Source: a virus. Taken from it: DNA of 64,000 nucleotides. The position numbers were made by a program, and so were the translations under genes. How positions within the stretch are numbered: the first letter of the stretch is position 1; each line of letters starts with the position of its first letter. Positions 1 to 64,000 of this stretch are shown here, one piece after another. The stretch spans positions 101,485 through 165,484 of the IMG/VR virus record IMGVR_UViG_3300036766_001793. One strand, 5' to 3'. The notes under the pieces are model-generated. The model searched no databases and was not told the DNA's origin. It worked only from the letters and a program-made list of their open reading frames with translations.

Positions 1-67
1 CCGCACGCCGGCTCGCCGCCGGCCTCACCGCTTTCGAGGCGGCGTACCACTCCCTTGGGGCCTTCCG

Positions 68-220
68 TTACTCCGCCCTGAACTCCCTGAGGTCCGCCTG
101 CCTCAAGACCCGGCGACCGCTCCTGCGCGCCAGCTTCTTGTCCGCCCTGCTGTTTTCGAAGCACTTCCAAAAGATGCACCCGGCGTGCTTCGCGGAGACC
201 TTCTTGTAGACGTCCTGCAC
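68..220 (-). CDS. small basic protein, unknown
   Basis: A 50-residue reading frame starts at GTG 220 and stops at TAA 68-70. The product is basic, with Cys15, Trp18 and Cys20 close together and a Lys/Arg-rich C-terminal half. I do not recognise the family. There is no Shine-Dalgarno sequence; instead TAGGAT (227-232) ends exactly six bases before the GTG, the arrangement shared by eleven other genes in this window, which supports both the start and the reality of this short gene. It lies directly downstream of tRNA-Ser(UGA). Confidence 0.55.
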   Translation of the reverse strand: MQDVYKKVSAKHAGCIFWKCFENSRADKKLARRSGRRVLRQADLREFRAE

Positions 221-226
221 GCGCCC

Positions 227-232
227 ATCCTA
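227..232 (-). promoter_or_regulatory. TAGGAT -10 box, leaderless type
   Basis: TAGGAT lies six bases upstream of the GTG at 220 and immediately after the CCA end of tRNA-Ser(UGA). A transcript from here would start at or next to the start codon. Confidence 0.5.
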
Positions 233-322
233 TGGAGGAAGGGAGGGGAGTCGAACCCCCACGCCCCTCTCGGGGCAACCCGCTCTCAAGGCGGGCGCCG
301 CCACCGTTCGGCTGGCCCTTCC
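233..322 (-). tRNA. tRNA-Ser(UGA)
   Basis: Acceptor GGAAGGG pairs with CCCTTCC, the T loop is TTCGACT, the anticodon loop is CTTGAGA (anticodon UGA), and there is a long class II variable arm. CCA is encoded at 233-235. The discriminator base is U73, whereas bacterial serine tRNAs normally carry G73. Confidence 0.93.
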
Positions 323-323
323 G

Positions 324-722
324 CTAGCCCCAGATGCTGGTGCGCCTCGGCATGTGCGGGCGTCCCGCCAGCTTCGTCCGGTCGAAGACGGGGAACACGA
401 GCAACGGGCGCTCCGACTGTGCCATCCCGTCCAGGAAGTACGCCTTCCAGATGTCGCCGCCGTCCTCGCCCAACCCGGTGAGTGTGATGAGCACCCCGGG
501 GAGCTTGGCGGAGGCGGCGATCATGTCCTCCTCCCACTGGTACCACTTCAACTCGCTGGACGACCACCCGTCCCGGTCGAAGATCTCCTCCCCGAGGGCG
601 GCGTGCAGTGCCTCAATGTAGTCGGCCCTCGGCGCCTGCAACGGGAGGAGCGACGTGTGCCCGTCGAGCTCTTGGTCCGTGAGCGGCCTCAGCTCCACCC
701 TGAACTGCGTGTGATAGCCCAT
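324..722 (-). CDS. conserved phage protein, unknown function
   Basis: The 132-residue product starts at ATG 720-722 behind GGAG with good spacing; the longer upstream frame runs through tRNA-Ser(GGA) and is rejected. It has a KWYQWEEDM segment (about 58-66) and a GEDGGDIWKAYF segment (about 84-95). I recall this pattern (an MGYxT start, a W-x2-EEDM motif and GE..GDIWK) from small conserved proteins of many large phages, but no function is known to me. It lies between two serine tRNAs and was probably co-transcribed with them. Confidence 0.75.
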   Translation of the reverse strand: MGYHTQFRVELRPLTDQELDGHTSLLPLQAPRADYIEALHAALGEEIFDRDGWSSSELKWYQWEEDMIAASAKLPGVLITLTGLGEDGGDIWKAYFLDGMAQSERPLLVFPVFDRTKLAGRPHMPRRTSIWG

Positions 723-736
723 AGCTCGTCTCCTTG

Positions 737-829
737 TGGAGGAAGGTAAGGGGTTCGAACCCTTGGGCCGCGCAAACCGCGACCACGCGCTTTCCAAGCG
801 CGCCCGATAATCCCCTCCGGCAACCTTCC
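737..829 (-). tRNA. tRNA-Ser(GGA)
   Basis: Acceptor GGAAGGT pairs with ACCTTCC; the T arm contains GTTCGAA; the anticodon loop is TTGGAAA (anticodon GGA) on a five-pair stem; a long variable arm is present. CCA is encoded at 737-739. The discriminator is U73, as in the other serine tRNA. Confidence 0.93.
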
Positions 830-830
830 A

Positions 831-1049
831 TCAGCGGCGGATCACGTGCCCGAAGTGCCAGTACCCGCACCCGTGCAGGTAGGCGGCCATCCCCGGGTTC
901 TCGAAGACGGCCATGGCCGCCTCAGCGTCCTCTCGGACGTAGTAGCACCTCTTGTTGGCCTGGTCGCAGAGTATCCGACCGCCCTTGGCCACGTAGGCCT
1001 TGGGCTCGTCGTTGATCCTACCGGGCCTGAGGTAGAACTCGATAGACAT
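831..1049 (-). CDS. small hypothetical phage protein
   Basis: The 72-residue product starts at ATG 1047-1049. It contains a CYYVREDAEAA segment and ends in GYWHFGHVIRR, resembling small phage proteins that end with an aromatic/His patch; I cannot assign a function. There is no Shine-Dalgarno sequence, but TACCAT at 1056-1061 ends six bases before the ATG, so the start was chosen on the leaderless pattern. The gene lies between tRNA-Ala and tRNA-Ser(GGA). Confidence 0.7.
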   Translation of the reverse strand: MSIEFYLRPGRINDEPKAYVAKGGRILCDQANKRCYYVREDAEAAMAVFENPGMAAYLHGCGYWHFGHVIRR

Positions 1050-1055
1050 GCGGAC

Positions 1056-1061
1056 ATGGTA
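1056..1061 (-). promoter_or_regulatory. TACCAT -10 box, leaderless type
   Basis: GGTACCAT precedes the ATG at 1049 with a six-base spacer. The same GGTACCAT word precedes the genes starting at 13093, 29035 and 57266. Confidence 0.6.
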
Positions 1062-1070
1062 CCGAGATGC

Positions 1071-1145
1071 TGGTGGATCTGGCGAGAGTCGAACTCGCAT
1101 TCCCTCGTTGCGACGGAGGTGTTCTCCCATTGCCACTACAGACCC
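1071..1145 (-). tRNA. tRNA-Ala(CGC)
   Basis: Acceptor GGGTCTG pairs with CAGATCC and gives the G3-U70 wobble pair that identifies alanine tRNAs. The anticodon loop is GTCGCAA (anticodon CGC). CCA is encoded at 1071-1073 and the discriminator is A73. The innermost anticodon-stem pair (31-39) is a C-C mismatch. Confidence 0.88.
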
Positions 1146-1378
1146 AACTTGGAGGCTCTCCACTTCCTCATGGAGAGTTTGTGGCACTCGCGGCACTTGC
1201 GCTTCTCCACCCGACCATCAGCTGGACTGGCCTGCGTCTGGCGGTGCGCTCCGCGTGTAAGGCGGCCGCCTTCGCATTCCCCCAAACTCGAGAACCAGGT
1301 CGCAGTGATCAATCCGCGCCTGGTTGCTTCTGCGAGCGGTTTTGTGCCCTGGCAACGCCCCGAGGGACGTTTGGCCAT
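1136..1378 (-). CDS. possible small Zn-binding protein
   Basis: An 80-residue frame starts at ATG 1376-1378 after GGTGG and stops at 1136, inside the first bases of tRNA-Ala. The C-terminus has a KCRECHKLSMRKW motif like the CxxC knuckle near the N-terminus of small HNH or endonuclease VII-like phage proteins, but no complete nuclease motif follows. It may be a decayed gene or chance coding. The overlap with the tRNA lowers confidence. Confidence 0.3.
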   Translation of the reverse strand: MAKRPSGRCQGTKPLAEATRRGLITATWFSSLGECEGGRLTRGAHRQTQASPADGRVEKRKCRECHKLSMRKWRASKLGL

Positions 1379-1399
1379 GCAGTTTCCACCGTTCTCCTA

Positions 1400-1475
1400 T
1401 GGTCCCTCGTACCGGAGTCGAACCGGTCGTCTCCTACTCGACAGGCAGGCATGTTGGCCGATACACCAACGAGGG
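1400..1475 (-). tRNA. tRNA-Asp(GUC)
   Basis: Acceptor CCCTCGT pairs with ACGAGGG; T stem ACCGG/CCGGT encloses TTCGACT; the anticodon loop is CTGTCGA (anticodon GUC) on a stem with one G-U pair. CCA is encoded at 1400-1402 and the discriminator is A73. Confidence 0.9.
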
Positions 1476-1604
1476 GTGTCCCGACGCCCTGCGGGGGCTT
1501 CCCCGCACTCCCCGGCCCGGCGGCCATCCCTTCGCGGGGGCGTTGCGATGCGCCGCTGGCTCGGCTAAGTCCCGGGCTGCGCCCTGGTATCCGGCGGCGG
1601 CCCC

Positions 1605-2429
1605 TTAGTCCGGGGCGTCGGTGCTGTGGTGCCGGCAGAGGGATTCGAACCCCCAATGCGCGGACGCGCCTGCTCTACAGGCAGGTGCCCTTCCTACTGG
1701 GCGTCGCCGGCGTGCTGCCCCACGATGGGGTTGCCCTGGCGGAACTCCGAGAAGGACCTGGCCCTCCCGTCGCCCCCTGGCCCCGAAGAGCTCGAGCGGC
1801 GCGAGGCCGGCGGCCGGCCTCGATGCGGCGCTGAGCCTCTGGTCCACCACCTGGCGTCCCCTGAGGTTGCTGTAGCTGGTCAGCAGGATCTCGCCCCCGG
1901 CGACGTGGGCCCTCTTGTTGCTCCTGGCCTCGCCCCGCCACTGGGAGGCCGCCCTGGCGTCCCTCGGGTCGAGGAACAGGGTCGCGTCGCTCCACGGGCC
2001 GCCGTCCCTGGAGGACCGGCCGTCCTTGAAGGAGTACGACCCGCCCATCTTGGTCCTGAAGCCTGTCTCGCCACGCTGCAGGCGGCCAGGCTCCTGCGTC
2101 GCGCTTGGCCCGCCGCTGGGCGGCCCAGGGCTCCTGTGGGCGGCGGCCGAGCCACTGGGCAGCTGGTCGGGCCGGGCCGCCTCCGGTTTCGGCCGCCCCT
2201 GGCCGAACCGCTCACCGCGTTCCCCGTACCGTTTCGCCCACTCCTGCCTGGCCCGCTCGCCTATCGCCCTGCCTGGGTGGCCCCCTGCCGGGGCCTCGTA
2301 GTACCGCCCGCCCCTCGGGCCGACCTTGACGTCGGCGCCTGCCGGGGCTCTGCCCCTCCTGCCGAGGTGCACGCGGTTGACCTCGCCGGAGAGCGCGATG
2401 ACTGAGTCCAGGGTGGAGGCGAGGTCCAT
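1605..2429 (-). CDS. GPRGG-module protein, unknown
   Basis: The frame encodes up to 274 residues from ATG 2427-2429. A GPRGGRYYE motif lies at residues 37-45; the same module occurs in five other proteins here. The rest is Gly/Arg/Pro-rich, with a YSFKDGRSSRDGGPW segment and an ILLTSYSNLRGRQVV segment, and is not recognisable. The start is supported by TATGGT six bases upstream. The last 35 or so codons run through the whole tRNA-Tyr gene (1627-1711) and look unlike protein, so the true or ancestral C-terminus was probably near 1720-1800 and may have been lost by a frameshift. Confidence 0.55.
   Translation of the reverse strand: MDLASTLDSVIALSGEVNRVHLGRRGRAPAGADVKVGPRGGRYYEAPAGGHPGRAIGERARQEWAKRYGERGERFGQGRPKPEAARPDQLPSGSAAAHRSPGPPSGGPSATQEPGRLQRGETGFRTKMGGSYSFKDGRSSRDGGPWSDATLFLDPRDARAASQWRGEARSNKRAHVAGGEILLTSYSNLRGRQVVDQRLSAASRPAAGLAPLELFGARGRREGQVLLGVPPGQPHRGAARRRRPVGRAPACRAGASAHWGFESLCRHHSTDAPD
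1627..1711 (-). tRNA. tRNA-Tyr(GUA)
   Basis: Acceptor GCCGGCG pairs with TGCCGGC; the anticodon loop is CTGTAGA (anticodon GUA) on a perfect CCTGC/GCAGG stem; the variable arm is long, as in bacterial tyrosine tRNAs. CCA is encoded at 1627-1629 and the discriminator is A73. The gene lies inside the 3' part of the preceding open frame. Confidence 0.92.
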
Positions 2430-2435
2430 CCGCAT

Positions 2436-2441
2436 ACCATA
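2436..2441 (-). promoter_or_regulatory. TATGGT -10 box, leaderless type
   Basis: TATGGT preceded by CGG ends six bases before the ATG at 2429. Confidence 0.45.
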
Positions 2442-2476
2442 CCGCCGGCACCAACGGAATGGTACCCTTGTGCTGC

Positions 2477-2550
2477 TGGCTCCGGCGCAGGGAGTCGAAC
2501 CCCGATGAACAGGTTAACAGCCTGTCGTCTTACCCTTGGACGACGCCGGA
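2477..2550 (-). tRNA. tRNA-Asn(GUU)
   Basis: Acceptor TCCGGCG pairs with CGCCGGA; the anticodon loop is CTGTTAA (anticodon GUU) on stem ACAGG/CCTGT. CCA is encoded at 2477-2479 and the discriminator is G73. Confidence 0.92.
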
Positions 2551-2719
2551 ATGCATAGCTGACGCTGCTTTGACGCGGGCCGTCCGTCTCGAGCGGACGC
2601 CTCCCCGAGGGGGTGTGCTGTCTTTACACCAGGCCTGCGCTTGGAACCCGCCGGCCGAGTCCAACGGCCACCTCCGGCCCCGCGGCCGGTGCGCTGACGC
2701 TACGCCAGACGGGTTGCTT

Positions 2720-2805
2720 TGGTCGAAGAGGAGGGGGTCGAACCCTCACGCCCTTCCGGGCACAGGCCTCTCATGCCTGCGCGTATGCCGTTTCGCCACT
2801 CTCCG
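2720..2805 (-). tRNA. tRNA-Leu(GAG)
   Basis: Acceptor CGGAGAG pairs with CTCTTCG; T stem GAGGG/CCCTC; the anticodon loop is ATGAGAG (anticodon GAG) on a perfect CAGGC/GCCTG stem; a class II variable arm is present. CCA is encoded at 2720-2722 and the discriminator is A73, as expected for leucine. Confidence 0.92.
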
Positions 2806-2881
2806 GTTCTTGTGGGGGCGCGCTGAGCTCCAGTTGCTTTACGCCAGCGGCCCTGTGGGGCCTGTACCTCCCCCTGCTTGG

Positions 2882-3019
2882 CTATGCCCGGGAGCCGTCC
2901 TCCGACCCGGTGGTCGCCGGGCGCGGCGGGCCCTTGGGCCCAGACGGCCCCTGCGGGGACGCCTGGGTCTGCGGCTCCGGGGCCTTCGGTCTCTCGAGCA
3001 CCTGCGTCTGGGCCGTCAT
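2882..3019 (-). CDS. small Pro/Gln-rich protein
   Basis: A 45-residue frame starts at an ATG overlapping the stop of the next gene upstream (ATGA at 3016-3019), the coupled arrangement common in this genome. The product is rich in Pro, Gln and Gly, probably disordered, and not recognised. The coupling is the main evidence that it is translated. Confidence 0.45.
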   Translation of the reverse strand: MTAQTQVLERPKAPEPQTQASPQGPSGPKGPPRPATTGSEDGSRA

Positions 3020-3273
3020 GCGGTCGCCGGCTTGGGCACGTTTCCGTACCAGCGCTCTATGACCTCCAGCGGGCGCCAGGCCTCTGCCGGGCACTCGGAG
3101 AACCCTTCCTGGGCCCGCCCGGTGAAGTTCACCCTCCGCTCGAGGCGGGCCGCCTGGAGCTCGGGGTACCTGTCGCAGTATTCGCAGGCCGCCGGCGCGT
3201 GGAGGACCTGCGCGTCGCAGTGCGGGAACGGCGCGTCGGAGTCGAACCCGTCGCGCTCCCTGGTGAATCTCAT
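3016..3273 (-). CDS. conserved phage protein, CEYCD motif
   Basis: The 85-residue product starts at ATG 3271-3273 behind AGGAGA with nine bases spacing. It contains CDAQVLHAPAACEYCDRYP (about 23-41), a cysteine pattern that I recall from a small protein common in actinobacterial phages, followed by a conserved Gln/Arg helix. A structural zinc site is likely, but the function is unknown. It is flanked by tRNA-Lys upstream and a tiny coupled gene downstream. Confidence 0.75.
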   Translation of the reverse strand: MRFTRERDGFDSDAPFPHCDAQVLHAPAACEYCDRYPELQAARLERRVNFTGRAQEGFSECPAEAWRPLEVIERWYGNVPKPATA

Positions 3274-3294
3274 CTCGTGTTCTCCTACTCTTCT

Positions 3295-3369
3295 TGGTAC
3301 CTCCGGCGGGATTCGAACCTGCACTTCCTGGATTAAAAGTCCAGTACGCTGCCATTACGTCACAGAGGC
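3295..3369 (-). tRNA. tRNA-Lys(UUU)
   Basis: Acceptor GCCTCTG pairs with CGGAGGT through two G-U wobbles, including G1-U72; the anticodon loop is CTTTTAA (anticodon UUU) on stem CTGGA/TCCAG. CCA is encoded at 3295-3297 and the discriminator is A73. Confidence 0.9.
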
Positions 3370-3382
3370 ACCTTACACATTC

Positions 3383-3458
3383 TGGAGCGGCCGGCGGGGC
3401 TCGAACCCGCGGTCTCCGCCTTGGCGAGGCGGCGCGCTGCCAGCTGCGCCACGGCCGC
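3383..3458 (-). tRNA. tRNA-Gly(GCC), C33
   Basis: Acceptor GCGGCCG pairs with CGGCCGC; T stem GCGGG/CCCGC; perfect anticodon stem CCGCC/GGCGG; the loop is TCGCCAA, so the anticodon is GCC with C at position 33 instead of the nearly universal U. CCA is encoded at 3383-3385 and the discriminator U73 is typical of glycine. Confidence 0.9.
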
Positions 3459-3463
3459 GAAGG

Positions 3464-3482
3464 GGGGGCGCATTGCGCCCCC
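3464..3482 (-). other. GC-rich hairpin in tRNA spacer
   Basis: An eight-pair hairpin GGGGGCGC/GCGCCCCC with a three-base loop lies six bases upstream of tRNA-Gly. No T run follows, so a processing or mRNA-end structure is more likely than a classical terminator. Confidence 0.4.
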
Positions 3483-3598
3483 GGTGGAATCCTACTCCGG
3501 GGACTGGCCCCGTTTCAGATTCGCTATTGCGGGGGACCGCCTGCCCCTTCCCCACGCACTCCGGCCCCCTCACCTGCGGGGCCGGCCCCGGACTTCCT

Positions 3599-3675
3599 TG
3601 GTCAGTGAGGAGGGAGTCGAACCCACGGCCTCTTCGTCCCGAACGAAGCGCTCTGCCAGACTGAGCTACACACTG
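3599..3675 (-). tRNA. tRNA-Pro(CGG)
   Basis: Acceptor CAGTGTG pairs with CTCACTG (one U-U mismatch) and has the C1-G72 pair and A73 typical of proline. The anticodon loop is TTCGGGA (anticodon CGG) on stem CTTCG/CGAAG. CCA is encoded at 3599-3601. Confidence 0.9.
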
Positions 3676-3804
3676 ACATTCTAGGCCGCCACGCGGCTGG
3701 TCACCAATTTTGGTTCGGCCCTCGCCAGGCCCAGCGGCGGTCAAGCCTCTGGCTCTCCCCGGGTCGGGCCTCCCCTCAACGACTGTCGACCGTCCGACCC
3801 GGCC

Positions 3805-3822
3805 CGGTGACTAGCCGACACC
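3805..3822. repeat. spacer repeat, copy 1
   Basis: CGGTGACTAGCCGACACC. Related words occur at 3987-4001, 4237-4253 and 5207-5223, all in spacers of the tRNA array. Confidence 0.45.
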
Positions 3823-3986
3823 TGGTCCTGACAGCCTCACGTAGCCTAATCGGCAACGCCCGCTTCCCGCGCGCCGGTATGCCCTCTCGCTGGCCTCCGC
3901 CTGGCTGAGGCGCGCGATCGGTCTTGGGAGGGGGCCGACCGCGCCGCGGCGGTCAACCCGCGAGGGCCGGCCCCCTCCCTCGGGGG

Positions 3987-4001
3987 CGGTGACTGGCCGC
4001 C
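3987..4001. repeat. spacer repeat, copy 2
   Basis: CGGTGACTGGCCGCC, sharing the CGGTGACTGGCCG core with copy 3. Confidence 0.45.
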
Positions 4002-4034
4002 GTCCTCTCATCAGTCCGATCCTAATACAACCTT

Positions 4035-4108
4035 TGGTCAGGGAGGAGGGGGACGATCCCTCTCCACGCGGTCCCAAACCGCGAATGCAGCCCCTACACC
4101 ACTCCCTG
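4035..4108 (-). tRNA. tRNA-Pro(UGG)
   Basis: Acceptor CAGGGAG pairs perfectly with CTCCCTG, with C1-G72 and A73. The anticodon loop is TTTGGGA (anticodon UGG) on stem CGCGG/CCGCG. The T loop is ATCGTCC, an unusual sequence lacking T54. CCA is encoded at 4035-4037. Confidence 0.88.
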
Positions 4109-4150
4109 GTTAGCGTCGCCCAGTCCTACTCCGATATGGCCATCTCTCAA

Positions 4151-4156
4151 AGAGTA
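4151..4156 (-). promoter_or_regulatory. TACTCT -10-like box before tRNA-Pro(UGG)
   Basis: CGGTACTCT lies about 43 bases upstream of the tRNA 5' end and matches the GGTANNNT promoter word of this genome. No -35 element is visible. Confidence 0.35.
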
Positions 4157-4236
4157 CCGAGCTCTCGGTTGGGCCGCCCGCCAGCATCTCCCGGGGGGCG
4201 GTCGTCCCTCAGCGCCTTTCGCCCTCTCCCCGGCGT

Positions 4237-4253
4237 CGGTGACTGGCCGACAC
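4237..4253. repeat. spacer repeat, copy 3
   Basis: CGGTGACTGGCCGACAC, nearly identical to copy 1. Confidence 0.45.
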
Positions 4254-4277
4254 AGGTTACCGAGAGATCATCGCAAT

Positions 4278-4354
4278 TGGTCAAGCTGGCGGGGATCGAA
4301 CCCACGGCCTCGTGACCCCCAGTCACGCGCGCTGCCAAACTGCGCCACAGCCTG
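4278..4354 (-). tRNA. tRNA-Pro(GGG)
   Basis: Acceptor CAGGCTG pairs with CAGCTTG, with C1-G72 and A73. The anticodon loop is CTGGGGG (anticodon GGG) on a perfect CGTGA/TCACG stem. CCA is encoded at 4278-4280. With the CGG and UGG tRNAs this gives one proline tRNA for each of three anticodon classes. Confidence 0.9.
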
Positions 4355-4529
4355 ATGGCCCCGCGGCGCCAGGTTCGCCCCTGCAATCCCCCTCTTCGGG
4401 GGCCGGGGCCCTCCGGCCCTCGGGGCCGGCCTGGCGTGAAGGGAGTTACCGCCCGGCGGGGGGAGCTTGCCTTGCCACCCGCCGGGGGCCCGAGGTGGTC
4501 AGCGGACGGCAAGCCGCCCGCGGGGTTTC

Positions 4530-4603
4530 TGGGGTGCAGGACGGGATTCGAACCCGTATCAGCTGGGTCACAGCCGGCCGTTCTGCCCTTGAACTACCCG
4601 CAC
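4530..4603 (-). tRNA. tRNA-His(GUG)
   Basis: Acceptor GTGCGGG pairs with CCTGCAC; the discriminator is C73, as required for histidine; T stem ACGGG/CCCGT; the anticodon loop is CTGTGAC (anticodon GUG). CCA is encoded at 4530-4532. The base at -1 is U rather than the usual encoded G. Confidence 0.92.
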
Positions 4604-4704
4604 ATGGGGCCCCGTTGACTGCGGGCCCATTCCGCGACCGGCACGGAGCTCACACCGGCAGCTTGGCCTGGCCCTCGCGGACGCGTAGGAGGCTCTAAGG
4701 TGGA

Positions 4705-4778
4705 TGGTGGCCTCGAGGGGACTCGAACCCCTTCCTCGTCCTTGAGAGGGACGTGTCCTGCCGTTAGACCACGAGGCC
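4705..4778 (-). tRNA. tRNA-Glu(CUC)
   Basis: Acceptor GGCCTCG pairs perfectly with CGAGGCC; the anticodon loop is CTCTCAA (anticodon CUC) on stem CGTCC/GGACG. CCA is encoded at 4705-4707 and the discriminator is A73. Confidence 0.92.
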
Positions 4779-4815
4779 GCGGCCTGAGGCCGCGCTCTCG
4801 GCCTGGCTGGGTGGG

Positions 4816-4890
4816 TGGTGGTCCCGGCGGGGGTCGAACCCGCCCCTGGCGCTTGAAAGGCGCCCGTCCTGACCGCTAGACCACGGGACC
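4816..4890 (-). tRNA. tRNA-Glu(UUC)
   Basis: Acceptor GGTCCCG pairs perfectly with CGGGACC; the anticodon loop is CTTTCAA (anticodon UUC) on stem GGCGC/GCGCC. CCA is encoded at 4816-4818 and the discriminator is A73. Confidence 0.92.
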
Positions 4891-5053
4891 GTGGCTGCTT
4901 GCCCCCGGGTGAGCCAGTTCTTCGCTGGCGGCCGAGTCGGTACCGGTTTTCCCCGGGCGCAGTGGCCCGCCACTATTCGCGGCGCGGCGACTGGCGGCTC
5001 GTTCGGCCCTCCGACCGGGCCTGGCCGCTACGCTGCGCGCCGCTAGGCGGATG

Positions 5054-5128
5054 TGGTACCCGCGCCGGGAGTCGAACCCGGACCTCAACTTTAGGGGAGT
5101 TGCGTCCTATCCATTGGACCACGTGGGC
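5054..5128 (-). tRNA. tRNA-Arg(CCU), C33
   Basis: Acceptor GCCCACG pairs with CGCGGGT with G1-U72 and one A-C mismatch; T stem CCGGG/CCCGG; anticodon stem CAACT/AGTTG. The loop is CCCCTAA, giving anticodon CCU with C at position 33 instead of U. CCA is encoded at 5054-5056 and the discriminator is A73. Confidence 0.87.
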
Positions 5129-5206
5129 ATCTGTCTGGCGGCGGGGATGGCGCCCCGCCGCGATCTGAAGGTTCCCGCTGAGACCAGCCCCGCGGGAAGT
5201 GACCCC

Positions 5207-5223
5207 CGGTGACTACTAGCCGG
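5207..5223. repeat. spacer repeat, copy 4 (variant)
   Basis: CGGTGACTACTAGCCGG, the CGGTGACT...AGCCG word with a short insertion. Confidence 0.35.
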
Positions 5224-5287
5224 CGGACTATACCCCCCTGGGGCCGTCCTGAACCGCGATCGGAGGGCGCCGCGCGCCCGCCTTCTC

Positions 5288-5362
5288 TGGTGCCCCAGGA
5301 CGGAATCGAACCGCCTGCTCCCTCCGTGTAGAGGAGGAGCTCTTCCGGTGAGCTACTGGGGC
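5288..5362 (-). tRNA. tRNA-Val(UAC), C33
   Basis: Acceptor GCCCCAG pairs with CTGGGGC; perfect anticodon stem CCTCC/GGAGG. The loop is TCTACAC, giving anticodon UAC with C at position 33 instead of U. CCA is encoded at 5288-5290 and the discriminator is A73, as usual for valine. Confidence 0.88.
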
Positions 5363-5376
5363 GAGTCATCCCCCAG

Positions 5377-5382
5377 ATAGTA
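5377..5382 (-). promoter_or_regulatory. TACTAT -10 box for tRNA array
   Basis: CGGTACTAT lies 15 bases upstream of tRNA-Val, so a transcript would begin a few bases before the mature 5' end. It has the same CGGTANNNT form as the protein-gene promoters. Confidence 0.5.
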
Positions 5383-5498
5383 CCGGGGGCGGATTAGGTA
5401 TTCGCGGGGCTCTCCGGCCCCTTGGCGGGCCGCCGGGCGGGGCGTAGCCCCGCCGCTGGCTGGTGTGAATCTGCCATAGCGACCCCTTTCGGCTTGAT

Positions 5499-5573
5499 TG
5501 GCAGGAGCGGCGGGAATCGAACCCGCATCTTCAGTTTTGGAGACTGGCGCCCTAGCCTTTGGACGACGCACCT
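5499..5573 (-). tRNA. tRNA-Trp(CCA)
   Basis: Acceptor AGGTGCG pairs with CGCTCCT (one U-U mismatch) and has A1-U72 and G73 as in bacterial tryptophan tRNAs. The anticodon loop is CTCCAAA (anticodon CCA). The 3' CCA is encoded at 5499-5501. This is the promoter-proximal tRNA of the array. Confidence 0.92.
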
Positions 5574-5587
5574 ACTGCCTGAATGAC

Positions 5588-5593
5588 AGGATA
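5588..5593 (-). promoter_or_regulatory. TATCCT -10 box before tRNA-Trp
   Basis: CGGTATCCT lies 15 bases upstream of the tRNA-Trp 5' end, in the gap after the phosphatase gene, at the same distance as the box before tRNA-Val. Confidence 0.45.
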
Positions 5594-5633
5594 CCGCGCC
5601 GGCCGCGGCTTGTACACCCCGCCCGGGCGCTTT

Positions 5634-6071
5634 TCAGTGTTTCCCCAGCCGCTCGAGGAATGAGATGAAGCGCCCGTTGGTCAGGGCCCCGGGCCTCCTG
5701 GACCTCATGTACCTGATGAGCTCCGGCCCGGATCTGCCCGTCAGCTTGTGGACGGCCATCGCGTTGACGAGGGAGGACCTGTTCAGGCCGGCCGCGCAGT
5801 GGACCAGCACGCGCCCGCCGGACGACACGGCGGAGCACACCCTGGAGACCACCTCGTCGAGGTCCTCGCGGTCCGGGAGTGGCCCGTCCTCTATCTGCCA
5901 CCTGAGCTCTGTGAACGGCCCGCGGCCGCCGCCGCCGGAGAACGGTGGGTCCCCGTTGAGGTTCACCACGTAGTCTATGCCGAGGTCGAGGACCTCGCCC
6001 TCGCCCTCCCGGCCCTGGACAGACCCGGACTGCCAGAGCCTGCCGGGGATGATCTCATAGAGCTCGGTCAT
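5634..6071 (-). CDS. dual-specificity protein phosphatase
   Basis: The 145-residue product has the cysteine-phosphatase signature HCAAGLNRS at residues 91-99 (Cys92 nucleophile, Arg98), preceded by a hydrophobic beta strand and an upstream EDGPLPD loop that could supply the general-acid Asp. Length and motif fit a compact dual-specificity/atypical tyrosine phosphatase acting on phosphoproteins or other phosphoesters. The ATG overlaps the stop of the preceding gene (ATGA), so it is translated with the GPRGG-module gene upstream. It is unusual cargo for a phage and could act on host signalling; the substrate is unknown. Confidence 0.85.
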   Translation of the reverse strand: MTELYEIIPGRLWQSGSVQGREGEGEVLDLGIDYVVNLNGDPPFSGGGGRGPFTELRWQIEDGPLPDREDLDEVVSRVCSAVSSGGRVLVHCAAGLNRSSLVNAMAVHKLTGRSGPELIRYMRSRRPGALTNGRFISFLERLGKH

Positions 6072-7066
6072 CCGGCCGCCCGCCGGGAGCTGACGGCCGC
6101 GACGACCGCCGCCGGGAAGACCCCCTTGGCCAGAAGGCCGCTGACGAGTATGGCCTCGTCGTGTGAGTAGCTCTTCTGCGAGAGGAGCGGGTCCACCTCG
6201 ATGTCGATCTCTTGGTCGCCGAACAGGTCCGCCATCGGGTCGCTCTTCATGGCCTCCACGATGACGTGGTCGTCCTCCGCGGTCACGTCCAGGTCAGAAG
6301 CCCCGAGGGCCCTCTCCACGAGCCTGGTCGCCTTCTCCGCCTCTCCGTCGCTCCTGCCGCGCCCGTAGACCTCGAAGCAATCGTCTCGTGCGCTGATCTC
6401 GTACCCCGCGGTGGACCTGCCGTCCGCGAGCTTCCTGGCCTGCGGGATCTTGGCGGCGGAAAGGATTTCCCTGATCCTGGCAATGGTGCTCTCGAATGGC
6501 TCCTCGACGTCCACCGTCTGGGAGGTCCTCGGGGTTGGCTTGACCTCTCTGGTGGGGTTGGAGCTGGGCTGCTCGGCGACCACCGCCATCGACCCCGCCC
6601 CGCGCTTCGCTCCGGCCTCCTGGGCGGCCTTCCCGCGGGTGGGAACCTCGAAGAACCTGCCGCCGCGTGGGCCCTCCTGGACGAACACAGACGGCGGGGC
6701 CTCCTCCCCCTCGCGCAGGTACTGGCGCTCCTTCGGGAGCGGGGACCTCTCCCCGGAATCGGTCTCTTTGACGGCGAAGTACTCCTGCTTCGTCTTCTGC
6801 CTGGTGAGTGCCGTCGGATCATGCTCCGGGCCGCCGCGGCGCCCTTGCGCCTTGGCCACGAACCTGGATACCTCCGCCGCCAGATCGACTAGGCTATTGG
6901 CATAGCTGTTGGTCATCTTGGACTCCCTATCTGACTCCTCGAAGGACTTCCCCTGGTAGCCGTGGGCGTACGCAGCCCTGGCCTGGCGCTGGGCGCCAGC
7001 CTCGCTGGGGTACACGTGTCCGTGCTCGCCCCACTTGTAGCCGCCCTTGACCTTGTGAACTGGCAC
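6068..7066 (-). CDS. GPRGG-module protein with N-terminal GYKWG domain
   Basis: The 332-residue product starts at GTG 7064-7066. Residues 1-40 (HKVKGGYKWGEHGHVYP and an Ala-rich helix) resemble a short phage domain often found alone as a small protein. The GPRGG module (YLREGEE...GPRGGRFFE) lies at residues 116-140. The C-terminal third is acidic and ends in a hydrophobic Ala/Val segment; no catalytic motif is visible. There is no Shine-Dalgarno sequence; TAGGAT (7073-7078) ends six bases before the GTG and overlaps the stop of the previous gene. Function unknown; a virion-associated role is only a guess. Confidence 0.75.
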   Translation of the reverse strand: MPVHKVKGGYKWGEHGHVYPSEAGAQRQARAAYAHGYQGKSFEESDRESKMTNSYANSLVDLAAEVSRFVAKAQGRRGGPEHDPTALTRQKTKQEYFAVKETDSGERSPLPKERQYLREGEEAPPSVFVQEGPRGGRFFEVPTRGKAAQEAGAKRGAGSMAVVAEQPSSNPTREVKPTPRTSQTVDVEEPFESTIARIREILSAAKIPQARKLADGRSTAGYEISARDDCFEVYGRGRSDGEAEKATRLVERALGASDLDVTAEDDHVIVEAMKSDPMADLFGDQEIDIEVDPLLSQKSYSHDEAILVSGLLAKGVFPAAVVAAVSSRRAAG

Positions 7067-7072
7067 CGTTCT

Positions 7073-7078
7073 ATCCTA
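7073..7078 (-). promoter_or_regulatory. TAGGAT -10 box, leaderless type
   Basis: GCGTAGGAT ends six bases before the GTG at 7066 and overlaps the TAG stop of the upstream gene. Confidence 0.55.
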
Positions 7079-8068
7079 CGCCAGCGCCGGCCTGCCACCA
7101 AACCTGCGGGACACCGAGGTGGCCAGGTCCATCGCGTCCTCCAGCTCTGACTGCGGCGACGGGCCCTCCCGCCTGATGCGCTCCGCCACCAGCCTCACGG
7201 TCCCCTCCCATTCCTTCCGCTGTCCGTGGAGGGTCATGGATCCGCCCTGCGAGAACCAGAGCCGGTCATATTCCTCGGGGTGGTAGGTCTCCATCCAGCT
7301 CTCGTAGAACTGGGCCGGCACCCACCTGTGTACCTGCTCGCGGCACTCGAGCTCGGCCCTGTCGGCTTCCTTCATCTTCTGGTAGGTTCGCCCACCGAGG
7401 CCCCAGTGGTCCCAGGGGAAGTCCATCCACTTGCCTCCGCCGGCTGGCTCCCACCCGTCCTTGAAGACGAGCTCCCTGGAATCGAGGTCATCGAGGATGG
7501 CCATTCCGTACTGGCCGTCGCTGAACTCGGCGACTGCGGCCACGTCCCTGCTCAGGTATCTCTGGACAGCCGCTCTCTGCCTGTCCCTCATGCCCCTGAC
7601 GAACGGCGCGTACCGGCCGTCGTCCCGCCCCATCGCCTTGCCGGCGGCCTTAGCGACCTTCCCGCCGCCTCTGACGGCTATCGGCCTGGCTTCGAGCTCC
7701 ATGAGCTCCCCCGCCGACAGGTCGCGCGGTCTCGGTTCCCTCCTGAGCTCGAGCTTGGCCCTCGCCCTCGCCGCCTTCCGCCGCCCCGCAGTCCACTCCC
7801 TGTGGGCGTCGCTGCCGTCGGGAACGAAGAAGCGCCCACCGCGCTGGCCGGTCTGGACGTCCGCCCCCTGTGGGCCCTCCTCACCCTCGCGGAGGTACGT
7901 GCGGCGGCCGTCCTCTGGCGCCGCCTTCTCCTCCAGGGTGGCGCCCTCACGGATCTCCCTGATGGCCGCCACCATGTCAGAGTCGTCATTGAGGTCGTAT
8001 TCGGAGTCGTCGGAAGCCCACGGCACGACCCCCCTGGGAAGCTGGATCGGGACCGGTCGGTCAGGCAT
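7076..8068 (-). CDS. GPRGG-module protein, unknown
   Basis: The 330-residue product starts at ATG 8068 behind AAGGGG; a GTG two codons upstream is an alternative. The module (YLREGEEGPQG...GQRGGRFF) lies at residues 58-81, with Gln replacing the usual Pro. Central helices and a Trp-rich segment (WMDFPWDHWGLGG, then WMETYHPEEYDRLWF) suggest a folded domain that I do not recognise. The gene overlaps its upstream neighbour by a few bases and lies between two other module-bearing genes. Confidence 0.75.
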   Translation of the reverse strand: MPDRPVPIQLPRGVVPWASDDSEYDLNDDSDMVAAIREIREGATLEEKAAPEDGRRTYLREGEEGPQGADVQTGQRGGRFFVPDGSDAHREWTAGRRKAARARAKLELRREPRPRDLSAGELMELEARPIAVRGGGKVAKAAGKAMGRDDGRYAPFVRGMRDRQRAAVQRYLSRDVAAVAEFSDGQYGMAILDDLDSRELVFKDGWEPAGGGKWMDFPWDHWGLGGRTYQKMKEADRAELECREQVHRWVPAQFYESWMETYHPEEYDRLWFSQGGSMTLHGQRKEWEGTVRLVAERIRREGPSPQSELEDAMDLATSVSRRFGGRPALA

Positions 8069-9557
8069 CGCCACCCCTTCCCCTCTCGTAGTACCTCTGC
8101 CCTATAGCGTACCCGGGGGACCCCTCCTCGAGGCTCTTGGCCCCGTCCCAGTCGTCGACGTAGTCGCTGAGGAGGAACGCCTTGCCGAGGTGCCCGCTCC
8201 CCTGCTTAGATTTGGTGCTCCAGGCGTGCTCCTTACCGTCGTCCAGGGCCGCAAAGTCCCATGCATGCTCCAGCCCGCCGTTCTCCCTCGAGAGCCTCTC
8301 GAACCTCGCGGCGTCTGAGTTGGCAAGCACCTGGCGCATCCCCTGCGACCCGAGAACCATCCTCTCGTCTCCCATCCTCACCACGTAGTGGTTTGGTCCC
8401 TCGATGCCGACGACCTCGCCATCGCCATGCTGGCTGTCAAACCTGGCGCCGACGGCTGGCTTGGTCGCGAGGTACCCCCTCAGCCGGCCCCTCATCTCCT
8501 CGGCCGCGCGGGAGCCTCTGAAGTCGTAGCCTTGGAGGGCCCACACGTATTTCCCCACGTCTATGTCGGCGTTCAGGTAGATGGAGGTGAGGCCGGCCGC
8601 CCTGTAGCTCTCCTCGGCCCTCTCGTTCAGCCTGGCGGCGAGCCCGCGGCCCTGGTGCTCGGAGGAGATCACGAAGGTGTCGTGCTCCACGGACCCGTCC
8701 GCGTTGAACGACCTCAGCATCGTGCCGACGTCCCTGCCAGTCTCCGGGTCGGTGATTGTGAACCGGACCTTCACGAACTCGTTCCCGCGCTCATCCACCT
8801 CGGCGCGGACTGAGACCCCGGCCCCTCCATACAGCCTGGAGAAGTCCGCCGGGCTGCCGCGCTCTATCAGGTCCTCGAACCGCATGGAGGCCCTCGCCTG
8901 GATCTCGGCCCTGCCAGACTGGAGGGCGGAGCGGATCTGGTCCTCCGGGATCTCAGCGTCCCCGTCTGGGCCGCGAATCAGGGCCAAGCCCTCACGGACG
9001 TCGAGCACGTCGAACCGCTTCCCGCCGACGCTGATGGTCTCCCCGACGAGGTCGTTCCCGACGCCGTCGCCGTCGTCGTCCTCCATGGAGAGGCGGTCGT
9101 CGATCGAAGCCTCGTCCTCCACCGAGACCGCCCCGCTGCTGAGGTTCTTCACCTCGTACAGGCCGTTGCCTATGGCGCGCTGGACGCGGTAGACCTCCCC
9201 GCCGCCGACCCACTCAGCACCTGTGTAGTCGTCCCCCGGGTCGTCCTCCTCGTCTGGGGCCTGGGTGATCGTCCCCGCTGACGCCATGGCCACCACGTCC
9301 TCCCTGGGCACCCCGTCGTAGACCCTGCCGTCGTCCCTGAGCAGGACCCACGTGCCGTCGGCCGCCTCGTCCACGACCGTGAAGGACCTGCCGTTGGGGT
9401 CGTCCCACGCGAGGCCTGAAAGCCCTCCGGAGAGGCTGGTGGCCACCTCGCTGGTCTCGTAGTAGAGGCCTCCGCGCGGGCCCTCCTCCACCGTGGTGCC
9501 CGTGGGAGCCTCACCTGGGTCGTCCACGTATGTCTTTGGTTCGTCCAGATGCACCAT
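8061..9557 (-). CDS. GPRGG-module protein with GNAT-like domain
   Basis: The 498-residue product starts at ATG 9555-9557 after a GCAGGA Shine-Dalgarno. The module lies at residues 10-33 (GPRGGLYYE). The middle has acidic repeat-like DDxxGDGVG stretches. A GNAT-like acetyltransferase core follows, with an acetyl-CoA loop-like HQGRGLAARLNERAEESY segment and a downstream GLTSIYLNADIDVGKYVWALQGYDF segment. The C-terminus contains HAWDFAALDDG and GKAFLLS, which recur in the protein encoded at 61396-62670, so the two are paralogues. The acceptor substrate is unknown. Confidence 0.75.
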   Translation of the reverse strand: MVHLDEPKTYVDDPGEAPTGTTVEEGPRGGLYYETSEVATSLSGGLSGLAWDDPNGRSFTVVDEAADGTWVLLRDDGRVYDGVPREDVVAMASAGTITQAPDEEDDPGDDYTGAEWVGGGEVYRVQRAIGNGLYEVKNLSSGAVSVEDEASIDDRLSMEDDDGDGVGNDLVGETISVGGKRFDVLDVREGLALIRGPDGDAEIPEDQIRSALQSGRAEIQARASMRFEDLIERGSPADFSRLYGGAGVSVRAEVDERGNEFVKVRFTITDPETGRDVGTMLRSFNADGSVEHDTFVISSEHQGRGLAARLNERAEESYRAAGLTSIYLNADIDVGKYVWALQGYDFRGSRAAEEMRGRLRGYLATKPAVGARFDSQHGDGEVVGIEGPNHYVVRMGDERMVLGSQGMRQVLANSDAARFERLSRENGGLEHAWDFAALDDGKEHAWSTKSKQGSGHLGKAFLLSDYVDDWDGAKSLEEGSPGYAIGQRYYERGRGGDA

Positions 9558-9578
9558 CACATCATCCTGCCGAGGGCT

Positions 9579-9612
9579 AAAAAAGGGGGCCCCCACCGTG
9601 GCGGGGCCCCCT
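9579..9612 (-). terminator. intrinsic terminator
   Basis: On the minus strand a ten-pair GC-rich hairpin (AGGGGGCCCC pairing with GGGGCCCCCT) is followed directly by six T residues, 20 bases after the stop of the surface-protein gene. This is the clearest rho-independent terminator in the window. Confidence 0.85.
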
Positions 9613-9632
9613 CTGGTCTGAGGACCAGCCTA

Positions 9633-12287
9633 CTAGATCCGCTTGGACCGCGCGGTGCCGGCCACTGCCGCCAGGGCCAGGGCCAGAACGAACGTCAGGA
9701 GGACGAAGTCACCGAGGCCGACACCGCCGCCTCCAGCTTGCGGCGTCTGGCCGCCGTTGCCGGTGTTAGGGGCGATGGGGGTTGGCGGCGCGCCGACCGA
9801 GCGAGGGGTCGGAGGCGCCTGAGTCGGGGTCGCGTTGCCAGCCGGCGGCGGGATGGCCGTCGGCGGCGTTGCGGTCGCCGTCGGCGACGCCTGGGCAGGA
9901 GCGGTCGGGGTGACGGCCGGCCCGCAGCCGATCAAGCACCCTGGCTCGTTCTTGACGTTGGTGAAGAACAGCGTCTGGACGCCGTCCGGCGAGGCGAAGA
10001 CCGCAGTCTGGACCGGGCTGAGGGCTGTCCACCCAGGCGCGCCCGCCTCGGCGACGGTGTAAACGCACCCGGCCACCAGGTCCATGGGGCCGAAGACGAC
10101 GTTGCCGCCGACATCGGTGACCTTGGACCCGGAGGCCCCGCACCCGCTGATGGTGAACACCCAGCCCTGGCCGTTGAAGCTGCCTGCGCCGGATGTCTCC
10201 GTCTTGTGGGCGTTGAGCGTCACGAACGCCCGCCGGTGGGTATTGGTGACGGTCGCGGAGGCCGCGCCGCCAGATGTCACGCTGACGCTGACCCCGCTTC
10301 CGGACACGGTCCAGTCAGGGCCGGGGTCGCTCTCGGCCACCGCGTAGGTGCCCGGAAGGAGGCCGGTGAAGACGCGGACCTGGCCCGCGGTGTACTGGTC
10401 GCACTCGCTGAGCGACGGCCCGCTGACGCAGATCCGGAAGCTCGCGCTCGGGCTCGCCGGCCAGTTTTGCCAGTTGACCGTCTTGCCCACCTGAAGGCTG
10501 CCCTTCGGCAGGTGGCAAGTGACGACGACGAACGCGTCGGCATGCTCGGACGACTCGCCGAAGTACACCGTGGCGGTGTTCTGACGAACCACCGAGCCGG
10601 TCAGGCTCTGCGGGTTGTACTCGATGCCCTCGCAGGTGCGGGCCACCTCGTACTGGAAAGTCCGGGTCCCGGAGACGCCGGTGTTCGGGCCGCCTGGGTT
10701 GCTGTCTGTGACCGCGGCGGTCGCGTTGATCTGCCTGCCGGCGACGAATTGAATCGGCGCCTGAGCCGACGCCGACTCGCCCTGGCCGAAGCCGACTGTG
10801 GCAACGTTCAGGAACTGGTCGGCGTTCCCCCTCGTCCCGATGAATGAGCAGACGACCTGGGCCGAGGGCGGGAGGTCGAACGGCACGCCGCCAGGGCACA
10901 CTACGGTCGCGCCTGGGTCGGAGACCGAGGTCACGTGGACGTTGTACGTTGCGTTCGGGTTTGTGACCGTGATGGTCCCGTTGAACGCGAAGTTGGAGTT
11001 GGTGGGGCCGGTCCGCGTCACCGTGACGGTGTAGTGGCTCGAGCCGCTGCCGCCGACGCCGAGGTCCAGGGCCGCCTGGTCGACGGACTTGGAGATGCCC
11101 CAACCGTAGGTCTGGTCGTACGTGCCGCCACCGGACTTCTTGGAAACGGCGGGGGCCTTGAGCTGTTCCTGCGGGTCCTGGTTAGTCACTGTGCACGTGA
11201 TGTCCCCGACGCCGGCGGGGACGGTGATCTGGTGGCCTGCGTTCGGCGCGAGGCCTGAGTCGCACGCGTACCCGACCAGCGTAAAGCCGGCCGGCCCTGT
11301 CTCTCCGAGTGTGTAGGTGCCACCGATGGCCGCGGCCACGGAAGTGCTCCCGGCGCCGCTGCCGGCCGGGGCCCCGGAGATGGACACCGTGAAGGCGCTG
11401 GCCGGAGAGGTGCCCAGGCTGTGGTCTCCGTGGGCCACGGCCTTGTTCAGGATGAGCTTTCGCGCCGGCGGTGTGGTCTTATTGTAGGCGCAGACGTGGA
11501 GGGTGCCCTGCCCGCTCCATCCGCCGGCGGGGACGTCGGCTGCGGCCGCGAACGGCCCGTTGAACGCGTCTCCGTGCTCGCACTGGCTATTGCCAGGGGC
11601 CGGGACGGTGAACCCAGTCAGCTGATACCCGGCCTTGGCCTGCTCAGTCACCCAGACTTCCTGGTTGGGGGAATCGAGGAGGCCGAGCTGGTGGCCGCTG
11701 CCGTAGGACTGGCCTACGGCCGATCCGGTGCGCACATCGAAGGTGAACTGCTCCTGGCCGGCTCCTTGATTCTGCCAGTGGCCGCCGTCCCAGAGGTACT
11801 TGTGCACCTGGATCTTGCAGGGGTCGACGGTCACGCGGGCGGTGGCGTCGGAGTCCATGCCGTCGCCCTGGAGGCCGTCGCTGTCGTTTTGGACATCCTT
11901 CCTGATGATCCAGCCGCCGTGTCCGTCACTCTTGGCGTAGTAGAGCTCCGCGAGCACATCCACGTCTGCCGGAGCCGCGTACGTCTTCACGAAGACGTCG
12001 TTTGTGTCGACGGCGATGAACGCCGGGCCGCCGCGCAAAGTGTACTGACCGTTCCCGTGGGGCCTGTCATAAAAGTACAGGATGCGCCCAGGGGAGTTGA
12101 TCTGCACCCCGTTCACGTGAGCAGTCCGGCTCCCGCAGGAGCCTGACACCGTGACGGTAGGGCGGTTGGCGAAGGCCGTCCCGAAGAACAGCAACGCCGC
12201 GACGGCCGCGAGGAGCATCGCTCCGACGCCCCCGGCCACCAGGCCGGCCCGGCGCCGCGGCGACTTGCCGTGTAGGGCAAGCGTCAT
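9633..12287 (-). CDS. secreted Cna-B/DUF11-like surface protein, wall-anchor-like tail
   Basis: The 884-residue product starts at ATG 12285-12287 behind AGAGG. An Arg-rich n-region, a long hydrophobic segment (about 14-38) and an AFAN cleavage-like site form a signal peptide. The body consists of beta-sandwich repeats like DUF11 and prealbumin/Cna-B (SpaA) domains with repeated TVTN and GxYxVxE strands. A Thr/Pro-rich stalk leads to APNTG (about 839-843), a Gly spacer, a hydrophobic helix and RSKRI, resembling a sortase-type anchor. It probably decorates or modifies the host surface, or serves as a host-binding protein. It is bounded by its own promoter (12368) and terminator (9579), like a moron. 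Confidence 0.8.
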   Translation of the reverse strand: MTLALHGKSPRRRAGLVAGGVGAMLLAAVAALLFFGTAFANRPTVTVSGSCGSRTAHVNGVQINSPGRILYFYDRPHGNGQYTLRGGPAFIAVDTNDVFVKTYAAPADVDVLAELYYAKSDGHGGWIIRKDVQNDSDGLQGDGMDSDATARVTVDPCKIQVHKYLWDGGHWQNQGAGQEQFTFDVRTGSAVGQSYGSGHQLGLLDSPNQEVWVTEQAKAGYQLTGFTVPAPGNSQCEHGDAFNGPFAAAADVPAGGWSGQGTLHVCAYNKTTPPARKLILNKAVAHGDHSLGTSPASAFTVSISGAPAGSGAGSTSVAAAIGGTYTLGETGPAGFTLVGYACDSGLAPNAGHQITVPAGVGDITCTVTNQDPQEQLKAPAVSKKSGGGTYDQTYGWGISKSVDQAALDLGVGGSGSSHYTVTVTRTGPTNSNFAFNGTITVTNPNATYNVHVTSVSDPGATVVCPGGVPFDLPPSAQVVCSFIGTRGNADQFLNVATVGFGQGESASAQAPIQFVAGRQINATAAVTDSNPGGPNTGVSGTRTFQYEVARTCEGIEYNPQSLTGSVVRQNTATVYFGESSEHADAFVVVTCHLPKGSLQVGKTVNWQNWPASPSASFRICVSGPSLSECDQYTAGQVRVFTGLLPGTYAVAESDPGPDWTVSGSGVSVSVTSGGAASATVTNTHRRAFVTLNAHKTETSGAGSFNGQGWVFTISGCGASGSKVTDVGGNVVFGPMDLVAGCVYTVAEAGAPGWTALSPVQTAVFASPDGVQTLFFTNVKNEPGCLIGCGPAVTPTAPAQASPTATATPPTAIPPPAGNATPTQAPPTPRSVGAPPTPIAPNTGNGGQTPQAGGGGVGLGDFVLLTFVLALALAAVAGTARSKRI

Positions 12288-12367
12288 GTGTGGTACCTCT
12301 TTCCTTGTCTGTGCGCAGCCGGGCATCGCCCCGGCCCCTCGTCCCCGACGGGGGATTTGATGTCTCT

Positions 12368-12373
12368 ATAGTA
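12368..12373 (-). promoter_or_regulatory. TACTAT -10 box of surface-protein gene
   Basis: CGGTACTAT followed by AGAGACA lies about 80 bases before the ATG. The leader contains a small CCCC-GTC-GGGG hairpin and a Shine-Dalgarno sequence. No -35 hexamer is visible. Confidence 0.55.
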
Positions 12374-12379
12374 CCGCGC

Positions 12380-12595
12380 TCAGCGCCTGCCGCGGGCCCG
12401 CCTGGACCGCCTGACCGCGTCGGAAAGCCGCGTGGACTGGGTGCCCCTCACCCTCACCGAGAAGGCGAGCCGGCTCCAGCCCGGGAGGAGCACGAGGTGC
12501 GTCCCGGTCCAGGTGGCGCTCAGCCCGAGCGAGGTAGCCACCCAGTCCGCCCTGGCCAGCCTACCGGCCAGCGTCCTCGACCGCCACGATGTCAT
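12380..12595 (-). CDS. small basic hypothetical protein
   Basis: A 71-residue frame starts at ATG 12595 inside the end of the upstream gene. It predicts beta-strand segments (GTHLVLLPGWSRLAFSVRVRG) and an Arg-rich C-terminus. There is no strong Shine-Dalgarno sequence. It fills the space up to the surface-protein promoter and is accepted mainly on coding character and position. Confidence 0.45.
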   Translation of the reverse strand: MTSWRSRTLAGRLARADWVATSLGLSATWTGTHLVLLPGWSRLAFSVRVRGTQSTRLSDAVRRSRRARGRR

Positions 12596-12764
12596 ACGGA
12601 TGGGCTTGAAAATAGCCTAAACCCTCCCCCCAGAGGATGACCACATCGTCGCTGACGGCCTCCACCCTTGCCACGAGGAGCCTGGACATCCGCCCGTCCC
12701 CTCCCCTCGCCCAGACGCAGTCCCCCGGGGCCACGTCCTTCGCCGCCACCACCGCGGCCGCCAT
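12561..12764 (-). CDS. small hypothetical protein, SH3-like strands
   Basis: The 67-residue product starts at an ATG overlapping the upstream gene's stop (12764). It has alternating beta strands (GDCVWARG, SRLLVARVEAV, DDVVILWG) that suggest a small barrel, and an acidic VEDAGR tail. Function unknown. Confidence 0.6.
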   Translation of the reverse strand: MAAAVVAAKDVAPGDCVWARGGDGRMSRLLVARVEAVSDDVVILWGEGLGYFQAHPYDIVAVEDAGR

Positions 12765-13093
12765 CAGGCGGCCGCCGCGACGCCGACGGCGACCGCGGCC
12801 ATCACTGTGAGGTGCAGGGCCTGGTCAGCCCGATAGTCGATGATGTTCCTGACCTTGCCCAGATCGACGGCGAAGTGGCTGACCCCGACCAGCAGCGAGA
12901 CGACGGCCCACGGGCCGCCGAGGACGGCCGCGGCCACGCCGGCCGAGCCTGCCTGCACGGCGGCGTGGGCCACGAGCGCCCAAGTCCCCTCGAAGGTTCT
13001 GAGGGCTGCGCGCTTGGCCTCGGCGAGGTACTGGCCCTGGAGCGGGTAGTCCGCCACGAAGTGGGAGAGGGCGAGCGCGAGCAGGAGTTCCAT
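12764..13093 (-). CDS. DUF3307-like membrane protein
   Basis: The 109-residue product has three to four hydrophobic segments and the pattern SHFVADYPLQGQYLAEAK near the N-terminus, SHFAVDLGKVRNIIDYRADQ in the middle and LHL after it, matching my recollection of DUF3307 (HxxxDFxxQ, HxxxDxxK, DQxxHL). It is an inner-membrane protein of unknown role. Translation starts at ATG 13093 with no Shine-Dalgarno sequence, and TACCAT ends six bases upstream. Confidence 0.75.
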   Translation of the reverse strand: MELLLALALSHFVADYPLQGQYLAEAKRAALRTFEGTWALVAHAAVQAGSAGVAAAVLGGPWAVVSLLVGVSHFAVDLGKVRNIIDYRADQALHLTVMAAVAVGVAAAA

Positions 13094-13099
13094 GCAACC

Positions 13100-13105
13100 A
13101 TGGTA
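13100..13105 (-). promoter_or_regulatory. TACCAT -10 box, leaderless type
   Basis: CCGGTACCAT ends six bases before the ATG at 13093. Confidence 0.6.
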
Positions 13106-13120
13106 CCGGGCGTCAGAAGA

Positions 13121-15703
13121 TCACTCGTGGTCCATGTATATGGGATACACCGCCTCGACGAGGCGCTTGCCGCTCGAGATGATGACGGTCTGGGTCGGCC
13201 TGGAGGCCTTCCCGTAGGCCCTCAGGTACCAGTTGCTCCCGCCGTCGAGGGTGCCGTTCTGGATGACCGGCACCCCGTTGACCTCGAGCATCGAGAACTC
13301 GTGCCTGTGCCCGAGGAGGAGCAGCTCGGGCCTCGCCCCGAAGATGTCCGCGAGCGTCCACTGGGGGAGCAGCTCCCGGATCTTGATCAAGGGACCATGC
13401 CACTGGTCCCCATGCATCGCCACCACCTGATGGCCGCACACGCTGAACCTGGACCACCAGTTCTCCTCGATGTGCCAGTTGATGTTGTCCTGGAGCTGGG
13501 CCTTGTCCCTGGCCCACATGCAGGCGAGCGAGTCGAAGTTGTCCTCCGGGTCGGCGAAGTCGTTCTTTCCGTTGGCCCTCCCGTGGTTCCCCGGGACGGA
13601 GTAGACGTCGACCCCCTTCACATACGAGGCCAAATCCATCGCGACCCCGGCCTGGAGGTCAGCGGTCACCATGATCTGCTTTGTGAGACGGTGGGAATTG
13701 CCAGACCGATCAAGCCCAGTTATATTTTGACCGGCATAGATGAAGCAGTTGTGTCCGACGAGCCCATTGGCTGTGTAATTCTCCAGACCTTCCACCGTCA
13801 GATTGTACACGGGTTCCGCCAGGCTGGACTTGCTAACCTCCAGCACCTTCGTATACCTGGTCCCAGCAAGGGGGGCAATCCAGCCCTTCAGGTCCGTCCT
13901 GTATTCTGGTCTCCTTCTCGGCTGTGTTCTCTGCCCTGCCGAGAATCTCTCCTGATACCTAGGGTCGTGCGACCCTATCTCGCAATTGAGGCTGGGGGCT
14001 CCGAGTGTGAGAGTATAAAGGTCCCTCTCTATTATCCTTCCGGTGGGCAGCTTTGTCCTCCCTGGCCGGTAGTGCACCTCTGTAGCCACCAACCCTAGCC
14101 CGTCGCAAAGGTGCCGGATGTCCTCCATCAGCTGTCCGTTAACGGACCCGAACACTACGACGCCATCCTTTGTCACGTGTCCGTCCGAGTCGATGTACCC
14201 CCGGAGGAAGGCCGCCCTCAGGTCCCTCCTAAGCCCGAACACCCAGCCTGGCACCCGCTTCTCGCGGGCCCTGCCTCCAAGGCCGAGGTCCAGTATCATC
14301 TGGGCCGCCGCGGTTGACCCGAAACGGGCCATTCCGTCAGACCAGGCTGAGAACTTCACCGGATCCCCGTTCGCCTTGAAGAAGACCTTCTCGGCACCCT
14401 CGAGATATCGGGCGATCCACTGAACCGCATTCTCCGCGAAGGCGATGCACACCACGTTCGGTTTCCCATCCCTGCCGCGTCCGAGGCACCCGTCGCCAAG
14501 GTAGAGCCCCAGGAATTCCATGAGCTCCACGGAAGCATCGGTCCCCAGCGGGGTAGCGGCGTTCCCGCCGTCCGAGAATCTTTCCACCATCGCCACCAGG
14601 TCGCCAGGTTGCACCTCTCCTGCGCGTACGTAATTCAGGGTTACCTCGTACCGGTGCCGGTTCCGATACGAAGACCCAGACACCTCTGTGCGGCGCATGA
14701 CCAAGAAGGGATGCTCGCCGTTCGCCCTAACCGTCCTGTCCCTGGTCCTGATTGTGTAGAGTGGGTCAATTCCAGTCATGGCCGCCGCGGATACTATAGC
14801 CCTCTCAAATCCCTCCCGACCGAGGGCCCATACTTCATCACCAGCGATGAAACTCTCTATCGGCTTCGGACCGTCTGGCGTGTCCACCAAGGTGCCGGCT
14901 GGGAGGCAGCCTTCTAGCATGTCTCCGGCGAACACCAGGTGGGCCCTATCCACCGAGTAGCCGGAGTCCCGGTACTGCTTCACGATTTCGTAGGTGGCCG
15001 CCATGAGCCTCGGGACGCGCTGCTCCACGACGGCCCTCACACCGATGCCATTCTCCATTTTGCCTACCTGCCAATCCGAGCACAGGACGATGACCTCCCG
15101 CGCCCCCTTCGGCTTGTCGACGTCCCCCGGTCCCGGTTGCCTTCGCTCCGGGAGCAGCCACCGATTCTCCGTCAGGACCTTATTCACCTGGTACCTGAGG
15201 AACTCGCGCTGCGAGGTGAGCTGCTGCACCTTGCGCTGGAGGCGGTTCTTTTGGCCGAACGCCCTCGCGGCCATCTCCGTGCCGCTGGCCTCCGGGTAGA
15301 GGGATCCCTCCTCTGCGAGGATCTCCTCCTTCGTCCAGAGGCGCTCCGACCGCCTGCAGTCTGGGTGGTGATACCAGTGGCCGTCGTTCACAGGGGTGAA
15401 CCGCTCTATGCAGTCGCGGTTCATGCAGCGGCGCCTGACCGCGAAGGGAAGGCCCTCGCCGTCGTCATCCCAGAAGTCGCCCACTGGCGCCGAAGGTTCG
15501 GCAGCCTGGCGGACTTCTCCGCTTTTCCGGTAACGATCGGCCCGGAGGCCCCTCATGTTCATCCTCTTGGCGATGCTGTCGTACTTTACGACCCCGTCGA
15601 ACCCGTGCCGGCGAAGGACCTCCTGGGCGGCCTTCCCGCCGCCCGACGGGTACACCAGGCTGATCTCCTCCCAGACGCCGTCCGGAATAAGGCTGCGAGC
15701 CAC
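13121..15703 (-). CDS. metallophosphoesterase interrupted by an intein
   Basis: The 860-residue precursor starts at GTG 15703 behind a strong AGGAGG. The N-terminal part (about 1-200) has a helical DNA-binding-like start, a Cys/His pair region (CMNRDC, then HHPDC) and a coiled coil. The phosphoesterase motifs are CSDWQVGK (208-215), GDMLEG (260-265), PGNHGRANGK, MHGDQWHG and LGHRHEF, i.e. the usual D-x-H/Q, GD, GNH and GHxH metal ligands. Residues 266-652 are an intein, leaving a 473-residue spliced enzyme. The family hydrolyses phosphodi- or monoesters, here perhaps nucleic acid; the precise substrate is not evident. Confidence 0.88.
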   Translation of the reverse strand: MARSLIPDGVWEEISLVYPSGGGKAAQEVLRRHGFDGVVKYDSIAKRMNMRGLRADRYRKSGEVRQAAEPSAPVGDFWDDDGEGLPFAVRRRCMNRDCIERFTPVNDGHWYHHPDCRRSERLWTKEEILAEEGSLYPEASGTEMAARAFGQKNRLQRKVQQLTSQREFLRYQVNKVLTENRWLLPERRQPGPGDVDKPKGAREVIVLCSDWQVGKMENGIGVRAVVEQRVPRLMAATYEIVKQYRDSGYSVDRAHLVFAGDMLEGCLPAGTLVDTPDGPKPIESFIAGDEVWALGREGFERAIVSAAAMTGIDPLYTIRTRDRTVRANGEHPFLVMRRTEVSGSSYRNRHRYEVTLNYVRAGEVQPGDLVAMVERFSDGGNAATPLGTDASVELMEFLGLYLGDGCLGRGRDGKPNVVCIAFAENAVQWIARYLEGAEKVFFKANGDPVKFSAWSDGMARFGSTAAAQMILDLGLGGRAREKRVPGWVFGLRRDLRAAFLRGYIDSDGHVTKDGVVVFGSVNGQLMEDIRHLCDGLGLVATEVHYRPGRTKLPTGRIIERDLYTLTLGAPSLNCEIGSHDPRYQERFSAGQRTQPRRRPEYRTDLKGWIAPLAGTRYTKVLEVSKSSLAEPVYNLTVEGLENYTANGLVGHNCFIYAGQNITGLDRSGNSHRLTKQIMVTADLQAGVAMDLASYVKGVDVYSVPGNHGRANGKNDFADPEDNFDSLACMWARDKAQLQDNINWHIEENWWSRFSVCGHQVVAMHGDQWHGPLIKIRELLPQWTLADIFGARPELLLLGHRHEFSMLEVNGVPVIQNGTLDGGSNWYLRAYGKASRPTQTVIISSGKRLVEAVYPIYMDHE
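13748..14908 (-). mobile_element. intein in phosphoesterase, LAGLIDADG type
   Basis: This 387-residue intein begins with Cys (CLPAGTLVDTPDG) directly after GDMLEG and ends GLVGHN, followed by extein Cys. Block B is NGEHPFLV, the endonuclease motifs are FLGLYLGDGC (about 397-406) and LRGYIDSDGH (about 500-509), and block F is VYNLTVEGLENYTANG. All splice residues are present, so it should be active. It interrupts the conserved metal-binding loop of the host enzyme. Confidence 0.93.
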
Positions 15704-15770
15704 ATAAGCCTCCTGTGGGGGTTGGGCGCAACCCCCTCGGTCTCTAACGGCAGGGTGCAGGGGTTACCTG

Positions 15771-16232
15771 CTAGCGGTTGATGCTCGCCGAGAGCTCTTG
15801 GACAAAGTCAAGCGCCTTGGACAGCTCGGCCCTGTTCAGGCCAGCCTGCGACCCTGGAGCGGCCTTGGCTGGCCAGCCGCTGAAGCCCAAGGACGGCTTC
15901 GCCGCGGGGGCGAGTGGCTTGGGCCTGGCGGGGAGACTGAAGCCAGTGCTGGCGGCCGGTGCTTTCTGGGGGGCGGACCCCTTCGGCTTGCCCCATTTGG
16001 CCACCTCCGAAGAGACGGCCTCCGCCTTGCGGGCCATCCTCAAGAGGTCGTCCGCGGAGTCTCCGCCTCCGCCGCTCTCCGAGCGGTCCCCGCTGCCCCA
16101 GTCCTCGTCAGCCTTCTGCCCGCTGTCGTAGGCCCCGCCGTCGGCGCCCTCGATCGGGTCTTCCGTCGGGTCCATTGCCTTCTGGACGGCGAGGTTGAAT
16201 CTGATGTCCGCGGTAGTGCCTTGTCTCTGCAT
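15771..16232 (-). CDS. hypothetical phage protein
   Basis: The 153-residue product starts at ATG 16230-16232 behind GGGGGA. It has an acidic/Gly/Ser-rich middle, a Pro/Lys/Ala-rich linker and a C-terminal helix (NRAELSKALDFVQELSASI). The composition suggests a flexible structural or scaffold-like protein, but nothing is recognised. Confidence 0.6.
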   Translation of the reverse strand: MQRQGTTADIRFNLAVQKAMDPTEDPIEGADGGAYDSGQKADEDWGSGDRSESGGGGDSADDLLRMARKAEAVSSEVAKWGKPKGSAPQKAPAASTGFSLPARPKPLAPAAKPSLGFSGWPAKAAPGSQAGLNRAELSKALDFVQELSASINR

Positions 16233-16285
16233 GGTCAATCCCCCAGGGTTAGGTTACCGGGCAGGGGACCTGTATGGGAGCCTAT

Positions 16286-17071
16286 TCACCGTGTCCAAGG
16301 CGGGGTCCATGACTGATCGTCTTGCACATCCCAGAGGGACCACCTGTTCCTCTGCCACTGGGTCTTGCCTATCCCGTACGTCTTGTAAAGCAGGCGCCTC
16401 CTTTCGGCGAAGGCACGTTGCACCCTAGGCGGCAGCCCGGCCAACGAGACCGGAGTCCTCCCACGGTGCTCCCTGTCCAGCTCCCGCTGGGTGGCCGCGA
16501 TGACCAGTTCCACCTGTGAGTCAGGCACCGGCTCTATGCCCTCGTCGACCCCAGGGTACCAGAGGTCTGAGTCGTCGAATGCCTGGCACGCCTGGGCCAG
16601 CTCATAGCCGATGAGCCACCCCAGGTCCTGGAGGCCGTAGTGGAGCTCAGGGTCCTTGGCGGTCGTGATCCCCTGGTGTATCGAGCTCATCTCGGTCACC
16701 ATGTGCCGCGACGGGTCTATGCCGTCGAGGTTGATCCTGAGCTCTATGGATCCCAGCAGGTCGTGGAGGCTACCGTCCGCGAGGCACCTGTCCATCAGCT
16801 CGCCGTAGGTCATGTCCATGAGAGGAGACCCCGACTTGTCGAGTTCCTCTATAATCCTGGTGGCCCCCTTCGACTTGAGGACGGGCTCGACGAGCCACAG
16901 GAGAGCCCTCTCCCGGCGGCCCGCCATCGGCTTCCCCTTCGGGATGGACCTGATCTTCCTGACCGGCGTGGACCTGAAGTCCCCGTTGGTAACGGCCGAG
17001 AGGTCCTCTGGGGCCGGGGCTTGGGCCCCGTAGAGGGTCTCGTAGTCATAGCCGTAGAAATAGCCAGGCAC
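16286..17071 (-). CDS. hypothetical protein, 261 aa
   Basis: The frame starts at GTG 17071, immediately after a TAG stop, with a weak Shine-Dalgarno. The product is mixed alpha/beta with segments GYFYGYDYETLYG at the N-terminus, VQRAFAERRRLLYKTYG near the end and a Trp-rich C-terminus (SLWDVQDDQSWTPPW). I do not recognise it. It lies in a run of small genes downstream of the ribonucleotide reductase. Confidence 0.7.
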   Translation of the reverse strand: MPGYFYGYDYETLYGAQAPAPEDLSAVTNGDFRSTPVRKIRSIPKGKPMAGRRERALLWLVEPVLKSKGATRIIEELDKSGSPLMDMTYGELMDRCLADGSLHDLLGSIELRINLDGIDPSRHMVTEMSSIHQGITTAKDPELHYGLQDLGWLIGYELAQACQAFDDSDLWYPGVDEGIEPVPDSQVELVIAATQRELDREHRGRTPVSLAGLPPRVQRAFAERRRLLYKTYGIGKTQWQRNRWSLWDVQDDQSWTPPWTR

Positions 17072-17138
17072 TCTAGACGTCCTCGTCCTGGGCAGACGGC
17101 CCAGGGACCATGTTCAGTGAGACAAGCTCTCCGCCACT

Positions 17139-17144
17139 ATCCTA
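17139..17144 (-). promoter_or_regulatory. TAGGAT -10-like box
   Basis: GTGGTAGGAT lies about 68 bases upstream of the GTG at 17071 and 29 bases after the stop of the small gene at 17173. Confidence 0.35.
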
Positions 17145-17172
17145 CCACGCCCGAAGAGATCTGGGCGACCCG

Positions 17173-17313
17173 CTATGGCTCCACGTCTGGGGACGCCAGT
17201 TCGCGCTGCTGCTGGGGGCAAATCTCGTCTGGGGAGACGTGCGTCTCCCTCCAGGGGGCGGCGTCGGGGGAGGTGGCCGGGGCGATAGTCGGTGTGGTCG
17301 TGGTCGTGGGCAT
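17173..17313 (-). CDS. 46-residue Thr/Pro-rich protein
   Basis: This frame starts at an ATG overlapping the stop of the preceding gene (TGATG at 17311-17315) behind GAAGG and stops at TAG 17173-17175. The product begins MPTTTTTPTIAPAT and ends in a Gln/Glu-rich tail. It is probably disordered and not recognised; coupling and spacing support it. Confidence 0.45.
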   Translation of the reverse strand: MPTTTTTPTIAPATSPDAAPWRETHVSPDEICPQQQRELASPDVEP

Positions 17314-17729
17314 CAGTCTGCCTTCTTTCCCTTTCTGTACTCGCTCTCGAAGAGCGGCATCATGATGGAGACGTCTACCTGCGAGTCCACCGGCTCCTCG
17401 GAAATCGCCTGCCAGCCCACTCGCAGGGCCACCCTGGCCGCGAAGGCCTTGCGGAGGACGGGCTTCCCGAGTGGGGAACCGCCTGAGGATTTCGCCTCCT
17501 GCGGAACCGCGTAGTCGATCGCGAAGCAGTCGTCCAGGGAGAGCGACAGACAGGCCTCCGGCTGTCCGTTTTCCTCGCAGAAGAGGATGCCCGTCGCTAT
17601 CTGGTCATTGAGCTCCTGGCTTGTCGGAGGGATCTTCCACTGGTCCTGGCCGGACATCTCGTGGCGCACCTTGCTCTGGAGCAGCCACAGCTCCTCGAGC
17701 GTGAATGTGACCGGGGTTCTCTCAGGCAT
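17313..17729 (-). CDS. hypothetical protein, 138 aa
   Basis: The start at ATG 17727-17729 has GGAGG six bases upstream. The product has an N-terminal helix (FTLEELWLLQSKVRHEM) and central acidic strands (ACLSLSLDDCFAIDYAVP), and ends in Lys-rich residues. No family is recognised. It follows the ribonucleotide reductase by 80 bases. Confidence 0.65.
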   Translation of the reverse strand: MPERTPVTFTLEELWLLQSKVRHEMSGQDQWKIPPTSQELNDQIATGILFCEENGQPEACLSLSLDDCFAIDYAVPQEAKSSGGSPLGKPVLRKAFAARVALRVGWQAISEEPVDSQVDVSIMMPLFESEYRKGKKAD

Positions 17730-17809
17730 CTGTGCCTCCGCCGGATTACTATGCGCCCGCCGGGGTGGGATTGGGGCCTGCCATCGGCCACACTTTGCGA
17801 AGTTTCCCG

Positions 17810-19999
17810 TTACCCGCACCTCTCGAACGAGCAGGAGGGGCAGTGGGCGCACCCATTGGCGTGCCTCATCATCTGGCCGCACGCCGGGCAGGTCTCCCCG
17901 GTGAGGGCCCCGATGATGGCCTCCTCAGCCCCTTGCGGGACCGCCCCGCCCCACCTGATCTCCATGTAGCGGACGATGTAGTCGATTATCGAGGAGGCGA
18001 ACGGGATGTCGGGGTTGGCGGTCCGGCCTGCCGGGGCGAAGACCTGGCCGGTGAGCTTCTCGGTGAGAGCCCCGAAGTCCACCCCGTACTGGAGGCAGTA
18101 CGACAGGAGCATCGCGACGACGTCCATGAGGCCGTTCATCGTGCTGCCCTGCTTGGAGATGTTGATGAACACCTCCCCAGGCGCGCCGTCCTCGAAGAGG
18201 CCGACGGTGAGGTACCCCTCGACCCCGTCCACCTCGAACTTGTGGTTGACCGCGGACCGATCTGTCGGGAGCCTCCTGCGCTTCTGCGGCCGGGCGGGAC
18301 TGTCCGGCTCCGCCTGCTGCTCCGCCATGGAGGCGGCGGTATGGAGCACCTGGGCGGCCCGGCTACCGTCGCGGTAGACGGACAGGCTCTTGCAGCCCTC
18401 GTCGTAGGCGAACATGTAGATGCGGGCTACGTCTTCCACGGTCGCGCTGTTCGGCAGGTTTGCTGTCTTCGAGATGGAGCTGCACACGAACTCTTGGGCG
18501 GCCGCCTGCATGAGCACGTGCTCTTCCGGGGTCACGTCCATGGCGGCGACTACGTAGGCGGGCCTGGCGATTTTGTCCTCATAGGTGTCGGCCCAGTCGC
18601 TCTTGACCCAATACTCGCCGAGGCGGTCCCTCCTGAAGTACTTGAAGTCGAAGTACGGCTCGATGCCTGAGTTCACGCCTGTCATCTGCGAGATGGTCCC
18701 GGTGGGCGCGACCGAAAGGAGGTAGCAGTTCCTGATGCCGTACTCAGAGATGCCCCGACGAATGTCCACCGGCAGCCTCTTGATGAAAGGGCGCTTGAGG
18801 TACTCCTCGGCGATGAACTCCGGGAATGGGCCGCGCTCGGCAGACAGGGCGACGCTCGCCCGGTACGACTCGTCGCGGAGCGTCCTGAATACCCTGGAGG
18901 TGAAGGCGAGGGCCTCCTCGGATCCGTACCTCAGCCTCAGGTCGAGGAGGGCGTCCGCCAGACCCATGACCCCTATGCCCATGCGCCTGATGCGCTGCTG
19001 GCTATCCCGGCACTCTGGGAGTGGATAGTGGCTCAGATCGACTATGTTGTCGTTGAACCTGACTGCGATTGGGGCGTACTGCTTGAGCTCCTCGAAGTCG
19101 AACACCTTACCAGTTCCGTTGGGGTCCTGCTTGACGAATGCCCTGAGGTTGAATGACCCGAGGAGACAGGCTCCGTAAGGGCCGAGAGTTTGCTCCCCGC
19201 ACGGATTTGAAGCATATTGCGTTTCGAAGTACCCTGAGTTGGCCTCCTTGTTGGCCCTCTCCATGAAATAGATCCCCGGCTCCGCGGATCTCCAGGCCGC
19301 CGCCACGATCTCGTCCCAGATCTGCCTAGCCCTCACGGTCCTGTAAACGCGCCCGCCCCACCTGAGCTCCCAGTCGTCGTTCCGCTTGACCGCCTCCATG
19401 AAGGAGTCCGAGAGGCAGACCGACATGTTGCATCCTTCGAGCCGCCCGGGGATCTCCTTGGCGTGGATGAACTCGAACACGTCGGGGTGGTCGCAGTCGA
19501 TCATGATCATCGCGGCGCCCCGCCGGCTGCCGCCCTGGACGACCACGTCGTGGGAGACGTACGCGAAGAGCTGGGCCCACGTGACCGGCCCAGAGGACGT
19601 TCCGTTGACGCCCCTCACCGGGTCCCCGGATGGGCGGAGCGAAGAGATGTTGATGCCCACCCCGCCACCCTTGGACTGGATCTCCGTCCACTGCATGAGG
19701 GACGTCCCGACGATGCCCTGCCTGCTGTCCTCGGGGCTGGGGAGGACGAAGCAGTTGAGGGCGGTGACGCCGGCCCCCGTGCCCATGGCGGCGAGTATGC
19801 GCCCCCCAGGGACGTACCTGGAGTCCTCCATCAGTGAGTAGAACCTCTGGGCCCACTCCTCTCGCGCCGGCTCTGCCTCGGCCTCGGCGACGGCGCTGGA
19901 CACCCTCCGCCACGCTTGGTGCGGGAACTGCTCCCCGTCGTGCGCGTAGCGGTCCTGGAAGGTCAGGACCTGGACATCTGAATAGACAGCACTAGTCAA
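17810..19999 (-). CDS. nrdJ: class II (B12-dependent) ribonucleotide reductase
   Basis: The 729-residue enzyme would reduce ribonucleotides to deoxyribonucleotides using adenosylcobalamin. It shows the redox Cys in ALNCFVL, the SKGGGVGIN loop, the radical-site NPCGEQ motif, the second redox Cys in RNCYLLSVAPTGTIS and a C-terminal double CxxC tail (CPACG, then CPSC). The absence of a separate small-subunit gene and the TGTIS and C-terminal layout fit NrdJ. The start appears to be TTG 19999 behind AGGAG. Unlike several phage RNR genes it carries no intein. It lies within a block of small hypothetical genes. Confidence 0.92.
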   Translation of the reverse strand: MTSAVYSDVQVLTFQDRYAHDGEQFPHQAWRRVSSAVAEAEAEPAREEWAQRFYSLMEDSRYVPGGRILAAMGTGAGVTALNCFVLPSPEDSRQGIVGTSLMQWTEIQSKGGGVGINISSLRPSGDPVRGVNGTSSGPVTWAQLFAYVSHDVVVQGGSRRGAAMIMIDCDHPDVFEFIHAKEIPGRLEGCNMSVCLSDSFMEAVKRNDDWELRWGGRVYRTVRARQIWDEIVAAAWRSAEPGIYFMERANKEANSGYFETQYASNPCGEQTLGPYGACLLGSFNLRAFVKQDPNGTGKVFDFEELKQYAPIAVRFNDNIVDLSHYPLPECRDSQQRIRRMGIGVMGLADALLDLRLRYGSEEALAFTSRVFRTLRDESYRASVALSAERGPFPEFIAEEYLKRPFIKRLPVDIRRGISEYGIRNCYLLSVAPTGTISQMTGVNSGIEPYFDFKYFRRDRLGEYWVKSDWADTYEDKIARPAYVVAAMDVTPEEHVLMQAAAQEFVCSSISKTANLPNSATVEDVARIYMFAYDEGCKSLSVYRDGSRAAQVLHTAASMAEQQAEPDSPARPQKRRRLPTDRSAVNHKFEVDGVEGYLTVGLFEDGAPGEVFINISKQGSTMNGLMDVVAMLLSYCLQYGVDFGALTEKLTGQVFAPAGRTANPDIPFASSIIDYIVRYMEIRWGGAVPQGAEEAIIGALTGETCPACGQMMRHANGCAHCPSCSFERCG

Positions 20000-20059
20000 C
20001 TCGATCCATCTCCTCTGATGTCGTAGAAAACTCTAAGCAGTAACTAGGCAGGTGTGTCC

Positions 20060-21646
20060 CTACTTCAGCGGGCGCTGGGCGTAGGCGGCCCCCTTGTACA
20101 CATTGGCCGAGCTCGGGACGACCACGGGATCTGAAGACCAGCGACCCATGCTCGGGTTGCGCTCGCCCGGACTCAGGGACGGGTGGTCGTTCCGAGCAGG
20201 GTCTTCATCGAGCCCAGCCGCAAACTCGGAGAAGATGTCCTCGGCGACGACCATGGCCGCCTGCTTGGCGACGTCTGGGTCCTCGTGCGGGTTAGTCCTC
20301 ATGAACAGGTCTGCGAGCGGGTCCACGAGGTCGTAGGCGTCGTCGTGGCTGAGGTCTCCCGCCCTGGCGGACCTGGCCCACTCCCGCTTGAACTGGCCCT
20401 GCAGCCGCCCTCCCGCCGGATCGTTGTCCGCCATGTCTCGCATGCGCTCGCCGTAGTCGTCGGCCGTGGCCTCACTCTCCTCCCTCGACCTCTGCGGCCT
20501 GCGGACCTTCAGCGACTGGACCTCCTCCACGTCCTTGGGGTGGAGCTGCCCGCCGCTGTCCGTGACGAACCGGCCGCCGCGCGGCCCCTGCTGGACGTTG
20601 GTCCCCTGCGGCGGCTGCTCGTCCGGCCTCAGGTAGCGGACGTCTTCGGCCGCCTTCTCCTCCCGGCGCTCGGCCGGCCAGTGACCCGTGCCCTCGTGCT
20701 CGGCCCAGGCGCAGAAGGCGTGCGGGTCGTCGACTGTGCCGCCGACGTGCTCCATGCACTTCGAGTGCGGCCCCTTCGAGACCGACTCCCAGAACTTCCT
20801 GGACGAGCCCCTGCCCCATCCCTTCGGCTTGCCGGCCTTGTTGGCGACCTCGCCGCTGGTCACGCTGCCGGAGTAGGGGCCCTCCGTCTCCGGGTGCTCT
20901 ATGTCGTGCGCCACCGACCCGTAGGCCGGGCGGGCCATCGACCCGTGGATCCCGTCGTCCTCCGGCTCGTCGGCCGGGTAGGACGGCTCGCCGACCGCCT
21001 TCAGGATCGAGTCGCTGACCATGACGACCGCGTCGAGGGACCAGGAGACTGAGCTCTCGAGCTCTTCGTCTGGGTCCACCTCTGGGCCCCTGGCCTTCGC
21101 GAGCCCCTCGCCCTTGAACGTCTTCCCGCTGCGGAGGGACGCCGTCTGGGTCAGGAGGTTGCTGCCGCTCGGCCTCCGCGGCGCCGGTTGGGCCGGCGGG
21201 GCCTTCGGCTTGAGGCTGAAGGTGTGCCCCTGGACGTCGGCGCCCTCGAGCATGTCGTCCCCGAGGATGCGTCGCGCGTCCGTCTCCCTGGTGGCCTGGA
21301 TCTCCTGCAGCCTCCCGCGGAGCTCCTGGATGCGCCTCATCTCCGGCGGGTTGCACTCGCCCTTCCTGGCCTTGTCGTACAGGTCCTTGTACTCGTCGAT
21401 GATCTTGTCTTCCTCGCCGTGCATCGGGTCGGCCGAGGCCTTCCTGTGCCTGAGGGTGACCGGGTGCTCCTCCGGATGGCCGAAATGGCGGTGGGTCAGC
21501 ACCTTCCGATCTGGGCCGGTCTCCGCGACGTGAACCGGCCTCTGCGTATAGGAGGCCTCCACCGCCGGCACCGGGCCGAGCGGGGCTTGGGTCCCGACGG
21601 ACATCCCCTGCTTGTTGACGACTGACTGGCCTACGGCGATAGTCAT
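20060..21646 (-). CDS. GPRGG-module protein, possible structural role
   Basis: The 528-residue product starts at ATG 21644-21646. It contains a charged helical region (KIIDEYKDLYDKARKGE, then RRIQELRGRLQEIQ), a Cys-containing segment KCMEHVGGTVDDPHAFCAW (about 297-314) that I recall from phage head-associated or protease-scaffold proteins, and the GPRGG module at residues 338-360. The C-terminus is acidic and helical. Length and composition suit a virion or maturation protein; the function is unproven. Confidence 0.65.
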   Translation of the reverse strand: MTIAVGQSVVNKQGMSVGTQAPLGPVPAVEASYTQRPVHVAETGPDRKVLTHRHFGHPEEHPVTLRHRKASADPMHGEEDKIIDEYKDLYDKARKGECNPPEMRRIQELRGRLQEIQATRETDARRILGDDMLEGADVQGHTFSLKPKAPPAQPAPRRPSGSNLLTQTASLRSGKTFKGEGLAKARGPEVDPDEELESSVSWSLDAVVMVSDSILKAVGEPSYPADEPEDDGIHGSMARPAYGSVAHDIEHPETEGPYSGSVTSGEVANKAGKPKGWGRGSSRKFWESVSKGPHSKCMEHVGGTVDDPHAFCAWAEHEGTGHWPAERREEKAAEDVRYLRPDEQPPQGTNVQQGPRGGRFVTDSGGQLHPKDVEEVQSLKVRRPQRSREESEATADDYGERMRDMADNDPAGGRLQGQFKREWARSARAGDLSHDDAYDLVDPLADLFMRTNPHEDPDVAKQAAMVVAEDIFSEFAAGLDEDPARNDHPSLSPGERNPSMGRWSSDPVVVPSSANVYKGAAYAQRPLK

Positions 21647-21888
21647 GACCTGGTTATCTCCCTGAGGGTGACTGGCCTCAGGCCCCCGCGGGGCTGCGGG
21701 TCAGCGCGCAGATCCCAGTTTACCCTGCGCCTCCTGATCTGGGGGACCCTGGAGACCGGGGCCGTGGCCATCATGAGGAGCTGGAACCACCTCACCCTGA
21801 TCGTGCACCTGGAGCACTTCTCGACCCCGAGCAGCTTGGCCGGGACCCAGAGCACCGCGGTAAGCAGGCGGTCGACGAGATCTACCAA
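21643..21888 (-). CDS. small hypothetical membrane-associated protein
   Basis: The 81-residue frame starts at TTG 21888, overlapping the stop of the upstream gene, and ends overlapping the next ATG. It has an amphipathic/hydrophobic start (LLTAVLWVPAKLLG), a CSRC pair and a basic C-terminal half. Overlaps on both sides suggest real coupled translation; function unknown. Confidence 0.5.
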   Translation of the reverse strand: MVDLVDRLLTAVLWVPAKLLGVEKCSRCTIRVRWFQLLMMATAPVSRVPQIRRRRVNWDLRADPQPRGGLRPVTLREITRS

Positions 21889-22343
21889 GATCTGTCCTCG
21901 CCGCAGTTGCAGCCACCCTTCTTGAGCGGTATGGGGCCGAAGATGGCGCTCGCAAACCTGGTCGCCGCGTACTCAATGGGCATGCCCTTGGTGACCTTCG
22001 GGATCTGGTAGATACCGCCGTGCCCCCCGTCCTCAGACTTCCGGATCGCCTGGCCGGAGAGCTCGGCCCCAGTGACCGCGTACCAGCTGCCGCCCTTGTG
22101 CCAGAGCTCCGCGTATCCCGCCGCGTTGTCCACGGAGATGACGTGCTGGAGCCCGCCGTCCACCGCCTTGGAGAGGTCGGGCCACCTGGTGGTCCTCGCT
22201 TTCTTGGCGATCCCCAGCAGGCCCCCGGCGGCGCCCGAGTACTCCGCGGCCCTGGAGATGGCGCTGGCCGACTCCTGCGGGCTGAACCCCGGCACGACCA
22301 GCGCCTGGTCGGCCTTCACGATGCTGAGAAAATCATGTGCCAT
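21882..22343 (-). CDS. hypothetical protein, 153 aa
   Basis: ATG 22341-22343 is preceded by GAGGGGG. The product has an Ala/Gly-rich helix region (ASAISRAAEYSGAAGGLLG), a strand-rich middle (LWHKGGSWYAVTGAELSG) and ends KKGGCNCGEDRSW. No catalytic motif is recognised. Confidence 0.65.
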   Translation of the reverse strand: MAHDFLSIVKADQALVVPGFSPQESASAISRAAEYSGAAGGLLGIAKKARTTRWPDLSKAVDGGLQHVISVDNAAGYAELWHKGGSWYAVTGAELSGQAIRKSEDGGHGGIYQIPKVTKGMPIEYAATRFASAIFGPIPLKKGGCNCGEDRSW

Positions 22344-22363
22344 ATTTCGGCCCCCTCAGAATC

Positions 22364-22873
22364 CTAAGCCATCTTCTCGGTCCGAGGGGCCCTCTTCCCC
22401 TTGGCGGCGACCGGCTTAGCCACCTCGACGGGCGACCAACTGGCGGCGTCCCAGCCCGCCACGAGCGTCTCCTCCACGTAGTCTAGGCCCGCTTCCTCGA
22501 GGCCCCGCTCATCAACGCTCGGGGCTGGCCCGGGGCCATCAGCTCCGTTTGCCGTCGTTGGCTTCGCCCAAGGGGAAGCTGAGTCGAGGGCTGGGGACTC
22601 GTCGAACAGGCCCGATTCAGCTACGCCAATGAAGTAGGCGGAGCCGAGCCTGTTCGTCGAGAACCCCCACTCCTCGTTGTTCCAGAGGAGGAGCGACTCG
22701 ATCTTCCCGACCGGGACCTGGCTGTCGATGATCTCTCCCTGGGCGGTGAAGTCGCCGGCAGAGGCGAGGACCAGGAAGTCCCCCGCGTCCGTCTTGCGCT
22801 CCCCGACCACCTCCCCGGAGACGACGCCGGCTCCCCTGAGGATGATCACCACGAACCCGCTGATTTCTGTCAT
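22364..22873 (-). CDS. hypothetical protein, 169 aa
   Basis: The product starts at ATG 22873. Hydrophobic N-terminal strands (SGFVVIILRGAGVVSGEVVGER) are followed by an acidic middle and a Lys/Ala-rich tail (KPVAAKGKRAPRTEKMA). It may be a beta-rich structural protein; not recognised. Confidence 0.6.
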   Translation of the reverse strand: MTEISGFVVIILRGAGVVSGEVVGERKTDAGDFLVLASAGDFTAQGEIIDSQVPVGKIESLLLWNNEEWGFSTNRLGSAYFIGVAESGLFDESPALDSASPWAKPTTANGADGPGPAPSVDERGLEEAGLDYVEETLVAGWDAASWSPVEVAKPVAAKGKRAPRTEKMA

Positions 22874-22886
22874 GCCCTAGTACCCC

Positions 22887-23126
22887 TTACTCCTCGTCGA
22901 ACTGCACCCCGGCGGACAGGTCATTCCCTGGCACGTCGGGGGCGTCCTTAACTGATGCTATCGTGAGGGCCACGTTCCCCGCCAGTTGGTACGAGGCCGC
23001 GGCGTCCTTCCACTGGCCGGCCTGCGAGGCGAGCTTGCCGTTCTCCATGAAGCTCTCGAACACCCGGGCAAGCCTCTCCGACACCTCCGCCTTCGTCGGG
23101 CCGAGGGCCTTCGTCTCCTCTGTCAT
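22887..23126 (-). CDS. small helical protein
   Basis: The 79-residue product starts at an ATG overlapping the upstream stop (AAATGA). It predicts two helices (AEVSERLARVFESFMENGKL and DAAASYQLAGNVALTIASV) with an acidic tail. Function unknown. Confidence 0.55.
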   Translation of the reverse strand: MTEETKALGPTKAEVSERLARVFESFMENGKLASQAGQWKDAAASYQLAGNVALTIASVKDAPDVPGNDLSAGVQFDEE

Positions 23127-23482
23127 TTCCCCAACACGTCCTGGATTGAGAAGCTCCTCTCGTTGAGGGCTGCCCTCCATGCGGCGGCCGCGACTATCCT
23201 GAAGATGAGCTGATTCACCCGGTCGAGGCTCCTTTCGAACGGCTGCCCGCGGCCGGCGTCGCTGACGACCGACTGGTAGATGGCGGTCATGTTGGCCTTG
23301 AGCGCTCGGTTGAGTGAGTAGTCCTTCTCGAGCCATGCCCTGAGGGAGGGCTCCTCTCTCTCGAGGTGCTCCAACGCCTCGTCGACCCACAGGTCTGCCG
23401 CGCGGATCTCTACCAGGGCCCCATGGTCCAGCTGCTGCCTCAGCAGCCTAGCGAACACCCCTCTTGCCGAGGCAGCAGGCAC
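23123..23482 (-). CDS. hypothetical helical protein, 119 aa
   Basis: The frame starts at GTG 23482 behind AGGGGGG, downstream of a consensus TATAAT at 23504-23509. The product is helical and charged (EIRAADLWVDEALEHLEREE, then NQLIFRIVAAAAWRAALNE). Its end overlaps the next ATG. Function unknown. Confidence 0.6.
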   Translation of the reverse strand: MPAASARGVFARLLRQQLDHGALVEIRAADLWVDEALEHLEREEPSLRAWLEKDYSLNRALKANMTAIYQSVVSDAGRGQPFERSLDRVNQLIFRIVAAAAWRAALNERSFSIQDVLGK

Positions 23483-23503
23483 TTCAACACCCCCCTAGCA
23501 CAG

Positions 23504-23509
23504 ATTATA
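23504..23509 (-). promoter_or_regulatory. TATAAT -10 box
   Basis: GGTATAAT is a perfect -10 hexamer 22 bases before the GTG at 23482, overlapping the stop of the upstream gene. There is no -35 hexamer at the usual distance, consistent with the other GGTANNNT boxes. Confidence 0.6.
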
Positions 23510-23858
23510 CCGTCCTGGACTCAAGCCACCGCTCCAGTCGGCAGATTCTGATGTCCCTCTCCTGGATTATCGTGCTGAGCCTCACTATCTCGATTTCCTT
23601 CTCCATGACGAGGGCCTCGAGCCTGGAGATCTCTGCCCTTGACTCCTCCTTGGCCTGGGCTATCTCCTCTCGGAGGCTGTTGACCTGCTCGTTGAGGAAG
23701 TCCCGCTGCTTCTGGCTCTCCTGCCAGAGGTCTGTGGCGTCGGAGGTCGCTATCCTCCCCGAGGACGTCCTCCTGGCGGCGAAAAAGGCAAAAATGGGAG
23801 CCATCACGACCCCGAGTATTCCAAGCGCTACTGGCCACCACGCGTCAATCACGCCCAT
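23505..23858 (-). CDS. membrane-anchored coiled-coil protein
   Basis: The 117-residue product starts at ATG 23856-23858, overlapping the upstream stop (TGATG). One N-terminal membrane helix (WWPVALGILGVVMAPIFAFFA) is followed by Arg residues and a long coiled coil (EQVNSLREEIAQAKEE, then RLEALVMEKEIEIVRLSTI). The layout resembles small phage membrane proteins such as DUF2746 or spanin-like components; with the gene before it, it could form a lysis-related pair, but no endolysin is visible in this window. Confidence 0.6.
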   Translation of the reverse strand: MGVIDAWWPVALGILGVVMAPIFAFFAARRTSSGRIATSDATDLWQESQKQRDFLNEQVNSLREEIAQAKEESRAEISRLEALVMEKEIEIVRLSTIIQERDIRICRLERWLESRTV

Positions 23859-24070
23859 CAAGACAGCCGCCCTGAGGGGATAACCAGCCCGGCGAGGTAA
23901 GCAAGCGACAGGAGAGCCCACGACCCGGCGACAGCCAGCCACCCCAGGGTGAGAAGAACCACAAGGTTAGCCCCCATGGTGCCGGCCAAAGCCACAGAAA
24001 TGGGGACCAGGTTCCTCAGATGGAACCTACGCCATGAGTCGCATCCACGCCGAAAGTTCCCTGTGGCCAT
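23858..24070 (-). CDS. small two-helix membrane protein, holin-like
   Basis: The 70-residue product starts at ATG 24070 (a GTG immediately before it is an alternative). A basic N-terminus is followed by two hydrophobic segments (VPISVALAGTMGANLVVLL and GSWALLSLAYLAGLVI) with a short turn. Size and topology fit a holin or holin-like protein. It is translationally coupled to the membrane coiled-coil gene. No sequence-family match is claimed. Confidence 0.5.
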   Translation of the reverse strand: MATGNFRRGCDSWRRFHLRNLVPISVALAGTMGANLVVLLTLGWLAVAGSWALLSLAYLAGLVIPSGRLS

Positions 24071-24108
24071 CACCCATTATTCCCGCAGGACGACGGTTTC
24101 GGGGGCCC

Positions 24109-24321
24109 TCACTCGACCGCTATTCTCGGCCCCAGATCCACTATCGGAGAGACCGCCAGCTCGAACAGGTCCCCCACCAGCGGCGCCGAGTCCGGACGAA
24201 CCTGCATAGAGAGCTGCACCGCCCCGTCCAGGCTCCGGCAGGACACCATCACTAGCTCCTCGCCCGGCGGCTGCTGGGCCCTCATGAGGGTGGTCTGAAA
24301 CACCCTCACCTGGACGGTCAC
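24109..24321 (-). CDS. small beta-rich hypothetical protein
   Basis: The 70-residue product starts at GTG 24321, overlapping the stop of the exonuclease gene (GTGA). It is rich in strands (VQVRVFQTTL, EELVMVSCRSL, LFELAVSPIVDLG). Function unknown. Confidence 0.55.
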   Translation of the reverse strand: MTVQVRVFQTTLMRAQQPPGEELVMVSCRSLDGAVQLSMQVRPDSAPLVGDLFELAVSPIVDLGPRIAVE

Positions 24322-24959
24322 AGCACGAGCTCCTCCGGCTCGGCGGCCGGGGAGTCTGGCGTGCTGGACGCGTCAATCGATCCCTGAGTCGATGAGTTGA
24401 CGGACCTCCCACGGAGCATGGCGATGCACCTCTGGAGGTGCTCCGCCTGGGCGACGCAGTCGTTGAGCGCGTTGTGACCGCCGCCTCTGGTGTCGGCGTT
24501 GGGGAGCTTGGCCCCGGCGAGCCTGAAGACGGTCCTGGTGTCGTTGCAGTCCCAGAACTCCCACGGAGGCTTGTGGCCTATCCTGGCGTACGCCTCGGAG
24601 ATGATGGGGATGTCGAACGTGGCCCCGTGGCTCCAGACGCACGTCTTGTACCTGACGGCGTGGGACTTGTACCACGAGCTGAAGGCGGAGAGCACCTGCC
24701 CGACGGGCTCTGGCCTGGGGTCCGTCAGCGCCCGCCTAGCCGCGTCCTCCTTGCCGAACCACCACATCACCGTGGAGCCGTCCACCCTCAGGCCTAGATC
24801 TATGCAGGACTGGGCGTCGACGTTCCTGTAGAACGCCCTCTGGCCACCAAAGGGCACTCCGTCTGAGAACGGGTCGAACGCCACGGCTCCTATCGAGAGG
24901 AAGGCGGTGTCGCCCCGCGTCCCAAGGGTCTCGAGGTCGACCATAATGTCAAGAGGCAT
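24318..24959 (-). CDS. 3'-5' exonuclease, Rv2179c-like DEDDh
   Basis: The 213-residue product has MVDLETLG near the N-terminus (Asp and Glu ligands), the TVMWW motif characteristic of the Rv2179c-like/DexA group, SHGATFDIPIISEAY in the middle and HNALNDCVAQAEH near the C-terminus, giving a full DEDDh set. It should degrade RNA or DNA 3' ends in a metal-dependent manner. The start at ATG 24957-24959 has AAGGAG seven bases upstream. It is placed next to RuvC and the RNA-repair genes. Confidence 0.85.
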   Translation of the reverse strand: MPLDIMVDLETLGTRGDTAFLSIGAVAFDPFSDGVPFGGQRAFYRNVDAQSCIDLGLRVDGSTVMWWFGKEDAARRALTDPRPEPVGQVLSAFSSWYKSHAVRYKTCVWSHGATFDIPIISEAYARIGHKPPWEFWDCNDTRTVFRLAGAKLPNADTRGGGHNALNDCVAQAEHLQRCIAMLRGRSVNSSTQGSIDASSTPDSPAAEPEELVL

Positions 24960-24993
24960 CCGCGGCTCCTTAGCTCGATTGGCTGCACCTTCT

Positions 24994-24999
24994 AGGATA
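24994..24999 (-). promoter_or_regulatory. TATCCT -10-like box
   Basis: CGGTATCCT lies 35 bases before the exonuclease ATG, after the stop of RuvC, and matches the GGTANNNT word. Confidence 0.4.
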
Positions 25000-25015
25000 C
25001 CGGCATTTCTGCGTT

Positions 25016-25480
25016 CTACACCAGACCGAGCCTAACCACGTCGGCAATCCACAGGGCGTCTGCCTCGTTGTCGTCGGAGACCTTGATCCCCCATTTAGCC
25101 TCGGCAGCAGACACCATCTCGCCCTTCCCAGCATTGCCCCGCCCTGTGCCGTGCCGCTTGGCAGTCCCAACCGGGACGCCGGCGTACGGGACCCCGAGCT
25201 CCTCGCACACCCGCGTGACCGTGGCGACGACCCCGCCGTAGATGTGGGCGGCGTCCGTCCCCATGTGCCGACGGACCTCCTCGAACCCCACCACCGTCTC
25301 AGCTGGGTCGGAGAGCAGCTCCCTGACGTGGCGGTCGAGCCTGACGAACCTCATCCCGGCCCCGTCGAATCTGCCGCCAGAGAGCCTCCAGGTGCCGCTG
25401 GCGACCCTGAGGCCTGATTCGTCGAGGACCGCCCACCCACAGTTCATTCCAGGGTCTATGCCGACATATCTCTTCACCAC
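25016..25480 (-). CDS. ruvC: RuvC-like Holliday junction resolvase
   Basis: The 154-residue product has the RNase H fold acidic residues of RuvC: YVGIDPG at the N-terminus, VVGFEEVRRHMG in the middle and DDNEADALWIADVV at the end, with the Lys/Gly-rich segment GTAKRHGTGRGNAGK between them. It should resolve branched recombination intermediates before packaging. Translation starts at GTG 25480 without a Shine-Dalgarno sequence; TACAGT ends six bases upstream. It follows the RNA-repair cassette. Confidence 0.9.
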   Translation of the reverse strand: MVKRYVGIDPGMNCGWAVLDESGLRVASGTWRLSGGRFDGAGMRFVRLDRHVRELLSDPAETVVGFEEVRRHMGTDAAHIYGGVVATVTRVCEELGVPYAGVPVGTAKRHGTGRGNAGKGEMVSAAEAKWGIKVSDDNEADALWIADVVRLGLV

Positions 25481-25482
25481 GC

Positions 25483-25845
25483 CTATACTGTACCCTGAAG
25501 ACCATCCCTCCCAATCTCCGTCGGCCCCACCCCCATTCGTTCAGCCCTCTCCCTCGCCGCATTTTCCCGCCACTTGGTCTCCTGCTCTGCGTTAAGTCTG
25601 TTCATCCTGTCCCACGGATCCTCGTCTATGTAAAGAGTGAAGCACACACAGCAAACGTGCTCTCCGTCCAGGGTCCCGCCGTACATGCCGGAGTGCGGGA
25701 CGAAGCAAACGACCCCGTCCTCCCTAAGGAATAGCGAGCCTACCTCGGCGGGTCCGAGCTCGGCGGGCCACGCGTCTTGACGGCTCCTGCACATCTCGCA
25801 GATCGCTCGCGGGAGCTCGACCGGGTAGCGGCACTTCTTCTTCAT
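25483..25845 (-). CDS. Zn-binding hypothetical protein
   Basis: The 120-residue product starts at an ATG overlapping the polynucleotide-kinase stop (TAATG). It has two cysteine pairs (CEMC and CCVC) separated by about 50 residues, likely forming one zinc site, and a charged C-terminal helix (NRLNAEQETKWRENAARE). The long overlapping frame that extends upstream is a shadow of the kinase gene. Function unknown. Confidence 0.65.
   Translation of the reverse strand: MKKKCRYPVELPRAICEMCRSRQDAWPAELGPAEVGSLFLREDGVVCFVPHSGMYGGTLDGEHVCCVCFTLYIDEDPWDRMNRLNAEQETKWRENAARERAERMGVGPTEIGRDGLQGTV
25487..25492 (-). promoter_or_regulatory. TACAGT -10 box, leaderless type
   Basis: GGGTACAGT ends six bases before the GTG of ruvC and overlaps the end of the upstream gene. 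Confidence 0.5.
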
Positions 25846-26741
25846 TAGAAGTTGCCCTCGGCGACCTGGAGGCAGGTCAGCCCGAGCGACCGCCAGAGCT
25901 CTACCACCTGGTTGCGGTCGTCTAGGACGAAGTGGACGTTGAACTTCCCCCTCACGTGGGCGTCGAAGAGCTCTGCCTTGACCACAGCGTCCTTCCTGCT
26001 GTCCCCGCCCTTCCTCATGTGGAGCTCGTAGTGGTGCCCGAAGTGCTTCTCCAGGAAGTCGACGGTCTGCCGCCGATAGAGGTCCTCGCGGCCCGACATG
26101 AAGATGATGTCTGGCGCGGCCGCACACAGAAGCGACTCCAGAAGGAGGAGGACCGGCGCGTTTGGGGTGTCGAGGTGGGCCGTGGCCGCGTTGTACGGGC
26201 TGCGGTGGTTCAGGCCGCATCCGCACCCGTGCCGCTGGCAGAAGAGCGCCACGGTCCCGTCCAAGTCGCATAGCACGGCCCAGGGGAGCCCGGGGGTCTC
26301 TCTGTACGGCTCCAGCTCCCATGGGGTGCCGATGAACCGCCTGGCCATGTCCCTGATGACCGCCTCGCCGACTGGCCTCGCCCGGCGGGAGTCCCTGGCG
26401 ATCGCCTCCTCCACCTCCACGTCGAAGCGCTTCACCTCGACCCGCGCCCCGAACGGCCTCGCGATCTCGTACATCCTGCGGATGTGCTTGTCCTCGAAGT
26501 TCGTGTCGTCCACGATGGCGCTCTTCCCGTCGACGAGGGCATCGGCCACGAGGCGGTCCCTCTCGGGGATCACCACCTCGCGCTCCTTGTGCTTGCTCCA
26601 CCCAGTTGGGAGGAGCCGCTCGCGGATGTCGTCCTTGTTCACGCGCACCCAAGCGCCGGGGTCGCTGGCCACCAGCCCCCTCGCGAAGGTGGACTTCCCG
26701 CTCGCCGGGAGCCCCTGGAGCACGAGTATCGTCTGGGTCAT
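25845..26741 (-). CDS. pseT: polynucleotide 5'-kinase/3'-phosphatase
   Basis: The 298-residue product has an N-terminal kinase P loop GLPASGKST (10-18) and a C-terminal HAD phosphatase motif DLDGTVALF (159-167), with FMSGREDLYR and VLDDRNQVV as later HAD motifs. This is the T4 Pnkp domain order. It prepares cleaved RNA ends (5' phosphate, 3' hydroxyl) for ligation. It is coupled to the nucleotidyltransferase gene (ATGA), which overlaps the RNA ligase gene, so the three form one repair operon. Confidence 0.92.
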   Translation of the reverse strand: MTQTILVLQGLPASGKSTFARGLVASDPGAWVRVNKDDIRERLLPTGWSKHKEREVVIPERDRLVADALVDGKSAIVDDTNFEDKHIRRMYEIARPFGARVEVKRFDVEVEEAIARDSRRARPVGEAVIRDMARRFIGTPWELEPYRETPGLPWAVLCDLDGTVALFCQRHGCGCGLNHRSPYNAATAHLDTPNAPVLLLLESLLCAAAPDIIFMSGREDLYRRQTVDFLEKHFGHHYELHMRKGGDSRKDAVVKAELFDAHVRGKFNVHFVLDDRNQVVELWRSLGLTCLQVAEGNF

Positions 26742-27430
26742 GTGAAGAACCGCCTCCGCACCTTGATGATGAAGTCGTTGACCGGCTGGTAGTCCGTCCT
26801 CTTGCCGCCGTTATCGGCGTAGGCTCGGTCCAGCTGGACCTCTTGGGAGCCGCAAATGCTCTCAACCTCCCGGAGGTCGAACGTGGATTTGTCGTCCCGC
26901 CACGCCAGGAGGGTGGGCTCGATTGCGGTGCCCACGACGCTGAGCTCGAAGTCGCCGGTCTCGAGGAGCCGGCGAGCATTGTAGAGCGTCCGCAGCCACG
27001 CCATCGCGTACTTCCGCCCTTTCGCCTCAGTCCCCTCGAACATCCTGCGCCTCTGGGACTGCCCGTATCCCCTGAAGGCCTGGTAGACCCTCTCGCTGCT
27101 CCAGACGTGGGGGAACAGCGAGACCATCTCCCTGCCGAGCCCCGTCGTGCCGGCCAGCTGCGGGGCCCTCATGACCTCGAGAATGCTGGGGTTGCTCTTC
27201 GTCGCGAGGTGCAGGAAGTGTCCGACCTCGAACTCCGCGGAGTCGGCGGCGGGCTCCGCCTGCCCCAGCGGCCGCGACGCTTTGGGGGTCCGGTACTCGG
27301 CCTGGCTGCCGAGGACGAAGAACTGGGCCGTGTCTGTGACGTAGACCGCTTTCAGGTCAGTGTCAGAGTCCGGCCTCTCGAGCCCATGCGCCCGGCTGCC
27401 CACGAGGGCGTTGAGTATGGTGTGCCTCAT
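26738..27430 (-). CDS. RlaP-like nucleotidyltransferase of RNA repair
   Basis: The 230-residue product has the polymerase-beta type nucleotidyltransferase signature GSRAHGL (11-17) followed by DSDTDLK (21-27), as in the RlaP family that is genomically linked to RNA ligases. A conserved Tyr/Arg helix region (KYAMAWLRTLYNARRLLETG) follows. It probably adds or replaces nucleotides at broken RNA ends before sealing. It lies between the Pnkp and RNA ligase genes with overlaps on both sides, which strengthens the assignment. Confidence 0.85.
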   Translation of the reverse strand: MRHTILNALVGSRAHGLERPDSDTDLKAVYVTDTAQFFVLGSQAEYRTPKASRPLGQAEPAADSAEFEVGHFLHLATKSNPSILEVMRAPQLAGTTGLGREMVSLFPHVWSSERVYQAFRGYGQSQRRRMFEGTEAKGRKYAMAWLRTLYNARRLLETGDFELSVVGTAIEPTLLAWRDDKSTFDLREVESICGSQEVQLDRAYADNGGKRTDYQPVNDFIIKVRRRFFT

Positions 27431-28590
27431 TCTTTCCCCTCGTCATCGAACATTTCCAGTTCCCCGAATGGCCTGGTGGCCTTCGGCCTGACCCTCGCCC
27501 ACAGCCTGTCCCGCGGGGTGGCCCCGACGGTCCGGTAGTCCTTCCCGTCAAGCATCCCCATCGCGAGGTCGAACTCGGCCGAGTTCGCCTTCATCCACCT
27601 CGCCAGCTCACCGCGATTCCCACGCCCGACGGCGGCGAGCCCGTCCCCGAGGGACCCCTCGGCGGCCGCGAGCTTCTCCTCCACGGCGGCCGTCAGGCCG
27701 GCGACTATGCCCTGCGCCCACGAGTAGTACTCGTCCGGCGTGTTGTCCATGAACCGCCAGACCTCGCCCTCGCCCTGGTGCCTGATGATGTCCCAGACCG
27801 TCCTGGCGGTGAGTTCCGTGATAGCCCGGTGGAGCCTCACGTAATCGTCGAACTTCACCTTCAGCCTGAGGCCGGGCCCGGTGTACCTGAGGACGAAGCC
27901 CTCCTTGTTGGGGGCCTCCAGCAGCTTGAGGTCGAGCGGGTTGTCGGTGGACGCCAGGGTCGCGAAGAACTCGGGGACGTCCGGCCAGACGGACGCGTCC
28001 GGCGGGACGTCCCATCCCTGGTCCGTGTGGACGGACCCGAGGTAGACGAGGCGCTCCTCGCGGCCGTAGTCCACCACGACCCGGTTCTCCGGGTAGACGA
28101 TCTCGAATAGGTGCGTGAAGTCGTGGGCGAGCCCGTCCAGGCGCGCCGCGTACCTGGGCTCGCGTATCATCTCGGAGGCCCTGAGGGCCTGGTCGGACGC
28201 GAACGACCCGCGGGTCGCTATCCACGGCTCCCCCTGGTCGTCGCGGTACAGGATCCCAAGAGACCCGTCCACCTTCTCCCAGACCTCGTACGGGCCGTCC
28301 GGCAGGGGCCCGTGGTGCTCCTCGAAGTTGAAGAACTTCACGAAGGGCCTGGCGACCACCCGTCCCCCGGGGCGCGTGATGAGCCCGCGGGACATCAAGA
28401 TCTCCCTCGTCCACAGCCTCTCGAACTGGGCCTTCTGGGTGTAGTTCCAAATGAGGAGGCTCGAGGTCGGGTGCTCGTTGCAGGAGAGGTACCCATCGGC
28501 CTCGAGCCGCCTCATCTCCGCCATGTCGACTTCCCCGGCCTCCGCCGATCTGGCCAGCCCGGCCTCTTCCTTGGTCCGCATCTTCGCCAT
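27427..28590 (-). CDS. rnlA: T4 Rnl1-like RNA ligase
   Basis: The 387-residue product has the nucleotidyltransferase motif EKVDGSLG with Lys106 as adenylation site, LFEIVYPENR (motif IIIa-like), EGFVLRY (motif IV) and LKVKFDDYV (motif V), plus an Rnl1-like N-terminal segment (LIWNYTQKAQFERLW). It should seal RNA breaks such as anticodon-loop cuts in tRNAs. The start at ATG 28590 was chosen because TATCAT ends six bases upstream; the longer frame overlaps the glycosylase gene. Confidence 0.92.
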   Translation of the reverse strand: MAKMRTKEEAGLARSAEAGEVDMAEMRRLEADGYLSCNEHPTSSLLIWNYTQKAQFERLWTREILMSRGLITRPGGRVVARPFVKFFNFEEHHGPLPDGPYEVWEKVDGSLGILYRDDQGEPWIATRGSFASDQALRASEMIREPRYAARLDGLAHDFTHLFEIVYPENRVVVDYGREERLVYLGSVHTDQGWDVPPDASVWPDVPEFFATLASTDNPLDLKLLEAPNKEGFVLRYTGPGLRLKVKFDDYVRLHRAITELTARTVWDIIRHQGEGEVWRFMDNTPDEYYSWAQGIVAGLTAAVEEKLAAAEGSLGDGLAAVGRGNRGELARWMKANSAEFDLAMGMLDGKDYRTVGATPRDRLWARVRPKATRPFGELEMFDDEGKE

Positions 28591-28594
28591 GGGC

Positions 28595-29035
28595 TTATGA
28601 TACCTCATCAGTACAACTTTGTACACCCAAGGCCCAGGAGACGTACTTCATGAGCTCCTTGTCGGTCGCGCCCTCGGCCAGGTCGCCCCTGATGAACGTG
28701 TTGTAGCTGTCAGCCGCGTACTTGCCCACGCCCGGGAGCTCCCGCACATCCTGGCTGGGCAGCCAGTCCAGGAACGCCCGGCTCATCCTGATTATCAGCC
28801 CCGACCTGCGGTTCTGGAGGCCGAGGGACTGGAGCATCGCCGCCATCTCCCCCTGGGGGGCGGAGGCCGCCTGCTCGGGCTCGGGCCACGTGGCGAAGAA
28901 GGTCCATATGACCGGCCTGACCTGCCTGATGCTCGTCTGGTTGAGGCACATGCATGCGACCAGAAGCCTCCAGGGCTCCCACCTCAGGTCCTCCTGGATC
29001 AGGCCCAGCGGGGAGCGGCGCGTCGGGGTGTCCAC
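28595..29035 (-). CDS. MBD4-like HhH-GPD DNA glycosylase
   Basis: The 146-residue product has CMCLNQTSIRQVRPVIWTFF in the N-terminal half, a helix-hairpin-helix LPGVGKYAADSY and a catalytic-Asp context TDKELMKYVSW, closely resembling the glycosylase domain of MBD4, which removes T or U from G mismatches. There is no Fe-S cysteine cluster. It would repair deaminated (modified) cytosine. It starts at GTG 29035 with TACCAT six bases upstream and precedes the RNA-repair operon. Confidence 0.85.
   Translation of the reverse strand: MDTPTRRSPLGLIQEDLRWEPWRLLVACMCLNQTSIRQVRPVIWTFFATWPEPEQAASAPQGEMAAMLQSLGLQNRRSGLIIRMSRAFLDWLPSQDVRELPGVGKYAADSYNTFIRGDLAEGATDKELMKYVSWALGVQSCTDEVS
28597..28602 (-). 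promoter_or_regulatory. TATCAT -10 box, leaderless type
   Basis: AGGTATCAT ends six bases before the RNA ligase ATG at 28590, overlapping the end of the glycosylase gene. Confidence 0.55.
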
Positions 29036-29041
29036 GCGGGT

Positions 29042-29047
29042 ATGGTA
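29042..29047 (-). promoter_or_regulatory. TACCAT -10 box, leaderless type
   Basis: CCGGTACCAT ends six bases before the glycosylase GTG at 29035. Confidence 0.6.
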
Positions 29048-29051
29048 CCGG

Positions 29052-29333
29052 TCAGCCCTCGAAGTACCCGATCAGCTCCCAGTCCAGCAGGCTGATGTAC
29101 TCCACGCCGCCGACGGTGTTCCTGTGACCGGTCCCGTAGGGGGGGAAGAGGACGGTCATCCCCTCCCTCAGCTCCCTGATCCTGACGGTCGGGCCGATCG
29201 ACTCCACCGTCCCCGTGGAGACGTTGTCCATCTTCATCCTTGGGATGATGACCCCGTGCCTCCCCGCCACCCTCTCCCCGGGCGGGGTGATCCTGACGAG
29301 AATGAAATTATTCATGGCCTGCTTCTTAAGCAT
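29052..29333 (-). CDS. GroES-like co-chaperonin
   Basis: The 93-residue product has the Cpn10 layout: NNFILVRITPP, a mobile-loop-like segment AGRHGVIIPRMKM, TGTVESIGP, GMTVLFPPYGTG, and a final YISLLDWELIGYFEG. It may help the host GroEL fold phage proteins, as gp31 does in T4. The first ATG (29333) overlaps the end of the preceding decayed frame; the ATG at 29315 is an equally possible start. A second GroES-like gene lies at 35815. Confidence 0.8.
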   Translation of the reverse strand: MLKKQAMNNFILVRITPPGERVAGRHGVIIPRMKMDNVSTGTVESIGPTVRIRELREGMTVLFPPYGTGHRNTVGGVEYISLLDWELIGYFEG

Positions 29334-29418
29334 ACATCCGTCTTCTTCCCTTCATTGCAAGAGAGCTTACCTCACCATCGAAGTACCCAGCCAAGTAAGC
29401 CAACTCTATAGGAGTCGT
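29326..29418 (-). pseudogene. LAGLIDADG homing-endonuclease remnant
   Basis: About 30 codons read PIELAYLAGYFDGE, a canonical first LAGLIDADG motif as found at the N-terminus of free-standing homing endonucleases, and then stop. The stretch is visibly poorer in G+C than its surroundings. It has no second motif and no credible start, so it is best read as the leftover of an inserted endonuclease gene. Confidence 0.6.
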
Positions 29419-29612
29419 CAGTCTCTCCAAATCTGGTCCCACACTTTCTCCAGGTGCAGCCCCTCGGCGCCGCACTTCTTGCACAGCCCGGCCCTGCCTA
29501 TGCAGTTCGGGTGCCTCATGAGCGTGTCTCGCGGCAGCTTGACCGCCCTCCCGCCCTCTATCACCCAGTGGTGCGCGCACCCCCTGGGACCCCCCTCAGT
29601 TTGCTCTTCCAT
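29418..29612 (-). CDS. small Zn-ribbon-like protein
   Basis: The 64-residue product has the pattern CAHHW..., HPNC and CKKCG, consistent with one zinc site, and a basic middle. It starts at ATG 29610-29612. Function unknown; its stop is followed directly by the endonuclease remnant. Confidence 0.6.
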   Translation of the reverse strand: MEEQTEGGPRGCAHHWVIEGGRAVKLPRDTLMRHPNCIGRAGLCKKCGAEGLHLEKVWDQIWRD

Positions 29613-29617
29613 TCACC

Positions 29618-30025
29618 CTACCGGCCGAAGGCTCTCTGGAGCCTGGCTTCCACTGTCTTCCCCCACCCGGGGAGGTTCCTGTCGACGGCGCCCTGCAGGA
29701 AGCGCCTGGGCCGGGCCCCCGCGGTCACGCGCGGCGGCCGGCGGCCCGGCCTCCTCACGAATATGCTGGCGCTCGACACGGACTGCGGCCTGGCGGGGCC
29801 GCCCCTCGGCCTGGCGAGCCCCCAGTCGCCGTGCTCCACGGAGAAGGCGTACGGCGCCGTGTACCCGATCTCGACCCCGTTGCTGAGCCGCCTTATGTAC
29901 CCTGACCTCTTCAGGCGGCCTGTCCTGACCGGGACGTCGCGCTGGCTGTCCCTGAAGACCGCCGCGCCGAGGTCCTGTATCCCCCTCACCAGCTCCTGCT
30001 CCAGGCGGTCCGCGAAGCTCGGCAT
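29618..30025 (-). CDS. HK97 gp10-like head-tail completion protein
   Basis: The 135-residue product starts at an ATG overlapping the upstream stop. It contains DVPVRTGRLKRSGYI, an IGYTAPYAFSVEHG strand pair and a C-terminal RFLQGAVDRNL helix, the usual pattern of HK97 gp10-like tail-completion/minor virion proteins (VPVDTGxLxxS, YAxxVExG). A long basic loop lies between. Its position downstream of the portal gene agrees with a connector role. Confidence 0.75.
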   Translation of the reverse strand: MPSFADRLEQELVRGIQDLGAAVFRDSQRDVPVRTGRLKRSGYIRRLSNGVEIGYTAPYAFSVEHGDWGLARPRGGPARPQSVSSASIFVRRPGRRPPRVTAGARPRRFLQGAVDRNLPGWGKTVEARLQRAFGR

Positions 30026-30642
30026 CACGTCCCGCCCAGGGAGGACAGGTCGGCCCTCCACTGCCTGAGGTCCGGCAGCGCGTCCCCGACGTGCGGGGCG
30101 TCCCAGTCCCTCAGGAACGCGGAGAGCATGCCCTCGACCTCGTCTATCAGCCCTGGGGCGAAGTCCGGGTCGTCCGCCAGGACGCAGCGGTAGATCGGCC
30201 TCATCGCCTGCCTCATGGTCATCGGCGCCCCGGTCACCTCGTTGTCGAACGCCCACACTCCGCCGTCCCGCCCCAGCCCCCAGTTGTTGGCGTGGCGGTC
30301 GCGGTTCCTCATGACGAGGTCCAGGCACGCCATGGCGGCGAGGCCGCGCAGGGCGCGCCCGGTGGCCCTCACCGACCTGAGCAGCCGCTCGCCAGCCAGG
30401 TGGGCCGTCGTGCCGTCCACCATCTCCTGCGCCGTGCCGTGCCGCCCCACGACGACCGTCCGCGGGACCACCCCGCCGAAGTACCTCTCCGACAGCGCGT
30501 ACGCGAACGCCTCGTCCGGGCCACGGCGGAGGACCCACCGCCCGCCGCCGGCGTCCACCGCCACGAGGTGGCCCGACCTGCCGGGGGCCATCTCCCCCGG
30601 GAGCGGCGGTCTCACCTCGACGAACGCGACGTCACGTCCCAT
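30025..30642 (-). CDS. PI3/4-kinase-like protein
   Basis: The 205-residue product has the sequence MRNRDRHANNWGL followed by WAFDNE, which corresponds to the catalytic HxD...N and metal-binding DxG-type motifs of the phosphatidylinositol 3/4-kinase-like (and HipA-like) fold. The N-terminal half supplies glycine-rich and nucleotide-binding strands. Such small kinases accompany head genes in some phages; whether it phosphorylates protein or lipid is not evident. The start overlaps the portal end. Confidence 0.7.
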   Translation of the reverse strand: MGRDVAFVEVRPPLPGEMAPGRSGHLVAVDAGGGRWVLRRGPDEAFAYALSERYFGGVVPRTVVVGRHGTAQEMVDGTTAHLAGERLLRSVRATGRALRGLAAMACLDLVMRNRDRHANNWGLGRDGGVWAFDNEVTGAPMTMRQAMRPIYRCVLADDPDFAPGLIDEVEGMLSAFLRDWDAPHVGDALPDLRQWRADLSSLGGT

Positions 30643-33600
30643 AGGGGCCCGGGATCTCGGCCGCCCCCTCGGCCGCCTCCGCCCGCCCGCGGGCCGGCCG
30701 CCTCGGGTCCTGCTCCGGCGGCAGCGGCTGCTCCACCCCCTGGCCGAGCTTGGCCGCCCTCTGCTGGTCCGGCATCGCCCCGCCGCCCGGCCCGCCGAAC
30801 CCGCCGCCCCCGAACGGGCTGGCCCCGTCGGCCTGCGCCTTCTGCTGCTCCTCCGCGGAGAGCACGCGGCCGTGGAAGCTGAACTCGTCCGTCTCGGAGT
30901 CCCACTCCACCCCGAACCCCATGCCGGCGAACGTCTGGGCGACGGAGGCCTTGGCCTGGGTGATCTGGATCTCGACCAGCTCGCTGGTCTCCTCGGGGGT
31001 CCTGATCTTGAGGTGCCAGTCGCCTATCTTGAGCGCCCTCTGGAGCTTCGGGAATACGTCAGTGTGGTACGACCGCTGTGCGCCCTCAACTACACGCGAC
31101 ATCACTGTGAGCTGCTGGCTGTTGGAGAGGACCACGCCCCCGATGCCACCGACGAACAGGTGGCTCTCGTCCGCCACCTCTATGTCGTAGACGAAGTCGT
31201 GCCAGTCCTCCTGGACGTGCACGCCGCGCACCTCCTCCCTCTCGATGCGCCTGGGCATGACCCGGCCGGCCTCCTCGCCGAGCAGGGTCTCCACCCCATA
31301 GAAGTGCGAGTGGCGCGGGCTGGCGCTCGGGAGAAAGTTGGCCCTGGTCGCCGTCCCGGTGGCCCAGTAGAGGTACTGGAGCCCGGCGGCGAGGGGGAAG
31401 TCCACCGACCCCTGGGTGACGGTCCCGTTGGGGGTTGTGTGCCCGTCCCCGGCCACATACCCGTCCAGGTAGGACCTCATAACGTCCTTCCCGGCGTTCA
31501 GCACGAGGTGGGGCACCTTCTTGTAGCACTTCTTCTGGTCTGTCCTACGGGACCGCCCGAGCTCTGGATCATGCACCCCATAAGAGACCCTGTAACTGGA
31601 CGTGGCGTTGGCCGTGAACCACCCGGCCAGTTCCTTGCTCTGGACCTCTATCGATGCGGACCTCTTGACGCCCTTGCGCTCCCGCCAGTACACCTTCGGC
31701 ACGGTCCCGAACGCCCGCCTGATCCTGGCCTCCGCCGCCCTGACCAGCCCCTCGTCAGTGTTGGACCAGCACACCCTAGTGGCGCTGGCGTAGCCCTCAG
31801 CCCCGAAGAACCCGAGCAGCCACGCCAGGTCCTCTGTCATCGACACAGATCCCGTGGCTTCTGGCAGCACGAGGGACAGCCTGTCCCCGTCCTTTATCTC
31901 GTCTGCGGCCACCTTCTCGCCGTTCACGACCACCGAGTGGTTGCCTGTCACCCTCAGCAGGGCGTCGCCAGCCCTCACCGTGAACATTGGCTTGTCCGTC
32001 ATGTGCCTGAACACCTTGTTTATGGCAGACCACCCGTTTGGGGTGAGCGCCTCCACCGTCTCAAGCCTTCGATTGGATCCGTTGTGCAGCCATGCTATGG
32101 GCACACAATCAATGAACTCCTTATCGTACCTGACCCAGACCGGAGTATCACCGGGGATGCTCTCGTTGTTTAGCCCACCTATCCCCTCGGTGGAGTTATG
32201 GAGAAGCACGCCGCCTATGCCACCGGCGAACGTGCCGTCCTCAGTCTCGAGATCGTATACCCAGGCGCCCGTTTTATGAACGGACTTGCTCACCGTCTTG
32301 ACCTCGTTGATTGCCTTCTTCCTGACGGTCAGGATCTCCTGGAGCTTCCAGCTCCTTGCGTCCTTCGTCATCTGCGGGCCGCCCTTGCCCCGGCGCTTGT
32401 CCTGGATGTAGAGGACGGACACCTCCATGCCGATGGCCCTGAACAGGTAGTCCACGCCGGCCATGAGGGTCGGGTGCGCCCCGACCACGGCGCGCTGGCC
32501 GAGCGGGGTGACCGAGCCGTCTCCGGCCATGAAGCCGTCCACGAAGGCCCTCATCACACCAGTGCTCCCGTTGAGCACGGCCTTGGGAACCCTCCTCACC
32601 GTGATCTCCCTCATGCTCCCCGGGGCGTCCCCGGTCAGGAACGTGGTGAACAGCTCCCTCTCGAGCTCCTGGGCAACGTCCCCGTAGGCCCTAACCCTCA
32701 GCCCGTCGTCGCGCGTCGCCCGCTGGTAGGCTGACTCGAAGCACCGGGCGAACTCCGCCCTATGGCCGTCGTCTCGGCAGGTCGCCTCGACCAGGTTCTT
32801 CCCAGGGCGGATGACAGTCCCCTCGGCCGCGTAGAATCCGAGGGCCCACGCTTTCTCCGCAGTCATGGTCGCGAGAGACGGCGAATCCGGGAGGTCTGCC
32901 AGCTCTATCAGGTCGCCTGGGCTGAGGTCGCCAGCGCTAATCTCACGGCCGCCCTCGTCGAACAGAGAATGGTTGGCGGTCACTTCGATCGAGGACCCGC
33001 CAGTGGTGACGACCACCACGTCCTCCTGAGCTCGGTGGGCGAACACCTTGGTGATCGGCCGCCATCCGCTCCTGGTGAGGGCCTCGATAATACCGTTCTT
33101 GAGCCCGTCGACGAGAGGAGGCTTGGCCATCATGTCCCCCCCGCGATCTGGGTGGGTGACCGAGTACAGGCTCCCGATGGGGACGAGGTCGATGAACCTG
33201 CCCTCCTTGCGCACCCACACCGGAGCGTCCGGCGGGAGGCTCTGCATCCAGATCTGCGACACCCCGTAGATGCCGGAGATGCGCTCCCGTATCTCGTCCC
33301 TGACCGGCAGGTAGTCGAGCTCGTCGAGGGAGTACGCGAACCGCACGAACTCCATGCGCCCCTGGCCGCTCTTGGAGGCGATCGCCATCCAGGGGATGTA
33401 GTGCGGGTCCTGCTGCATGCGGGCCTCGACCTCGTTCTTCGTCGCGTTGAAGGCCGCCGTGTCGTCCGTCACCACGGTGACGACGCCCTGCGGGACCTTG
33501 CGCTCGTAGAAGTAGTCGTAGAGGTACCGGTCCATGCCGATGAGGGTCATGGCCTTCTCGTAGATGCTCAGGACCGGCGGGAAGCCGTAGGTCTCCGTAT

Positions 33601-35812
33601 TGCCTGACCACACGGTCTTGCCGTTCCGGCGGACCATCATGACGTGGTTCTGGACCTCGAGGCCGAACACGGCCCCGACCCTCCGCTTCTCGTGGGAGAG
33701 GCCGTATCTCCCGGGGTTCAGGCACAGGTCCGCCTCCTGGTGGACCCCGAACCTGAGCCCGGTCTTACCGGTGAAGCACGTCTGGTACCCGAGCTTGATG
33801 GACACCTCGGCCACGTCCTCCAGGAACTTGGGGGAGAACGACCTGAAGGAGGCCGGCCGGCCGCGCTCGTCAAAGTGCCCGTCGCCCCTCATGACGGCGT
33901 CGAACAGGACGCTCAGCCTGGCCGGCGGCAAGTCCTTCAGCCACGCCGGGATGAACCGGTCCCTCGACCGCCCGAACTGCTCGAAGTACCGCCTGAGGCC
34001 CGGGTGCCAGACGGAGATCTTGTCCTCGTGTGGCGTCGTCACGTGGAGCCCGAGCCTCTCGGCGCACTCGATCATGCGCCGCCTGTTCTCCGGGTTGGCC
34101 GACGAGCTCTGCGTGAGGCTCACAGGGGCTGACCGCCGGCCGCTGGGCACGTACGACCCCTCCGTCAGCCAGTACCCAAGGAACTCGAGCCAGTCCGACA
34201 TCGGGACCATCCTCGGAGCGATGGCCCTCCCGCCCCAGTACCTGCCGTGCGAGGACGGGCTCTCGTACCCCGGGATCTCGAACTGGCCGACGTCCTCCCC
34301 GGCCCACCCCGCGGTGTTGGACATATAGATCCGCTGGGAGTTGTCTATCCTGTAAGCCTCGACGAGCCCGAACTCAGTGGTGAGCCTCTCGCCGACCGGC
34401 CCCTCGTACCCAGAGTTGCGCTCGCCTAGGCTCGGATGCTTGGTGGCCACATGGTGCCTGGGGAACCCGTCGTGCTCGTGCATGGGGGTGTAGCCTGGGT
34501 CAGGGCTATGCGCGCCCCTCACCCAGAGCTTATGGTGCGGCGTGACCACGAGGTCCACCCGCTGCCCCTTGGCCACCCACATCGGCCCGGTGTGCGGCTT
34601 CACCACCTTGTCCGTCGGCCCCTGCCACTCAAGGAACCCCCCGGGGGACCTGGTGGCCACCTCGTCGACGCCGATCTCGACGTCGACGATCCTCTTCCAC
34701 CCGCCCCTGGTCATCACCTCGGTGTCGTAGTCGTAGCACGGGCTGTACCGCGACCAGTGGATGACCTCGTCGTCGAGGAGGTAGAGCACCTTGGCCCTCC
34801 CGGGGCCGTAGGCGCTCGCCTGCTGCTCGCTGTACTTGTAGTACACCGGGTAGGTTCTGAGACCGCAGCTTGGGCATATACCCTTCCACTCGATGTCCCA
34901 TCCCTCGTTTATGGGGACATCAAGGATGACATCTCTATCAAAAACACACAGGTGGTGTCCTTGCCCAGGGACTCCTCGGTCGTCCATGTCGAACTCCACG
35001 AGGGTCGGGTCCATCCTGAAGATCTGCATGACCTCGCGGTCCGGAGCGTACTTGTCGTTGAACGGGTCTTCCTTCGCCTCGGCTATCTCGTGGTCCGCCA
35101 GCTCGTAGCGGCACCTGAAGTATATGAACCCGTCATCTACTACATTGATGTCGTCCTCTGTCTGGCGGAGGATGGACTCCAGCGACTGGCCGAAGTAGTT
35201 CGCGTGGTCCAGGAACCGGTCGAAGGCCTTGATCTCCCTCGGCGACGGCCTGCGGAGCGGGTACCCGCCCTGCGGGTTCTCCTCCTCCATCTGGAGCGGG
35301 TTCCCGTCCTCGCCGAGGTGCAGCCCCTCGTCCTCCCGGCAGTGGCAGGAGAACTTCGCCCTCTTGGCCTCCTTCGCCGTGAACTCGGAGTCGCACCGGT
35401 CGCACTTGAACTCGAAGGCTGGCTCCCACTCCAGGCCGCGCCTGAAGATCTCGTTCCTGAGGTGCAGTGTGGCGGTCCTGACGTCGCCGCTGTTCAGGAC
35501 GATGGCGTAGAGGTCGAGCAGCCTCCGGCGCTCCGCCGCGTACTGGCGCCGGCCCTTGATGCCGTAGTCGTTGATCCCGACGAGGCCGCCCATCGCGGTG
35601 GCCTTGTCCACCATGCTCGCCATCGGGCCGTAGAGCCTCTGGTCGTTCGCCGCCCGGTCTATCGTGTCCCTCACCGTCTGGGCGTGGTGGGCGACCGAGC
35701 CGCCCCTCCTGATGGTCGCGTCCAGGAACCCCCTGAAGTCGTCCTGGGGCGCGGCCGCGCTGGGGCGGCGGCCGCCCCAGAGGAAGCTGGAGACCGTGTC
35801 CCTGACCCCCAT
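30632..35812 (-). CDS. portal protein precursor with three inteins
   Basis: The 1726-residue precursor starts at ATG 35810-35812 behind AGGGG. After removal of three inteins (residues 359-738, 858-1206 and 1218-1564) a 650-residue portal remains, a plausible size. Extein features include DDEVIHWSRYSP joined to TETYGFPPVLSIYEKAMTLI, a segment typical of portal wing/stem regions, SGIYGVSQIWMQ, and a C-terminal SQQLTVMSRVVEGAQRSYH. The N-terminal region carries a CDRCDSEF...CHCRE zinc-finger-like insertion and a CPSC pair, unusual for portals. The portal forms the dodecameric DNA gate of the head; three splicing events are needed to make it. Confidence 0.9.
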   Translation of the reverse strand: MGVRDTVSSFLWGGRRPSAAAPQDDFRGFLDATIRRGGSVAHHAQTVRDTIDRAANDQRLYGPMASMVDKATAMGGLVGINDYGIKGRRQYAAERRRLLDLYAIVLNSGDVRTATLHLRNEIFRRGLEWEPAFEFKCDRCDSEFTAKEAKRAKFSCHCREDEGLHLGEDGNPLQMEEENPQGGYPLRRPSPREIKAFDRFLDHANYFGQSLESILRQTEDDINVVDDGFIYFRCRYELADHEIAEAKEDPFNDKYAPDREVMQIFRMDPTLVEFDMDDRGVPGQGHHLCVFDRDVILDVPINEGWDIEWKGICPSCGLRTYPVYYKYSEQQASAYGPGRAKVLYLLDDEVIHWSRYSPCYDYDTEVMTRGGWKRIVDVEIGVDEVATRSPGGFLEWQGPTDKVVKPHTGPMWVAKGQRVDLVVTPHHKLWVRGAHSPDPGYTPMHEHDGFPRHHVATKHPSLGERNSGYEGPVGERLTTEFGLVEAYRIDNSQRIYMSNTAGWAGEDVGQFEIPGYESPSSHGRYWGGRAIAPRMVPMSDWLEFLGYWLTEGSYVPSGRRSAPVSLTQSSSANPENRRRMIECAERLGLHVTTPHEDKISVWHPGLRRYFEQFGRSRDRFIPAWLKDLPPARLSVLFDAVMRGDGHFDERGRPASFRSFSPKFLEDVAEVSIKLGYQTCFTGKTGLRFGVHQEADLCLNPGRYGLSHEKRRVGAVFGLEVQNHVMMVRRNGKTVWSGNTETYGFPPVLSIYEKAMTLIGMDRYLYDYFYERKVPQGVVTVVTDDTAAFNATKNEVEARMQQDPHYIPWMAIASKSGQGRMEFVRFAYSLDELDYLPVRDEIRERISGIYGVSQIWMQSLPPDAPVWVRKEGRFIDLVPIGSLYSVTHPDRGGDMMAKPPLVDGLKNGIIEALTRSGWRPITKVFAHRAQEDVVVVTTGGSSIEVTANHSLFDEGGREISAGDLSPGDLIELADLPDSPSLATMTAEKAWALGFYAAEGTVIRPGKNLVEATCRDDGHRAEFARCFESAYQRATRDDGLRVRAYGDVAQELERELFTTFLTGDAPGSMREITVRRVPKAVLNGSTGVMRAFVDGFMAGDGSVTPLGQRAVVGAHPTLMAGVDYLFRAIGMEVSVLYIQDKRRGKGGPQMTKDARSWKLQEILTVRKKAINEVKTVSKSVHKTGAWVYDLETEDGTFAGGIGGVLLHNSTEGIGGLNNESIPGDTPVWVRYDKEFIDCVPIAWLHNGSNRRLETVEALTPNGWSAINKVFRHMTDKPMFTVRAGDALLRVTGNHSVVVNGEKVAADEIKDGDRLSLVLPEATGSVSMTEDLAWLLGFFGAEGYASATRVCWSNTDEGLVRAAEARIRRAFGTVPKVYWRERKGVKRSASIEVQSKELAGWFTANATSSYRVSYGVHDPELGRSRRTDQKKCYKKVPHLVLNAGKDVMRSYLDGYVAGDGHTTPNGTVTQGSVDFPLAAGLQYLYWATGTATRANFLPSASPRHSHFYGVETLLGEEAGRVMPRRIEREEVRGVHVQEDWHDFVYDIEVADESHLFVGGIGGVVLSNSQQLTVMSRVVEGAQRSYHTDVFPKLQRALKIGDWHLKIRTPEETSELVEIQITQAKASVAQTFAGMGFGVEWDSETDEFSFHGRVLSAEEQQKAQADGASPFGGGGFGGPGGGAMPDQQRAAKLGQGVEQPLPPEQDPRRPARGRAEAAEGAAEIPGPYGT
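31121..32161 (-). mobile_element. portal intein 3, Ser1 type with LAGLIDADG
   Basis: This 347-residue intein begins SIPGDTPVWVR and ends GGIGGVVLSN followed by extein Ser. Block B is VTGNHSVVV; the endonuclease motifs are WLLGFFGAEGY (about 1331-1341) and YLDGYVAGDGH. It closely parallels portal intein 2 at both ends, so the two are paralogues. Splice-site residues Ser1, His-block B and the terminal Asn are present, so splicing is expected. Confidence 0.92.
32195..33241 (-). mobile_element. portal intein 2, Ser1 type with LAGLIDADG
   Basis: This 349-residue intein begins SLPPDAPVWVR and ends GGIGGVLLHN followed by extein Ser. Block B is VTANHSLFD; the endonuclease motifs are WALGFYAAEGT and FVDGFMAGDGS. 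Only 11 extein residues (STEGIGGLNNE) separate it from intein 3. Confidence 0.93.
33599..34738 (-). mobile_element. portal intein 1, Cys1 type with LAGLIDADG
   Basis: This 380-residue intein begins CYDYDTEVMTRGGW and ends MMVRRNGKTVWSGN followed by extein Thr. Block B is VTPHHKLWV; the endonuclease motifs are FLGYWLTEGS and FDAVMRGDGH. It lacks the His before the final Asn (GN), which is tolerated in some inteins. It is not closely similar to inteins 2 and 3. Confidence 0.92.
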
Positions 35813-35814
35813 CT

Positions 35815-36141
35815 CTACCCCTCTATCCTGGCGAGGATGCCGTCGGACGCCATGATGAGGCACTTGCGCTCGCCGCTCGGGCTGTCGTCCGCGAACGCCC
35901 ACCGGCCCCCCTGCCACTCCGCGAAGACGACCCGGTCACCCTCTCGGATGCCCACCATCTCGGCGAGGTCTGGAGCCGCCCTCAGCACAGTCCCGGTCTT
36001 CGTGTTCCCTGCCCGGGGGACGACGATGCCCGCGGAGGAGGGCCGCTCCAGGTCCTCCTCCACCGCGACGTAGTCCGCGGTGAGCCTCAGCGCCGAGAAC
36101 TGCTCCTCGACCCTGGTGTAGCCGGCCAGCTTAATCGCCAT
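35815..36141 (-). CDS. second GroES-like protein
   Basis: The 108-residue product has strands LTADYVAVEEDLE, the loop SAGIVVPRAGNTKTGTV, GIREGDRVVFAEWQGG and CLIMASDGILARIEG, following the Cpn10 order with a mobile-loop-like IVVP segment. It ends two bases before the portal ATG, so it may assist head-protein folding. It is more divergent than the copy at 29052. Confidence 0.7.
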   Translation of the reverse strand: MAIKLAGYTRVEEQFSALRLTADYVAVEEDLERPSSAGIVVPRAGNTKTGTVLRAAPDLAEMVGIREGDRVVFAEWQGGRWAFADDSPSGERKCLIMASDGILARIEG

Positions 36142-36394
36142 CTTTCTTCTCCGAGCTCCTCTTCCTCTTCCTTAGCACGGCCGCCATGAATGCGTTGCCG
36201 GAGGCGGCCTCCTCCAGGTCGAGCGGCGGCAGCGGCTCCAGCCTGAACCGCCTCTTGTACTCCCTCAGGTTCTGGAGCTCCTGCTCTATTGCGGCCTCGC
36301 CCCAGCGCTCCTCCCGGAGCTGCTTGGCGAAGTCCTCCTCCTCGAGCGAGAAGAACCTCCCCGCCCGCCTGGACATGGTGTCAAACGGGGACAT
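36131..36394 (-). CDS. small charged hypothetical protein
   Basis: The 87-residue product starts at ATG 36394, overlapping its upstream neighbour, and ends within the GroES-like gene. It is highly charged and helical (LEEEDFAKQLREERWGEAAI and QELQNLREYKRRF), with a Lys/Arg-rich C-terminus. Function unknown; it is placed between terminase and portal. Confidence 0.6.
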   Translation of the reverse strand: MSPFDTMSRRAGRFFSLEEEDFAKQLREERWGEAAIEQELQNLREYKRRFRLEPLPPLDLEEAASGNAFMAAVLRKRKRSSEKKDGD

Positions 36395-36638
36395 CGCCGT
36401 CCTGCTCCCCGGCCTCCGCCTTCCGCCTCCAGAATTCTACCAGCTCCGCCAGGGTCCTCTCGCCCTTGGTCATGTCCTCCTCGGTGAACCGCAGCCCGGT
36501 CTCGACGTTCGTCGCCGAGCCTGCCCAGTCTCTGAACGCGCGGCCCAGCTCCTCGTACCGCTCGGCCTTGGCCATCGCCCGGCGGCGGACCTCGGTGGCG
36601 TGGTTGAGCGGCCTCTCCCTGGAGATGTAAATAGACAT
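36381..36638 (-). CDS. small charged hypothetical protein
   Basis: The 85-residue product starts at ATG 36638 behind GGAGGGG. It has a basic helical middle (EVRRRAMAKAERYEELGRAF) and an acidic C-terminus. Function unknown; it follows the terminase gene. Confidence 0.6.
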   Translation of the reverse strand: MSIYISRERPLNHATEVRRRAMAKAERYEELGRAFRDWAGSATNVETGLRFTEEDMTKGERTLAELVEFWRRKAEAGEQDGDVPV

Positions 36639-36647
36639 AGCCCCTCC

Positions 36648-36653
36648 ATTGTA
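36648..36653 (-). promoter_or_regulatory. TACAAT -10 box
   Basis: CCGTACAAT lies nine bases before the ATG at 36638, just downstream of the terminase stop. The intervening GGAGGGG could serve as Shine-Dalgarno if the transcript starts early. Confidence 0.45.
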
Positions 36654-36677
36654 CGGCCTGGGCAGCGCCCCCGCAGC

Positions 36678-39200
36678 CTAGGTCGCCCTCCCCGCCAGGA
36701 GAGGGTTCCTCTTCCTGATGCCGCCGAACATCTCCTGGGCGTCCCCGAGGATCTGCATGACCGGCCCGTCGTCCGCCGCCCTTATGGCGAGCGCATTGGA
36801 CCAAAAGGCATCGCCGTGTCCATCCGAGGTCTCCACGGACCTGAGCGCCTTGTCGACGGCGACTATCTGGGAGGTCTGCCTCCGGTCGTCCAGCAGGATG
36901 ATGCCCATCTCGTCGTCGTCCGCGTAGAACCTCGACTCCATGGCCAGGGCCATCTGGGCCTTCGTCTTAGCGTTGAAGGCCATGCCCAGGGCCTGCCTGG
37001 GCATGTTGCGGTCCTCCATCTCCGCCCTGGTGTTATCGTAGTAGAACCGCCTGATCTTGAAGTGGTCGATGATCTGCCTCACCCTCTTCGCCTGGGACCG
37101 GTAGTCCATCCCGTCGAGGAACTCCTGGTAAACCTGGACCAGGTCCCCTGTCGGCATGAGGGCGAACACCGCCAGATGGGTCGGGTGCACCTGCTTCCCG
37201 ACGTCCATGCCGCCGTAACACCCGAGCGTGCCGACGGAGCTGAACGACTCGTCGAGGCCTATGGGTCTCAGCTGCCTGTCCACGCACGACTCGATGACCT
37301 CGATCGGGATGAAGGCGCTGATCGCGAGGACCGGAACGAGCATGTACTCGACCTGGTAGGCCCGGTCCTTGATCCTCTGCCTCGTCCTGGCCAGCCTCGC
37401 CTGGTCGAACTTCTCCGGCCAGAGCACCTGCCCATCCCCGAACTCAGCTGGGAACCTGCCCCAGAAGTAGGAGGCGGTGTCCTTCCTCTTGTAGAGGGTG
37501 TCCTCGTAGGACTGGGGAGTGCCGATCAGGATCAGGCTGTCATCCTCGTCCGGGAGCGACTCGAGCGACTGGGTGAAGATAGCTTCGATGCGCCGAATCT
37601 GCTTCGGCTCAAGCGCGTTGGCAAAATCCGATAAAATGTCATCACAATTATGCACAATTATGTTATATCTTAGTTGGTAAGTATGGTCCTCCTCCACGTT
37701 CAAGTTATACACCGTTCCAGTATAGTGTTCTATGCCTAGACTTACTACAGTCTGCCCATTGTGCGTAAGCACCAAGTCCTTGATCAGCTCATCGTGCTGT
37801 GTGCTGATGTTCGTCTTTGTGTGACACGACCTGCACAACGCGACCAGGTTGTCCACTGCGTTGTTCCATCGGTCCCTGTCTATGTGGTGTACGTCCAGCC
37901 GCCGCCCCAGAGCGTCGTCCGCCTCGGCTGCCATGCACCAAGCACACGACCGGCCGTACAACCCTCGAATTTGCTCCCTCAGCGACTCGGTGAACTCAGC
38001 TCCCGCCGCCCTGCGCCTTGTAGATGATCCACCCCGCCAGTTAGGATTAGATTCTCCTGAGAATCGTAATCCCCAATCAAGATTCTTACATTTTCGAGAG
38101 CAATATAGGACCCCTCCTCTCTCTACTGCATACCGCACTTTCGCAGGGGTGACTGTCCGCGTCCCCTCGCATCCGTCCCTAGCGCACGTGAAGATCGCTG
38201 GCCCACCCGCCCATCTACCATTCTTGATCCCCGTTCTGTCAGCGGCGTGATTATTGAACGCCACGACACATCCTTTTCCACAAAATCTCTGCCCATGCGC
38301 ATATCTGACGAAGAAACTGGCCCCACACTCCTCACACAATGACCTTCGCCTGGGTCTCCGGCCCTGCTCATCAAGCAGAGTCCCGGTCTCCAGCACGTCG
38401 CCAATTTCTATGTCCCCAGCGGCAATCCATCCGCGCTTCGTCAGAAACTGATGATTCGGGGTGACACGGATAACTTGCCTACCATACCCGACAAGTACTA
38501 GTTCCCCGTCATATGGGCGACTCTGGGCCTCCAGCACCTCACGATACTTGCCAGAATGTCCGACCACCCAATCCCCGGCCATGACCTCCGAGATGGGCCG
38601 ATAGCCCATCTTGCTCACCCGCACTTCCGTGTCCGGGGTGAAGCACACGAGGAACTTGGGATGAAGGCCGCGGACGGTCGACATGATCCCGTACGGGTCC
38701 ACTTGCCCGCGCCAGTGCACGCCGTCGCCGAAGGTGCAGTCGAAGTCCACCACGGACTCCGCCGCCTTCTTGTTGTCCGTCCACATCCGGCAGTAGGGGT
38801 TCGCGGAGATGAACTTCTTGATCTTCGTCGTGTGCTCTTGTGCCAGCGTGTCCTTGAACGACATCACGATCCCGTCCACGTCCTGCCAGGCCCTGAACAG
38901 CTTCCAGAAGCTGAAGGCGTGGTTCAGGACGGTGGACTTGAGGTGGCCGCGGGGGGCCAGGATGCACACCCTCGGGTGCTCCTGGGCTATCATCGCCCAG
39001 GTGTAGTGGATGGCCCCAAGCTCGAACTGGTGGTATTTCCGGTCGGCCAGGCGGAACTTCCGGCCGGCGAAGCTCTTCGGGAAGACGTGCATCAGGAAGA
39101 ACGGGAAGGACGCCTGCGCCGCCCTGATGGTGGCCAGCTCCTCGGCCGAGAAGGGCTCAACGGGGGCCTGCGGCTGGCTAGTCCTCCTCGTCGCCCTCAT
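36678..39200 (-). CDS. terL: large terminase subunit with intein
   Basis: The 840-residue precursor has an ATPase Walker A LAPRGHLKST (about 81-90), the Walker B region LVCDDILSDF rejoined across the intein, an ISLIGTPQ-type coupling segment (DSLILIGTPQSYED) and RNase H-like nuclease residues (GGMDVGKQ, YYDNTRAEMED, then DGHGDAFWS). After removal of the intein a roughly 507-residue motor/nuclease remains. It packages DNA into the prohead through the portal. The start at ATG 39198-39200 has GGAGGA upstream. It is preceded by a probable small terminase gene. Confidence 0.93.
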   Translation of the reverse strand: MRATRRTSQPQAPVEPFSAEELATIRAAQASFPFFLMHVFPKSFAGRKFRLADRKYHQFELGAIHYTWAMIAQEHPRVCILAPRGHLKSTVLNHAFSFWKLFRAWQDVDGIVMSFKDTLAQEHTTKIKKFISANPYCRMWTDNKKAAESVVDFDCTFGDGVHWRGQVDPYGIMSTVRGLHPKFLVCFTPDTEVRVSKMGYRPISEVMAGDWVVGHSGKYREVLEAQSRPYDGELVLVGYGRQVIRVTPNHQFLTKRGWIAAGDIEIGDVLETGTLLDEQGRRPRRRSLCEECGASFFVRYAHGQRFCGKGCVVAFNNHAADRTGIKNGRWAGGPAIFTCARDGCEGTRTVTPAKVRYAVERGGVLYCSRKCKNLDWGLRFSGESNPNWRGGSSTRRRAAGAEFTESLREQIRGLYGRSCAWCMAAEADDALGRRLDVHHIDRDRWNNAVDNLVALCRSCHTKTNISTQHDELIKDLVLTHNGQTVVSLGIEHYTGTVYNLNVEEDHTYQLRYNIIVHNCDDILSDFANALEPKQIRRIEAIFTQSLESLPDEDDSLILIGTPQSYEDTLYKRKDTASYFWGRFPAEFGDGQVLWPEKFDQARLARTRQRIKDRAYQVEYMLVPVLAISAFIPIEVIESCVDRQLRPIGLDESFSSVGTLGCYGGMDVGKQVHPTHLAVFALMPTGDLVQVYQEFLDGMDYRSQAKRVRQIIDHFKIRRFYYDNTRAEMEDRNMPRQALGMAFNAKTKAQMALAMESRFYADDDEMGIILLDDRRQTSQIVAVDKALRSVETSDGHGDAFWSNALAIRAADDGPVMQILGDAQEMFGGIRKRNPLLAGRAT
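37647..38645 (-). mobile_element. terminase intein with HNH endonuclease
   Basis: This 333-residue intein begins CFTPDTEVRVSKMG and ends YNIIVHN followed by extein Cys of CDDILSD, so it splits the Walker B strand. Block B is VTPNHQFLT. Unlike the other five inteins its endonuclease is HNH: LDVHHIDRDRWNNAVDNLVALC with flanking CAWC and CRSC pairs, preceded by two further cysteine-rich zinc-finger-like segments (CEECG, CSRKC). Its C-terminal part is visibly richer in A+T than the flanking gene. Confidence 0.93.
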
Positions 39201-39819
39201 GCGGCTCTTCCTCCCGGCCGCTCGGCAGCCTCACGTTGTCCCCGCCGAACCTGCCCACGACGTCCAACCTCCCGACCGGGATGACGGAATGGAACTCCCT
39301 CGTCAGCCTGTCGAGGTGGGCCTGGACGTCCTCCTCGACCTTGGCATCCACTATTGGCTTCGCGGCCCCGTCGAGGTCCTGCAGCCTGACCGCCAGCTCG
39401 GCGCAGGTGGCGTTGTACTCGAAGGCCCTCCCGAACCACCGCCACAGCTGGCCCTCCAGGTACATCCTCCTTGAGGACGGGAGTTCCTGGTCCGCCAGCT
39501 CGTCCTCTATCTCCGCTAGCTTCTGCATCGCCTCCTGGGTGAGGTCGCGCATGTTCTGGAAGGCGTCGAAGCTGGCGGAGATCTTCTCGTACCGGCGCCT
39601 GAGCCACCTGGAGGTGACCGTTGGGAGGTGGAGGTCGGCCGGCGCCGACCTGAGGGCGTGCTGGATGTGGTGGTAGCGCAGGTCGACGTACCCTGCCGCC
39701 ACCGCCCGGTCCAGTATCTCCTGGATGGAGACCTGGCCCTGCCTCAGGCTGACGGCCTCGCCCCAGAAGGGGTGACCGTAGCCGAACCTGGCAGCCGGAA
39801 TGATGGACCTGCCTTCCAT
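39178..39819 (-). CDS. possible small terminase subunit
   Basis: The 213-residue product lies immediately upstream of the large terminase and overlaps its start. It has an N-terminal helix-turn-helix-like segment (VSIQEILDRAVAAGYVDLRY), a long charged helical middle (QEAMQKLAEIEDELADQ, SSRRMYLEGQLWRWF) suited to oligomerisation, and an acidic tail. Position and architecture suggest TerS, but there is no diagnostic motif. Confidence 0.55.
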   Translation of the reverse strand: MEGRSIIPAARFGYGHPFWGEAVSLRQGQVSIQEILDRAVAAGYVDLRYHHIQHALRSAPADLHLPTVTSRWLRRRYEKISASFDAFQNMRDLTQEAMQKLAEIEDELADQELPSSRRMYLEGQLWRWFGRAFEYNATCAELAVRLQDLDGAAKPIVDAKVEEDVQAHLDRLTREFHSVIPVGRLDVVGRFGGDNVRLPSGREEEPHEGDEED

Positions 39820-39820
39820 T

Positions 39821-40399
39821 CTATTTTGGGGTGTAGCCCAGCTGGGCTGACAGAGTGAGCCTGAAGTCCACGAATTCTATCGGGCTGAACCGCCCGCGGC
39901 GCCTCTTGGGGGCATCCACGAAGCTGAGCAGCCAGAAGGCCCCGCACATGAAGGCCAGCAGCGGGCGCCAGCTCACGGTCTCGCCGTTGCTGATGATGGC
40001 CCTCTCTATTTCCCGGACCTCGGTCACGAACTGGATGTCTATCGACGGAAGCTCGCCGCCGCCTATGACGCGCTCGGCGACCTCCAGGAGCGCCGCCTTG
40101 ACCGCGGTGAGGACCTCCGCCGGGACCATGGCGGCGACCACCGCCGCGCCCCTCACGAACTCTGGGAACGCCACCTCCGGCTCGGTCCCGGGGATCTCGA
40201 AGATGAGGCTGATGATCTCCGGGGAGCTCGAGTCGACGGTCTCGGGGTCCGGGATCTTGCTCGTGACCAGGAGGGTCTTCGCCTCCTTCGGGAACTCGGT
40301 GAACCTCGGGTAGAGCCTCTGTAGGCTCAGGGCCTCGTAGGCATCCCTGATGTGGTCCGGGGCCTCCGGCACCGGAATGATTGGTCCAACTGCCTGCAT
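39821..40399 (-). CDS. hypothetical protein, 192 aa
   Basis: The product is mostly helical with a conserved-looking C-terminus (PIEFVDFRLTLSAQLGYTPK) and a hydrophobic stretch (LLAFMCGAFWLLSFV). It ends one base before the small-terminase candidate starts. Function unknown. Confidence 0.6.
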   Translation of the reverse strand: MQAVGPIIPVPEAPDHIRDAYEALSLQRLYPRFTEFPKEAKTLLVTSKIPDPETVDSSSPEIISLIFEIPGTEPEVAFPEFVRGAAVVAAMVPAEVLTAVKAALLEVAERVIGGGELPSIDIQFVTEVREIERAIISNGETVSWRPLLAFMCGAFWLLSFVDAPKRRRGRFSPIEFVDFRLTLSAQLGYTPK

Positions 40400-40408
40400 G
40401 GTCTCTCC

Positions 40409-40852
40409 CTACCTTCCGAAGTTCTCGAAGCCCCTGAACATCTTGCCTATGTGGGCGGCGAAGTCCTTCTCGCCCTCGCCTGACTGGGCGTTGCTCCTGA
40501 GCTCCTCGACGAACCTCACCGAGGTCGTGGGCGCGTCTATTGAGATGGGCCCCTGGGACGGCGGTGACCACGCCGGATCCCCTGGGCTGGCCTCTACCGC
40601 GGCGTCGGCCGCTGGGCTCCTGGCCGCGCTTGGCTGCCCTGGTCCGTCCGCCACTCGGGGGACGATGATGCCGTGCTGGTCGTGCAGCTCTAGGCCGATC
40701 GCATTCAACTGCCCGGCGGCCGCCCTGAGGGCGGCGAGGGTCTCCTCGTATTGCTTCTTCATGGCGTACCAGATCGAGACGAGCTCGCCCGGGTCTGGAT
40801 CCACCTCCTTCTCTCCTGTGGCCGCCGTGGCCTGTTCGTCATCTGGATGCAT
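40409..40852 (-). CDS. hypothetical protein, 147 aa
   Basis: The product starts at ATG 40852 behind AAGAGG. A helix (WYAMKKQYEETLAALRAAAG) is followed by a Pro/Ala/Ser-rich linker and a C-terminal helix. It is probably a flexible structural or regulatory protein; not recognised. Confidence 0.55.
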   Translation of the reverse strand: MHPDDEQATAATGEKEVDPDPGELVSIWYAMKKQYEETLAALRAAAGQLNAIGLELHDQHGIIVPRVADGPGQPSAARSPAADAAVEASPGDPAWSPPSQGPISIDAPTTSVRFVEELRSNAQSGEGEKDFAAHIGKMFRGFENFGR

Positions 40853-41237
40853 GCTTAGTACCTCTTGTTGATTCTACCATGTCTAGAGTGATGAGGTCGC
40901 CGTCCCTCATGCGGGCCCGAAGAGCCCGCACCTTCGCCAGGTACGGATCCTCCGGCCTGGACTCCAGGGTATCCGGATCGACTGTGGTTATCCCGGCCCT
41001 GTTAGAATACTTCGACCCGAGGCAGGGGCAGAAGGAGCAGACCAGGTCGTCCCACCTCGGGCACCCGCCAGCGCATCCCTTCTTGAAGAGCGGGCACCTC
41101 CCGCAGTCGTCGATGCAAACCACCTCCTGGGCCAGGGGCGAGGGCACTATGAGGGAGAAGGCCCCGGCCACCCAGCCCTTGCTGTTGGTCCTCTTCCCGT
41201 CGGAAGGGTCGGCGGCCTGGTCCCCGCTGGCCGCCAC
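40839..41237 (-). CDS. cysteine-rich protein
   Basis: The 132-residue product has eight cysteines in CIDDCGRCPLFKKGCAGGC and CSFCPC, which could bind zinc or an Fe-S cluster. The C-terminus is helical and Arg-rich. It lies between terminase-side and replication-side genes. No family is recognised. Confidence 0.6.
   Translation of the reverse strand: MAASGDQAADPSDGKRTNSKGWVAGAFSLIVPSPLAQEVVCIDDCGRCPLFKKGCAGGCPRWDDLVCSFCPCLGSKYSNRAGITTVDPDTLESRPEDPYLAKVRALRARMRDGDLITLDMVESTRGTKHASR
40871..40876 (-). promoter_or_regulatory. TAGAAT -10-like box
   Basis: ATGGTAGAAT lies 18 bases before the ATG at 40852, inside the end of the upstream gene; a Shine-Dalgarno sequence (AAGAGG) lies between. Confidence 0.35.
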
Positions 41238-41238
41238 C

Positions 41239-41826
41239 TTACCCAGTGTAGCGGGACTCCGACTCCCGCCTAGACTGCTCCCTGGACAGCCTCACGAGCT
41301 GCTCGTGGTAGATGGTGGACTGGATCTCGAGGAGCTTCGTCCGGTGTCTCCTGGCTATGAGGGACTTGTGGAGCTTGTTGAGATCGGGATTCTGGGAGAT
41401 GGCGATTGCCCTCAGGATCTCCTTCACCGGCGTGCGCCTGGCGTGCCTGTCCGCCTCTTCCTGCATCGCCAGCCCGAGCTTGATGTCGAACACCTCCTGG
41501 AAGGCGCCGTTTGTCCCCTCCTCCTCGCCGAGCACCCCGATGGAATAGGTGTAGTAGGCGGTCAGCTGGAGCTGGAGCTGGCCGAGCTGCGAGGACGTCA
41601 GGACCTTCAGGTCGGTCGGGAAGTCGTACTGCTCCCCGAGCGCGGAGGGCCTCACCATGCGCGGGAGGCCGAGCCCCCTCATGAAGGTGTGCGACGCCTT
41701 CACGACTCGGCCGACCGACCAAGCTTCGCCGGCCGAGACCTCCCCGGGCTCCGGGGTCTCACCGGGCGGGGGCAGCTCGGCGTGGCGGCCCTCGGGCTCT
41801 TCGTTGTCCAGATACTCTTCGGTCAT
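41239..41826 (-). CDS. hypothetical phage protein, 195 aa
   Basis: The product has an acidic Pro-rich N-terminus, then LGQLQLQLTAYYTYSIGVLGEEE and a basic helical C-terminal third (SLIARRHRTKLLEIQSTIYHEQ). I recall this LxxLTAYYtY segment from a conserved protein next to replication genes in large phages; function unknown. Confidence 0.65.
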   Translation of the reverse strand: MTEEYLDNEEPEGRHAELPPPGETPEPGEVSAGEAWSVGRVVKASHTFMRGLGLPRMVRPSALGEQYDFPTDLKVLTSSQLGQLQLQLTAYYTYSIGVLGEEEGTNGAFQEVFDIKLGLAMQEEADRHARRTPVKEILRAIAISQNPDLNKLHKSLIARRHRTKLLEIQSTIYHEQLVRLSREQSRRESESRYTG

Positions 41827-41829
41827 GCG

Positions 41830-42744
41830 TCACTCATCGAAGTAGATCTCATCCTCGTCGGCCTGGCCGCCCTCGGCGCCCGTGTATAAGGCCTCCCGTC
41901 CCTCGTTGGGCGAAACCCACACAGTCCCACCGGCAGCCGTCGCAAGGAGGGCGGCGTCGGCCTGGGCGACCACGGCCGCCTCCCCGTCCTGCAGCCTGTA
42001 GCAGACCAGCTCCCTGTAGCACCTGCTGCAAGTCATGGACCGCCTCTTGAACGGCGGCGGTATGAGCCTCTGCTCTCTGGTGGCCGCCTGGGCGGCGGTG
42101 CTGTTCCTGAAAGCGTCTGCGATCATCCTGTCGTCGAACCTCACCCATATGATCTTGAACCCCTGGGTGTCGGTGTTCTCGAAGAGGAAGAAGCAGTCCG
42201 GCGAGACGCCGCCCTCTATGTGGCCCCTGAACGTGGCGTAATACTGGCAGAGCTGGTAGGTGTAGGCCATCCTGGCCCTGGCCATCGCGTAGGCCATCCT
42301 CACCGGGTCCGGGTCCTGGGGCGGGAGGGACGAGTAGCCGTTGGAGTTGATGGTCTTGATCTCGCCGAGGTGGCTGAGCCCTGTCTTGGGGTTGAGGCAC
42401 AGGAGGTCGTACTCGCCGCTCCACTCCCCGGGGATCTTCAGCCTCACCCCGGCGGAGACCAGCAGCCCCTTCGCAGCGAGCTCCTGGGACCACCTCTTGT
42501 GGGCATCCGTCCCGTTGTCCATCCTGCGACGGTTCAGTGGCTTCACCTCGGTCTTGTGCCCGAGCATCCCGAGCTGGATGTCCCGCGGGCATGCGCTGCC
42601 GGCGCTGGACGGGTGGACCTCTATGTTCGGGGCGGCCCACCGCTCGGACTCCGCCCCGATCTTCGAGGAGTCGATGGCAGTGCCTAGCCAGTCCCCGGTG
42701 CTCATCTGCTTGAGGAGCCTCGCGACCCCCTGCTTCTCAGGCAT
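41830..42744 (-). CDS. Cas4/RecB-like PD-(D/E)XK nuclease
   Basis: The 304-residue product starts at ATG 42744, overlapping the stop of the thymidylate-synthase homologue. It has SSAGSACPRDIQLG (first Cys), RRMDNGTDAHKRW (His), the nuclease core SGEYDLLCLNP...GLSHLGEIKTIN (D...ExK) and a C-terminal CSRCYRELVC cluster. Four cysteines plus this core match the Cas4/AddB-like exonuclease layout with an Fe-S cluster. It probably processes DNA ends for recombination or replication. Confidence 0.8.
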   Translation of the reverse strand: MPEKQGVARLLKQMSTGDWLGTAIDSSKIGAESERWAAPNIEVHPSSAGSACPRDIQLGMLGHKTEVKPLNRRRMDNGTDAHKRWSQELAAKGLLVSAGVRLKIPGEWSGEYDLLCLNPKTGLSHLGEIKTINSNGYSSLPPQDPDPVRMAYAMARARMAYTYQLCQYYATFRGHIEGGVSPDCFFLFENTDTQGFKIIWVRFDDRMIADAFRNSTAAQAATREQRLIPPPFKRRSMTCSRCYRELVCYRLQDGEAAVVAQADAALLATAAGGTVWVSPNEGREALYTGAEGGQADEDEIYFDE

Positions 42745-43648
42745 CCCTGGGGCCCTTGGTGTCCCTGGCCGCGAATCTTCGTGCCCACATACCAGCCGGT
42801 GCGGCCCACTGCATCGCCGTATTAGCCTGCTCAGCAGGCCGCTCGAGGAGCTTTCTGGCGGTCCGCAGGGCATTTCCGGCATCCTTGACGACAGTGTCCC
42901 ACCGCGCAATTGGATCTGTCGAGAGGGCCTCGGGTTCTGTCGGGATGAGCCCCGGGCGGACGAGTGGATCGAGCCAGGTGGTGGCGGCCTCCACCTTGTC
43001 CGCCATGTCGTAGTGGCGCTCGTAGATGTGGGCGCTGCCGGCGAGGTGTGTGTACCCGCCGACCTCGAGACCCAGCGCCCAGGCGATGCCCTGCTGGACA
43101 GCCACGAAGCAGGGGACGTCGTTCGCGAGGCCCCAGACGAGGTCCCACGATCTCATGTTGACCACCATCTCCAGCCGCCCGCCGCGGTTGAAGAATTGCC
43201 ACGTCGCAGTACAGGGCTGATCAGTGGTAGACGATGCGTGGATGCGCTCCAGGTCGGTGTCGCGTCCGACGTAGACCACCGCCCTGCGGCTGTCTGGGTC
43301 CTTCTGGAGTTCGGCCACCACCAGGCGGATCTGCCCGGCGGTCCTGGGGCCGTAGGCCCCGCCGGCGGTGAGGAGCTTCGACGCGAGCGGGGACACGGCC
43401 TCGAAGAGTGCCCCGTCGAACTCGCCCGCGAGTATCTGGCAGATCTCCATGTATGTCAGCGCGCGGTTTATCCCTGGACGCTTGGTGAAGCACCTCTCCG
43501 GCCGGCTGAGGGTCAGCAGGAGCGGCCGGACCTCGCGGACCTCCATCCCCCTGGGCCGGACGACGTCCCCCTGCCTCATCACGTCCGATAGGAGCTTCTT
43601 GTAGTCAGCGCCGAGGTCCTGGGTGTGCAGACAGAGCAGGTTAGACAA
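42737..43648 (-). CDS. thymidylate-synthase homologue, probably dCMP-specific
   Basis: The 303-residue product contains the catalytic Cys in QPCTATWQFF, the phosphate-binding RSWD, and YERHYD near the C-terminal third, i.e. the ThyA fold. In E. coli ThyA the dUMP-specifying Asn177 lies in RSCDVFLGLPFN; the aligned residue here is Asp (RSWDLVWGLAND). Asp at this site is the hallmark of T4 dCMP hydroxymethylase. I therefore infer dCMP hydroxymethylase or methylase activity; a conventional thymidylate synthase cannot be excluded. It starts at TTG 43648, overlapping the kinase gene. Confidence 0.82.
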   Translation of the reverse strand: MSNLLCLHTQDLGADYKKLLSDVMRQGDVVRPRGMEVREVRPLLLTLSRPERCFTKRPGINRALTYMEICQILAGEFDGALFEAVSPLASKLLTAGGAYGPRTAGQIRLVVAELQKDPDSRRAVVYVGRDTDLERIHASSTTDQPCTATWQFFNRGGRLEMVVNMRSWDLVWGLANDVPCFVAVQQGIAWALGLEVGGYTHLAGSAHIYERHYDMADKVEAATTWLDPLVRPGLIPTEPEALSTDPIARWDTVVKDAGNALRTARKLLERPAEQANTAMQWAAPAGMWARRFAARDTKGPRDA

Positions 43649-44585
43649 GCCTGAACCCCCTCCTGGCGAGGGCCGGGAAGTCCTCCCAGTGCTCGTCCCC
43701 CACGAGGGACCTGCCGTAGCGGGAGACGTCCTTGTACCTGGTCCTCTGGACGAGGTCTGGACCGGGGAGGACGGAGTGCCTGAGACCGAGCCTGTTGAGA
43801 TCGTGATGGGCCTCATCGCTCAGCGAGACGAAGTGGGTGGTGGTCCATGTCTCTGGCGGTCGGAAATCGTGTGGCAGGCGCTCAACTATGCAGATCTTGT
43901 TGAGTGTGGGGCGATCGTCCACCGGCTTCCCGGCCCCGGCGGCGGAGAGGGCTCGGTACAGGAACTCCGTGGGATTGGCCCCCGCGAAGCAGATCCCGGG
44001 GCTGTACCGGTTCCCGAAGCACTCCACGCCGTCGAAAGGGTCCGGGATGCTGCCGAAGTGGTCCACCATCCCCTTCGCGTCGGCCACTATCCGCTCGAAC
44101 ATGCCCTCGGCGGTGAAGTCGTACCAGAGCATCGGGAGGCTCGCCATCTGCTGCATGTACATGTCGTACAGCGCCCTGACGGCGTCCCTGGCCTCCGGCA
44201 CCTCGAAGGTCCTGGCGTCCTCGTCCCTCGGCGGCCGGCTGTCGAGGACGGCATCTGTCGAGGCCTTGTCCTCGGTCCTCGCGTAGAGGAGGATGCTGTT
44301 GTGGGCCATCAGGGTCCCGTCGATCGTCCAGTGGTCGAACGGACTGAGGTCGTCCATGCCGCGGAAGATGACCCCGTAGACGAAGCTGCTCGGATGCGCC
44401 CTGTCCAGGACGATAGGCCGCCCCTCCCTCGCCTTCTTCCTGATGGCGTCGAGGTAGTAGTCGACCGGCTCGTACTCCGGGGGGCCGAACTTCTGGTACC
44501 CGTAGCCCTCTGCCACGAAGGCCTCGGCGAGGGTGGTCTTCCCGCTCCCGTCGGGACCTTCGATAATAATAAATGGATGTCGCAT
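43641..44585 (-). CDS. P-loop NMP kinase fused to unknown domain
   Basis: Residues 1-190 form a P-loop kinase: IIIEGPDGSGKTTLAEAF, then LDRAHPSSFVYG (DRx motif) and an Arg-rich lid, like thymidylate or phage dNMP kinases. Residues about 195-314 are an extra domain: NRYSPGICFAGANPTE, TLNKICIVERLPHDF and GDEHWEDFPALARRG. I do not recognise it. The gene lies between dCMP deaminase and the dCMP-type enzyme, so it may phosphorylate the modified nucleotide. It starts at ATG 44585 with TAGGAT six bases upstream. Confidence 0.75.
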   Translation of the reverse strand: MRHPFIIIEGPDGSGKTTLAEAFVAEGYGYQKFGPPEYEPVDYYLDAIRKKAREGRPIVLDRAHPSSFVYGVIFRGMDDLSPFDHWTIDGTLMAHNSILLYARTEDKASTDAVLDSRPPRDEDARTFEVPEARDAVRALYDMYMQQMASLPMLWYDFTAEGMFERIVADAKGMVDHFGSIPDPFDGVECFGNRYSPGICFAGANPTEFLYRALSAAGAGKPVDDRPTLNKICIVERLPHDFRPPETWTTTHFVSLSDEAHHDLNRLGLRHSVLPGPDLVQRTRYKDVSRYGRSLVGDEHWEDFPALARRGFRLV

Positions 44586-44589
44586 CGAA

Positions 44590-45012
44590 TTATCCTACCG
44601 GCACGGGAGGGGCGTGCCTGTCGTCCTTGTCCTCTAGCCAGTACCACTCCGTGATCCCGGCCCCCTTCATGAACATCTGGCAGTCGTGACACGGCTCGAG
44701 GGTGACGTACATGACAGCGCCCCTGGTGGGGTGCCCGTGCTGGGCCGCCTGGAGGATGGCGTTGTGCTCGGCGTGTATCGCCCTCTTGCACTTGCCGTCC
44801 ACGAGGTGGCACCCGAGCGCCCCGCCCTGGGGTGATGGGTCGTCGCAGTGCCTCTCCCCAGACGGGGACCCGTTGTACCCGGTCGCTATGACGTGGCCGT
44901 CCATCACGAGGGCGGCCCCGACCTGGCGCTTGAGGCAGGTCGACGCCCCGGCCCACACCGCGGCCGTGGCGAAGTATCGCTCCCTGTGCTTGTCGTGGTG
45001 GCTAGCGCTCAT
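44590..45012 (-). CDS. dcd: dCMP deaminase
   Basis: The 140-residue product has the zinc catalytic motif HAEHNAI (HxE) and PCHDC (PCxxC), plus a second zinc-like site (HCDD...GCHLVDGKC) and TGYNGSPSGERHC, as in T4 and Bacillus ComEB-type dCMP deaminases. It converts dCMP to dUMP. It is followed by the NMP kinase and the thymidylate-synthase homologue. The gene symbol is given loosely because naming differs between phages. Confidence 0.9.
   Translation of the reverse strand: MSASHHDKHRERYFATAAVWAGASTCLKRQVGAALVMDGHVIATGYNGSPSGERHCDDPSPQGGALGCHLVDGKCKRAIHAEHNAILQAAQHGHPTRGAVMYVTLEPCHDCQMFMKGAGITEWYWLEDKDDRHAPPVPVG
44592..44597 (-). promoter_or_regulatory. TAGGAT -10 box, leaderless type
   Basis: CCGGTAGGAT ends six bases before the ATG at 44585 and overlaps the end of the dCMP deaminase gene. 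Confidence 0.55.
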
Positions 45013-45373
45013 GGTCCCACCTTTCGTGGTTCACGTCGTTCTTGGCGAAGAACCGGCTCTCTATCTCCTGGGCTGTGCTTATCCCTGCTCCGAGGAACAT
45101 GTTGATGACGAAGTGGAGGCAGTCGACCGTCTCCTCGATGAACCTCTCCCTCTCCTCGGGCGTGATTGGCCGGCCGAAGTCCGTCCTGTGCATCTTCCAT
45201 GGGAGTGCGTCCAGGGCCTCGCCCGCCTCGCGGGCCAGGCAGTTGGAGTTCTCCTTGAGGTAGAACGTCGTTCCGTCTGATCCCCCGGCCTCCCCGAAGG
45301 CCCGAATCTTCGGGCCTACGCGGTCTTGGAGGCCGCGCTGCTTGGCTATAATCCTGTCCAGACTGTCTGTCAT
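45002..45373 (-). CDS. MazG-like/dimeric dUTPase-family NTP pyrophosphatase
   Basis: The 123-residue product has NCLAREAGEALDALPWK, an EETVDCLHFVINMFL helix carrying the second metal-binding E..D pair, and a C-terminal FFAKNDVNHERW. This all-alpha layout matches the dimeric dUTPase/MazG superfamily. It probably removes dUTP or other unwanted dNTPs. The start at ATG 45373 overlaps the upstream nuclease gene. Confidence 0.8.
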   Translation of the reverse strand: MTDSLDRIIAKQRGLQDRVGPKIRAFGEAGGSDGTTFYLKENSNCLAREAGEALDALPWKMHRTDFGRPITPEERERFIEETVDCLHFVINMFLGAGISTAQEIESRFFAKNDVNHERWDHER

Positions 45374-45753
45374 CGCTTCCCCCTGGCCCTGGCGCGCCTC
45401 TCCGCTAGCCCCTCCTGGGCGCCCAGCCACCCGTCTACCGCCTCGAACATGCCGGCCCGCTTCCCCTTTAGGAGGTCCGCGTCCGTGAACCTCATGATGG
45501 GTATGCCGAGCTCCCCGAGGATCCAGGCGTCCCGCTCTGCGTCCCGCCGCCTCTGGGCCGTGGACGCGTGGAAGTCCCTCCCGTCGTACTCGAAGCCGGC
45601 GTGGACCTCCTCCGCGTAGCAGTCGATGCTGTACCTGCCTGCCGGGTGCTCGTCCTCCACGACGAACCCCATGGCCTCCACGAGGAACCTGTGCAGAGCC
45701 CTGTGCCCGCTGGTGCCGGTCGTGCCCCTCTCCTGGCCGTCAAGCTGCGGCAT
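45370..45753 (-). CDS. Vsr/DUF559-like endonuclease
   Basis: The 127-residue product contains YSIDCYAEEVHAGFEYDGRDFHA, where D, E and a later conserved Arg/Asp pattern (DAERDAWILGELGIPIMRFT) fit the restriction-endonuclease-like fold of Vsr and DUF559 proteins. It is likely a nicking or repair nuclease. It overlaps genes on both sides. Confidence 0.7.
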   Translation of the reverse strand: MPQLDGQERGTTGTSGHRALHRFLVEAMGFVVEDEHPAGRYSIDCYAEEVHAGFEYDGRDFHASTAQRRRDAERDAWILGELGIPIMRFTDADLLKGKRAGMFEAVDGWLGAQEGLAERRARARGKR

Positions 45754-46171
45754 CGGCCAGCCCCTGGCGGATGGCCATCAGCGCGAGCCCGAGCTTGTTC
45801 AGCCCTGAGCCGCCGCTGACCCCCCAGTACCGGTCCCCCCAGGCGTTCCCCTCTATGATGACGGCGTCACCCGTCGCCAGGAGCAGGCCCGTGAGGGGCT
45901 CCCGCGAGAACTTCTGCTCCAGGAGGTCCCGCATGATGCCGTCCTTCAGCTGGTCCCAGCCCGGCCTCAGCCTCACCAGGCGCCCCCGCGACTTCGCGAT
46001 GCCTGGGGTGCGGGCGAGCCTGATCATGTCTCTGTCGGCCTCGTCCAGGGTCTTGGCCGCCTGGTAGGCGTGCTCGACGCTCGGGTACGGGAGGCCTCCC
46101 ATCTCCACCGTCACCGGGTGGAAGTTCGAGAGGAACCCGTGCTCGTAGGTGAACTCGTAGATGACCTCCAC
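45740..46171 (-). CDS. NADAR-domain protein (YbiA-like)
   Basis: The 143-residue product has HGFLSNFHP, YPSVEHAYQAAK and NAWGDRYWGVSGGSGLNKLG, which are the three hallmark segments of NADAR/YbiA proteins. Members of this family act on ADP-ribose derivatives and some remove ADP-ribose from guanine in DNA, counteracting DarT-type toxins. A GTG start at 46171 behind GGAG is chosen. Confidence 0.88.
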   Translation of the reverse strand: MEVIYEFTYEHGFLSNFHPVTVEMGGLPYPSVEHAYQAAKTLDEADRDMIRLARTPGIAKSRGRLVRLRPGWDQLKDGIMRDLLEQKFSREPLTGLLLATGDAVIIEGNAWGDRYWGVSGGSGLNKLGLALMAIRQGLADAAA

Positions 46172-46326
46172 GCCTTGCTCCTCTCGTGCCTGTAGCACAG
46201 CCTGCAGGTCCGCCTCACCCAGTCCCGGTGGCGGCTGACAGGGTTCCCGGTGGAGTTGACGTACTCCCACGCGTGGAGCACGGGAAGGAGGCGGAGGACG
46301 GAGCGCACCGCCTCTGCCGGGCTCAC
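46111..46326 (-). CDS. small Zn-binding protein
   Basis: A 71-residue frame starts at GTG 46326, overlapping the recA stop (GTGA). It contains HAWEYVNSTGNPVSRHRDW and TCRLCYRHE, a His/Cys pattern suggesting one zinc site. The last 20 residues are Ser/Thr-rich and overlap the NADAR gene in another frame, so a shorter natural product or frameshift is possible. Confidence 0.5.
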   Translation of the reverse strand: MSPAEAVRSVLRLLPVLHAWEYVNSTGNPVSRHRDWVRRTCRLCYRHERSKAWRSSTSSPTSTGSSRTSTR

Positions 46327-47366
46327 ATGTCGACTTCTGGAAGGGCCGCCTCGGCCTTCCTCAGGGCACCCTGCGCCCGGGGGTCCTCCCTGATTAGCTC
46401 CAGCAGGCGCCTGCGCCCGTAGACCCTCTCCTCGAGGATCTCGCCGGTCCCCTCGTCGGTGTACGAGACTGTGTAGTGCCCGCCGTCCTGGACTATGGCC
46501 CCGAGCTCGAGCCCCACCTCGATGAGCGCAGAGATCTCGTCGAACTCTCCGGTGTAGTAGAAGGGGACCTCGGCCTCGGTGAACGGAGTGCCCTGCTTGT
46601 TCTTCTGGACTACTATCTTCAGCCGGTAGCCCACCTTGCGACCATTCTCCTCGATGAAGGCCCCTCGGCGGATCCTCACGAGCTGCCACGCGTAGAACCC
46701 TGGGGCCCGCCCGCCAGGCATGGTCTCCGGGTTCCCGTAGACGACGCCTGGCTTCTCCCGGAGCTGGTTGATGCAGATGATCATCGTCCCGCGGTTCTCG
46801 GCCATCATGGAGGAGAGGCCCCTGCCGATGAGCTTCGCCGAGGTCCCGATGAACTGCTTCTCGAACATCTCGTCCTCCTCGGACGACAGCTCGGCGTCCG
46901 CCCGCATGGCGGCGAGCGAGTCCATCACCAGCACCGGGATCCGGCGCTTAACGAAGCCTAAGGCCACGTCGAAGGCCTTCTCCCCGGTCCTGGGCCTGGC
47001 CACCAGGACGTCCGCGGCCTTGATCCCGAGCTGCTCGGCCCACTCCTCGGTCCAGGTCTTCTCCACGTCCACGAAGGCGCACGGGAGCCCGAGCTTCTGG
47101 GCGGCCTTGATGGCCATCATGGCCAGTAGCGTCTTGCCGGCCGAGAACTCGCCGACGAGCAGCGTGATGCGGTCGAACGCGAACCCTCCGTTGAGGGCCC
47201 GGTCGAGGCTCGACAGGCCGAGCGGCATCTTCTTCAGCCTGAGCCGCTCGTCGTTCCCGAAGAGGAGGTCCACCCCGAGTTCCTTAGAGATCTCCTCGCG
47301 CATGGTGCGCAGCTCTTCCAGGGTCATCATCTGGTCGGGATCTGCCTGGGCCTTCTTAGCTGCCAC
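46323..47366 (-). CDS. recA: RecA/UvsX-like recombinase
   Basis: The 347-residue product has Walker A GEFSAGKT (72-79), Walker B VLVMDSLA, INQLREKPGVVYGNPE as the L2-like region, and the GGRAPGFYAW segment typical of RecA-family recombinases. It is shorter and more divergent than host RecA, resembling phage UvsX-type proteins. It catalyses strand exchange. It starts at GTG 47366 overlapping the upstream gene, downstream of the SSB-like gene, forming a recombination operon. Confidence 0.9.
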   Translation of the reverse strand: MAAKKAQADPDQMMTLEELRTMREEISKELGVDLLFGNDERLRLKKMPLGLSSLDRALNGGFAFDRITLLVGEFSAGKTLLAMMAIKAAQKLGLPCAFVDVEKTWTEEWAEQLGIKAADVLVARPRTGEKAFDVALGFVKRRIPVLVMDSLAAMRADAELSSEEDEMFEKQFIGTSAKLIGRGLSSMMAENRGTMIICINQLREKPGVVYGNPETMPGGRAPGFYAWQLVRIRRGAFIEENGRKVGYRLKIVVQKNKQGTPFTEAEVPFYYTGEFDEISALIEVGLELGAIVQDGGHYTVSYTDEGTGEILEERVYGRRRLLELIREDPRAQGALRKAEAALPEVDM

Positions 47367-47763
47367 TCGCCTCGTCCTTCGCCGGCCTCGTGCTCTCGAT
47401 GGCCCTCTTGAGGTCAGCGTCCATGGACTTCACCTTCTCGGCCATGCGCTTGATGTTTCCCTTGGCCGTGCTTACGTCTCTCTCTGCCAGCTCCAGGCGG
47501 TCCTTGAACCCAGGCTGCCCGGTCACCGGCGCGAGGAGCTCGCTAAGCACCTGGTCGAGTGCCTCATCTATCCTGGCGAATGCCCGCACGGCGGTGTCGA
47601 GCCCGACGGTGATCTGCCGCTCCACGTCGCCGTTGGGGTCTATGTCGGACAGCATGATGCGCGGCTTCACGTTCCCGAAGCCGTCCTTGGTGACGGGGAG
47701 CACGACCCCGAGCTCCACCGTCACCCTCAGGTCTCCCGCGGGCTTGGCTCCTTCGTGGTTCAT
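47356..47763 (-). CDS. hypothetical protein in recombination operon
   Basis: The 135-residue product starts at an ATG next to the SSB-like stop. The N-terminal half is strand-rich (DLRVTVELGVVLPV) and the C-terminal half is a coiled coil (RLELAERDVSTAKGNIKRMA). Its position between the SSB-like and RecA genes suggests a recombination mediator or accessory factor, but no family is recognised. Confidence 0.6.
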   Translation of the reverse strand: MNHEGAKPAGDLRVTVELGVVLPVTKDGFGNVKPRIMLSDIDPNGDVERQITVGLDTAVRAFARIDEALDQVLSELLAPVTGQPGFKDRLELAERDVSTAKGNIKRMAEKVKSMDADLKRAIESTRPAKDEASGS

Positions 47764-48566
47764 CAGAAGGTGATGTCTTCTGAGTCTCCGGCGGAGTCGG
47801 CCGCCTCGGCCGCCTCGGCCGCCTCGGCCGCCGCCGTGTACTCGACGAGCTCGGCGTCGTCCTTTCGGCCCGACCCCTCGGCGACTACCCTCGGGGCGGT
47901 GCCGAACTCCGCCCTGATGACGTCCTCGAGGGCGGGGGCGTTCTTCCTGGCCTCCGCCGCCTCGGCGGTGATGGGGTAGTTCTTCACTTCCTCCAGGAAC
48001 TCGAGCTTCTGGGCGCCCTCGCCCGTCACCTTGTACCTCCACCAGACAGGGAGGATGCTGTCCGGGGGGATGATGTTCGGGTCGAGGGGGTCGCCCGCCA
48101 GGTAGGCCTGGATCTGGGACGTCAGCTTCTCCCGCATGATCAGCAGGCGGTAGTCATTGACCTCCTCTTTGTAGAAGGTCTCCGTCGAGCCAGCTACTTT
48201 CACGGCCGCCCAGGAGGCTCCGTCCTTCTTCGTCGGGTGCACGATGAGGTCTGACCAGACTATGGCCACGAACCTCGGCCAGGGCCCCTTGCTGCCCTCG
48301 GTGAGGCAGACGGTGCAGACGCCGGGGTCCTCGCTCATCGAGCGCCTGGCGCAGAGGACGTCCCTGTTGTACTTGTCCCCGTTCCTCTTGAACGCCTCGA
48401 CCATGTGGACCAGCGGGACCGCTATGTCCTCGTGGTCTTGCACGAACACGAACCTCGCGCTCTCGCCGTTCTTCAGCCAGAGCTTCTGCATGCGGTCGCC
48501 GTAGCGACCGCCCATCTTCTCCTGCTGCTCCTTGAGGAACGCGAGTCCCCTTCCGAATCCACTCAT
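47763..48566 (-). CDS. ssb: ssDNA-binding protein (gp32-like)
   Basis: The 267-residue product starts at ATG 48566 behind AAGGGGA. It has a basic N-terminus (LKEQQEKMGGRYGDRMQKLW), strands with aromatic residues, a CxVC-type cysteine pair (CARRS...CTVC), WWRYKVTGEGAQKLEFLEEV, and an acidic tail ending DSEDITF. An acidic C-terminus ending in Phe and the position before recA fit a phage SSB. The assignment rests on architecture. Confidence 0.7.
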   Translation of the reverse strand: MSGFGRGLAFLKEQQEKMGGRYGDRMQKLWLKNGESARFVFVQDHEDIAVPLVHMVEAFKRNGDKYNRDVLCARRSMSEDPGVCTVCLTEGSKGPWPRFVAIVWSDLIVHPTKKDGASWAAVKVAGSTETFYKEEVNDYRLLIMREKLTSQIQAYLAGDPLDPNIIPPDSILPVWWRYKVTGEGAQKLEFLEEVKNYPITAEAAEARKNAPALEDVIRAEFGTAPRVVAEGSGRKDDAELVEYTAAAEAAEAAEAADSAGDSEDITF

Positions 48567-48581
48567 CCTTCAGTCTTCCCC

Positions 48582-49280
48582 TTAGGCACGTAGCCTGAAT
48601 ACGGGTGAGCTAGCACCCGTAGGAAGAATACCGGGGTCTAGCCGGAGGATGGACTGGACTTCTGCCCTCATTTTGGGGCTGAGCTTGCCGTTCTTGAGTC
48701 CCGTCAGGATCTGGCCCCTCCTCCTTGTTGGGACCTTGGACACGATGCTCTCTATGACCTCGTCCATCTCGAAGTGATACTCGTCATGGAGCCCGGGCTG
48801 CCAGGCGTCGGAGTACTCGCTCAGTTTCTCGACCGAGGCTATCCTGACGTCCCGCAGGGTCTTCCACCGGCTCCCGCCGCAGGCTGGGCATGACTTCGCC
48901 TGGGAGAACACCGGGATGACGAGCCCGCACCCCCAGCACTCGAGGGAGGCGGTCGCGTACTGCTGCCTCTCCCCGGTGTACTTGCAGTTGCCGAGGCGCA
49001 TCTTGATGGAGTGGATCACGAAGTTGAGGAATGACGAGGGCCGGTCGCCGAAGCCCCTCTTGCCCTCTGGGTCGTATCTCATCTGGCAGCGCCAGATGAC
49101 GACCAGGATCTCCTGGCGCCTGTCGTCCTGGTCGAACCCCGGGATGAAGCTGCGCGACCACTTCCAGATGAGCGGCTCGAGGTGCCTGAACAGCTCCTCG
49201 GGCGGCATCGCCTTGAGCTCCGCTACTCCTATGCCGGTGATGCCCTTTCGCTCGCCGGTCTCTGGGGGAAACGCTGTCAT
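48582..49280 (-). CDS. sigma-factor-like protein with zinc ribbon
   Basis: The 232-residue product has LFRHLEPLIWKWSRSF, DQDDRRQEILVVIWRC and YDPEGKRGFGDRPSSFLNFV, following the sigma-70 region 2 pattern (helix, DDxxQE, W/Y, YDP..FxxF). A zinc ribbon (CWGCGLVIP...CPACGG) is inserted after it, and a C-terminal helical part (SKVPTRRRGQILTGLKNGKL) may be region 4-like. It could direct RNA polymerase to phage promoters. Divergence keeps this tentative. Confidence 0.55.
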   Translation of the reverse strand: MTAFPPETGERKGITGIGVAELKAMPPEELFRHLEPLIWKWSRSFIPGFDQDDRRQEILVVIWRCQMRYDPEGKRGFGDRPSSFLNFVIHSIKMRLGNCKYTGERQQYATASLECWGCGLVIPVFSQAKSCPACGGSRWKTLRDVRIASVEKLSEYSDAWQPGLHDEYHFEMDEVIESIVSKVPTRRRGQILTGLKNGKLSPKMRAEVQSILRLDPGILPTGASSPVFRLRA

Positions 49281-49335
49281 CGGAAGACTCCGTCACTGTG
49301 GGCTGCCCATGGGCTTCGTCTTGGCTTACTGGTTA

Positions 49336-50343
49336 CTAGTTCACTGTGGGGCTATCCCCTGGGCGCAGGTCAGTATACCACGGGTTGGAGGCCTGTGTAA
49401 ATATGAGGGCGAGCTCCTCGGGGGTGCATTCCTGGACATCCTTGCGCCCCTCCGGCAGCTTTATCGACGTGACCTCCAGCTGGCCCAGCCGGATGGCCGC
49501 GTCGACTGAGGCTGCCGCCCCGGCCCTGTCGTTGTCGAAGGCGAGGGTGACCCTCCAGAACCTGCGGCGCAGGAGCTCCGCCTGCCTCTCAGACATGGAG
49601 GACCCGAGGATGGCGACCGCGGGGATCCCGTGCTGGTGGAGCCACATGCAGTCCATCGGCCCCTCGACGACGGCCACCTCGGTGGTCCCCGGCGGGACGT
49701 GGTCCAGGCCGAAGAGGAAGTCGCCCTTAGTGAGGCCGCGGGTGTTCAGGTACTTCGGCCCGCCAGGCCTCAGGCTGCGCCTGATCAGGCCGACGAGCTT
49801 CCCGCCCACCCTGACGGGGACGACCGCGCAGTGGTACTCCTGGTCGTAGCCGACCTCCCATGCCCTCAGCAGCTCGAGGTCGAATCCCCTGTTGACCATG
49901 TACTGCGGGACGCGGGTCCTGTCGTAGAGGAGCGGCTCCTGGGGCAGGACGTGGCGGACCTGGCCCTGGCCCCCTCTCCCTGCGAGCAGCCGGGCGAGGG
50001 TCTCCGGATCCCGCGGGATCGCCATCCTCAGACGGCGCCTCGCGTCGGCCAACGGCTCGCCGGTGACCCTGTGGACGAGCGCCGCCAGGTCCGGGCTGGA
50101 CCCGCACTCGGCCCGGCACTTCCAGGCCCCCTCCTGGACGAGGACCGTGAACGACGGGTCCCTCTCCTCGTGCATCGGGCAGAGGGCCCGCCTCCACCCG
50201 TCGTGGTCCCCGTCCACGAGCTCGACCCCGAGCTCTTCGAGAACCATGAGGACCACATCCTTGGGGTAGCTGGGGTACTCCTCCGCGCGCTGCTGCCTGG
50301 GCCTCCCGCGGCCGTCGTACCTGCTAGGCCTCGTGGTGCTCAC
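49336..50343 (-). CDS. DnaG-like primase
   Basis: The 335-residue product has a CHC2-type zinc motif (CPMHEERDPSFTV...KCRAEC), then a TOPRIM core with VVEGPMDCMWLHQHG (Glu) and FDNDRAG (DxD). It synthesises primers for the DnaB-like helicase fork. Start GTG 50343 behind GAGGGG is preferred; the ATG at 50400 would add 19 residues and overlap the methyltransferase by 77 bases. Confidence 0.88.
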   Translation of the reverse strand: MSTTRPSRYDGRGRPRQQRAEEYPSYPKDVVLMVLEELGVELVDGDHDGWRRALCPMHEERDPSFTVLVQEGAWKCRAECGSSPDLAALVHRVTGEPLADARRRLRMAIPRDPETLARLLAGRGGQGQVRHVLPQEPLLYDRTRVPQYMVNRGFDLELLRAWEVGYDQEYHCAVVPVRVGGKLVGLIRRSLRPGGPKYLNTRGLTKGDFLFGLDHVPPGTTEVAVVEGPMDCMWLHQHGIPAVAILGSSMSERQAELLRRRFWRVTLAFDNDRAGAAASVDAAIRLGQLEVTSIKLPEGRKDVQECTPEELALIFTQASNPWYTDLRPGDSPTVN

Positions 50344-50950
50344 GACACCCCTCGAGGTCGTGGGCGCGCCGCGTGGGGCCCTCGTCCCCTGGGTAGCCAT
50401 GGCCCCACCCGTCGAAGTCCGCCCTGGCTGTCCTCGAGAACAGCTCTAGCCTCGGGCCAGGGCTCATGGAGGCCACGGTGTCGTAAAAGGCCTGCGGCTT
50501 CGCCGAGTGCACCGTGCGGGGAGCGAAGACCACGTTTGGGACGTTCCGTCTGAGGACCGGGAGTCTGCCCCTCGTAGCGAAGATGCACTGCTCGGTGGCG
50601 TTCCGGTAATTCCTGCCCATGCCGATACGGACGCGCTTCATGTCGTTGGTCATCTTGACCCAGGTGATGATCTGCTTGTTGTCGGTCCTGAACCCCCACG
50701 CCCTGACCACTGAGTGGGCCTCCTCCACGAACCCGTTCGGGCACCAGAGGTAGAGGTGGGCGTCAGCGGCCGCGGCCGCGGAGACCTCCTCCCCCATGGC
50801 CAGGATCTCCCGGACGCTCATCGTCTCATAGTGCTTGGCGGCCCCGCGGCCAGGGCCTGGGAGCTTGTCCCCGAAGGACCAGGCCGGGTCCGCCACCACG
50901 GTGTGGTAGCCGCCCTCGACCGTCGGGATGGGGGTGCTTGTGGCCGTCAC
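50324..50950 (-). CDS. MT-A70-like adenine methyltransferase
   Basis: The 208-residue product has the catalytic DPAW motif (DPPW type) in VVADPAWSFGD, a YLWCPNGF strand and NYRNATEQCIFATRGR, then P-rich HSAKPQAFYD and LELFSRTAR. This matches MT-A70 family N6-adenine methyltransferases found in many phages. It may modify phage DNA against restriction. It starts at GTG 50950, overlapping the helicase stop. Confidence 0.88.
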   Translation of the reverse strand: MTATSTPIPTVEGGYHTVVADPAWSFGDKLPGPGRGAAKHYETMSVREILAMGEEVSAAAAADAHLYLWCPNGFVEEAHSVVRAWGFRTDNKQIITWVKMTNDMKRVRIGMGRNYRNATEQCIFATRGRLPVLRRNVPNVVFAPRTVHSAKPQAFYDTVASMSPGPRLELFSRTARADFDGWGHGYPGDEGPTRRAHDLEGCREHHEA

Positions 50951-52233
50951 CTGAAGTCCACCATGCCGGTCTGCTCATCGGTGAACACCCCGAGCTCGCC
51001 TATGTCGCCGCCGTCCACGTCGAATCTGAGGTACTGCTTCGCCAGGAGCTTTGGCCCGCCGCGGTTCTTGATCAGCTTCCACACCTTCTGCATCGGGTCT
51101 CCCCGCTTGTCGGCGAGGGAGATGACCTTGTTGGCCGTCTCGACGAAGGCCAGCCCGTATGCGGACTGGCCGAGGTCGGCCACGTCCCCGTCCGCCATAA
51201 CGGCGTCCCTCGTCACCTGGGTGCCCCCGATGATCACGAGGTTCATGTACTGCCCAAGGCCCTTGAGGGCCTCCGCGGCCTGCTTCATGTTCTCCCAGGT
51301 CCGCCCAGTCCCGGAGATGAGGTGCACGCCGTCGATGGCCAGGATGTCTGGCCGGTGCTCCCGGGACTGCTGCAGGATGTCCGCGATGGAGAAGGCGCCG
51401 GAGTCGCCGGAGTCCCTGATAACAAACCCGCTCCTGCCGTTCTCCGCCAGCTCCTGGGCGTACCTTCGGTAGAGGTCCTGGTCCTCCAGGCCGTTCCTGA
51501 TCCGCTGGTTCGAGAACTCGTACCCCATGAACCTGGCGAGCATTGGGTCGAGGCGGTCCTCGACCTCCTCGATGGTGGACTCGGGGGTCAGGAACAGCAC
51601 CTTCGCGCCGTCGTAGTGGTAGGCGTATGCGCAGAACCAGAGGAGGAGGGCCGACTTGCCGACGTTCAGCGGGCCCTGGACGGCGATCGCCTCCCCCCGC
51701 CTCCAGTTGAGGCCGTCCCTGTCGAGGGCCGGGAGGCCGCTCCTGATGCCGATGACCCCGCCGGCCGCCTTGGTGGCGGCCCTCGCCTCCATCCGGTCCG
51801 CCCTCAGCACGGCGTCCGTGTCCGCGTAGCTCGTGTGGGAGGACACGCTCTTGGCAATCTCCGCCAGGTCGCCTATGAGGAGCTCCACGGCCTTCTGCGG
51901 GCTGTCCCCGTTCAGCTCGTCGAGCCTGGCGACTATCTTGGCCGTCGCCTCCCGGTTGACCGTTCGCCGGACGAGCTCCTCGAGGAACGTCTCCGTGTCT
52001 GAGACGCCTGGCATCAGCTCGAGCCCCACGACCCCGTAGACATCGTTCCTGGTGGCCGACTCCCCGGCCTTGGCCCTGGAGAGCAGGTAGTCCCATGCCC
52101 TGGCGTGCCCCTCGACCTGCCAGGACGTGTCCCTGATCCCGGCCGCGGAGGCCTTAAACACGGCCTCCGCGGTGTCCATCGCGGAGAGGACGAGGAGCTC
52201 CACCTCCTCAGGTTGGTGGTCCTTGAGAGCCAT
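50947..52233 (-). CDS. dnaB: DnaB-like replicative helicase
   Basis: The 428-residue product has Walker A GPLNVGKS (187-194), Walker B DILAIDGVHLI, GTQVTRD and a final FDVDGGDIGE-type segment, the RecA-core layout of DnaB/gp41-like helicases. It unwinds the fork with the primase gene downstream. It starts at ATG 52233 overlapping the upstream gene's stop. Confidence 0.85.
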   Translation of the reverse strand: MALKDHQPEEVELLVLSAMDTAEAVFKASAAGIRDTSWQVEGHARAWDYLLSRAKAGESATRNDVYGVVGLELMPGVSDTETFLEELVRRTVNREATAKIVARLDELNGDSPQKAVELLIGDLAEIAKSVSSHTSYADTDAVLRADRMEARAATKAAGGVIGIRSGLPALDRDGLNWRRGEAIAVQGPLNVGKSALLLWFCAYAYHYDGAKVLFLTPESTIEEVEDRLDPMLARFMGYEFSNQRIRNGLEDQDLYRRYAQELAENGRSGFVIRDSGDSGAFSIADILQQSREHRPDILAIDGVHLISGTGRTWENMKQAAEALKGLGQYMNLVIIGGTQVTRDAVMADGDVADLGQSAYGLAFVETANKVISLADKRGDPMQKVWKLIKNRGGPKLLAKQYLRFDVDGGDIGELGVFTDEQTGMVDFR

Positions 52234-52757
52234 CAGAAGGTAAGCTCCTCTATCTCGTCTTTCAGCCCTACCAGCTTGTCTAGCATCGCCCTGGCCCGGG
52301 CGGACCCGCCGCGGTCGTAGGCATCCTCGCAGTCAGCCCACAGGCCGAGCCAGTACTCCGCGCTCCGCCTCGCACGCCGGTCATCGCACTGGTCCGTCCA
52401 GAGGGCGTACCTCCAGGCCCCGTCGGGCACCTCGAGCCTCGACCGGACGACGTCGAACATCACCGGGCCTAGGTGCTTCATGGCCTCGAAGCCTGCCCCC
52501 GTGCTGCGTATCGCCTCGAGGCAGACCAGCTGCACCATGTCCGCGTCGCCGGCCTCCGCCAGGAGGTCCGACACCCGCTTGACCACCGCCGGGAAGAAGA
52601 ACAGCCTCCCGCGGTTGGCCCTCTTCCACGCGTCCAGCTCCCTCTTGGAGCGGTGCGCCCTCCCGTGGGAGTTCTCGAACGCCAGCGGCATGAACTCCTC
52701 GTAGAGGCTCTCGGCGATCTTGCTGGCCATCTCCGGGTGCTTGCGGGCAGCCGTCAC
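52233..52757 (-). CDS. hypothetical protein in replication block
   Basis: The 174-residue product starts at GTG 52757 and overlaps the helicase start. It is largely helical with YEEFMPLAFENSHGRAHRSKRELDAW near the N-terminus and EVPDGAWRYALWTDQCDDRRARRS in the middle. The position between polymerase and helicase suggests a helicase loader or other replication accessory protein; this is inference only. Confidence 0.6.
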   Translation of the reverse strand: MTAARKHPEMASKIAESLYEEFMPLAFENSHGRAHRSKRELDAWKRANRGRLFFFPAVVKRVSDLLAEAGDADMVQLVCLEAIRSTGAGFEAMKHLGPVMFDVVRSRLEVPDGAWRYALWTDQCDDRRARRSAEYWLGLWADCEDAYDRGGSARARAMLDKLVGLKDEIEELTF

Positions 52758-52764
52758 CTTGCGT

Positions 52765-55398
52765 TCACCCCTCCGCCTCGTAGGCCGCCCACTCGTCCTT
52801 CAGGGTACCGGGCGCGGAGAAGCTCTCTAGCTCGAACTTGTGGGTCGGCTTGCCGTCCGCGCCCCGGTAGGCGAGCGGGCCCATCCTGCCCCAGTGGCTG
52901 CTGACCTTGCCCTCGGCCTTCATCCTGACGGGGATGTGGATGTTGAACGGAGCCAGGGCGGGCGGGCTCTCCATGACGGAGAGTATCCTGTGCGCCCACT
53001 TCGGCCACACGTCCTCCCTGACCTGGAACAGTAGGGCGTCGTGGATGTCCCCGACCTGGAGGATCTCCGCCTGGTCCAGCTCGCCCATGAGGCTCACGCT
53101 GCTCGCCAGCGTGAGGTCTCCGCCGAACCCCTGCACCGGGCTGTTCCCGGTGATGTACGTGGTCCCCCTCCGCTTCGCCACGAACGTGCCGTTCTTGACG
53201 GTGGGGCACCACACAGTGATGCCCTCGCCGGAGACCAGCCTCTTCTCCGGGACGTAGGCATACGGACGCCTGTTGAGGCGGACCAGCCAGTAAGAACCCC
53301 CTTTGGGGGCGTTCGTCATGCTTGGGTAGATCTTAGGAACATCGCGTCCCACCATCTCGGCCAGGCTCGGCGAGTACCCGCACATGACTGCCAGCATGGC
53401 GAACATCTCAGCGTCCCGCTTCTCCTTCGCGACGAATGTCTGCTTCCCCCCCTCTTCCCTGTGTCCGTCCCCGGCCATCATGGAGCCCAGAAGCACTTCT
53501 GGCTGCCCTGGCCCAAGCCCCCGGAGAAGCCGACCGGTCAAATGTCTCTCCCCCTTGAGAGCCTCGACGAGGGGCTTAGACGACTCCAGGTTAACTGTCC
53601 ACTGGACCAACCCGTCGACTGCGCGGGGCCCGCCACGGTGTGCGATTAGCTCGAGCCGTCCGATGAGGGCGTCGATCTCTGCCACCTTCTCAGGGTTGCC
53701 CCTCTGACTCTGCGATAGCACCAGCCTGTTCCCCTTGAGGAGATGTCCGTCGGTGAGCACCCACCCAAGGAAGGCCACCTGGTCGTCGGTCAGGGCGGGG
53801 AGCTGGCAATGCCCCTCGTACCTTCCTGTCCTGTGGACCTTGTGTTCGCCGGACGTGTTGAGGTCAAAGGTCTCCACCATCCGGTGGCTGAGTACGTTCC
53901 TCGTCCGCTTCGACCCCCCCCTCTGTCCGACGAGCCACCGGTGGCCCTCGGTGACCAAGGCGGAGAAGGACCGAGACTCCATCGACACGAGGCCCTCGTC
54001 CGCCTGGCCGACGTTGAGGCGCTCCACCGCCTGCCACTCGAGCGCGCCGGTGCCGGGATTCTTCGTCAGTATCTCGTCCCCGACTTCCATCTCATCCCAC
54101 CTGCGCCACCCTGACGCCGCCAGGCACTCGGTCTCGTCGTCGACGCAGTTGATGGCCTGTCGCTCCGCCTTCAGGACCGCTAGCCTGTCGGAGCTCAGGA
54201 TGTTCATGAGGTGCCTGGCCCGCCCGGTCGGGCTCGTGACCATCCGGTTCTTGGCGACCGCGCGGCGCTGCCTCTCGTGCCACGGGAGGAGCTTCGGGTA
54301 GGCCTCGAAGTAGGTGCGGCGGAAGGCCTCCCCCTGCTCCAGAGAGAACTCGACGCCGAACGTCTGCTTGGCGTAGATGACGAACCCCCTCGCGCTCATC
54401 CCGTAGAGGAACCCGAGCACGACCGCTTTGGCGTCCTGGCGCTCCTCCCCCGTGACCTCCCACTCCGGCTTGCCGTAGATGATGGCCGCGGTGTACCGGT
54501 AGACGTCCCTCGTCGGGTCGGCGAAGACCCTCAGGAGGGCGTCCTCCCCGGCGAACCAGGCGGCGATGCGGACCTCGGCGGCGGAGTAGTCGAACTCCAG
54601 CATCAGCCAGCCCGGCGGGGCCCCGAAGCACGACCTGGCCAGGTGGTTCCTCGGCACCTGCTGCAGGTTCGGCTTGTCGCACGAGCGGCGCCCGGTCACG
54701 GTCCCGGTGAGGTTGAAGTTGGGGTGGATCCTGGACCCAGGGTCGTACCAGGTTGGCCAGGCGTCGAAGAACTGGAGCATCTTGGTCGACTTCCTGAACT
54801 CCATGAGGAGGTCCACGGCGGGGTGCCTCAGCTCGCCCAGCGTGGCCTCGTCGACCTTCGGCTTGCCGGTCTTCTCGGTGAACGCCAGCGGCTTCAGCCC
54901 GAGGCCGGACGGGGCCGGCGTGTAGAGCCACCTCCTCAGGAAGTGCTCGTTCCCGAAGTCGGCCGTCTCCCTGAAGTCCTCGCTGACGTGAGCGGCCATC
55001 TCCTCCCTGAGCGACTCGAGCCTGGCCCTCATGTCCTCCTTGCGGTCCTCCACCCTCGCCTGGTCGACCCAGATGCCGTTCCTCTCCATGCGGCACGTGG
55101 CCTCGAGCCCCGGGAGCACCAGGAGCTTGAGCAGCTTGGCGAGGTCCTGGTCCGCCCTCAGCCTGTCGCGCTGGCGCTCGTAGAGGAGGTGGGTGTACGC
55201 GACGTCCGTGGCGCAGTAGGTCCCCATCCCGTCCTGCCCCCAGAGGGGGGAGGGCGGGTACGCCCCGTCCCCGAAGGACTGCCTGCCCTTGCCCCAGTCG
55301 TCGACGCCGAGCTCCATCACGCACGTGCTCAGCAGGCTCAGCGGGAGCTCCTCGTTGAGGAGGTGCGCTGCCGCCATGGTGTCGTAGCTTATGGCCAT
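52765..55398 (-). CDS. polA: family A DNA polymerase with intein, N-terminus truncated
   Basis: The 877-residue precursor has pol motifs A (LMLEFDYSAAEVR), B (RQDAKAVVLGFLYGM) and C (GDIHDALLFQV), plus exonuclease motif III YCATD (61-65). It begins MAISYDTMAAAHLL, i.e. just before exo III, and lacks exo motifs I and II, which are in the upstream gene (55618-56835). An intein (418-752) splits AIN from SPVQG near motif B. The spliced polymerase is 542 residues. Exonuclease activity would require assembly of the two proteins. Confidence 0.93.
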   Translation of the reverse strand: MAISYDTMAAAHLLNEELPLSLLSTCVMELGVDDWGKGRQSFGDGAYPPSPLWGQDGMGTYCATDVAYTHLLYERQRDRLRADQDLAKLLKLLVLPGLEATCRMERNGIWVDQARVEDRKEDMRARLESLREEMAAHVSEDFRETADFGNEHFLRRWLYTPAPSGLGLKPLAFTEKTGKPKVDEATLGELRHPAVDLLMEFRKSTKMLQFFDAWPTWYDPGSRIHPNFNLTGTVTGRRSCDKPNLQQVPRNHLARSCFGAPPGWLMLEFDYSAAEVRIAAWFAGEDALLRVFADPTRDVYRYTAAIIYGKPEWEVTGEERQDAKAVVLGFLYGMSARGFVIYAKQTFGVEFSLEQGEAFRRTYFEAYPKLLPWHERQRRAVAKNRMVTSPTGRARHLMNILSSDRLAVLKAERQAINCVDDETECLAASGWRRWDEMEVGDEILTKNPGTGALEWQAVERLNVGQADEGLVSMESRSFSALVTEGHRWLVGQRGGSKRTRNVLSHRMVETFDLNTSGEHKVHRTGRYEGHCQLPALTDDQVAFLGWVLTDGHLLKGNRLVLSQSQRGNPEKVAEIDALIGRLELIAHRGGPRAVDGLVQWTVNLESSKPLVEALKGERHLTGRLLRGLGPGQPEVLLGSMMAGDGHREEGGKQTFVAKEKRDAEMFAMLAVMCGYSPSLAEMVGRDVPKIYPSMTNAPKGGSYWLVRLNRRPYAYVPEKRLVSGEGITVWCPTVKNGTFVAKRRGTTYITGNSPVQGFGGDLTLASSVSLMGELDQAEILQVGDIHDALLFQVREDVWPKWAHRILSVMESPPALAPFNIHIPVRMKAEGKVSSHWGRMGPLAYRGADGKPTHKFELESFSAPGTLKDEWAAYEAEG
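53143..54147 (-). mobile_element. intein in DNA polymerase, LAGLIDADG type
   Basis: This 335-residue intein begins CVDDETECLAASGW and ends GTTYITGN followed by extein Ser. Block B is VTEGHRWLV; the endonuclease motifs are FLGWVLTDGH and LGSMMAGDGH. The insertion site RQAIN|SPVQG is a highly conserved substrate-binding stretch of family A polymerases. It ends with Gly-Asn rather than His-Asn. Confidence 0.93.
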
Positions 55399-55402
55399 CG
55401 CC

Positions 55403-55621
55403 TCACCCCAGCCCCTTCTGCCCCTCTTCGAGCTTCTCCAGCGCCACCGTCAGCTCGCCCAGCGCCCCGGCACAGTCCCCCTCGAGGAGCATCCCCTGGG
55501 CGGCCGCCGCCTGGGCGGCCAGCTCCCTGTAGAGGCCCAGCTCAAGGCCCGCGTTCCACGCCTCCAGGAGGGCGGCCTTCGCCTGGTCCGGCGGGCCGGG
55601 GGGCGCTCCGGCCGCCGTCAA
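55403..55621 (-). CDS. small helical protein inside split polymerase locus
   Basis: A 72-residue frame starts at TTG 55621, overlapping the upstream TGA, and stops four bases before the polymerase ATG. The product is helical (AKAALLEAWNAGLELGLYRE, ELTVALEKLEEG). Weak evidence, but it fills the gap between the two halves of the exonuclease domain and is in a coupled position. Confidence 0.5.
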   Translation of the reverse strand: MTAAGAPPGPPDQAKAALLEAWNAGLELGLYRELAAQAAAAQGMLLEGDCAGALGELTVALEKLEEGQKGLG

Positions 55622-56835
55622 GCGGGGCCCGCCTCGCCGGCGGCCGCGCGTCCCGCCTGGGCCTCGGCGAGCAGCTCCTCGAGCAGCTCCCTCCCTACCT
55701 TCCTGGCCAGCGCCACTCCGGCCCCGCGCTCCGGCTTGACCTGCCCGAGGGGCTTCGACCACAGGATCCCCGACCGGAGCTCCCTGGCCCACCTGGCTAT
55801 CGTGCCGTCGTCCGCCGAGCGGAGCCGCTCCCTCGCGTTCCTGATGTTCCTCATGTCGAACTTGACGTTGTGCCCGCTGGACCTCCCGGCCTCCACGAGG
55901 TCGGCGACGCCGAGCACGACCTCCCTGAGCTCCTCCGGCCTGTCGACGAACGGGCTGTCCGGGTGCTCGGCCGGCACGAGCCACACGACGATGGCGCCGT
56001 CCGCGTCCCGCCTGCCGGTGGACAGCGCGGCGCACCAGAGCTTCGCAAAGTCGGGCCTGAAGTCGATGAACCCTCGGGTCTCTAGGTCGAAGGTGAGGAT
56101 CCCATCGTGCGCCGCGACCTCGGCGGCCATCTCCCTGAAGGCCCCTATGTCCCGCACCTCGACGATGCTCACCCTCGGCTGGCCGTGGACCCCGAGCAGG
56201 AGCTGCCTGAACTTGGACACGTCCTGCGCGAACGCCTGGTAGTAGGCAGGGTACCTGAGGACGTAGCCCGGGTGGACGGTCGGGACGACCCAAAGGCCGC
56301 GCTCCCCGTCCCACATCGAGCGGCCCCTGTGCCTCATGAGGCCGGCGGTCCTGGTGAAGAACCAGTAGGCGGACGCCCCCATGGCGAGGACGACCTGCGG
56401 CCTGACGGCCCTGATCTCCTCCTCGAGGTAGTCGGCGCACTCCGCCTGGGCCCGCTTGACCCAGAGCTCGTTCCTCGTCTCGCCGGAGCCCGCCGGGCAC
56501 TTGACCGCGTTCGTCACGTAGATGTCCTCGCGGTCCAGGTCGAACTCCCTCAGGACGAGGTCCAGGAGCTTGCCCTGCGTGCCGGTCGAGGTGATCGGCC
56601 GCAGCTTCCCTAGGTCCCTCGCGCTGGGGGCATCCCCGATGACCATCCCCCTGGCGGGGGCGGGCCCGTTCCCCCACTGGCACCTCTCGCCGGCCCCGGC
56701 GTTGTGCTGCAGCGGGCACCGCGCGCAGTCCGGCTCCCGGTGCCTCCGCGCCATGGCGGCGGCCTGCCTGGAGACGGGAGGGTCCTCCTCGCGGCTCGTC
56801 AGCCTCGTCCTCTGGTACGGGCGCGCCTCGGTCAT
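55618..56835 (-). CDS. UDG family 4 fused to 3'-5' exonuclease N-terminal part
   Basis: The 405-residue product starts with CARCPL and CPAGSGETRNE..AQAEC cysteines for the 4Fe-4S cluster of family 4 uracil-DNA glycosylase, GMVIGDAPSARD as motif 1 and VPTVHPGYVLR as motif 2. From about residue 250 exo motifs I (ILTFDLETRG) and II (HNVKFDMRNIRN) follow, as in family A polymerase proofreading domains. The last 85 residues are unrecognised helices. Exo III is in the next polymerase gene. Confidence 0.85.
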   Translation of the reverse strand: MTEARPYQRTRLTSREEDPPVSRQAAAMARRHREPDCARCPLQHNAGAGERCQWGNGPAPARGMVIGDAPSARDLGKLRPITSTGTQGKLLDLVLREFDLDREDIYVTNAVKCPAGSGETRNELWVKRAQAECADYLEEEIRAVRPQVVLAMGASAYWFFTRTAGLMRHRGRSMWDGERGLWVVPTVHPGYVLRYPAYYQAFAQDVSKFRQLLLGVHGQPRVSIVEVRDIGAFREMAAEVAAHDGILTFDLETRGFIDFRPDFAKLWCAALSTGRRDADGAIVVWLVPAEHPDSPFVDRPEELREVVLGVADLVEAGRSSGHNVKFDMRNIRNARERLRSADDGTIARWARELRSGILWSKPLGQVKPERGAGVALARKVGRELLEELLAEAQAGRAAAGEAGPA

Positions 56836-57266
56836 CCCCTGGTGGCCCTCCCCTGTCGGCCGAGGTCCGCGAGGGCGTCCGCCCTCTCGTTGCCGGGGTC
56901 GCCGGAGTGGCCCTTCACCCAGACGAGGCGCACGTCGTGCCTCCTGACCTGCTCGTGGAGCTCCACCCAGAGGTCGTGGTTCTTCTGGCCCTCCTCGCCG
57001 CGCTCTATGCGCCTGATGCCCCAGAGGTTCACGACGTAGCTAGAGTCGGCATGCACGACCACGCGGGACCTCTCCCCCACGGAGCGGAGCGCCATGATCA
57101 CGGCCGTGAGCTCCATCCTGTTGTTCGTCGTGTGGGGCTCGCCGCCGCAGATCTCCCTGAACAGCCCGCCGCCGTCCGTGATGAGGGCGCCCCAGCCGCC
57201 GGGGCCGGGGTTGGAGGGCGCGCAGCCCCCGTCGGTGTAGATGTGGATCTCGTGGAGGTCTCCCAT
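56832..57266 (-). CDS. rnhA: ribonuclease HI
   Basis: The 144-residue product has the catalytic residues in IYTDGGCAPSNPGPGGWGAL, NNRMELTAV, VHADSSYV and VKGHSGDPGNERADALA (D-E-D-D and His). It removes RNA primers or RNA-DNA hybrids during replication. The start at ATG 57266 is chosen because TACCAT ends six bases upstream. It is the promoter-proximal gene of the polymerase operon. Confidence 0.93.
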   Translation of the reverse strand: MGDLHEIHIYTDGGCAPSNPGPGGWGALITDGGGLFREICGGEPHTTNNRMELTAVIMALRSVGERSRVVVHADSSYVVNLWGIRRIERGEEGQKNHDLWVELHEQVRRHDVRLVWVKGHSGDPGNERADALADLGRQGRATRG

Positions 57267-57272
57267 GCCCTG

Positions 57273-57278
57273 ATGGTA
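57273..57278 (-). promoter_or_regulatory. TACCAT -10 box, leaderless type
   Basis: CCGGTACCAT ends six bases before the RNase H ATG at 57266. Confidence 0.6.
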
Positions 57279-57285
57279 CCGGGCC

Positions 57286-57301
57286 GGATCGCGCGCGATC
57301 C
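57286..57301. promoter_or_regulatory. 16-base palindrome, candidate operator
   Basis: GGATCGCGCGCGATCC is a perfect inverted repeat centred about 15 bases upstream of the TACCAT box, where a repressor or activator would contact the promoter. A weaker GATCG...CGATC repeat follows at 57319-57330. Confidence 0.5.
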
Positions 57302-57360
57302 CGCATCCTTGCATGGGATCGAACGATCAGTGCCCTGAACCCCGGAGGTTCCGAGGGAGC

Positions 57361-57400
57361 AACCCCTACCCCTTGGACTCAAAATCCAATGGGAGGGGCA
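57361..57400. other. long stem-loop, tRNA-anticodon-like
   Basis: TTGGA-CTCAAAA-TCCAA is a perfect five-pair arm with seven-base loop, extended by ACCCCTACCCC pairing imperfectly with GGGAGGGG. As a + strand arm it would carry a CAA loop, but no acceptor or T arm can be placed. Function unknown. Confidence 0.4.
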
Positions 57401-57650
57401 GCGCCCCGATTGCCACGTATGGCCCTCGGCGCTGCCTGGTCGGGTTCATTAAGGCGGTCCCGATGTTTCATCGCCGGGCGGGAGCTTGTCCCCGTCCGGC
57501 TAGGCCCTGCTTTTTGGGCCACCCCTCGCCTGCCAAAGTGTCTAGGCACGTATCTTACCGCGAATAAGGCTGCTGGCGCAGCGACACCAGGGAAAGGGGC
57601 CCAGCATGGCGCACCGGCTGACGTGCGAGCCCACAGGAGCTCTTTCCGCC

Positions 57651-58142
57651 CTATCCTCTGACGTCCGCCTTCTTGGGATCGAATGACGTCACGAGCGCGA
57701 TGGTGATTGGGTCGTTGGCCCCCTGGTCTTGCTCCTGGAGGGAGTCGAGGAGGGCGGCCTCCGTCACGCGCTCGTCCTCCACCGCCTGGAGCCACTCAGG
57801 AAGCCTCAGCTCCACCTTCACCACGGTCACGAGCTGGTGGAAGAGCTCCGGCCCAACGGCTGCCAGGAACGCCTCTGGGTCGATCTTCGGCGTGGCCTCC
57901 GGGCGGGTGATGCGCAGGGCCTTGCCTATCTCAGGGACATTCAGGTACTGGGATGCCCCCTTGGGGAACGGGAGGTCGTACGAGGAGGCTATCTCCCTGA
58001 TGCGGTCCTTCAGGACTTTCTCGTCGGCGGCCAGGCCGGCCTTGCTGAAGAGAACTCGGTCTAGTTCCACGGAAATTCTGAAGAGCTCCTTCTGGAGCTT
58101 GGGGCCGACGTTGCGGCGTGGCGGGGTTGCTGGCTGTGCCAT
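57651..58142 (-). CDS. hypothetical protein, 163 aa
   Basis: The product starts at ATG 58140-58142. It has KLQKELFRISVELDRVLFSK, then strands and a C-terminal acidic helix (EDERVTEAALLDSLQEQDQ). The composition looks natural and the frame is long, but no family is recognised. Confidence 0.65.
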   Translation of the reverse strand: MAQPATPPRRNVGPKLQKELFRISVELDRVLFSKAGLAADEKVLKDRIREIASSYDLPFPKGASQYLNVPEIGKALRITRPEATPKIDPEAFLAAVGPELFHQLVTVVKVELRLPEWLQAVEDERVTEAALLDSLQEQDQGANDPITIALVTSFDPKKADVRG

Positions 58143-58221
58143 CGTGGTCTCCTGTACTGTGTTGGGACTAATACACTACTGCCGAGGGGCGCCGCGGCCG
58201 GCAGCGGTGGCGCTAGAAGCA

Positions 58222-58246
58222 GAGGGCGGCCGATCTGGCCGCCCTC
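58222..58246 (-). terminator. GC-rich hairpin, possible terminator
   Basis: GAGGGCGGCC pairs perfectly with GGCCGCCCTC around a five-base loop, 30 bases after the stop of the DUF932-like gene, followed on the minus strand by TGCTTCT. The weak T run makes termination uncertain. Confidence 0.5.
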
Positions 58247-58275
58247 GCTTCATGCTACCCTCGGCGCGCCGTGGG

Positions 58276-59328
58276 TTACGCCTCCGCGAGGCCGAGGGCG
58301 TCCCTGATGGCCTGGAAGACAGGGCCCGGGTTGTGTGCGACGCCGAAGCCGGCTTGCTCGAAGGCCCGGCGAAGCCTGGGGTCGCTGGAGTCGCGCCCGA
58401 TGCGGGTGAGCGCGTTGTAGAGGCCGAACATCGTCGGCTCCTCCTGGTACGTGGCGTCCACGGTCGCCTCGGTGAGCGGCTTGGACTTGATGGGGCCGAA
58501 GGTGTTGGCCCTGAGGCCGGCCCTGACGGGGGCCAGCCGATCCTCGGCCGACGGCGGTAGGTCGAGCTCCATCCTGGTGAGGCCGGCGATGCCCTGGACC
58601 GTGTGGAAGACCGCCTGGATGGTGTCGTCGACGATCGCGAGCGCCAGCTCGATGCGGGCCGTCGGGTCCTGCCACTCCACACGGCGGATGGCGGTCTTGA
58701 GGCTGTTGGGCTCTGCCGCCACGGCGCCGTTGAGGCAGACGAGGCGGTAGACGTTCCCGCGGATGCCGATGCTAACGTTGCTGTTCTGGCGGGCGAGGAC
58801 GTCCACCCCCGCCTGCACTACGTCCCCGACGCGTGGCTCCGCCGCCCGCGGGGAGACCATCCTGAGGACCAGGCCCTCGTCGTCGGAGAACCAGCTCGCC
58901 ATGCTCAGGGCGCCGCCGCCGAAGCGCTCCGCAACTGACTCCACCAGCTGGGTCGGGTCTATGGGCGACGACGACTCGCGGAGGAATCCAGTCACCACCC
59001 CGGCGGACTCGCCGCCCCCGCCGCCCTCGACTGCCAGGATCCCGCGACCGATGGCGTGCGGCAGGAAGGTGTTGAAGTTCTCGGCTGCGATGCCGTTGTC
59101 GATCTTCTTCACGTAGCTCGCCGTGACCCCGATGCGCCCGCAGATCTGGTTGATGGCCCGCTCCGTCATGTCGTAACGGTCGGACCCATAGATGAGCCGG
59201 CCGGTCTCCCCGTCGACCGACAGGACGCTGACGTCGGTCGTGACGAGGGTCCTGTTCCTGCTCCTGAGGAAGGATGCGGCCTCCTCGAATGTTGTCCCAG
59301 ACCTCTCCTGGGCGTTGACCATGTGCAC
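58276..59328 (-). CDS. DUF932-like protein
   Basis: The 350-residue product starts at GTG 59328 eight bases behind AGGAG. The N-terminal part (NQICGRIGVTASYVKKID, LPHAIGRGIL) and the later GDVVQAGVDVLARQNSN with YRLVCLNGAV fit the DUF932 phage/plasmid family. Function unknown; related proteins are often encoded near anti-defence or replication genes. Confidence 0.65.
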   Translation of the reverse strand: MHMVNAQERSGTTFEEAASFLRSRNRTLVTTDVSVLSVDGETGRLIYGSDRYDMTERAINQICGRIGVTASYVKKIDNGIAAENFNTFLPHAIGRGILAVEGGGGGESAGVVTGFLRESSSPIDPTQLVESVAERFGGGALSMASWFSDDEGLVLRMVSPRAAEPRVGDVVQAGVDVLARQNSNVSIGIRGNVYRLVCLNGAVAAEPNSLKTAIRRVEWQDPTARIELALAIVDDTIQAVFHTVQGIAGLTRMELDLPPSAEDRLAPVRAGLRANTFGPIKSKPLTEATVDATYQEEPTMFGLYNALTRIGRDSSDPRLRRAFEQAGFGVAHNPGPVFQAIRDALGLAEA

Positions 59329-59359
59329 TTGGCGTTCTCCTGTATTTGAGTACGCCCAT

Positions 59360-59365
59360 AGCGTA
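59360..59365 (-). promoter_or_regulatory. TACGCT -10-like box
   Basis: CTGGTACGCT lies 31 bases upstream of the GTG at 59328, giving a short leader that contains the AGGAG Shine-Dalgarno. Confidence 0.45.
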
Positions 59366-59399
59366 CCAGGCCCGTCTGAAAGCGCCGGCGGAGGATCTC

Positions 59400-59729
59400 C
59401 TACAGGAACCCGACCGCCTGCCCGAAGCGGGAGGCTACCCTTTCCACCATGCCCCTGGTGTGCGGCGGGCATGTGGCGGCCTCCACGAGGACGCGCTGGT
59501 TGCTGAGCGAGGCCAGGAGCCCCTGGACGAAGCCTGGGGCGCAGATGGTCTCTAGGCCGAACCTGATGAGCACCCGGTCTCCCTCGCGCAGCCCCATGCC
59601 CGCGACGATGGACATGGCCCGCTCCCTCGTGGCGAACGTCCTGCCGGAGCCGTCTGAGATTATCCAGAGGCCGCGCTCCCCGTCCCACCTCGACCGCTCC
59701 CGGTGCTCTGGCAGGTCCAGGATTTGCAT
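59400..59729 (-). CDS. hypothetical protein, 109 aa
   Basis: The product starts at an ATG overlapping the upstream stop (TGATG at 59727-59731). It has RSRWDGERGLWIISDG, also seen as SMWDGERGLWVVPTVH in the UDG fusion, then GMGLREGDRVLIRFG and helices. The shared WDGERGLW phrase is curious but short. Function unknown. Confidence 0.6.
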   Translation of the reverse strand: MQILDLPEHRERSRWDGERGLWIISDGSGRTFATRERAMSIVAGMGLREGDRVLIRFGLETICAPGFVQGLLASLSNQRVLVEAATCPPHTRGMVERVASRFGQAVGFL

Positions 59730-60379
59730 CAGTCGGCTGCTATGGCGTAGCCTAGGGTCGGCCAGCACTTGCCGCAGTAGCGGAACGGCTCGAACGCGCT
59801 CTTTGCCCCGACCCTGCTCTCCAGGTAGCTCACCCCGTGGCCGACCGTCGCGTCGCAGCCTGAGCACGAGTGGACCTTCCTGGCGGCGCGCACGTTGGCG
59901 TCAGCCGGCTTCCCGTTCAGGGTGATGTTCGTCACCGCCTTCTCGGTCAGCGCGCGCTTGGGGCGGACGGTGGCGATCGGGAGGAACCCATCGTCAGGGA
60001 TCTCCTCTGCCGGCGGCCCGCTCGGGCCGCCGGCCGGCGCGCGGTCTAAGCGCGCTCTCGGGGTGGCCTGGGCGACGACCCCCTGGACGGCGTACCTGGA
60101 GGCGGCCGTCTCCTCCTCCATGGCCCGTATCCGGGCGTCCTCCTCGGAGGTCCACCCCCGGCAGACGTGCTCCACGCTGTGGTCGTCAGCCGTGGCCTTC
60201 TTGGTGCTCCACGAGAACTGTCGGCGGCTGACCCACCACACCCTGAGGTGGCAGCTCGCCAGGGGCCTGTGCCCGGGCGGGGAGATGACGGCAATGCAGA
60301 AGTCGTAGTGGCCGCTCGGGTCATGGTCGCGCTCCTCGGCCTGGGGGGCCGCCGCCTGGTCCTTCGTCTTGCGAGCCAC
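59729..60379 (-). CDS. hypothetical protein with Zn motif
   Basis: The 216-residue product starts at GTG 60379 with GGAGG six bases upstream, below a consensus TATAAT box. It has ASCHLRVWWVSRRQFSW in the N-terminal part, a Pro-rich middle, and a C-terminal HSCSGCDATVGHG...YCGKC zinc site. Function unknown. Confidence 0.65.
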   Translation of the reverse strand: MARKTKDQAAAPQAEERDHDPSGHYDFCIAVISPPGHRPLASCHLRVWWVSRRQFSWSTKKATADDHSVEHVCRGWTSEEDARIRAMEEETAASRYAVQGVVAQATPRARLDRAPAGGPSGPPAEEIPDDGFLPIATVRPKRALTEKAVTNITLNGKPADANVRAARKVHSCSGCDATVGHGVSYLESRVGAKSAFEPFRYCGKCWPTLGYAIAAD

Positions 60380-60408
60380 TGGGTCCTCCGTTGGTTTGTG
60401 CTCAGAGG

Positions 60409-60414
60409 ATTATA
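60409..60414 (-). promoter_or_regulatory. extended -10 TGATATAAT
   Basis: TATAAT with an upstream TGA extension lies 29 bases before the GTG at 60379, in an AT-rich intergenic patch. No good -35 hexamer is seen. Confidence 0.6.
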
Positions 60415-60432
60415 TCATAATCAGTGCCATCT

Positions 60433-60945
60433 CTATGCAGGGAGGACGCCGGGAATGGCTGCCCTGAGTGACTCTTCGAGCACCGCCTCGTATCCCTCGT
60501 CGAACCTCCATTGGAGGCCCCTCGACATGTAGAGGAAGGCCTCGAAGTAGCGGTCCGGGAGGATGGCCCCGGCCTCCACCGGGCAGCCGCCGCGCAGCAT
60601 CCTGCCCGCGGCCTCGGCGTTCTTGGGCCAGAAGCGGAAGGAGCGGGCCTCGAGCAGGTAGGCGACGTGGAAGAGCCCGCCCGGCCTCAGGCCCGCCGCC
60701 ACCTCCCCGATGATGCTCATCTGGGCCCTCTGCTTCATGATCCCCGGGCCGCGCTCGGGGAGCTCGTTCAGGTGGCCCTTGTACTCGAAGTACACGTCCT
60801 CCCCGAGCCCGTACCCGAACAGGTCGATGTCCATGGCCTTCAGCCGCCAGTCGGCCGACAGGTGGAGGGCCATCCTGTACTGGTCGCTCGGGCCATACCG
60901 CCAGGGCCACAGCATCGGCCTTCGCTCGATCGTCCCATCGGTCAT
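60433..60945 (-). CDS. hypothetical protein, possible PD-(D/E)XK nuclease
   Basis: The 170-residue product starts at ATG 60945, overlapping the DUF1653-like gene. AMDIDLFGYG followed by EDVYFEYKGHL gives a D...E-x-K pattern on adjacent strands, as in restriction-like nucleases; the remainder is helical. No family is recognised, so activity is speculative. Confidence 0.5.
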   Translation of the reverse strand: MTDGTIERRPMLWPWRYGPSDQYRMALHLSADWRLKAMDIDLFGYGLGEDVYFEYKGHLNELPERGPGIMKQRAQMSIIGEVAAGLRPGGLFHVAYLLEARSFRFWPKNAEAAGRMLRGGCPVEAGAILPDRYFEAFLYMSRGLQWRFDEGYEAVLEESLRAAIPGVLPA

Positions 60946-61172
60946 AGCTTCCCCACCTCCGTGAACCTCGGCCTTGACAGCCCGTCCGGCCAGGCGACGA
61001 GCTCGTCGAACCCGGCTGGGCCCTTCATCGGCCTGGCGTTCCACCTCGGGCCGTCAACGTCCTCCAGGTTGATGTAGATCGCCATAGGTTCGCCGGTCTC
61101 GGAGTGCCTGGCGACGCAGACGACGCGGTACAGGCCCCCGTCGCAGTGTCGGTAGAGTCCGGTCCTGAACAT
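60942..61172 (-). CDS. DUF1653-like small protein
   Basis: The 76-residue product has GLYRHCDGGLYRVVCVARHSE, MAIYINLEDVDGPRW and RPMKGPAGF in order, matching the DUF1653 pattern (GxYxHxKGxxYxVxxxAxHxE...W.RP..mF). It folds as a small beta barrel; the function in phages is unknown. The ATG has TACGAT seven bases upstream. Confidence 0.8.
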   Translation of the reverse strand: MFRTGLYRHCDGGLYRVVCVARHSETGEPMAIYINLEDVDGPRWNARPMKGPAGFDELVAWPDGLSRPRFTEVGKL

Positions 61173-61179
61173 CGGCAGC

Positions 61180-61185
61180 ATCGTA
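61180..61185 (-). promoter_or_regulatory. TACGAT -10 box, leaderless type
   Basis: CTGGTACGAT ends seven bases before the ATG at 61172. Confidence 0.5.
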
Positions 61186-61195
61186 CCAGGCCCGG

Positions 61196-61399
61196 CTAGG
61201 CCACCATCTGCTGGAGCTCGCGGAGCTTTGCCCCGTAGGCCTCTGCCGCCTGCGCGCGGTCCCTGTACCTGAGCTTCGACTGGGCGGCCAGCGGGTCCCC
61301 GACGGTCCACCCGAGGACGTAGTCCCCATCGTCCTCCAGCCAGAGGGCGCAGAACGTGTCCCCCTGGAACACGCACCCGACGAGGGTTTGCCTGCTCAC
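61196..61399 (-). CDS. small hypothetical protein
   Basis: The 67-residue product starts at GTG 61399, overlapping the stop of the GNAT-like gene. Strands (FCALWLEDDGDYVLGWTVG) are followed by a C-terminal helix (RAQAAEAYGAKLRELQQM). Function unknown. Confidence 0.55.
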   Translation of the reverse strand: MSRQTLVGCVFQGDTFCALWLEDDGDYVLGWTVGDPLAAQSKLRYRDRAQAAEAYGAKLRELQQMVA

Positions 61400-62670
61400 C
61401 GGCCGCTAATCCTGCCGAGCCTGCGGCGCCACGCGGCGTCCGTGGCTTCGTCCGTCCGCCAGTGCTGGAAGTCGTCCCCGCCGGTCCCGGCGAGCTCCGC
61501 CGGGAGGATGAACGGGCCCCTGGGAGCTGCCGCCGCCGCCACCGAGCGCCGCGTCGGCCTCCTGTCGGCGGAGTGGAGGTACGAGTCCCCGACCGCCCGG
61601 CCCGCGGAGCCGTCCCTGAGGTCCTTCGTCGCCGCCCAGCTGATCCACCAGCGGGACAGCATGAACGCCTTGCCGAGAGGGAATTTCGCTGGGGGGCGGC
61701 CGTCCGCGACGGTGACTTCGTAGAGCTGGCCGTCGTCCAGCGCGGCCAGGTCCCACGAGTGCTCCACGCCGGCAAGAAGCCTCTCCGCCTCCAGGCCGGC
61801 TTGCCTGCGGTCTGAGACCCTGCCAAGGGTCTCGAAAACGAGGAACGACTCGAGCCCCTCCCTGGCCGTTCGTAAATCTCTGATCGGGTCCTTGAAGTCA
61901 TAACCCTGCCTGGCCCACGCGTACTTGCCGACGGTCATGTCCGCCTCGAGGTCCACCCGCCTGAAGCCCATCCTGATGTACGCGCCCTCCGCCTGGCGGT
62001 TCATCCTCGCGGCGAGGGACCCGCCCTGGTGCCCGGGTTCGAGCACGAAGAGGTCGTGGTGGACCGTCCCGGTCCCGGTGTCCATGGAGCGTTGGAGGTT
62101 CCCGACGTTGTTCCCCCGGTCGTCCAGTATCTCGGCCCGCATGCTGACGGTGGCCTCTCCCGAGTAGCCGGGCGACATCCTCATGTTGCCGAGCTGGTAC
62201 CCGGGGGTGTCGTAGATCGCCGCGAAGAGCTCTCTCGCGGCCGCCGGGTCGTCGTTTACCAGTCTCAGGAGGTCGCCGGGGCTCGCTGGCATCTGCCCGC
62301 CGGAGTCCAGCTCGTCGAGCTGCTGGTCCTTGGCGGCGTCCGCCAGGGTCTCGGGGCCCATCCTGGCCGGGCCGCGGGCGGTCTCCACGACCGCGCCGCC
62401 GCTCGGGAGCATCTCGCGCACCCTCGCCGGGCCCGCTGAGGTCGCCACCGCCGCCCCCGGTCGTGGCTCCTGCGCCCTGGCCAGTCTGGCCCCGCGCCTG
62501 GCCGTCCGGCGGCGCTGCTCCCAGCCGCCGTGCCCGGAGGAGGCCCTCCAGCGGAAGAAGCGCCCGCCGCGTGGGCCGGTCTCAGCGCGGGCCCCGGGGG
62601 GCGGCTCCTCGCCGGGCTGCAGGTACACCCTGTCGCCCTCGTGGTAGGCCTTGTTTATCCTGCTGGGCAT
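61396..62670 (-). CDS. GPRGG-module protein with GNAT-like domain (second copy)
   Basis: The 424-residue product starts at ATG 62670, seven bases after TACCAT; an ATG nine bases upstream has no better signal. The GPRGG module lies at residues 16-39 (YLQPGEEPPPG..GPRGGRFF). The GNAT-like core contains HQGGSLAARMNRQAEGAY and DMTVGKYAWARQGYDF, and the C-terminus has HSWDLAALDDG and GKAFMLS, so it is a paralogue of the gene at 8061-9557. Its role is unknown. Confidence 0.75.
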   Translation of the reverse strand: MPSRINKAYHEGDRVYLQPGEEPPPGARAETGPRGGRFFRWRASSGHGGWEQRRRTARRGARLARAQEPRPGAAVATSAGPARVREMLPSGGAVVETARGPARMGPETLADAAKDQQLDELDSGGQMPASPGDLLRLVNDDPAAARELFAAIYDTPGYQLGNMRMSPGYSGEATVSMRAEILDDRGNNVGNLQRSMDTGTGTVHHDLFVLEPGHQGGSLAARMNRQAEGAYIRMGFRRVDLEADMTVGKYAWARQGYDFKDPIRDLRTAREGLESFLVFETLGRVSDRRQAGLEAERLLAGVEHSWDLAALDDGQLYEVTVADGRPPAKFPLGKAFMLSRWWISWAATKDLRDGSAGRAVGDSYLHSADRRPTRRSVAAAAAPRGPFILPAELAGTGGDDFQHWRTDEATDAAWRRRLGRISGR

Positions 62671-62677
62671 CGCGTCC

Positions 62678-62683
62678 ATGGTA
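62678..62683 (-). promoter_or_regulatory. TACCAT -10 box, leaderless type
   Basis: GGCTACCAT ends seven bases before the ATG at 62670. Confidence 0.4.
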
Positions 62684-62714
62684 GCCGGCCGGCCGGCTGT
62701 GGCGGGGCCCGGCC

Positions 62715-62909
62715 TCACGGGGGCGGGCTCGCCTTCGTGGTCGTGACCGATAGGACGAAGCTCGGGAACTCCCTCGGGTCCCCTGGGGTCGCGAGGGCGC
62801 CCACCCGCGCCTCGTCCGCGGCATCGGCGGTCTCGAGCACCCACCGGCGCAGGTCCCCCATCGTGAGGGACTGGCCGGACAGCTGCCTCGTCATGATAGT
62901 GTGCGACAT
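62715..62909 (-). CDS. small hypothetical protein
   Basis: The 64-residue product starts at ATG 62909 eight bases behind GGAGG; a frame start at 62930 is an alternative. It has a helix (MGDLRRWVLETADAADEARV) and a C-terminal FVLSVTTTKASPPP. Function unknown. Confidence 0.55.
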   Translation of the reverse strand: MSHTIMTRQLSGQSLTMGDLRRWVLETADAADEARVGALATPGDPREFPSFVLSVTTTKASPPP

Positions 62910-62926
62910 CGGTGGTGCCTCCTCGA

Positions 62927-63229
62927 TCATCCGTTCGCTTTCGGTCCCCTGGGGGCGTCGAAGTACATGGGCTCGTATCGCATCAGATTACCGGAGCACC
63001 CCGGACACAGGTCCAACGGGTCCTTGAGGGCCCTGTGCACGACCTCCCACCCGGCGCGCTCCGCGAGGCGCCTGATCTCCGGCTCCAGCTCGGAGAACGG
63101 TCTGGTGCCGATCGGCACCACCACGCCCGGCCCGTAGGCTCCGCAGGCGCTGCAGACGACGTGGACCATCCGCTCCAGCGGGCGGTCGCCCGGGGCGGCA
63201 CTCAGGAACCTGCGCGCCGGCCTGGTCAC
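62927..63229 (-). CDS. zinc-ribbon protein
   Basis: The 100-residue product starts at GTG 63229, overlapping the upstream stop. It has CSACGAYGPG and CPGCSGN, a typical two-knuckle zinc ribbon, separated by a helix (LEPEIRRLAERAGW). Function unknown. Confidence 0.6.
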   Translation of the reverse strand: MTRPARRFLSAAPGDRPLERMVHVVCSACGAYGPGVVVPIGTRPFSELEPEIRRLAERAGWEVVHRALKDPLDLCPGCSGNLMRYEPMYFDAPRGPKANG

Positions 63230-63408
63230 AGGGCCTCCTCGCCTATCCTGAGCAGCGGGTGCGCACGCTCGCCGTCGTAGCCCGGCACGGCGATCCAGGC
63301 GAGGGCGTCTAGGCAGCCGTCGCACGCGGAAGGTGTCCATTCGTGTCCCTTTAGGACGGTGTGCCTGAGCGCTTGTTTGAGCCTCGCCTCGCGGTCGCTA
63401 ACCGTCAT
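63226..63408 (-). CDS. small hypothetical protein
   Basis: The 60-residue product starts at ATG 63408 and overlaps genes on both sides. It has a helix (REARLKQALRHTVLKGHEW), SACDGC and a Gly-rich end. It may hold a zinc with few ligands; function unknown. Confidence 0.5.
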   Translation of the reverse strand: MTVSDREARLKQALRHTVLKGHEWTPSACDGCLDALAWIAVPGYDGERAHPLLRIGEEAL

Positions 63409-63802
63409 GCCCCTCGCTCCACGTCAGCCACGCCAGGCAGATGGCCTCGCAGGGTGTGTCGGCCGGCTCCCCATCCGTCAGCTCCGGGTGCGGGTCGCAG
63501 ACCCAGAACCTGCCGGTGTCGTCACGGTCGCTGGAGAGCCCGTACCCGTCCGGCAGCTCCTCGAGCAGCATCATGGCCTGGGCGGCGTCGTGGAGCGGGT
63601 CGAAGTCCGCCTCGCCGACGAAGAAGTTCGGGGCCGGCGAGATCGGCTCAGTGCTGATCCAGGACGGGCCGCCCCACCGCGCGAACGCGGTCCTGTCTGG
63701 GCCGTCCGGCACGTTCCAGGCGGCGGTCCCCGCCCGCTCCCAGCCGCGGGCATCTGCGATGCGCCTTTTCAAGTCCCATACGCCGTTCCGCCCGCTCCTC
63801 AT
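63398..63802 (-). CDS. phage ABA-sandwich-like protein
   Basis: The 134-residue product has WERAGTAAWNVP, a central FDPLHDAAQAMMLLEELP helix and strands around RFWVCDP, resembling small phage ABA-sandwich-domain proteins. The start at ATG 63802 overlaps the end of the next upstream gene. Function unknown. Confidence 0.55.
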   Translation of the reverse strand: MRSGRNGVWDLKRRIADARGWERAGTAAWNVPDGPDRTAFARWGGPSWISTEPISPAPNFFVGEADFDPLHDAAQAMMLLEELPDGYGLSSDRDDTGRFWVCDPHPELTDGEPADTPCEAICLAWLTWSEGHDG

Positions 63803-64000
63803 TTCCGCCCCCCGAAGAAGAGGCCGGCGACTGACATGGCGATGGCCGCCGCCGCGGACTGAATGAGGGTGACGTCGGGGGCCCCGAAGGCCGGGGCGAC
63901 GACGTAGTTCCAGACCGCGTAGACCAGGGCGGACGTGACGGCGAGCGACGCCGCCAGGACGGCGGCGGCCAGCGCCACGACGGTGAGGAGCCAGAGCAGC
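63799..64000 (-). CDS. membrane protein, 5'-truncated by window edge
   Basis: The frame reads from the right edge (first full codon at 63999) to TGA 63799-63801. The visible 66 residues have a long hydrophobic helix (LLTVVALAAAVLAASLAVTSALVYAVW, given here only by composition), the motif NYVVAPAFGAP and a second hydrophobic helix ending FGGRK. A NYVVxPxFGxP pattern occurs in small phage membrane proteins. Start and full length are outside the window. Confidence 0.6.
   Translation of the reverse strand, partial: LLWLLTVVALAAAVLAASLAVTSALVYAVWNYVVAPAFGAPDVTLIQSAAAAIAMSVAGLFFGGRK

Follow-up and report, generated by a model that had tools for sequence, protein, structure and literature searches.

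A viral portal gene with three inteins, two of them separated by an extein of 11 residues

How might two full-length inteins have come to lie 11 residues apart in one gene, and does the short segment between them belong to the host protein or to a single larger intein? We considered these questions for a gene in the window, a 64,000-nucleotide stretch of virus DNA (positions 101,485 to 165,484 of IMG/VR record IMGVR_UViG_3300036766_001793). A preliminary description, made from the letters and open reading frames of this stretch, had placed three inteins in a portal gene, and our re-reading of the frame at 30635-35812 returned identical coordinates for all three (Table 1). Their removal leaves joined exteins of 650 amino acids. 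We propose that the gene carries three separate cis-splicing class-1 inteins that were acquired stepwise, and that the middle extein is the predicted tunnel loop of the portal, a reading to which we assign a probability of roughly 0.8.

Table 1. Parts of the portal precursor gene, in coordinates of the window. A slash marks the boundary between an intein and the extein that follows it.
Feature	Position	Strand	Remarks
Portal precursor reading frame, 1726 aa	30635..35812	(-)	ATG at 35812; no in-frame stop
N-extein, portal residues 1-358	34739..35812	(-)	
Intein 1, 380 aa, residues 359-738	33599..34738	(-)	Cys1 ... GN/T; LAGLIDADG endonuclease domain
Second extein, 119 aa (TETYG...IWMQ)	33242..33598	(-)	
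Intein 2, 349 aa, residues 858-1206	32195..33241	(-)	Ser1 ... HN/S; block B TANH; LAGLIDADG endonuclease domain
Intein 2, LAGLIDADG motif 1 (AWALGFYAAEG)	32819..32851	(-)	sequence
Intein 2, LAGLIDADG motif 2 (VMRAFVDGFMAGDG)	32516..32557	(-)	sequence
Middle extein STEGIGGLNNE, 11 residues (33 bases), residues 1207-1217	32162..32194	(-)	predicted tunnel-loop region; uninterrupted in 11/11 related portals; predicted loop between two helices
Intein 3, 347 aa, residues 1218-1564	31121..32161	(-)	Ser1 ... SN/S; block B TGNH; LAGLIDADG endonuclease domain
Intein 3, LAGLIDADG motif 1 (AWLLGFFGAEG)	31793..31825	(-)	sequence
Intein 3, LAGLIDADG motif 2 (VMRSYLDGYVAGDG)	31442..31483	(-)	sequence
C-extein, 162 aa (SQQLTVMSRVVEG...)	30635..31120	(-)	
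Possible co-conversion tract, first 22 C-extein codons past intein 3	31055..31120	(-)	A/T third positions 7/22 vs 38/628 in remaining extein codons

The host protein and its inteins

The identification of the host protein as a tailed-virus portal, the DNA-entry ring of the capsid, was borne out by three comparisons, which support it at the level of sequence and predicted fold. The joined 650-aa exteins matched phrog_18178 (portal protein) in a profile search with an E value of 1.5e-47, and they resemble the portals of haloarchaeal tailed viruses (HCTV-5, 26% identity, E 5e-33). When the portal of L001, the closest intein-free relative, was modelled with modest confidence (pLDDT 54), the leading fold matches in the PDB were phage/GTA portal-neck entries; these were portal-only matches, with a best E value of 1e-7 and modest TM scores. 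A search of PDB sequences with a profile of the portals gave chance matches only.

The profile searches also agreed with the description of the inserts as inteins. On the 1726-aa precursor, the Pfam profiles Intein_splicing (PF14890, E 8e-12) and LAGLIDADG_3 (E 7e-18) both scored over their cut-offs, and the precursor passes those of TIGR01445 and TIGR01443. When the inteins were tested alone, intein 2 exceeded the cut-off of the NCBIfam profile intein_Nterm and intein 3 that of intein_Cterm; the sole profile match of intein 1 was LAGLIDADG_3, and its assignment is based, in addition, on the homologues that occupy the same site in related viruses. PF14528 matched among the inteins, with intein 2 on its own below the cut-off. 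A profile of inteins 2 and 3 matched PI-PkoII (the KOD Pol-2 intein, 2cw7), a HINT intein and their closest solved structure, at 2e-10, and a TFIIB intein at 4e-07. An AF2 model of intein 2 built from two sequences was poor (pLDDT 41).

The catalytic residues had been described as intact throughout, and this holds for Ser or Cys at position 1, the TxxH of block B, the terminal Asn and the +1 nucleophile, which read Cys1 (CYDYDTEV), TPHH, a terminal GN and Thr in intein 1; Ser1, TANH, Asn349 and Ser in intein 2; and Ser1, TGNH, Asn347 and Ser in intein 3. It does not hold for the penultimate His, which intein 2 alone has (HN); Gly takes its place in intein 1 (GN) and Ser in intein 3 (SN). This His is not universal, and its substitution is tolerated in some natural inteins. 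Two acidic LAGLIDADG motifs can be read in each of the three elements. The sequence features together identify all three as class-1 inteins, predicted to be self-splicing, with predicted LAGLIDADG homing endonucleases.

Further inteins were observed elsewhere in the genome, bringing the total for the 165-kb record to at least seven. The gene for the terminase large subunit (window 36678-39200, minus strand) has an intein of its own at residues 186-518 (Cys1...HN/C) with an HNH endonuclease, and A/T third positions make up 39% of the codons inside this intein and 8% of those in its exteins. A gene for an SbcD/Mre11-like exonuclease (window 13121-15703, minus strand) has a LAGLIDADG intein at residues 266-652. 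Outside the window, an ORF of 1620 aa that may encode a prohead protease fusion (G000:C1:89685-94547; L021 186-5048) includes two more, one a mini-intein and the other with a Vsr-like endonuclease region. In the counterpart of this ORF in IMGVR_UViG_3300036766_001364, the second intein is broken (L039 1171-3273, with the next ORF starting from about 3257): one frame, with the N-terminal part and the endonuclease, terminates at a stop, and another begins MPKVLSVERVPYEGWLYSLDVDEDRSFVANGLVVHN. The break may reflect a frameshift, or the element may be a split intein of natural origin.

Insertion sites in related portals

Does the segment STEGIGGLNNE belong to the portal? We compared the exteins with 11 related portals from IMG/VR virus contigs. 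Sites 2 and 3 are empty in all 11, and the alignment runs through both junctions; in L001, for example, the empty alleles read IWMQ-STEGVGGLNSE-SQQL. The 11 spacer residues could be aligned in every relative, with GGLNxE well conserved, and the sequence at site 3 (SQQ) is strongly conserved. Because the 11 relatives read straight through both sites, we regard STEGIGGLNNE as genuine portal sequence and not as part of an intein, as the preliminary description had proposed. A single larger intein that includes this segment, which the preliminary description had named as a possible refutation, is ruled out by its uninterrupted presence in the related portals.

Site 1 has a different distribution: it is filled in two relatives and empty in the other nine. 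In one of the two, L003 (IMGVR_UViG_3300036766_001364), the intein at site 1 is 71% identical to intein 1 while sites 2 and 3 are empty; in the other, L014, the identity to intein 1 is 27%. In the first LAGLIDADG motif of the L003 element, Gly stands where an acidic residue is expected (FLTGGSY vs WLTEGSY, with Glu in the present intein 1), so the endonuclease of that element may be inactive. Two further scans for portals filled at sites 2 or 3 recovered empty alleles only, and a relative with intein 2 alone or intein 3 alone was not found among them. So far, the sequences point to inteins 2 and 3 being unique to the present genome.

In the L001 model, the equivalent of the spacer (residues 450-460) is flanked by a helix at residues 431-441 and a long one at 459-489, and the model is weakest at the loop itself (pLDDT about 31-35). 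In the SPP1 portal gp6, the stem helix alpha-5 is followed by the tunnel loop and then by alpha-6, and mutations in the tunnel loop disturb DNA packaging (PMC9701221). Because the helix-loop-helix order of the L001 model matches that of gp6, the middle extein is probably the portal tunnel loop, bracketed by inteins 2 and 3. If it has this role, both neighbouring inteins must splice accurately.

Kinship and order of arrival of the inteins

Homology between inteins 2 and 3 extends along their whole length (29% identity, 117-122 bits, E about 1e-33); by region, the identity is highest in the C-terminal splicing part (60%), followed by the N-terminal splicing part (40%) and the endonuclease (29%). 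They are mutual best matches, and nothing else that we found is equally close to either. The next best match among 50,697 phage records (68-72 bits) is the PolB intein of LR756508, a 484-kb uncultured huge phage; it is a full-length homologue with 23-25% identity, but it is single and lies in a different host gene. No relatives of inteins 2 or 3 were recovered by strict peptide-pattern scans of viral contigs and genome contigs, or from plasmids, and a scan of the genome contigs for provirus portals found none. A recent duplication, or an assembly error that created a tandem, was also considered as the source of the pair. Both are ruled out by the 29% protein identity and by the DNA, in which the longest exact word common to the two inteins is 11 bases.

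Intein 1 appears to have a different history. In comparison with its L003 homologue, it has a dN of 0.23 and a dS of 1.14 (dN/dS about 0.2), which indicates purifying selection, and it is as diverged from L003 as its exteins are. The equal divergence and the low dN/dS suggest that intein 1 was vertically inherited. Its third codon positions match those of the exteins in G+C richness, and inteins 2 and 3 are poorer in G+C at these positions, both having 14% A/T third positions and an equal GC3 of 0.86.

The codons that follow the inteins are informative in the same respect. In the middle extein, 3 of the 11 third positions are A/T, compared with about 6% in other extein codons; when this segment is taken together with the 22 codons past intein 3, the proportion is 10/33 vs 35/617 for all other extein codons (p 3e-5). 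No such excess is found beside intein 1. An excess is also seen directly downstream of the terminase intein (10/22 codons) and of the intein in the SbcD-like exonuclease gene (12/22 codons), so that for the 22 codons downstream of inteins in the portal, terminase and SbcD-like genes pooled, 29/66 are A/T-ending vs 118/1564. The simplest reading of these sequence clusters is that flanking DNA was co-converted from lower-GC donors during homing. On the indirect basis of this codon bias, inteins 2 and 3 and their downstream flank would be later arrivals than intein 1. A separate tract of A/T-ending codons (up to 15/28) is present in the N-extein at portal residues about 267-316 (window about 34860-35020); it adjoins no present intein, and co-conversion does not explain it.

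Proposed splicing and alternative explanations

In the reading that we prefer, each intein would excise in cis, the ester or thioester formed at Ser1 or Cys1 being passed to the +1 Ser or Thr, after which the terminal Asn of the intein would cyclise. The spliced product would be a 650-residue portal, in which IWMQ is joined to STEGIGGLNNE and then to SQQL, and three independent cis-splicing reactions would be needed before the portal ring could form. Because the middle extein is predicted to form the loop that connects the stem helix to the long alpha-6 helix, a precursor spliced at only one of sites 2 and 3 should give no working portal. Intein 1 would be the older resident, which a related virus also carries. 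The other two inteins would derive from a common ancestral intein and would have been acquired later, most likely successively, through homing into two sites with 33 bp between them.

How did two related inteins come to occupy these sites? The explanation to which we give slightly more weight, with a likelihood still somewhat short of even, is that they were captured separately from different donors belonging to one wider, unsampled family, the spacing being a coincidence or a consequence of conserved portal sequence. The more distant family member in the PolB gene of the 484-kb phage fits such captures, as does the conservation of site 3, since sequence conservation is a usual property of intein targets; no donor emerged from viral contigs, phages, plasmids or genome contigs (the contigs being scanned with strict peptide patterns), but metagenome sampling is thin. 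A more tentative possibility, to which we give about one chance in three, is that the endonuclease of one intein cut an alternative site 33 bp away, that the intein was copied there, and that the two copies then diverged into the present paralogues. Such cutting has a precedent in an archaeal intein endonuclease with a second, alternative cleavage site 52 bp away from the one used for homing, and it has been proposed as the origin of multi-intein genes (PMC8966425). It would account for mutual best matches with equal GC3 in the same gene, although related inteins from two donors would give the same picture. The 29% identity implies that any such split is old, the DNA around sites 2 and 3 is alike at 7/24 bases, which is not above chance, and no relative was found that retains a single intein of the pair.

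We also considered that the pair might not always splice as two units. If the N-terminal half of intein 2 paired with the C-terminal half of intein 3, everything between would be excised, giving a second form of the portal that lacks the 11-residue loop. Mispairing is conceivable between nearly adjacent inteins with splicing halves as similar as these, but it is improbable here: no relative has lost the 11 residues, which apparently form a functional loop, so the skipped protein should be defective, and each contiguous intein is expected to fold preferentially in cis. Slightly less probable again is a combination of these ideas, in which paralogous inteins 2 and 3, arising as one endonuclease moved to a nearby site, bracket the tunnel loop as a swappable 11-residue cassette and can cross-pair their splicing halves, to give a portal with or without the loop; if true, this would be a protein-level counterpart of exon skipping. 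The least probable explanation is an artefact: a decayed pseudogene, or an assembly that is chimeric or contains a duplication. The virus contig was derived from a metagenome, but the 1726 codons of the gene run without an in-frame stop, no near-identical repeat links inteins 2 and 3, the catalytic residues are intact, and the frame continues exactly into conserved portal sequence on either side of each insert.

Multi-intein genes are well documented, and the present arrangement can be seen as a tighter version of them, in which, moreover, neither of the two close neighbours has a nearer known relative than the other. T. kodakaraensis (KOD) PolB and P. abyssi CDC21, the latter with mini-inteins, likewise have several inteins in one protein, but they are other host proteins and their spacers are 85 and 48 residues, respectively (PMC8966425). 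Among the published examples found in our partial coverage of the literature, 11 residues is the shortest spacer, and the earlier judgement that such a middle extein is very unusual for a portal seems reasonable. The haloarchaeal MCM (CDC21) inteins a and d resemble inteins 2 and 3 in that both are full-length LAGLIDADG inteins with intact endonuclease motifs at close sites in one essential gene, with Ser at +1 of MCM-d; they differ in that they interrupt a helicase, at sites with a wider spacing, whereas the present pair lies in a portal at 11-residue spacing and consists of mutual closest known relatives (PMC10643990). Portal (PORT) inteins also occur in mycobacteriophages of cluster C1, for which the portion of the survey that we consulted reports no gene with more than one intein (PMC5050341).

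Two views have been put forward on how genes come to have several inteins. In one, endonucleases find alternative sites near the homing site (PMC8966425). In the other, close double-strand breaks block joint homing, so that double occupancy has to accrue by successive single insertions; neighbouring MCM inteins home well singly and poorly together (PMC10643990). Two related inteins with 33 bp between them are an extreme natural case for both views. The gene also raises the question of whether a spacer of only 11 host residues leaves two full inteins able to fold and splice in a ring-forming protein, and it offers an unusually tight natural case for the study of intein spread and of side-by-side splicing.
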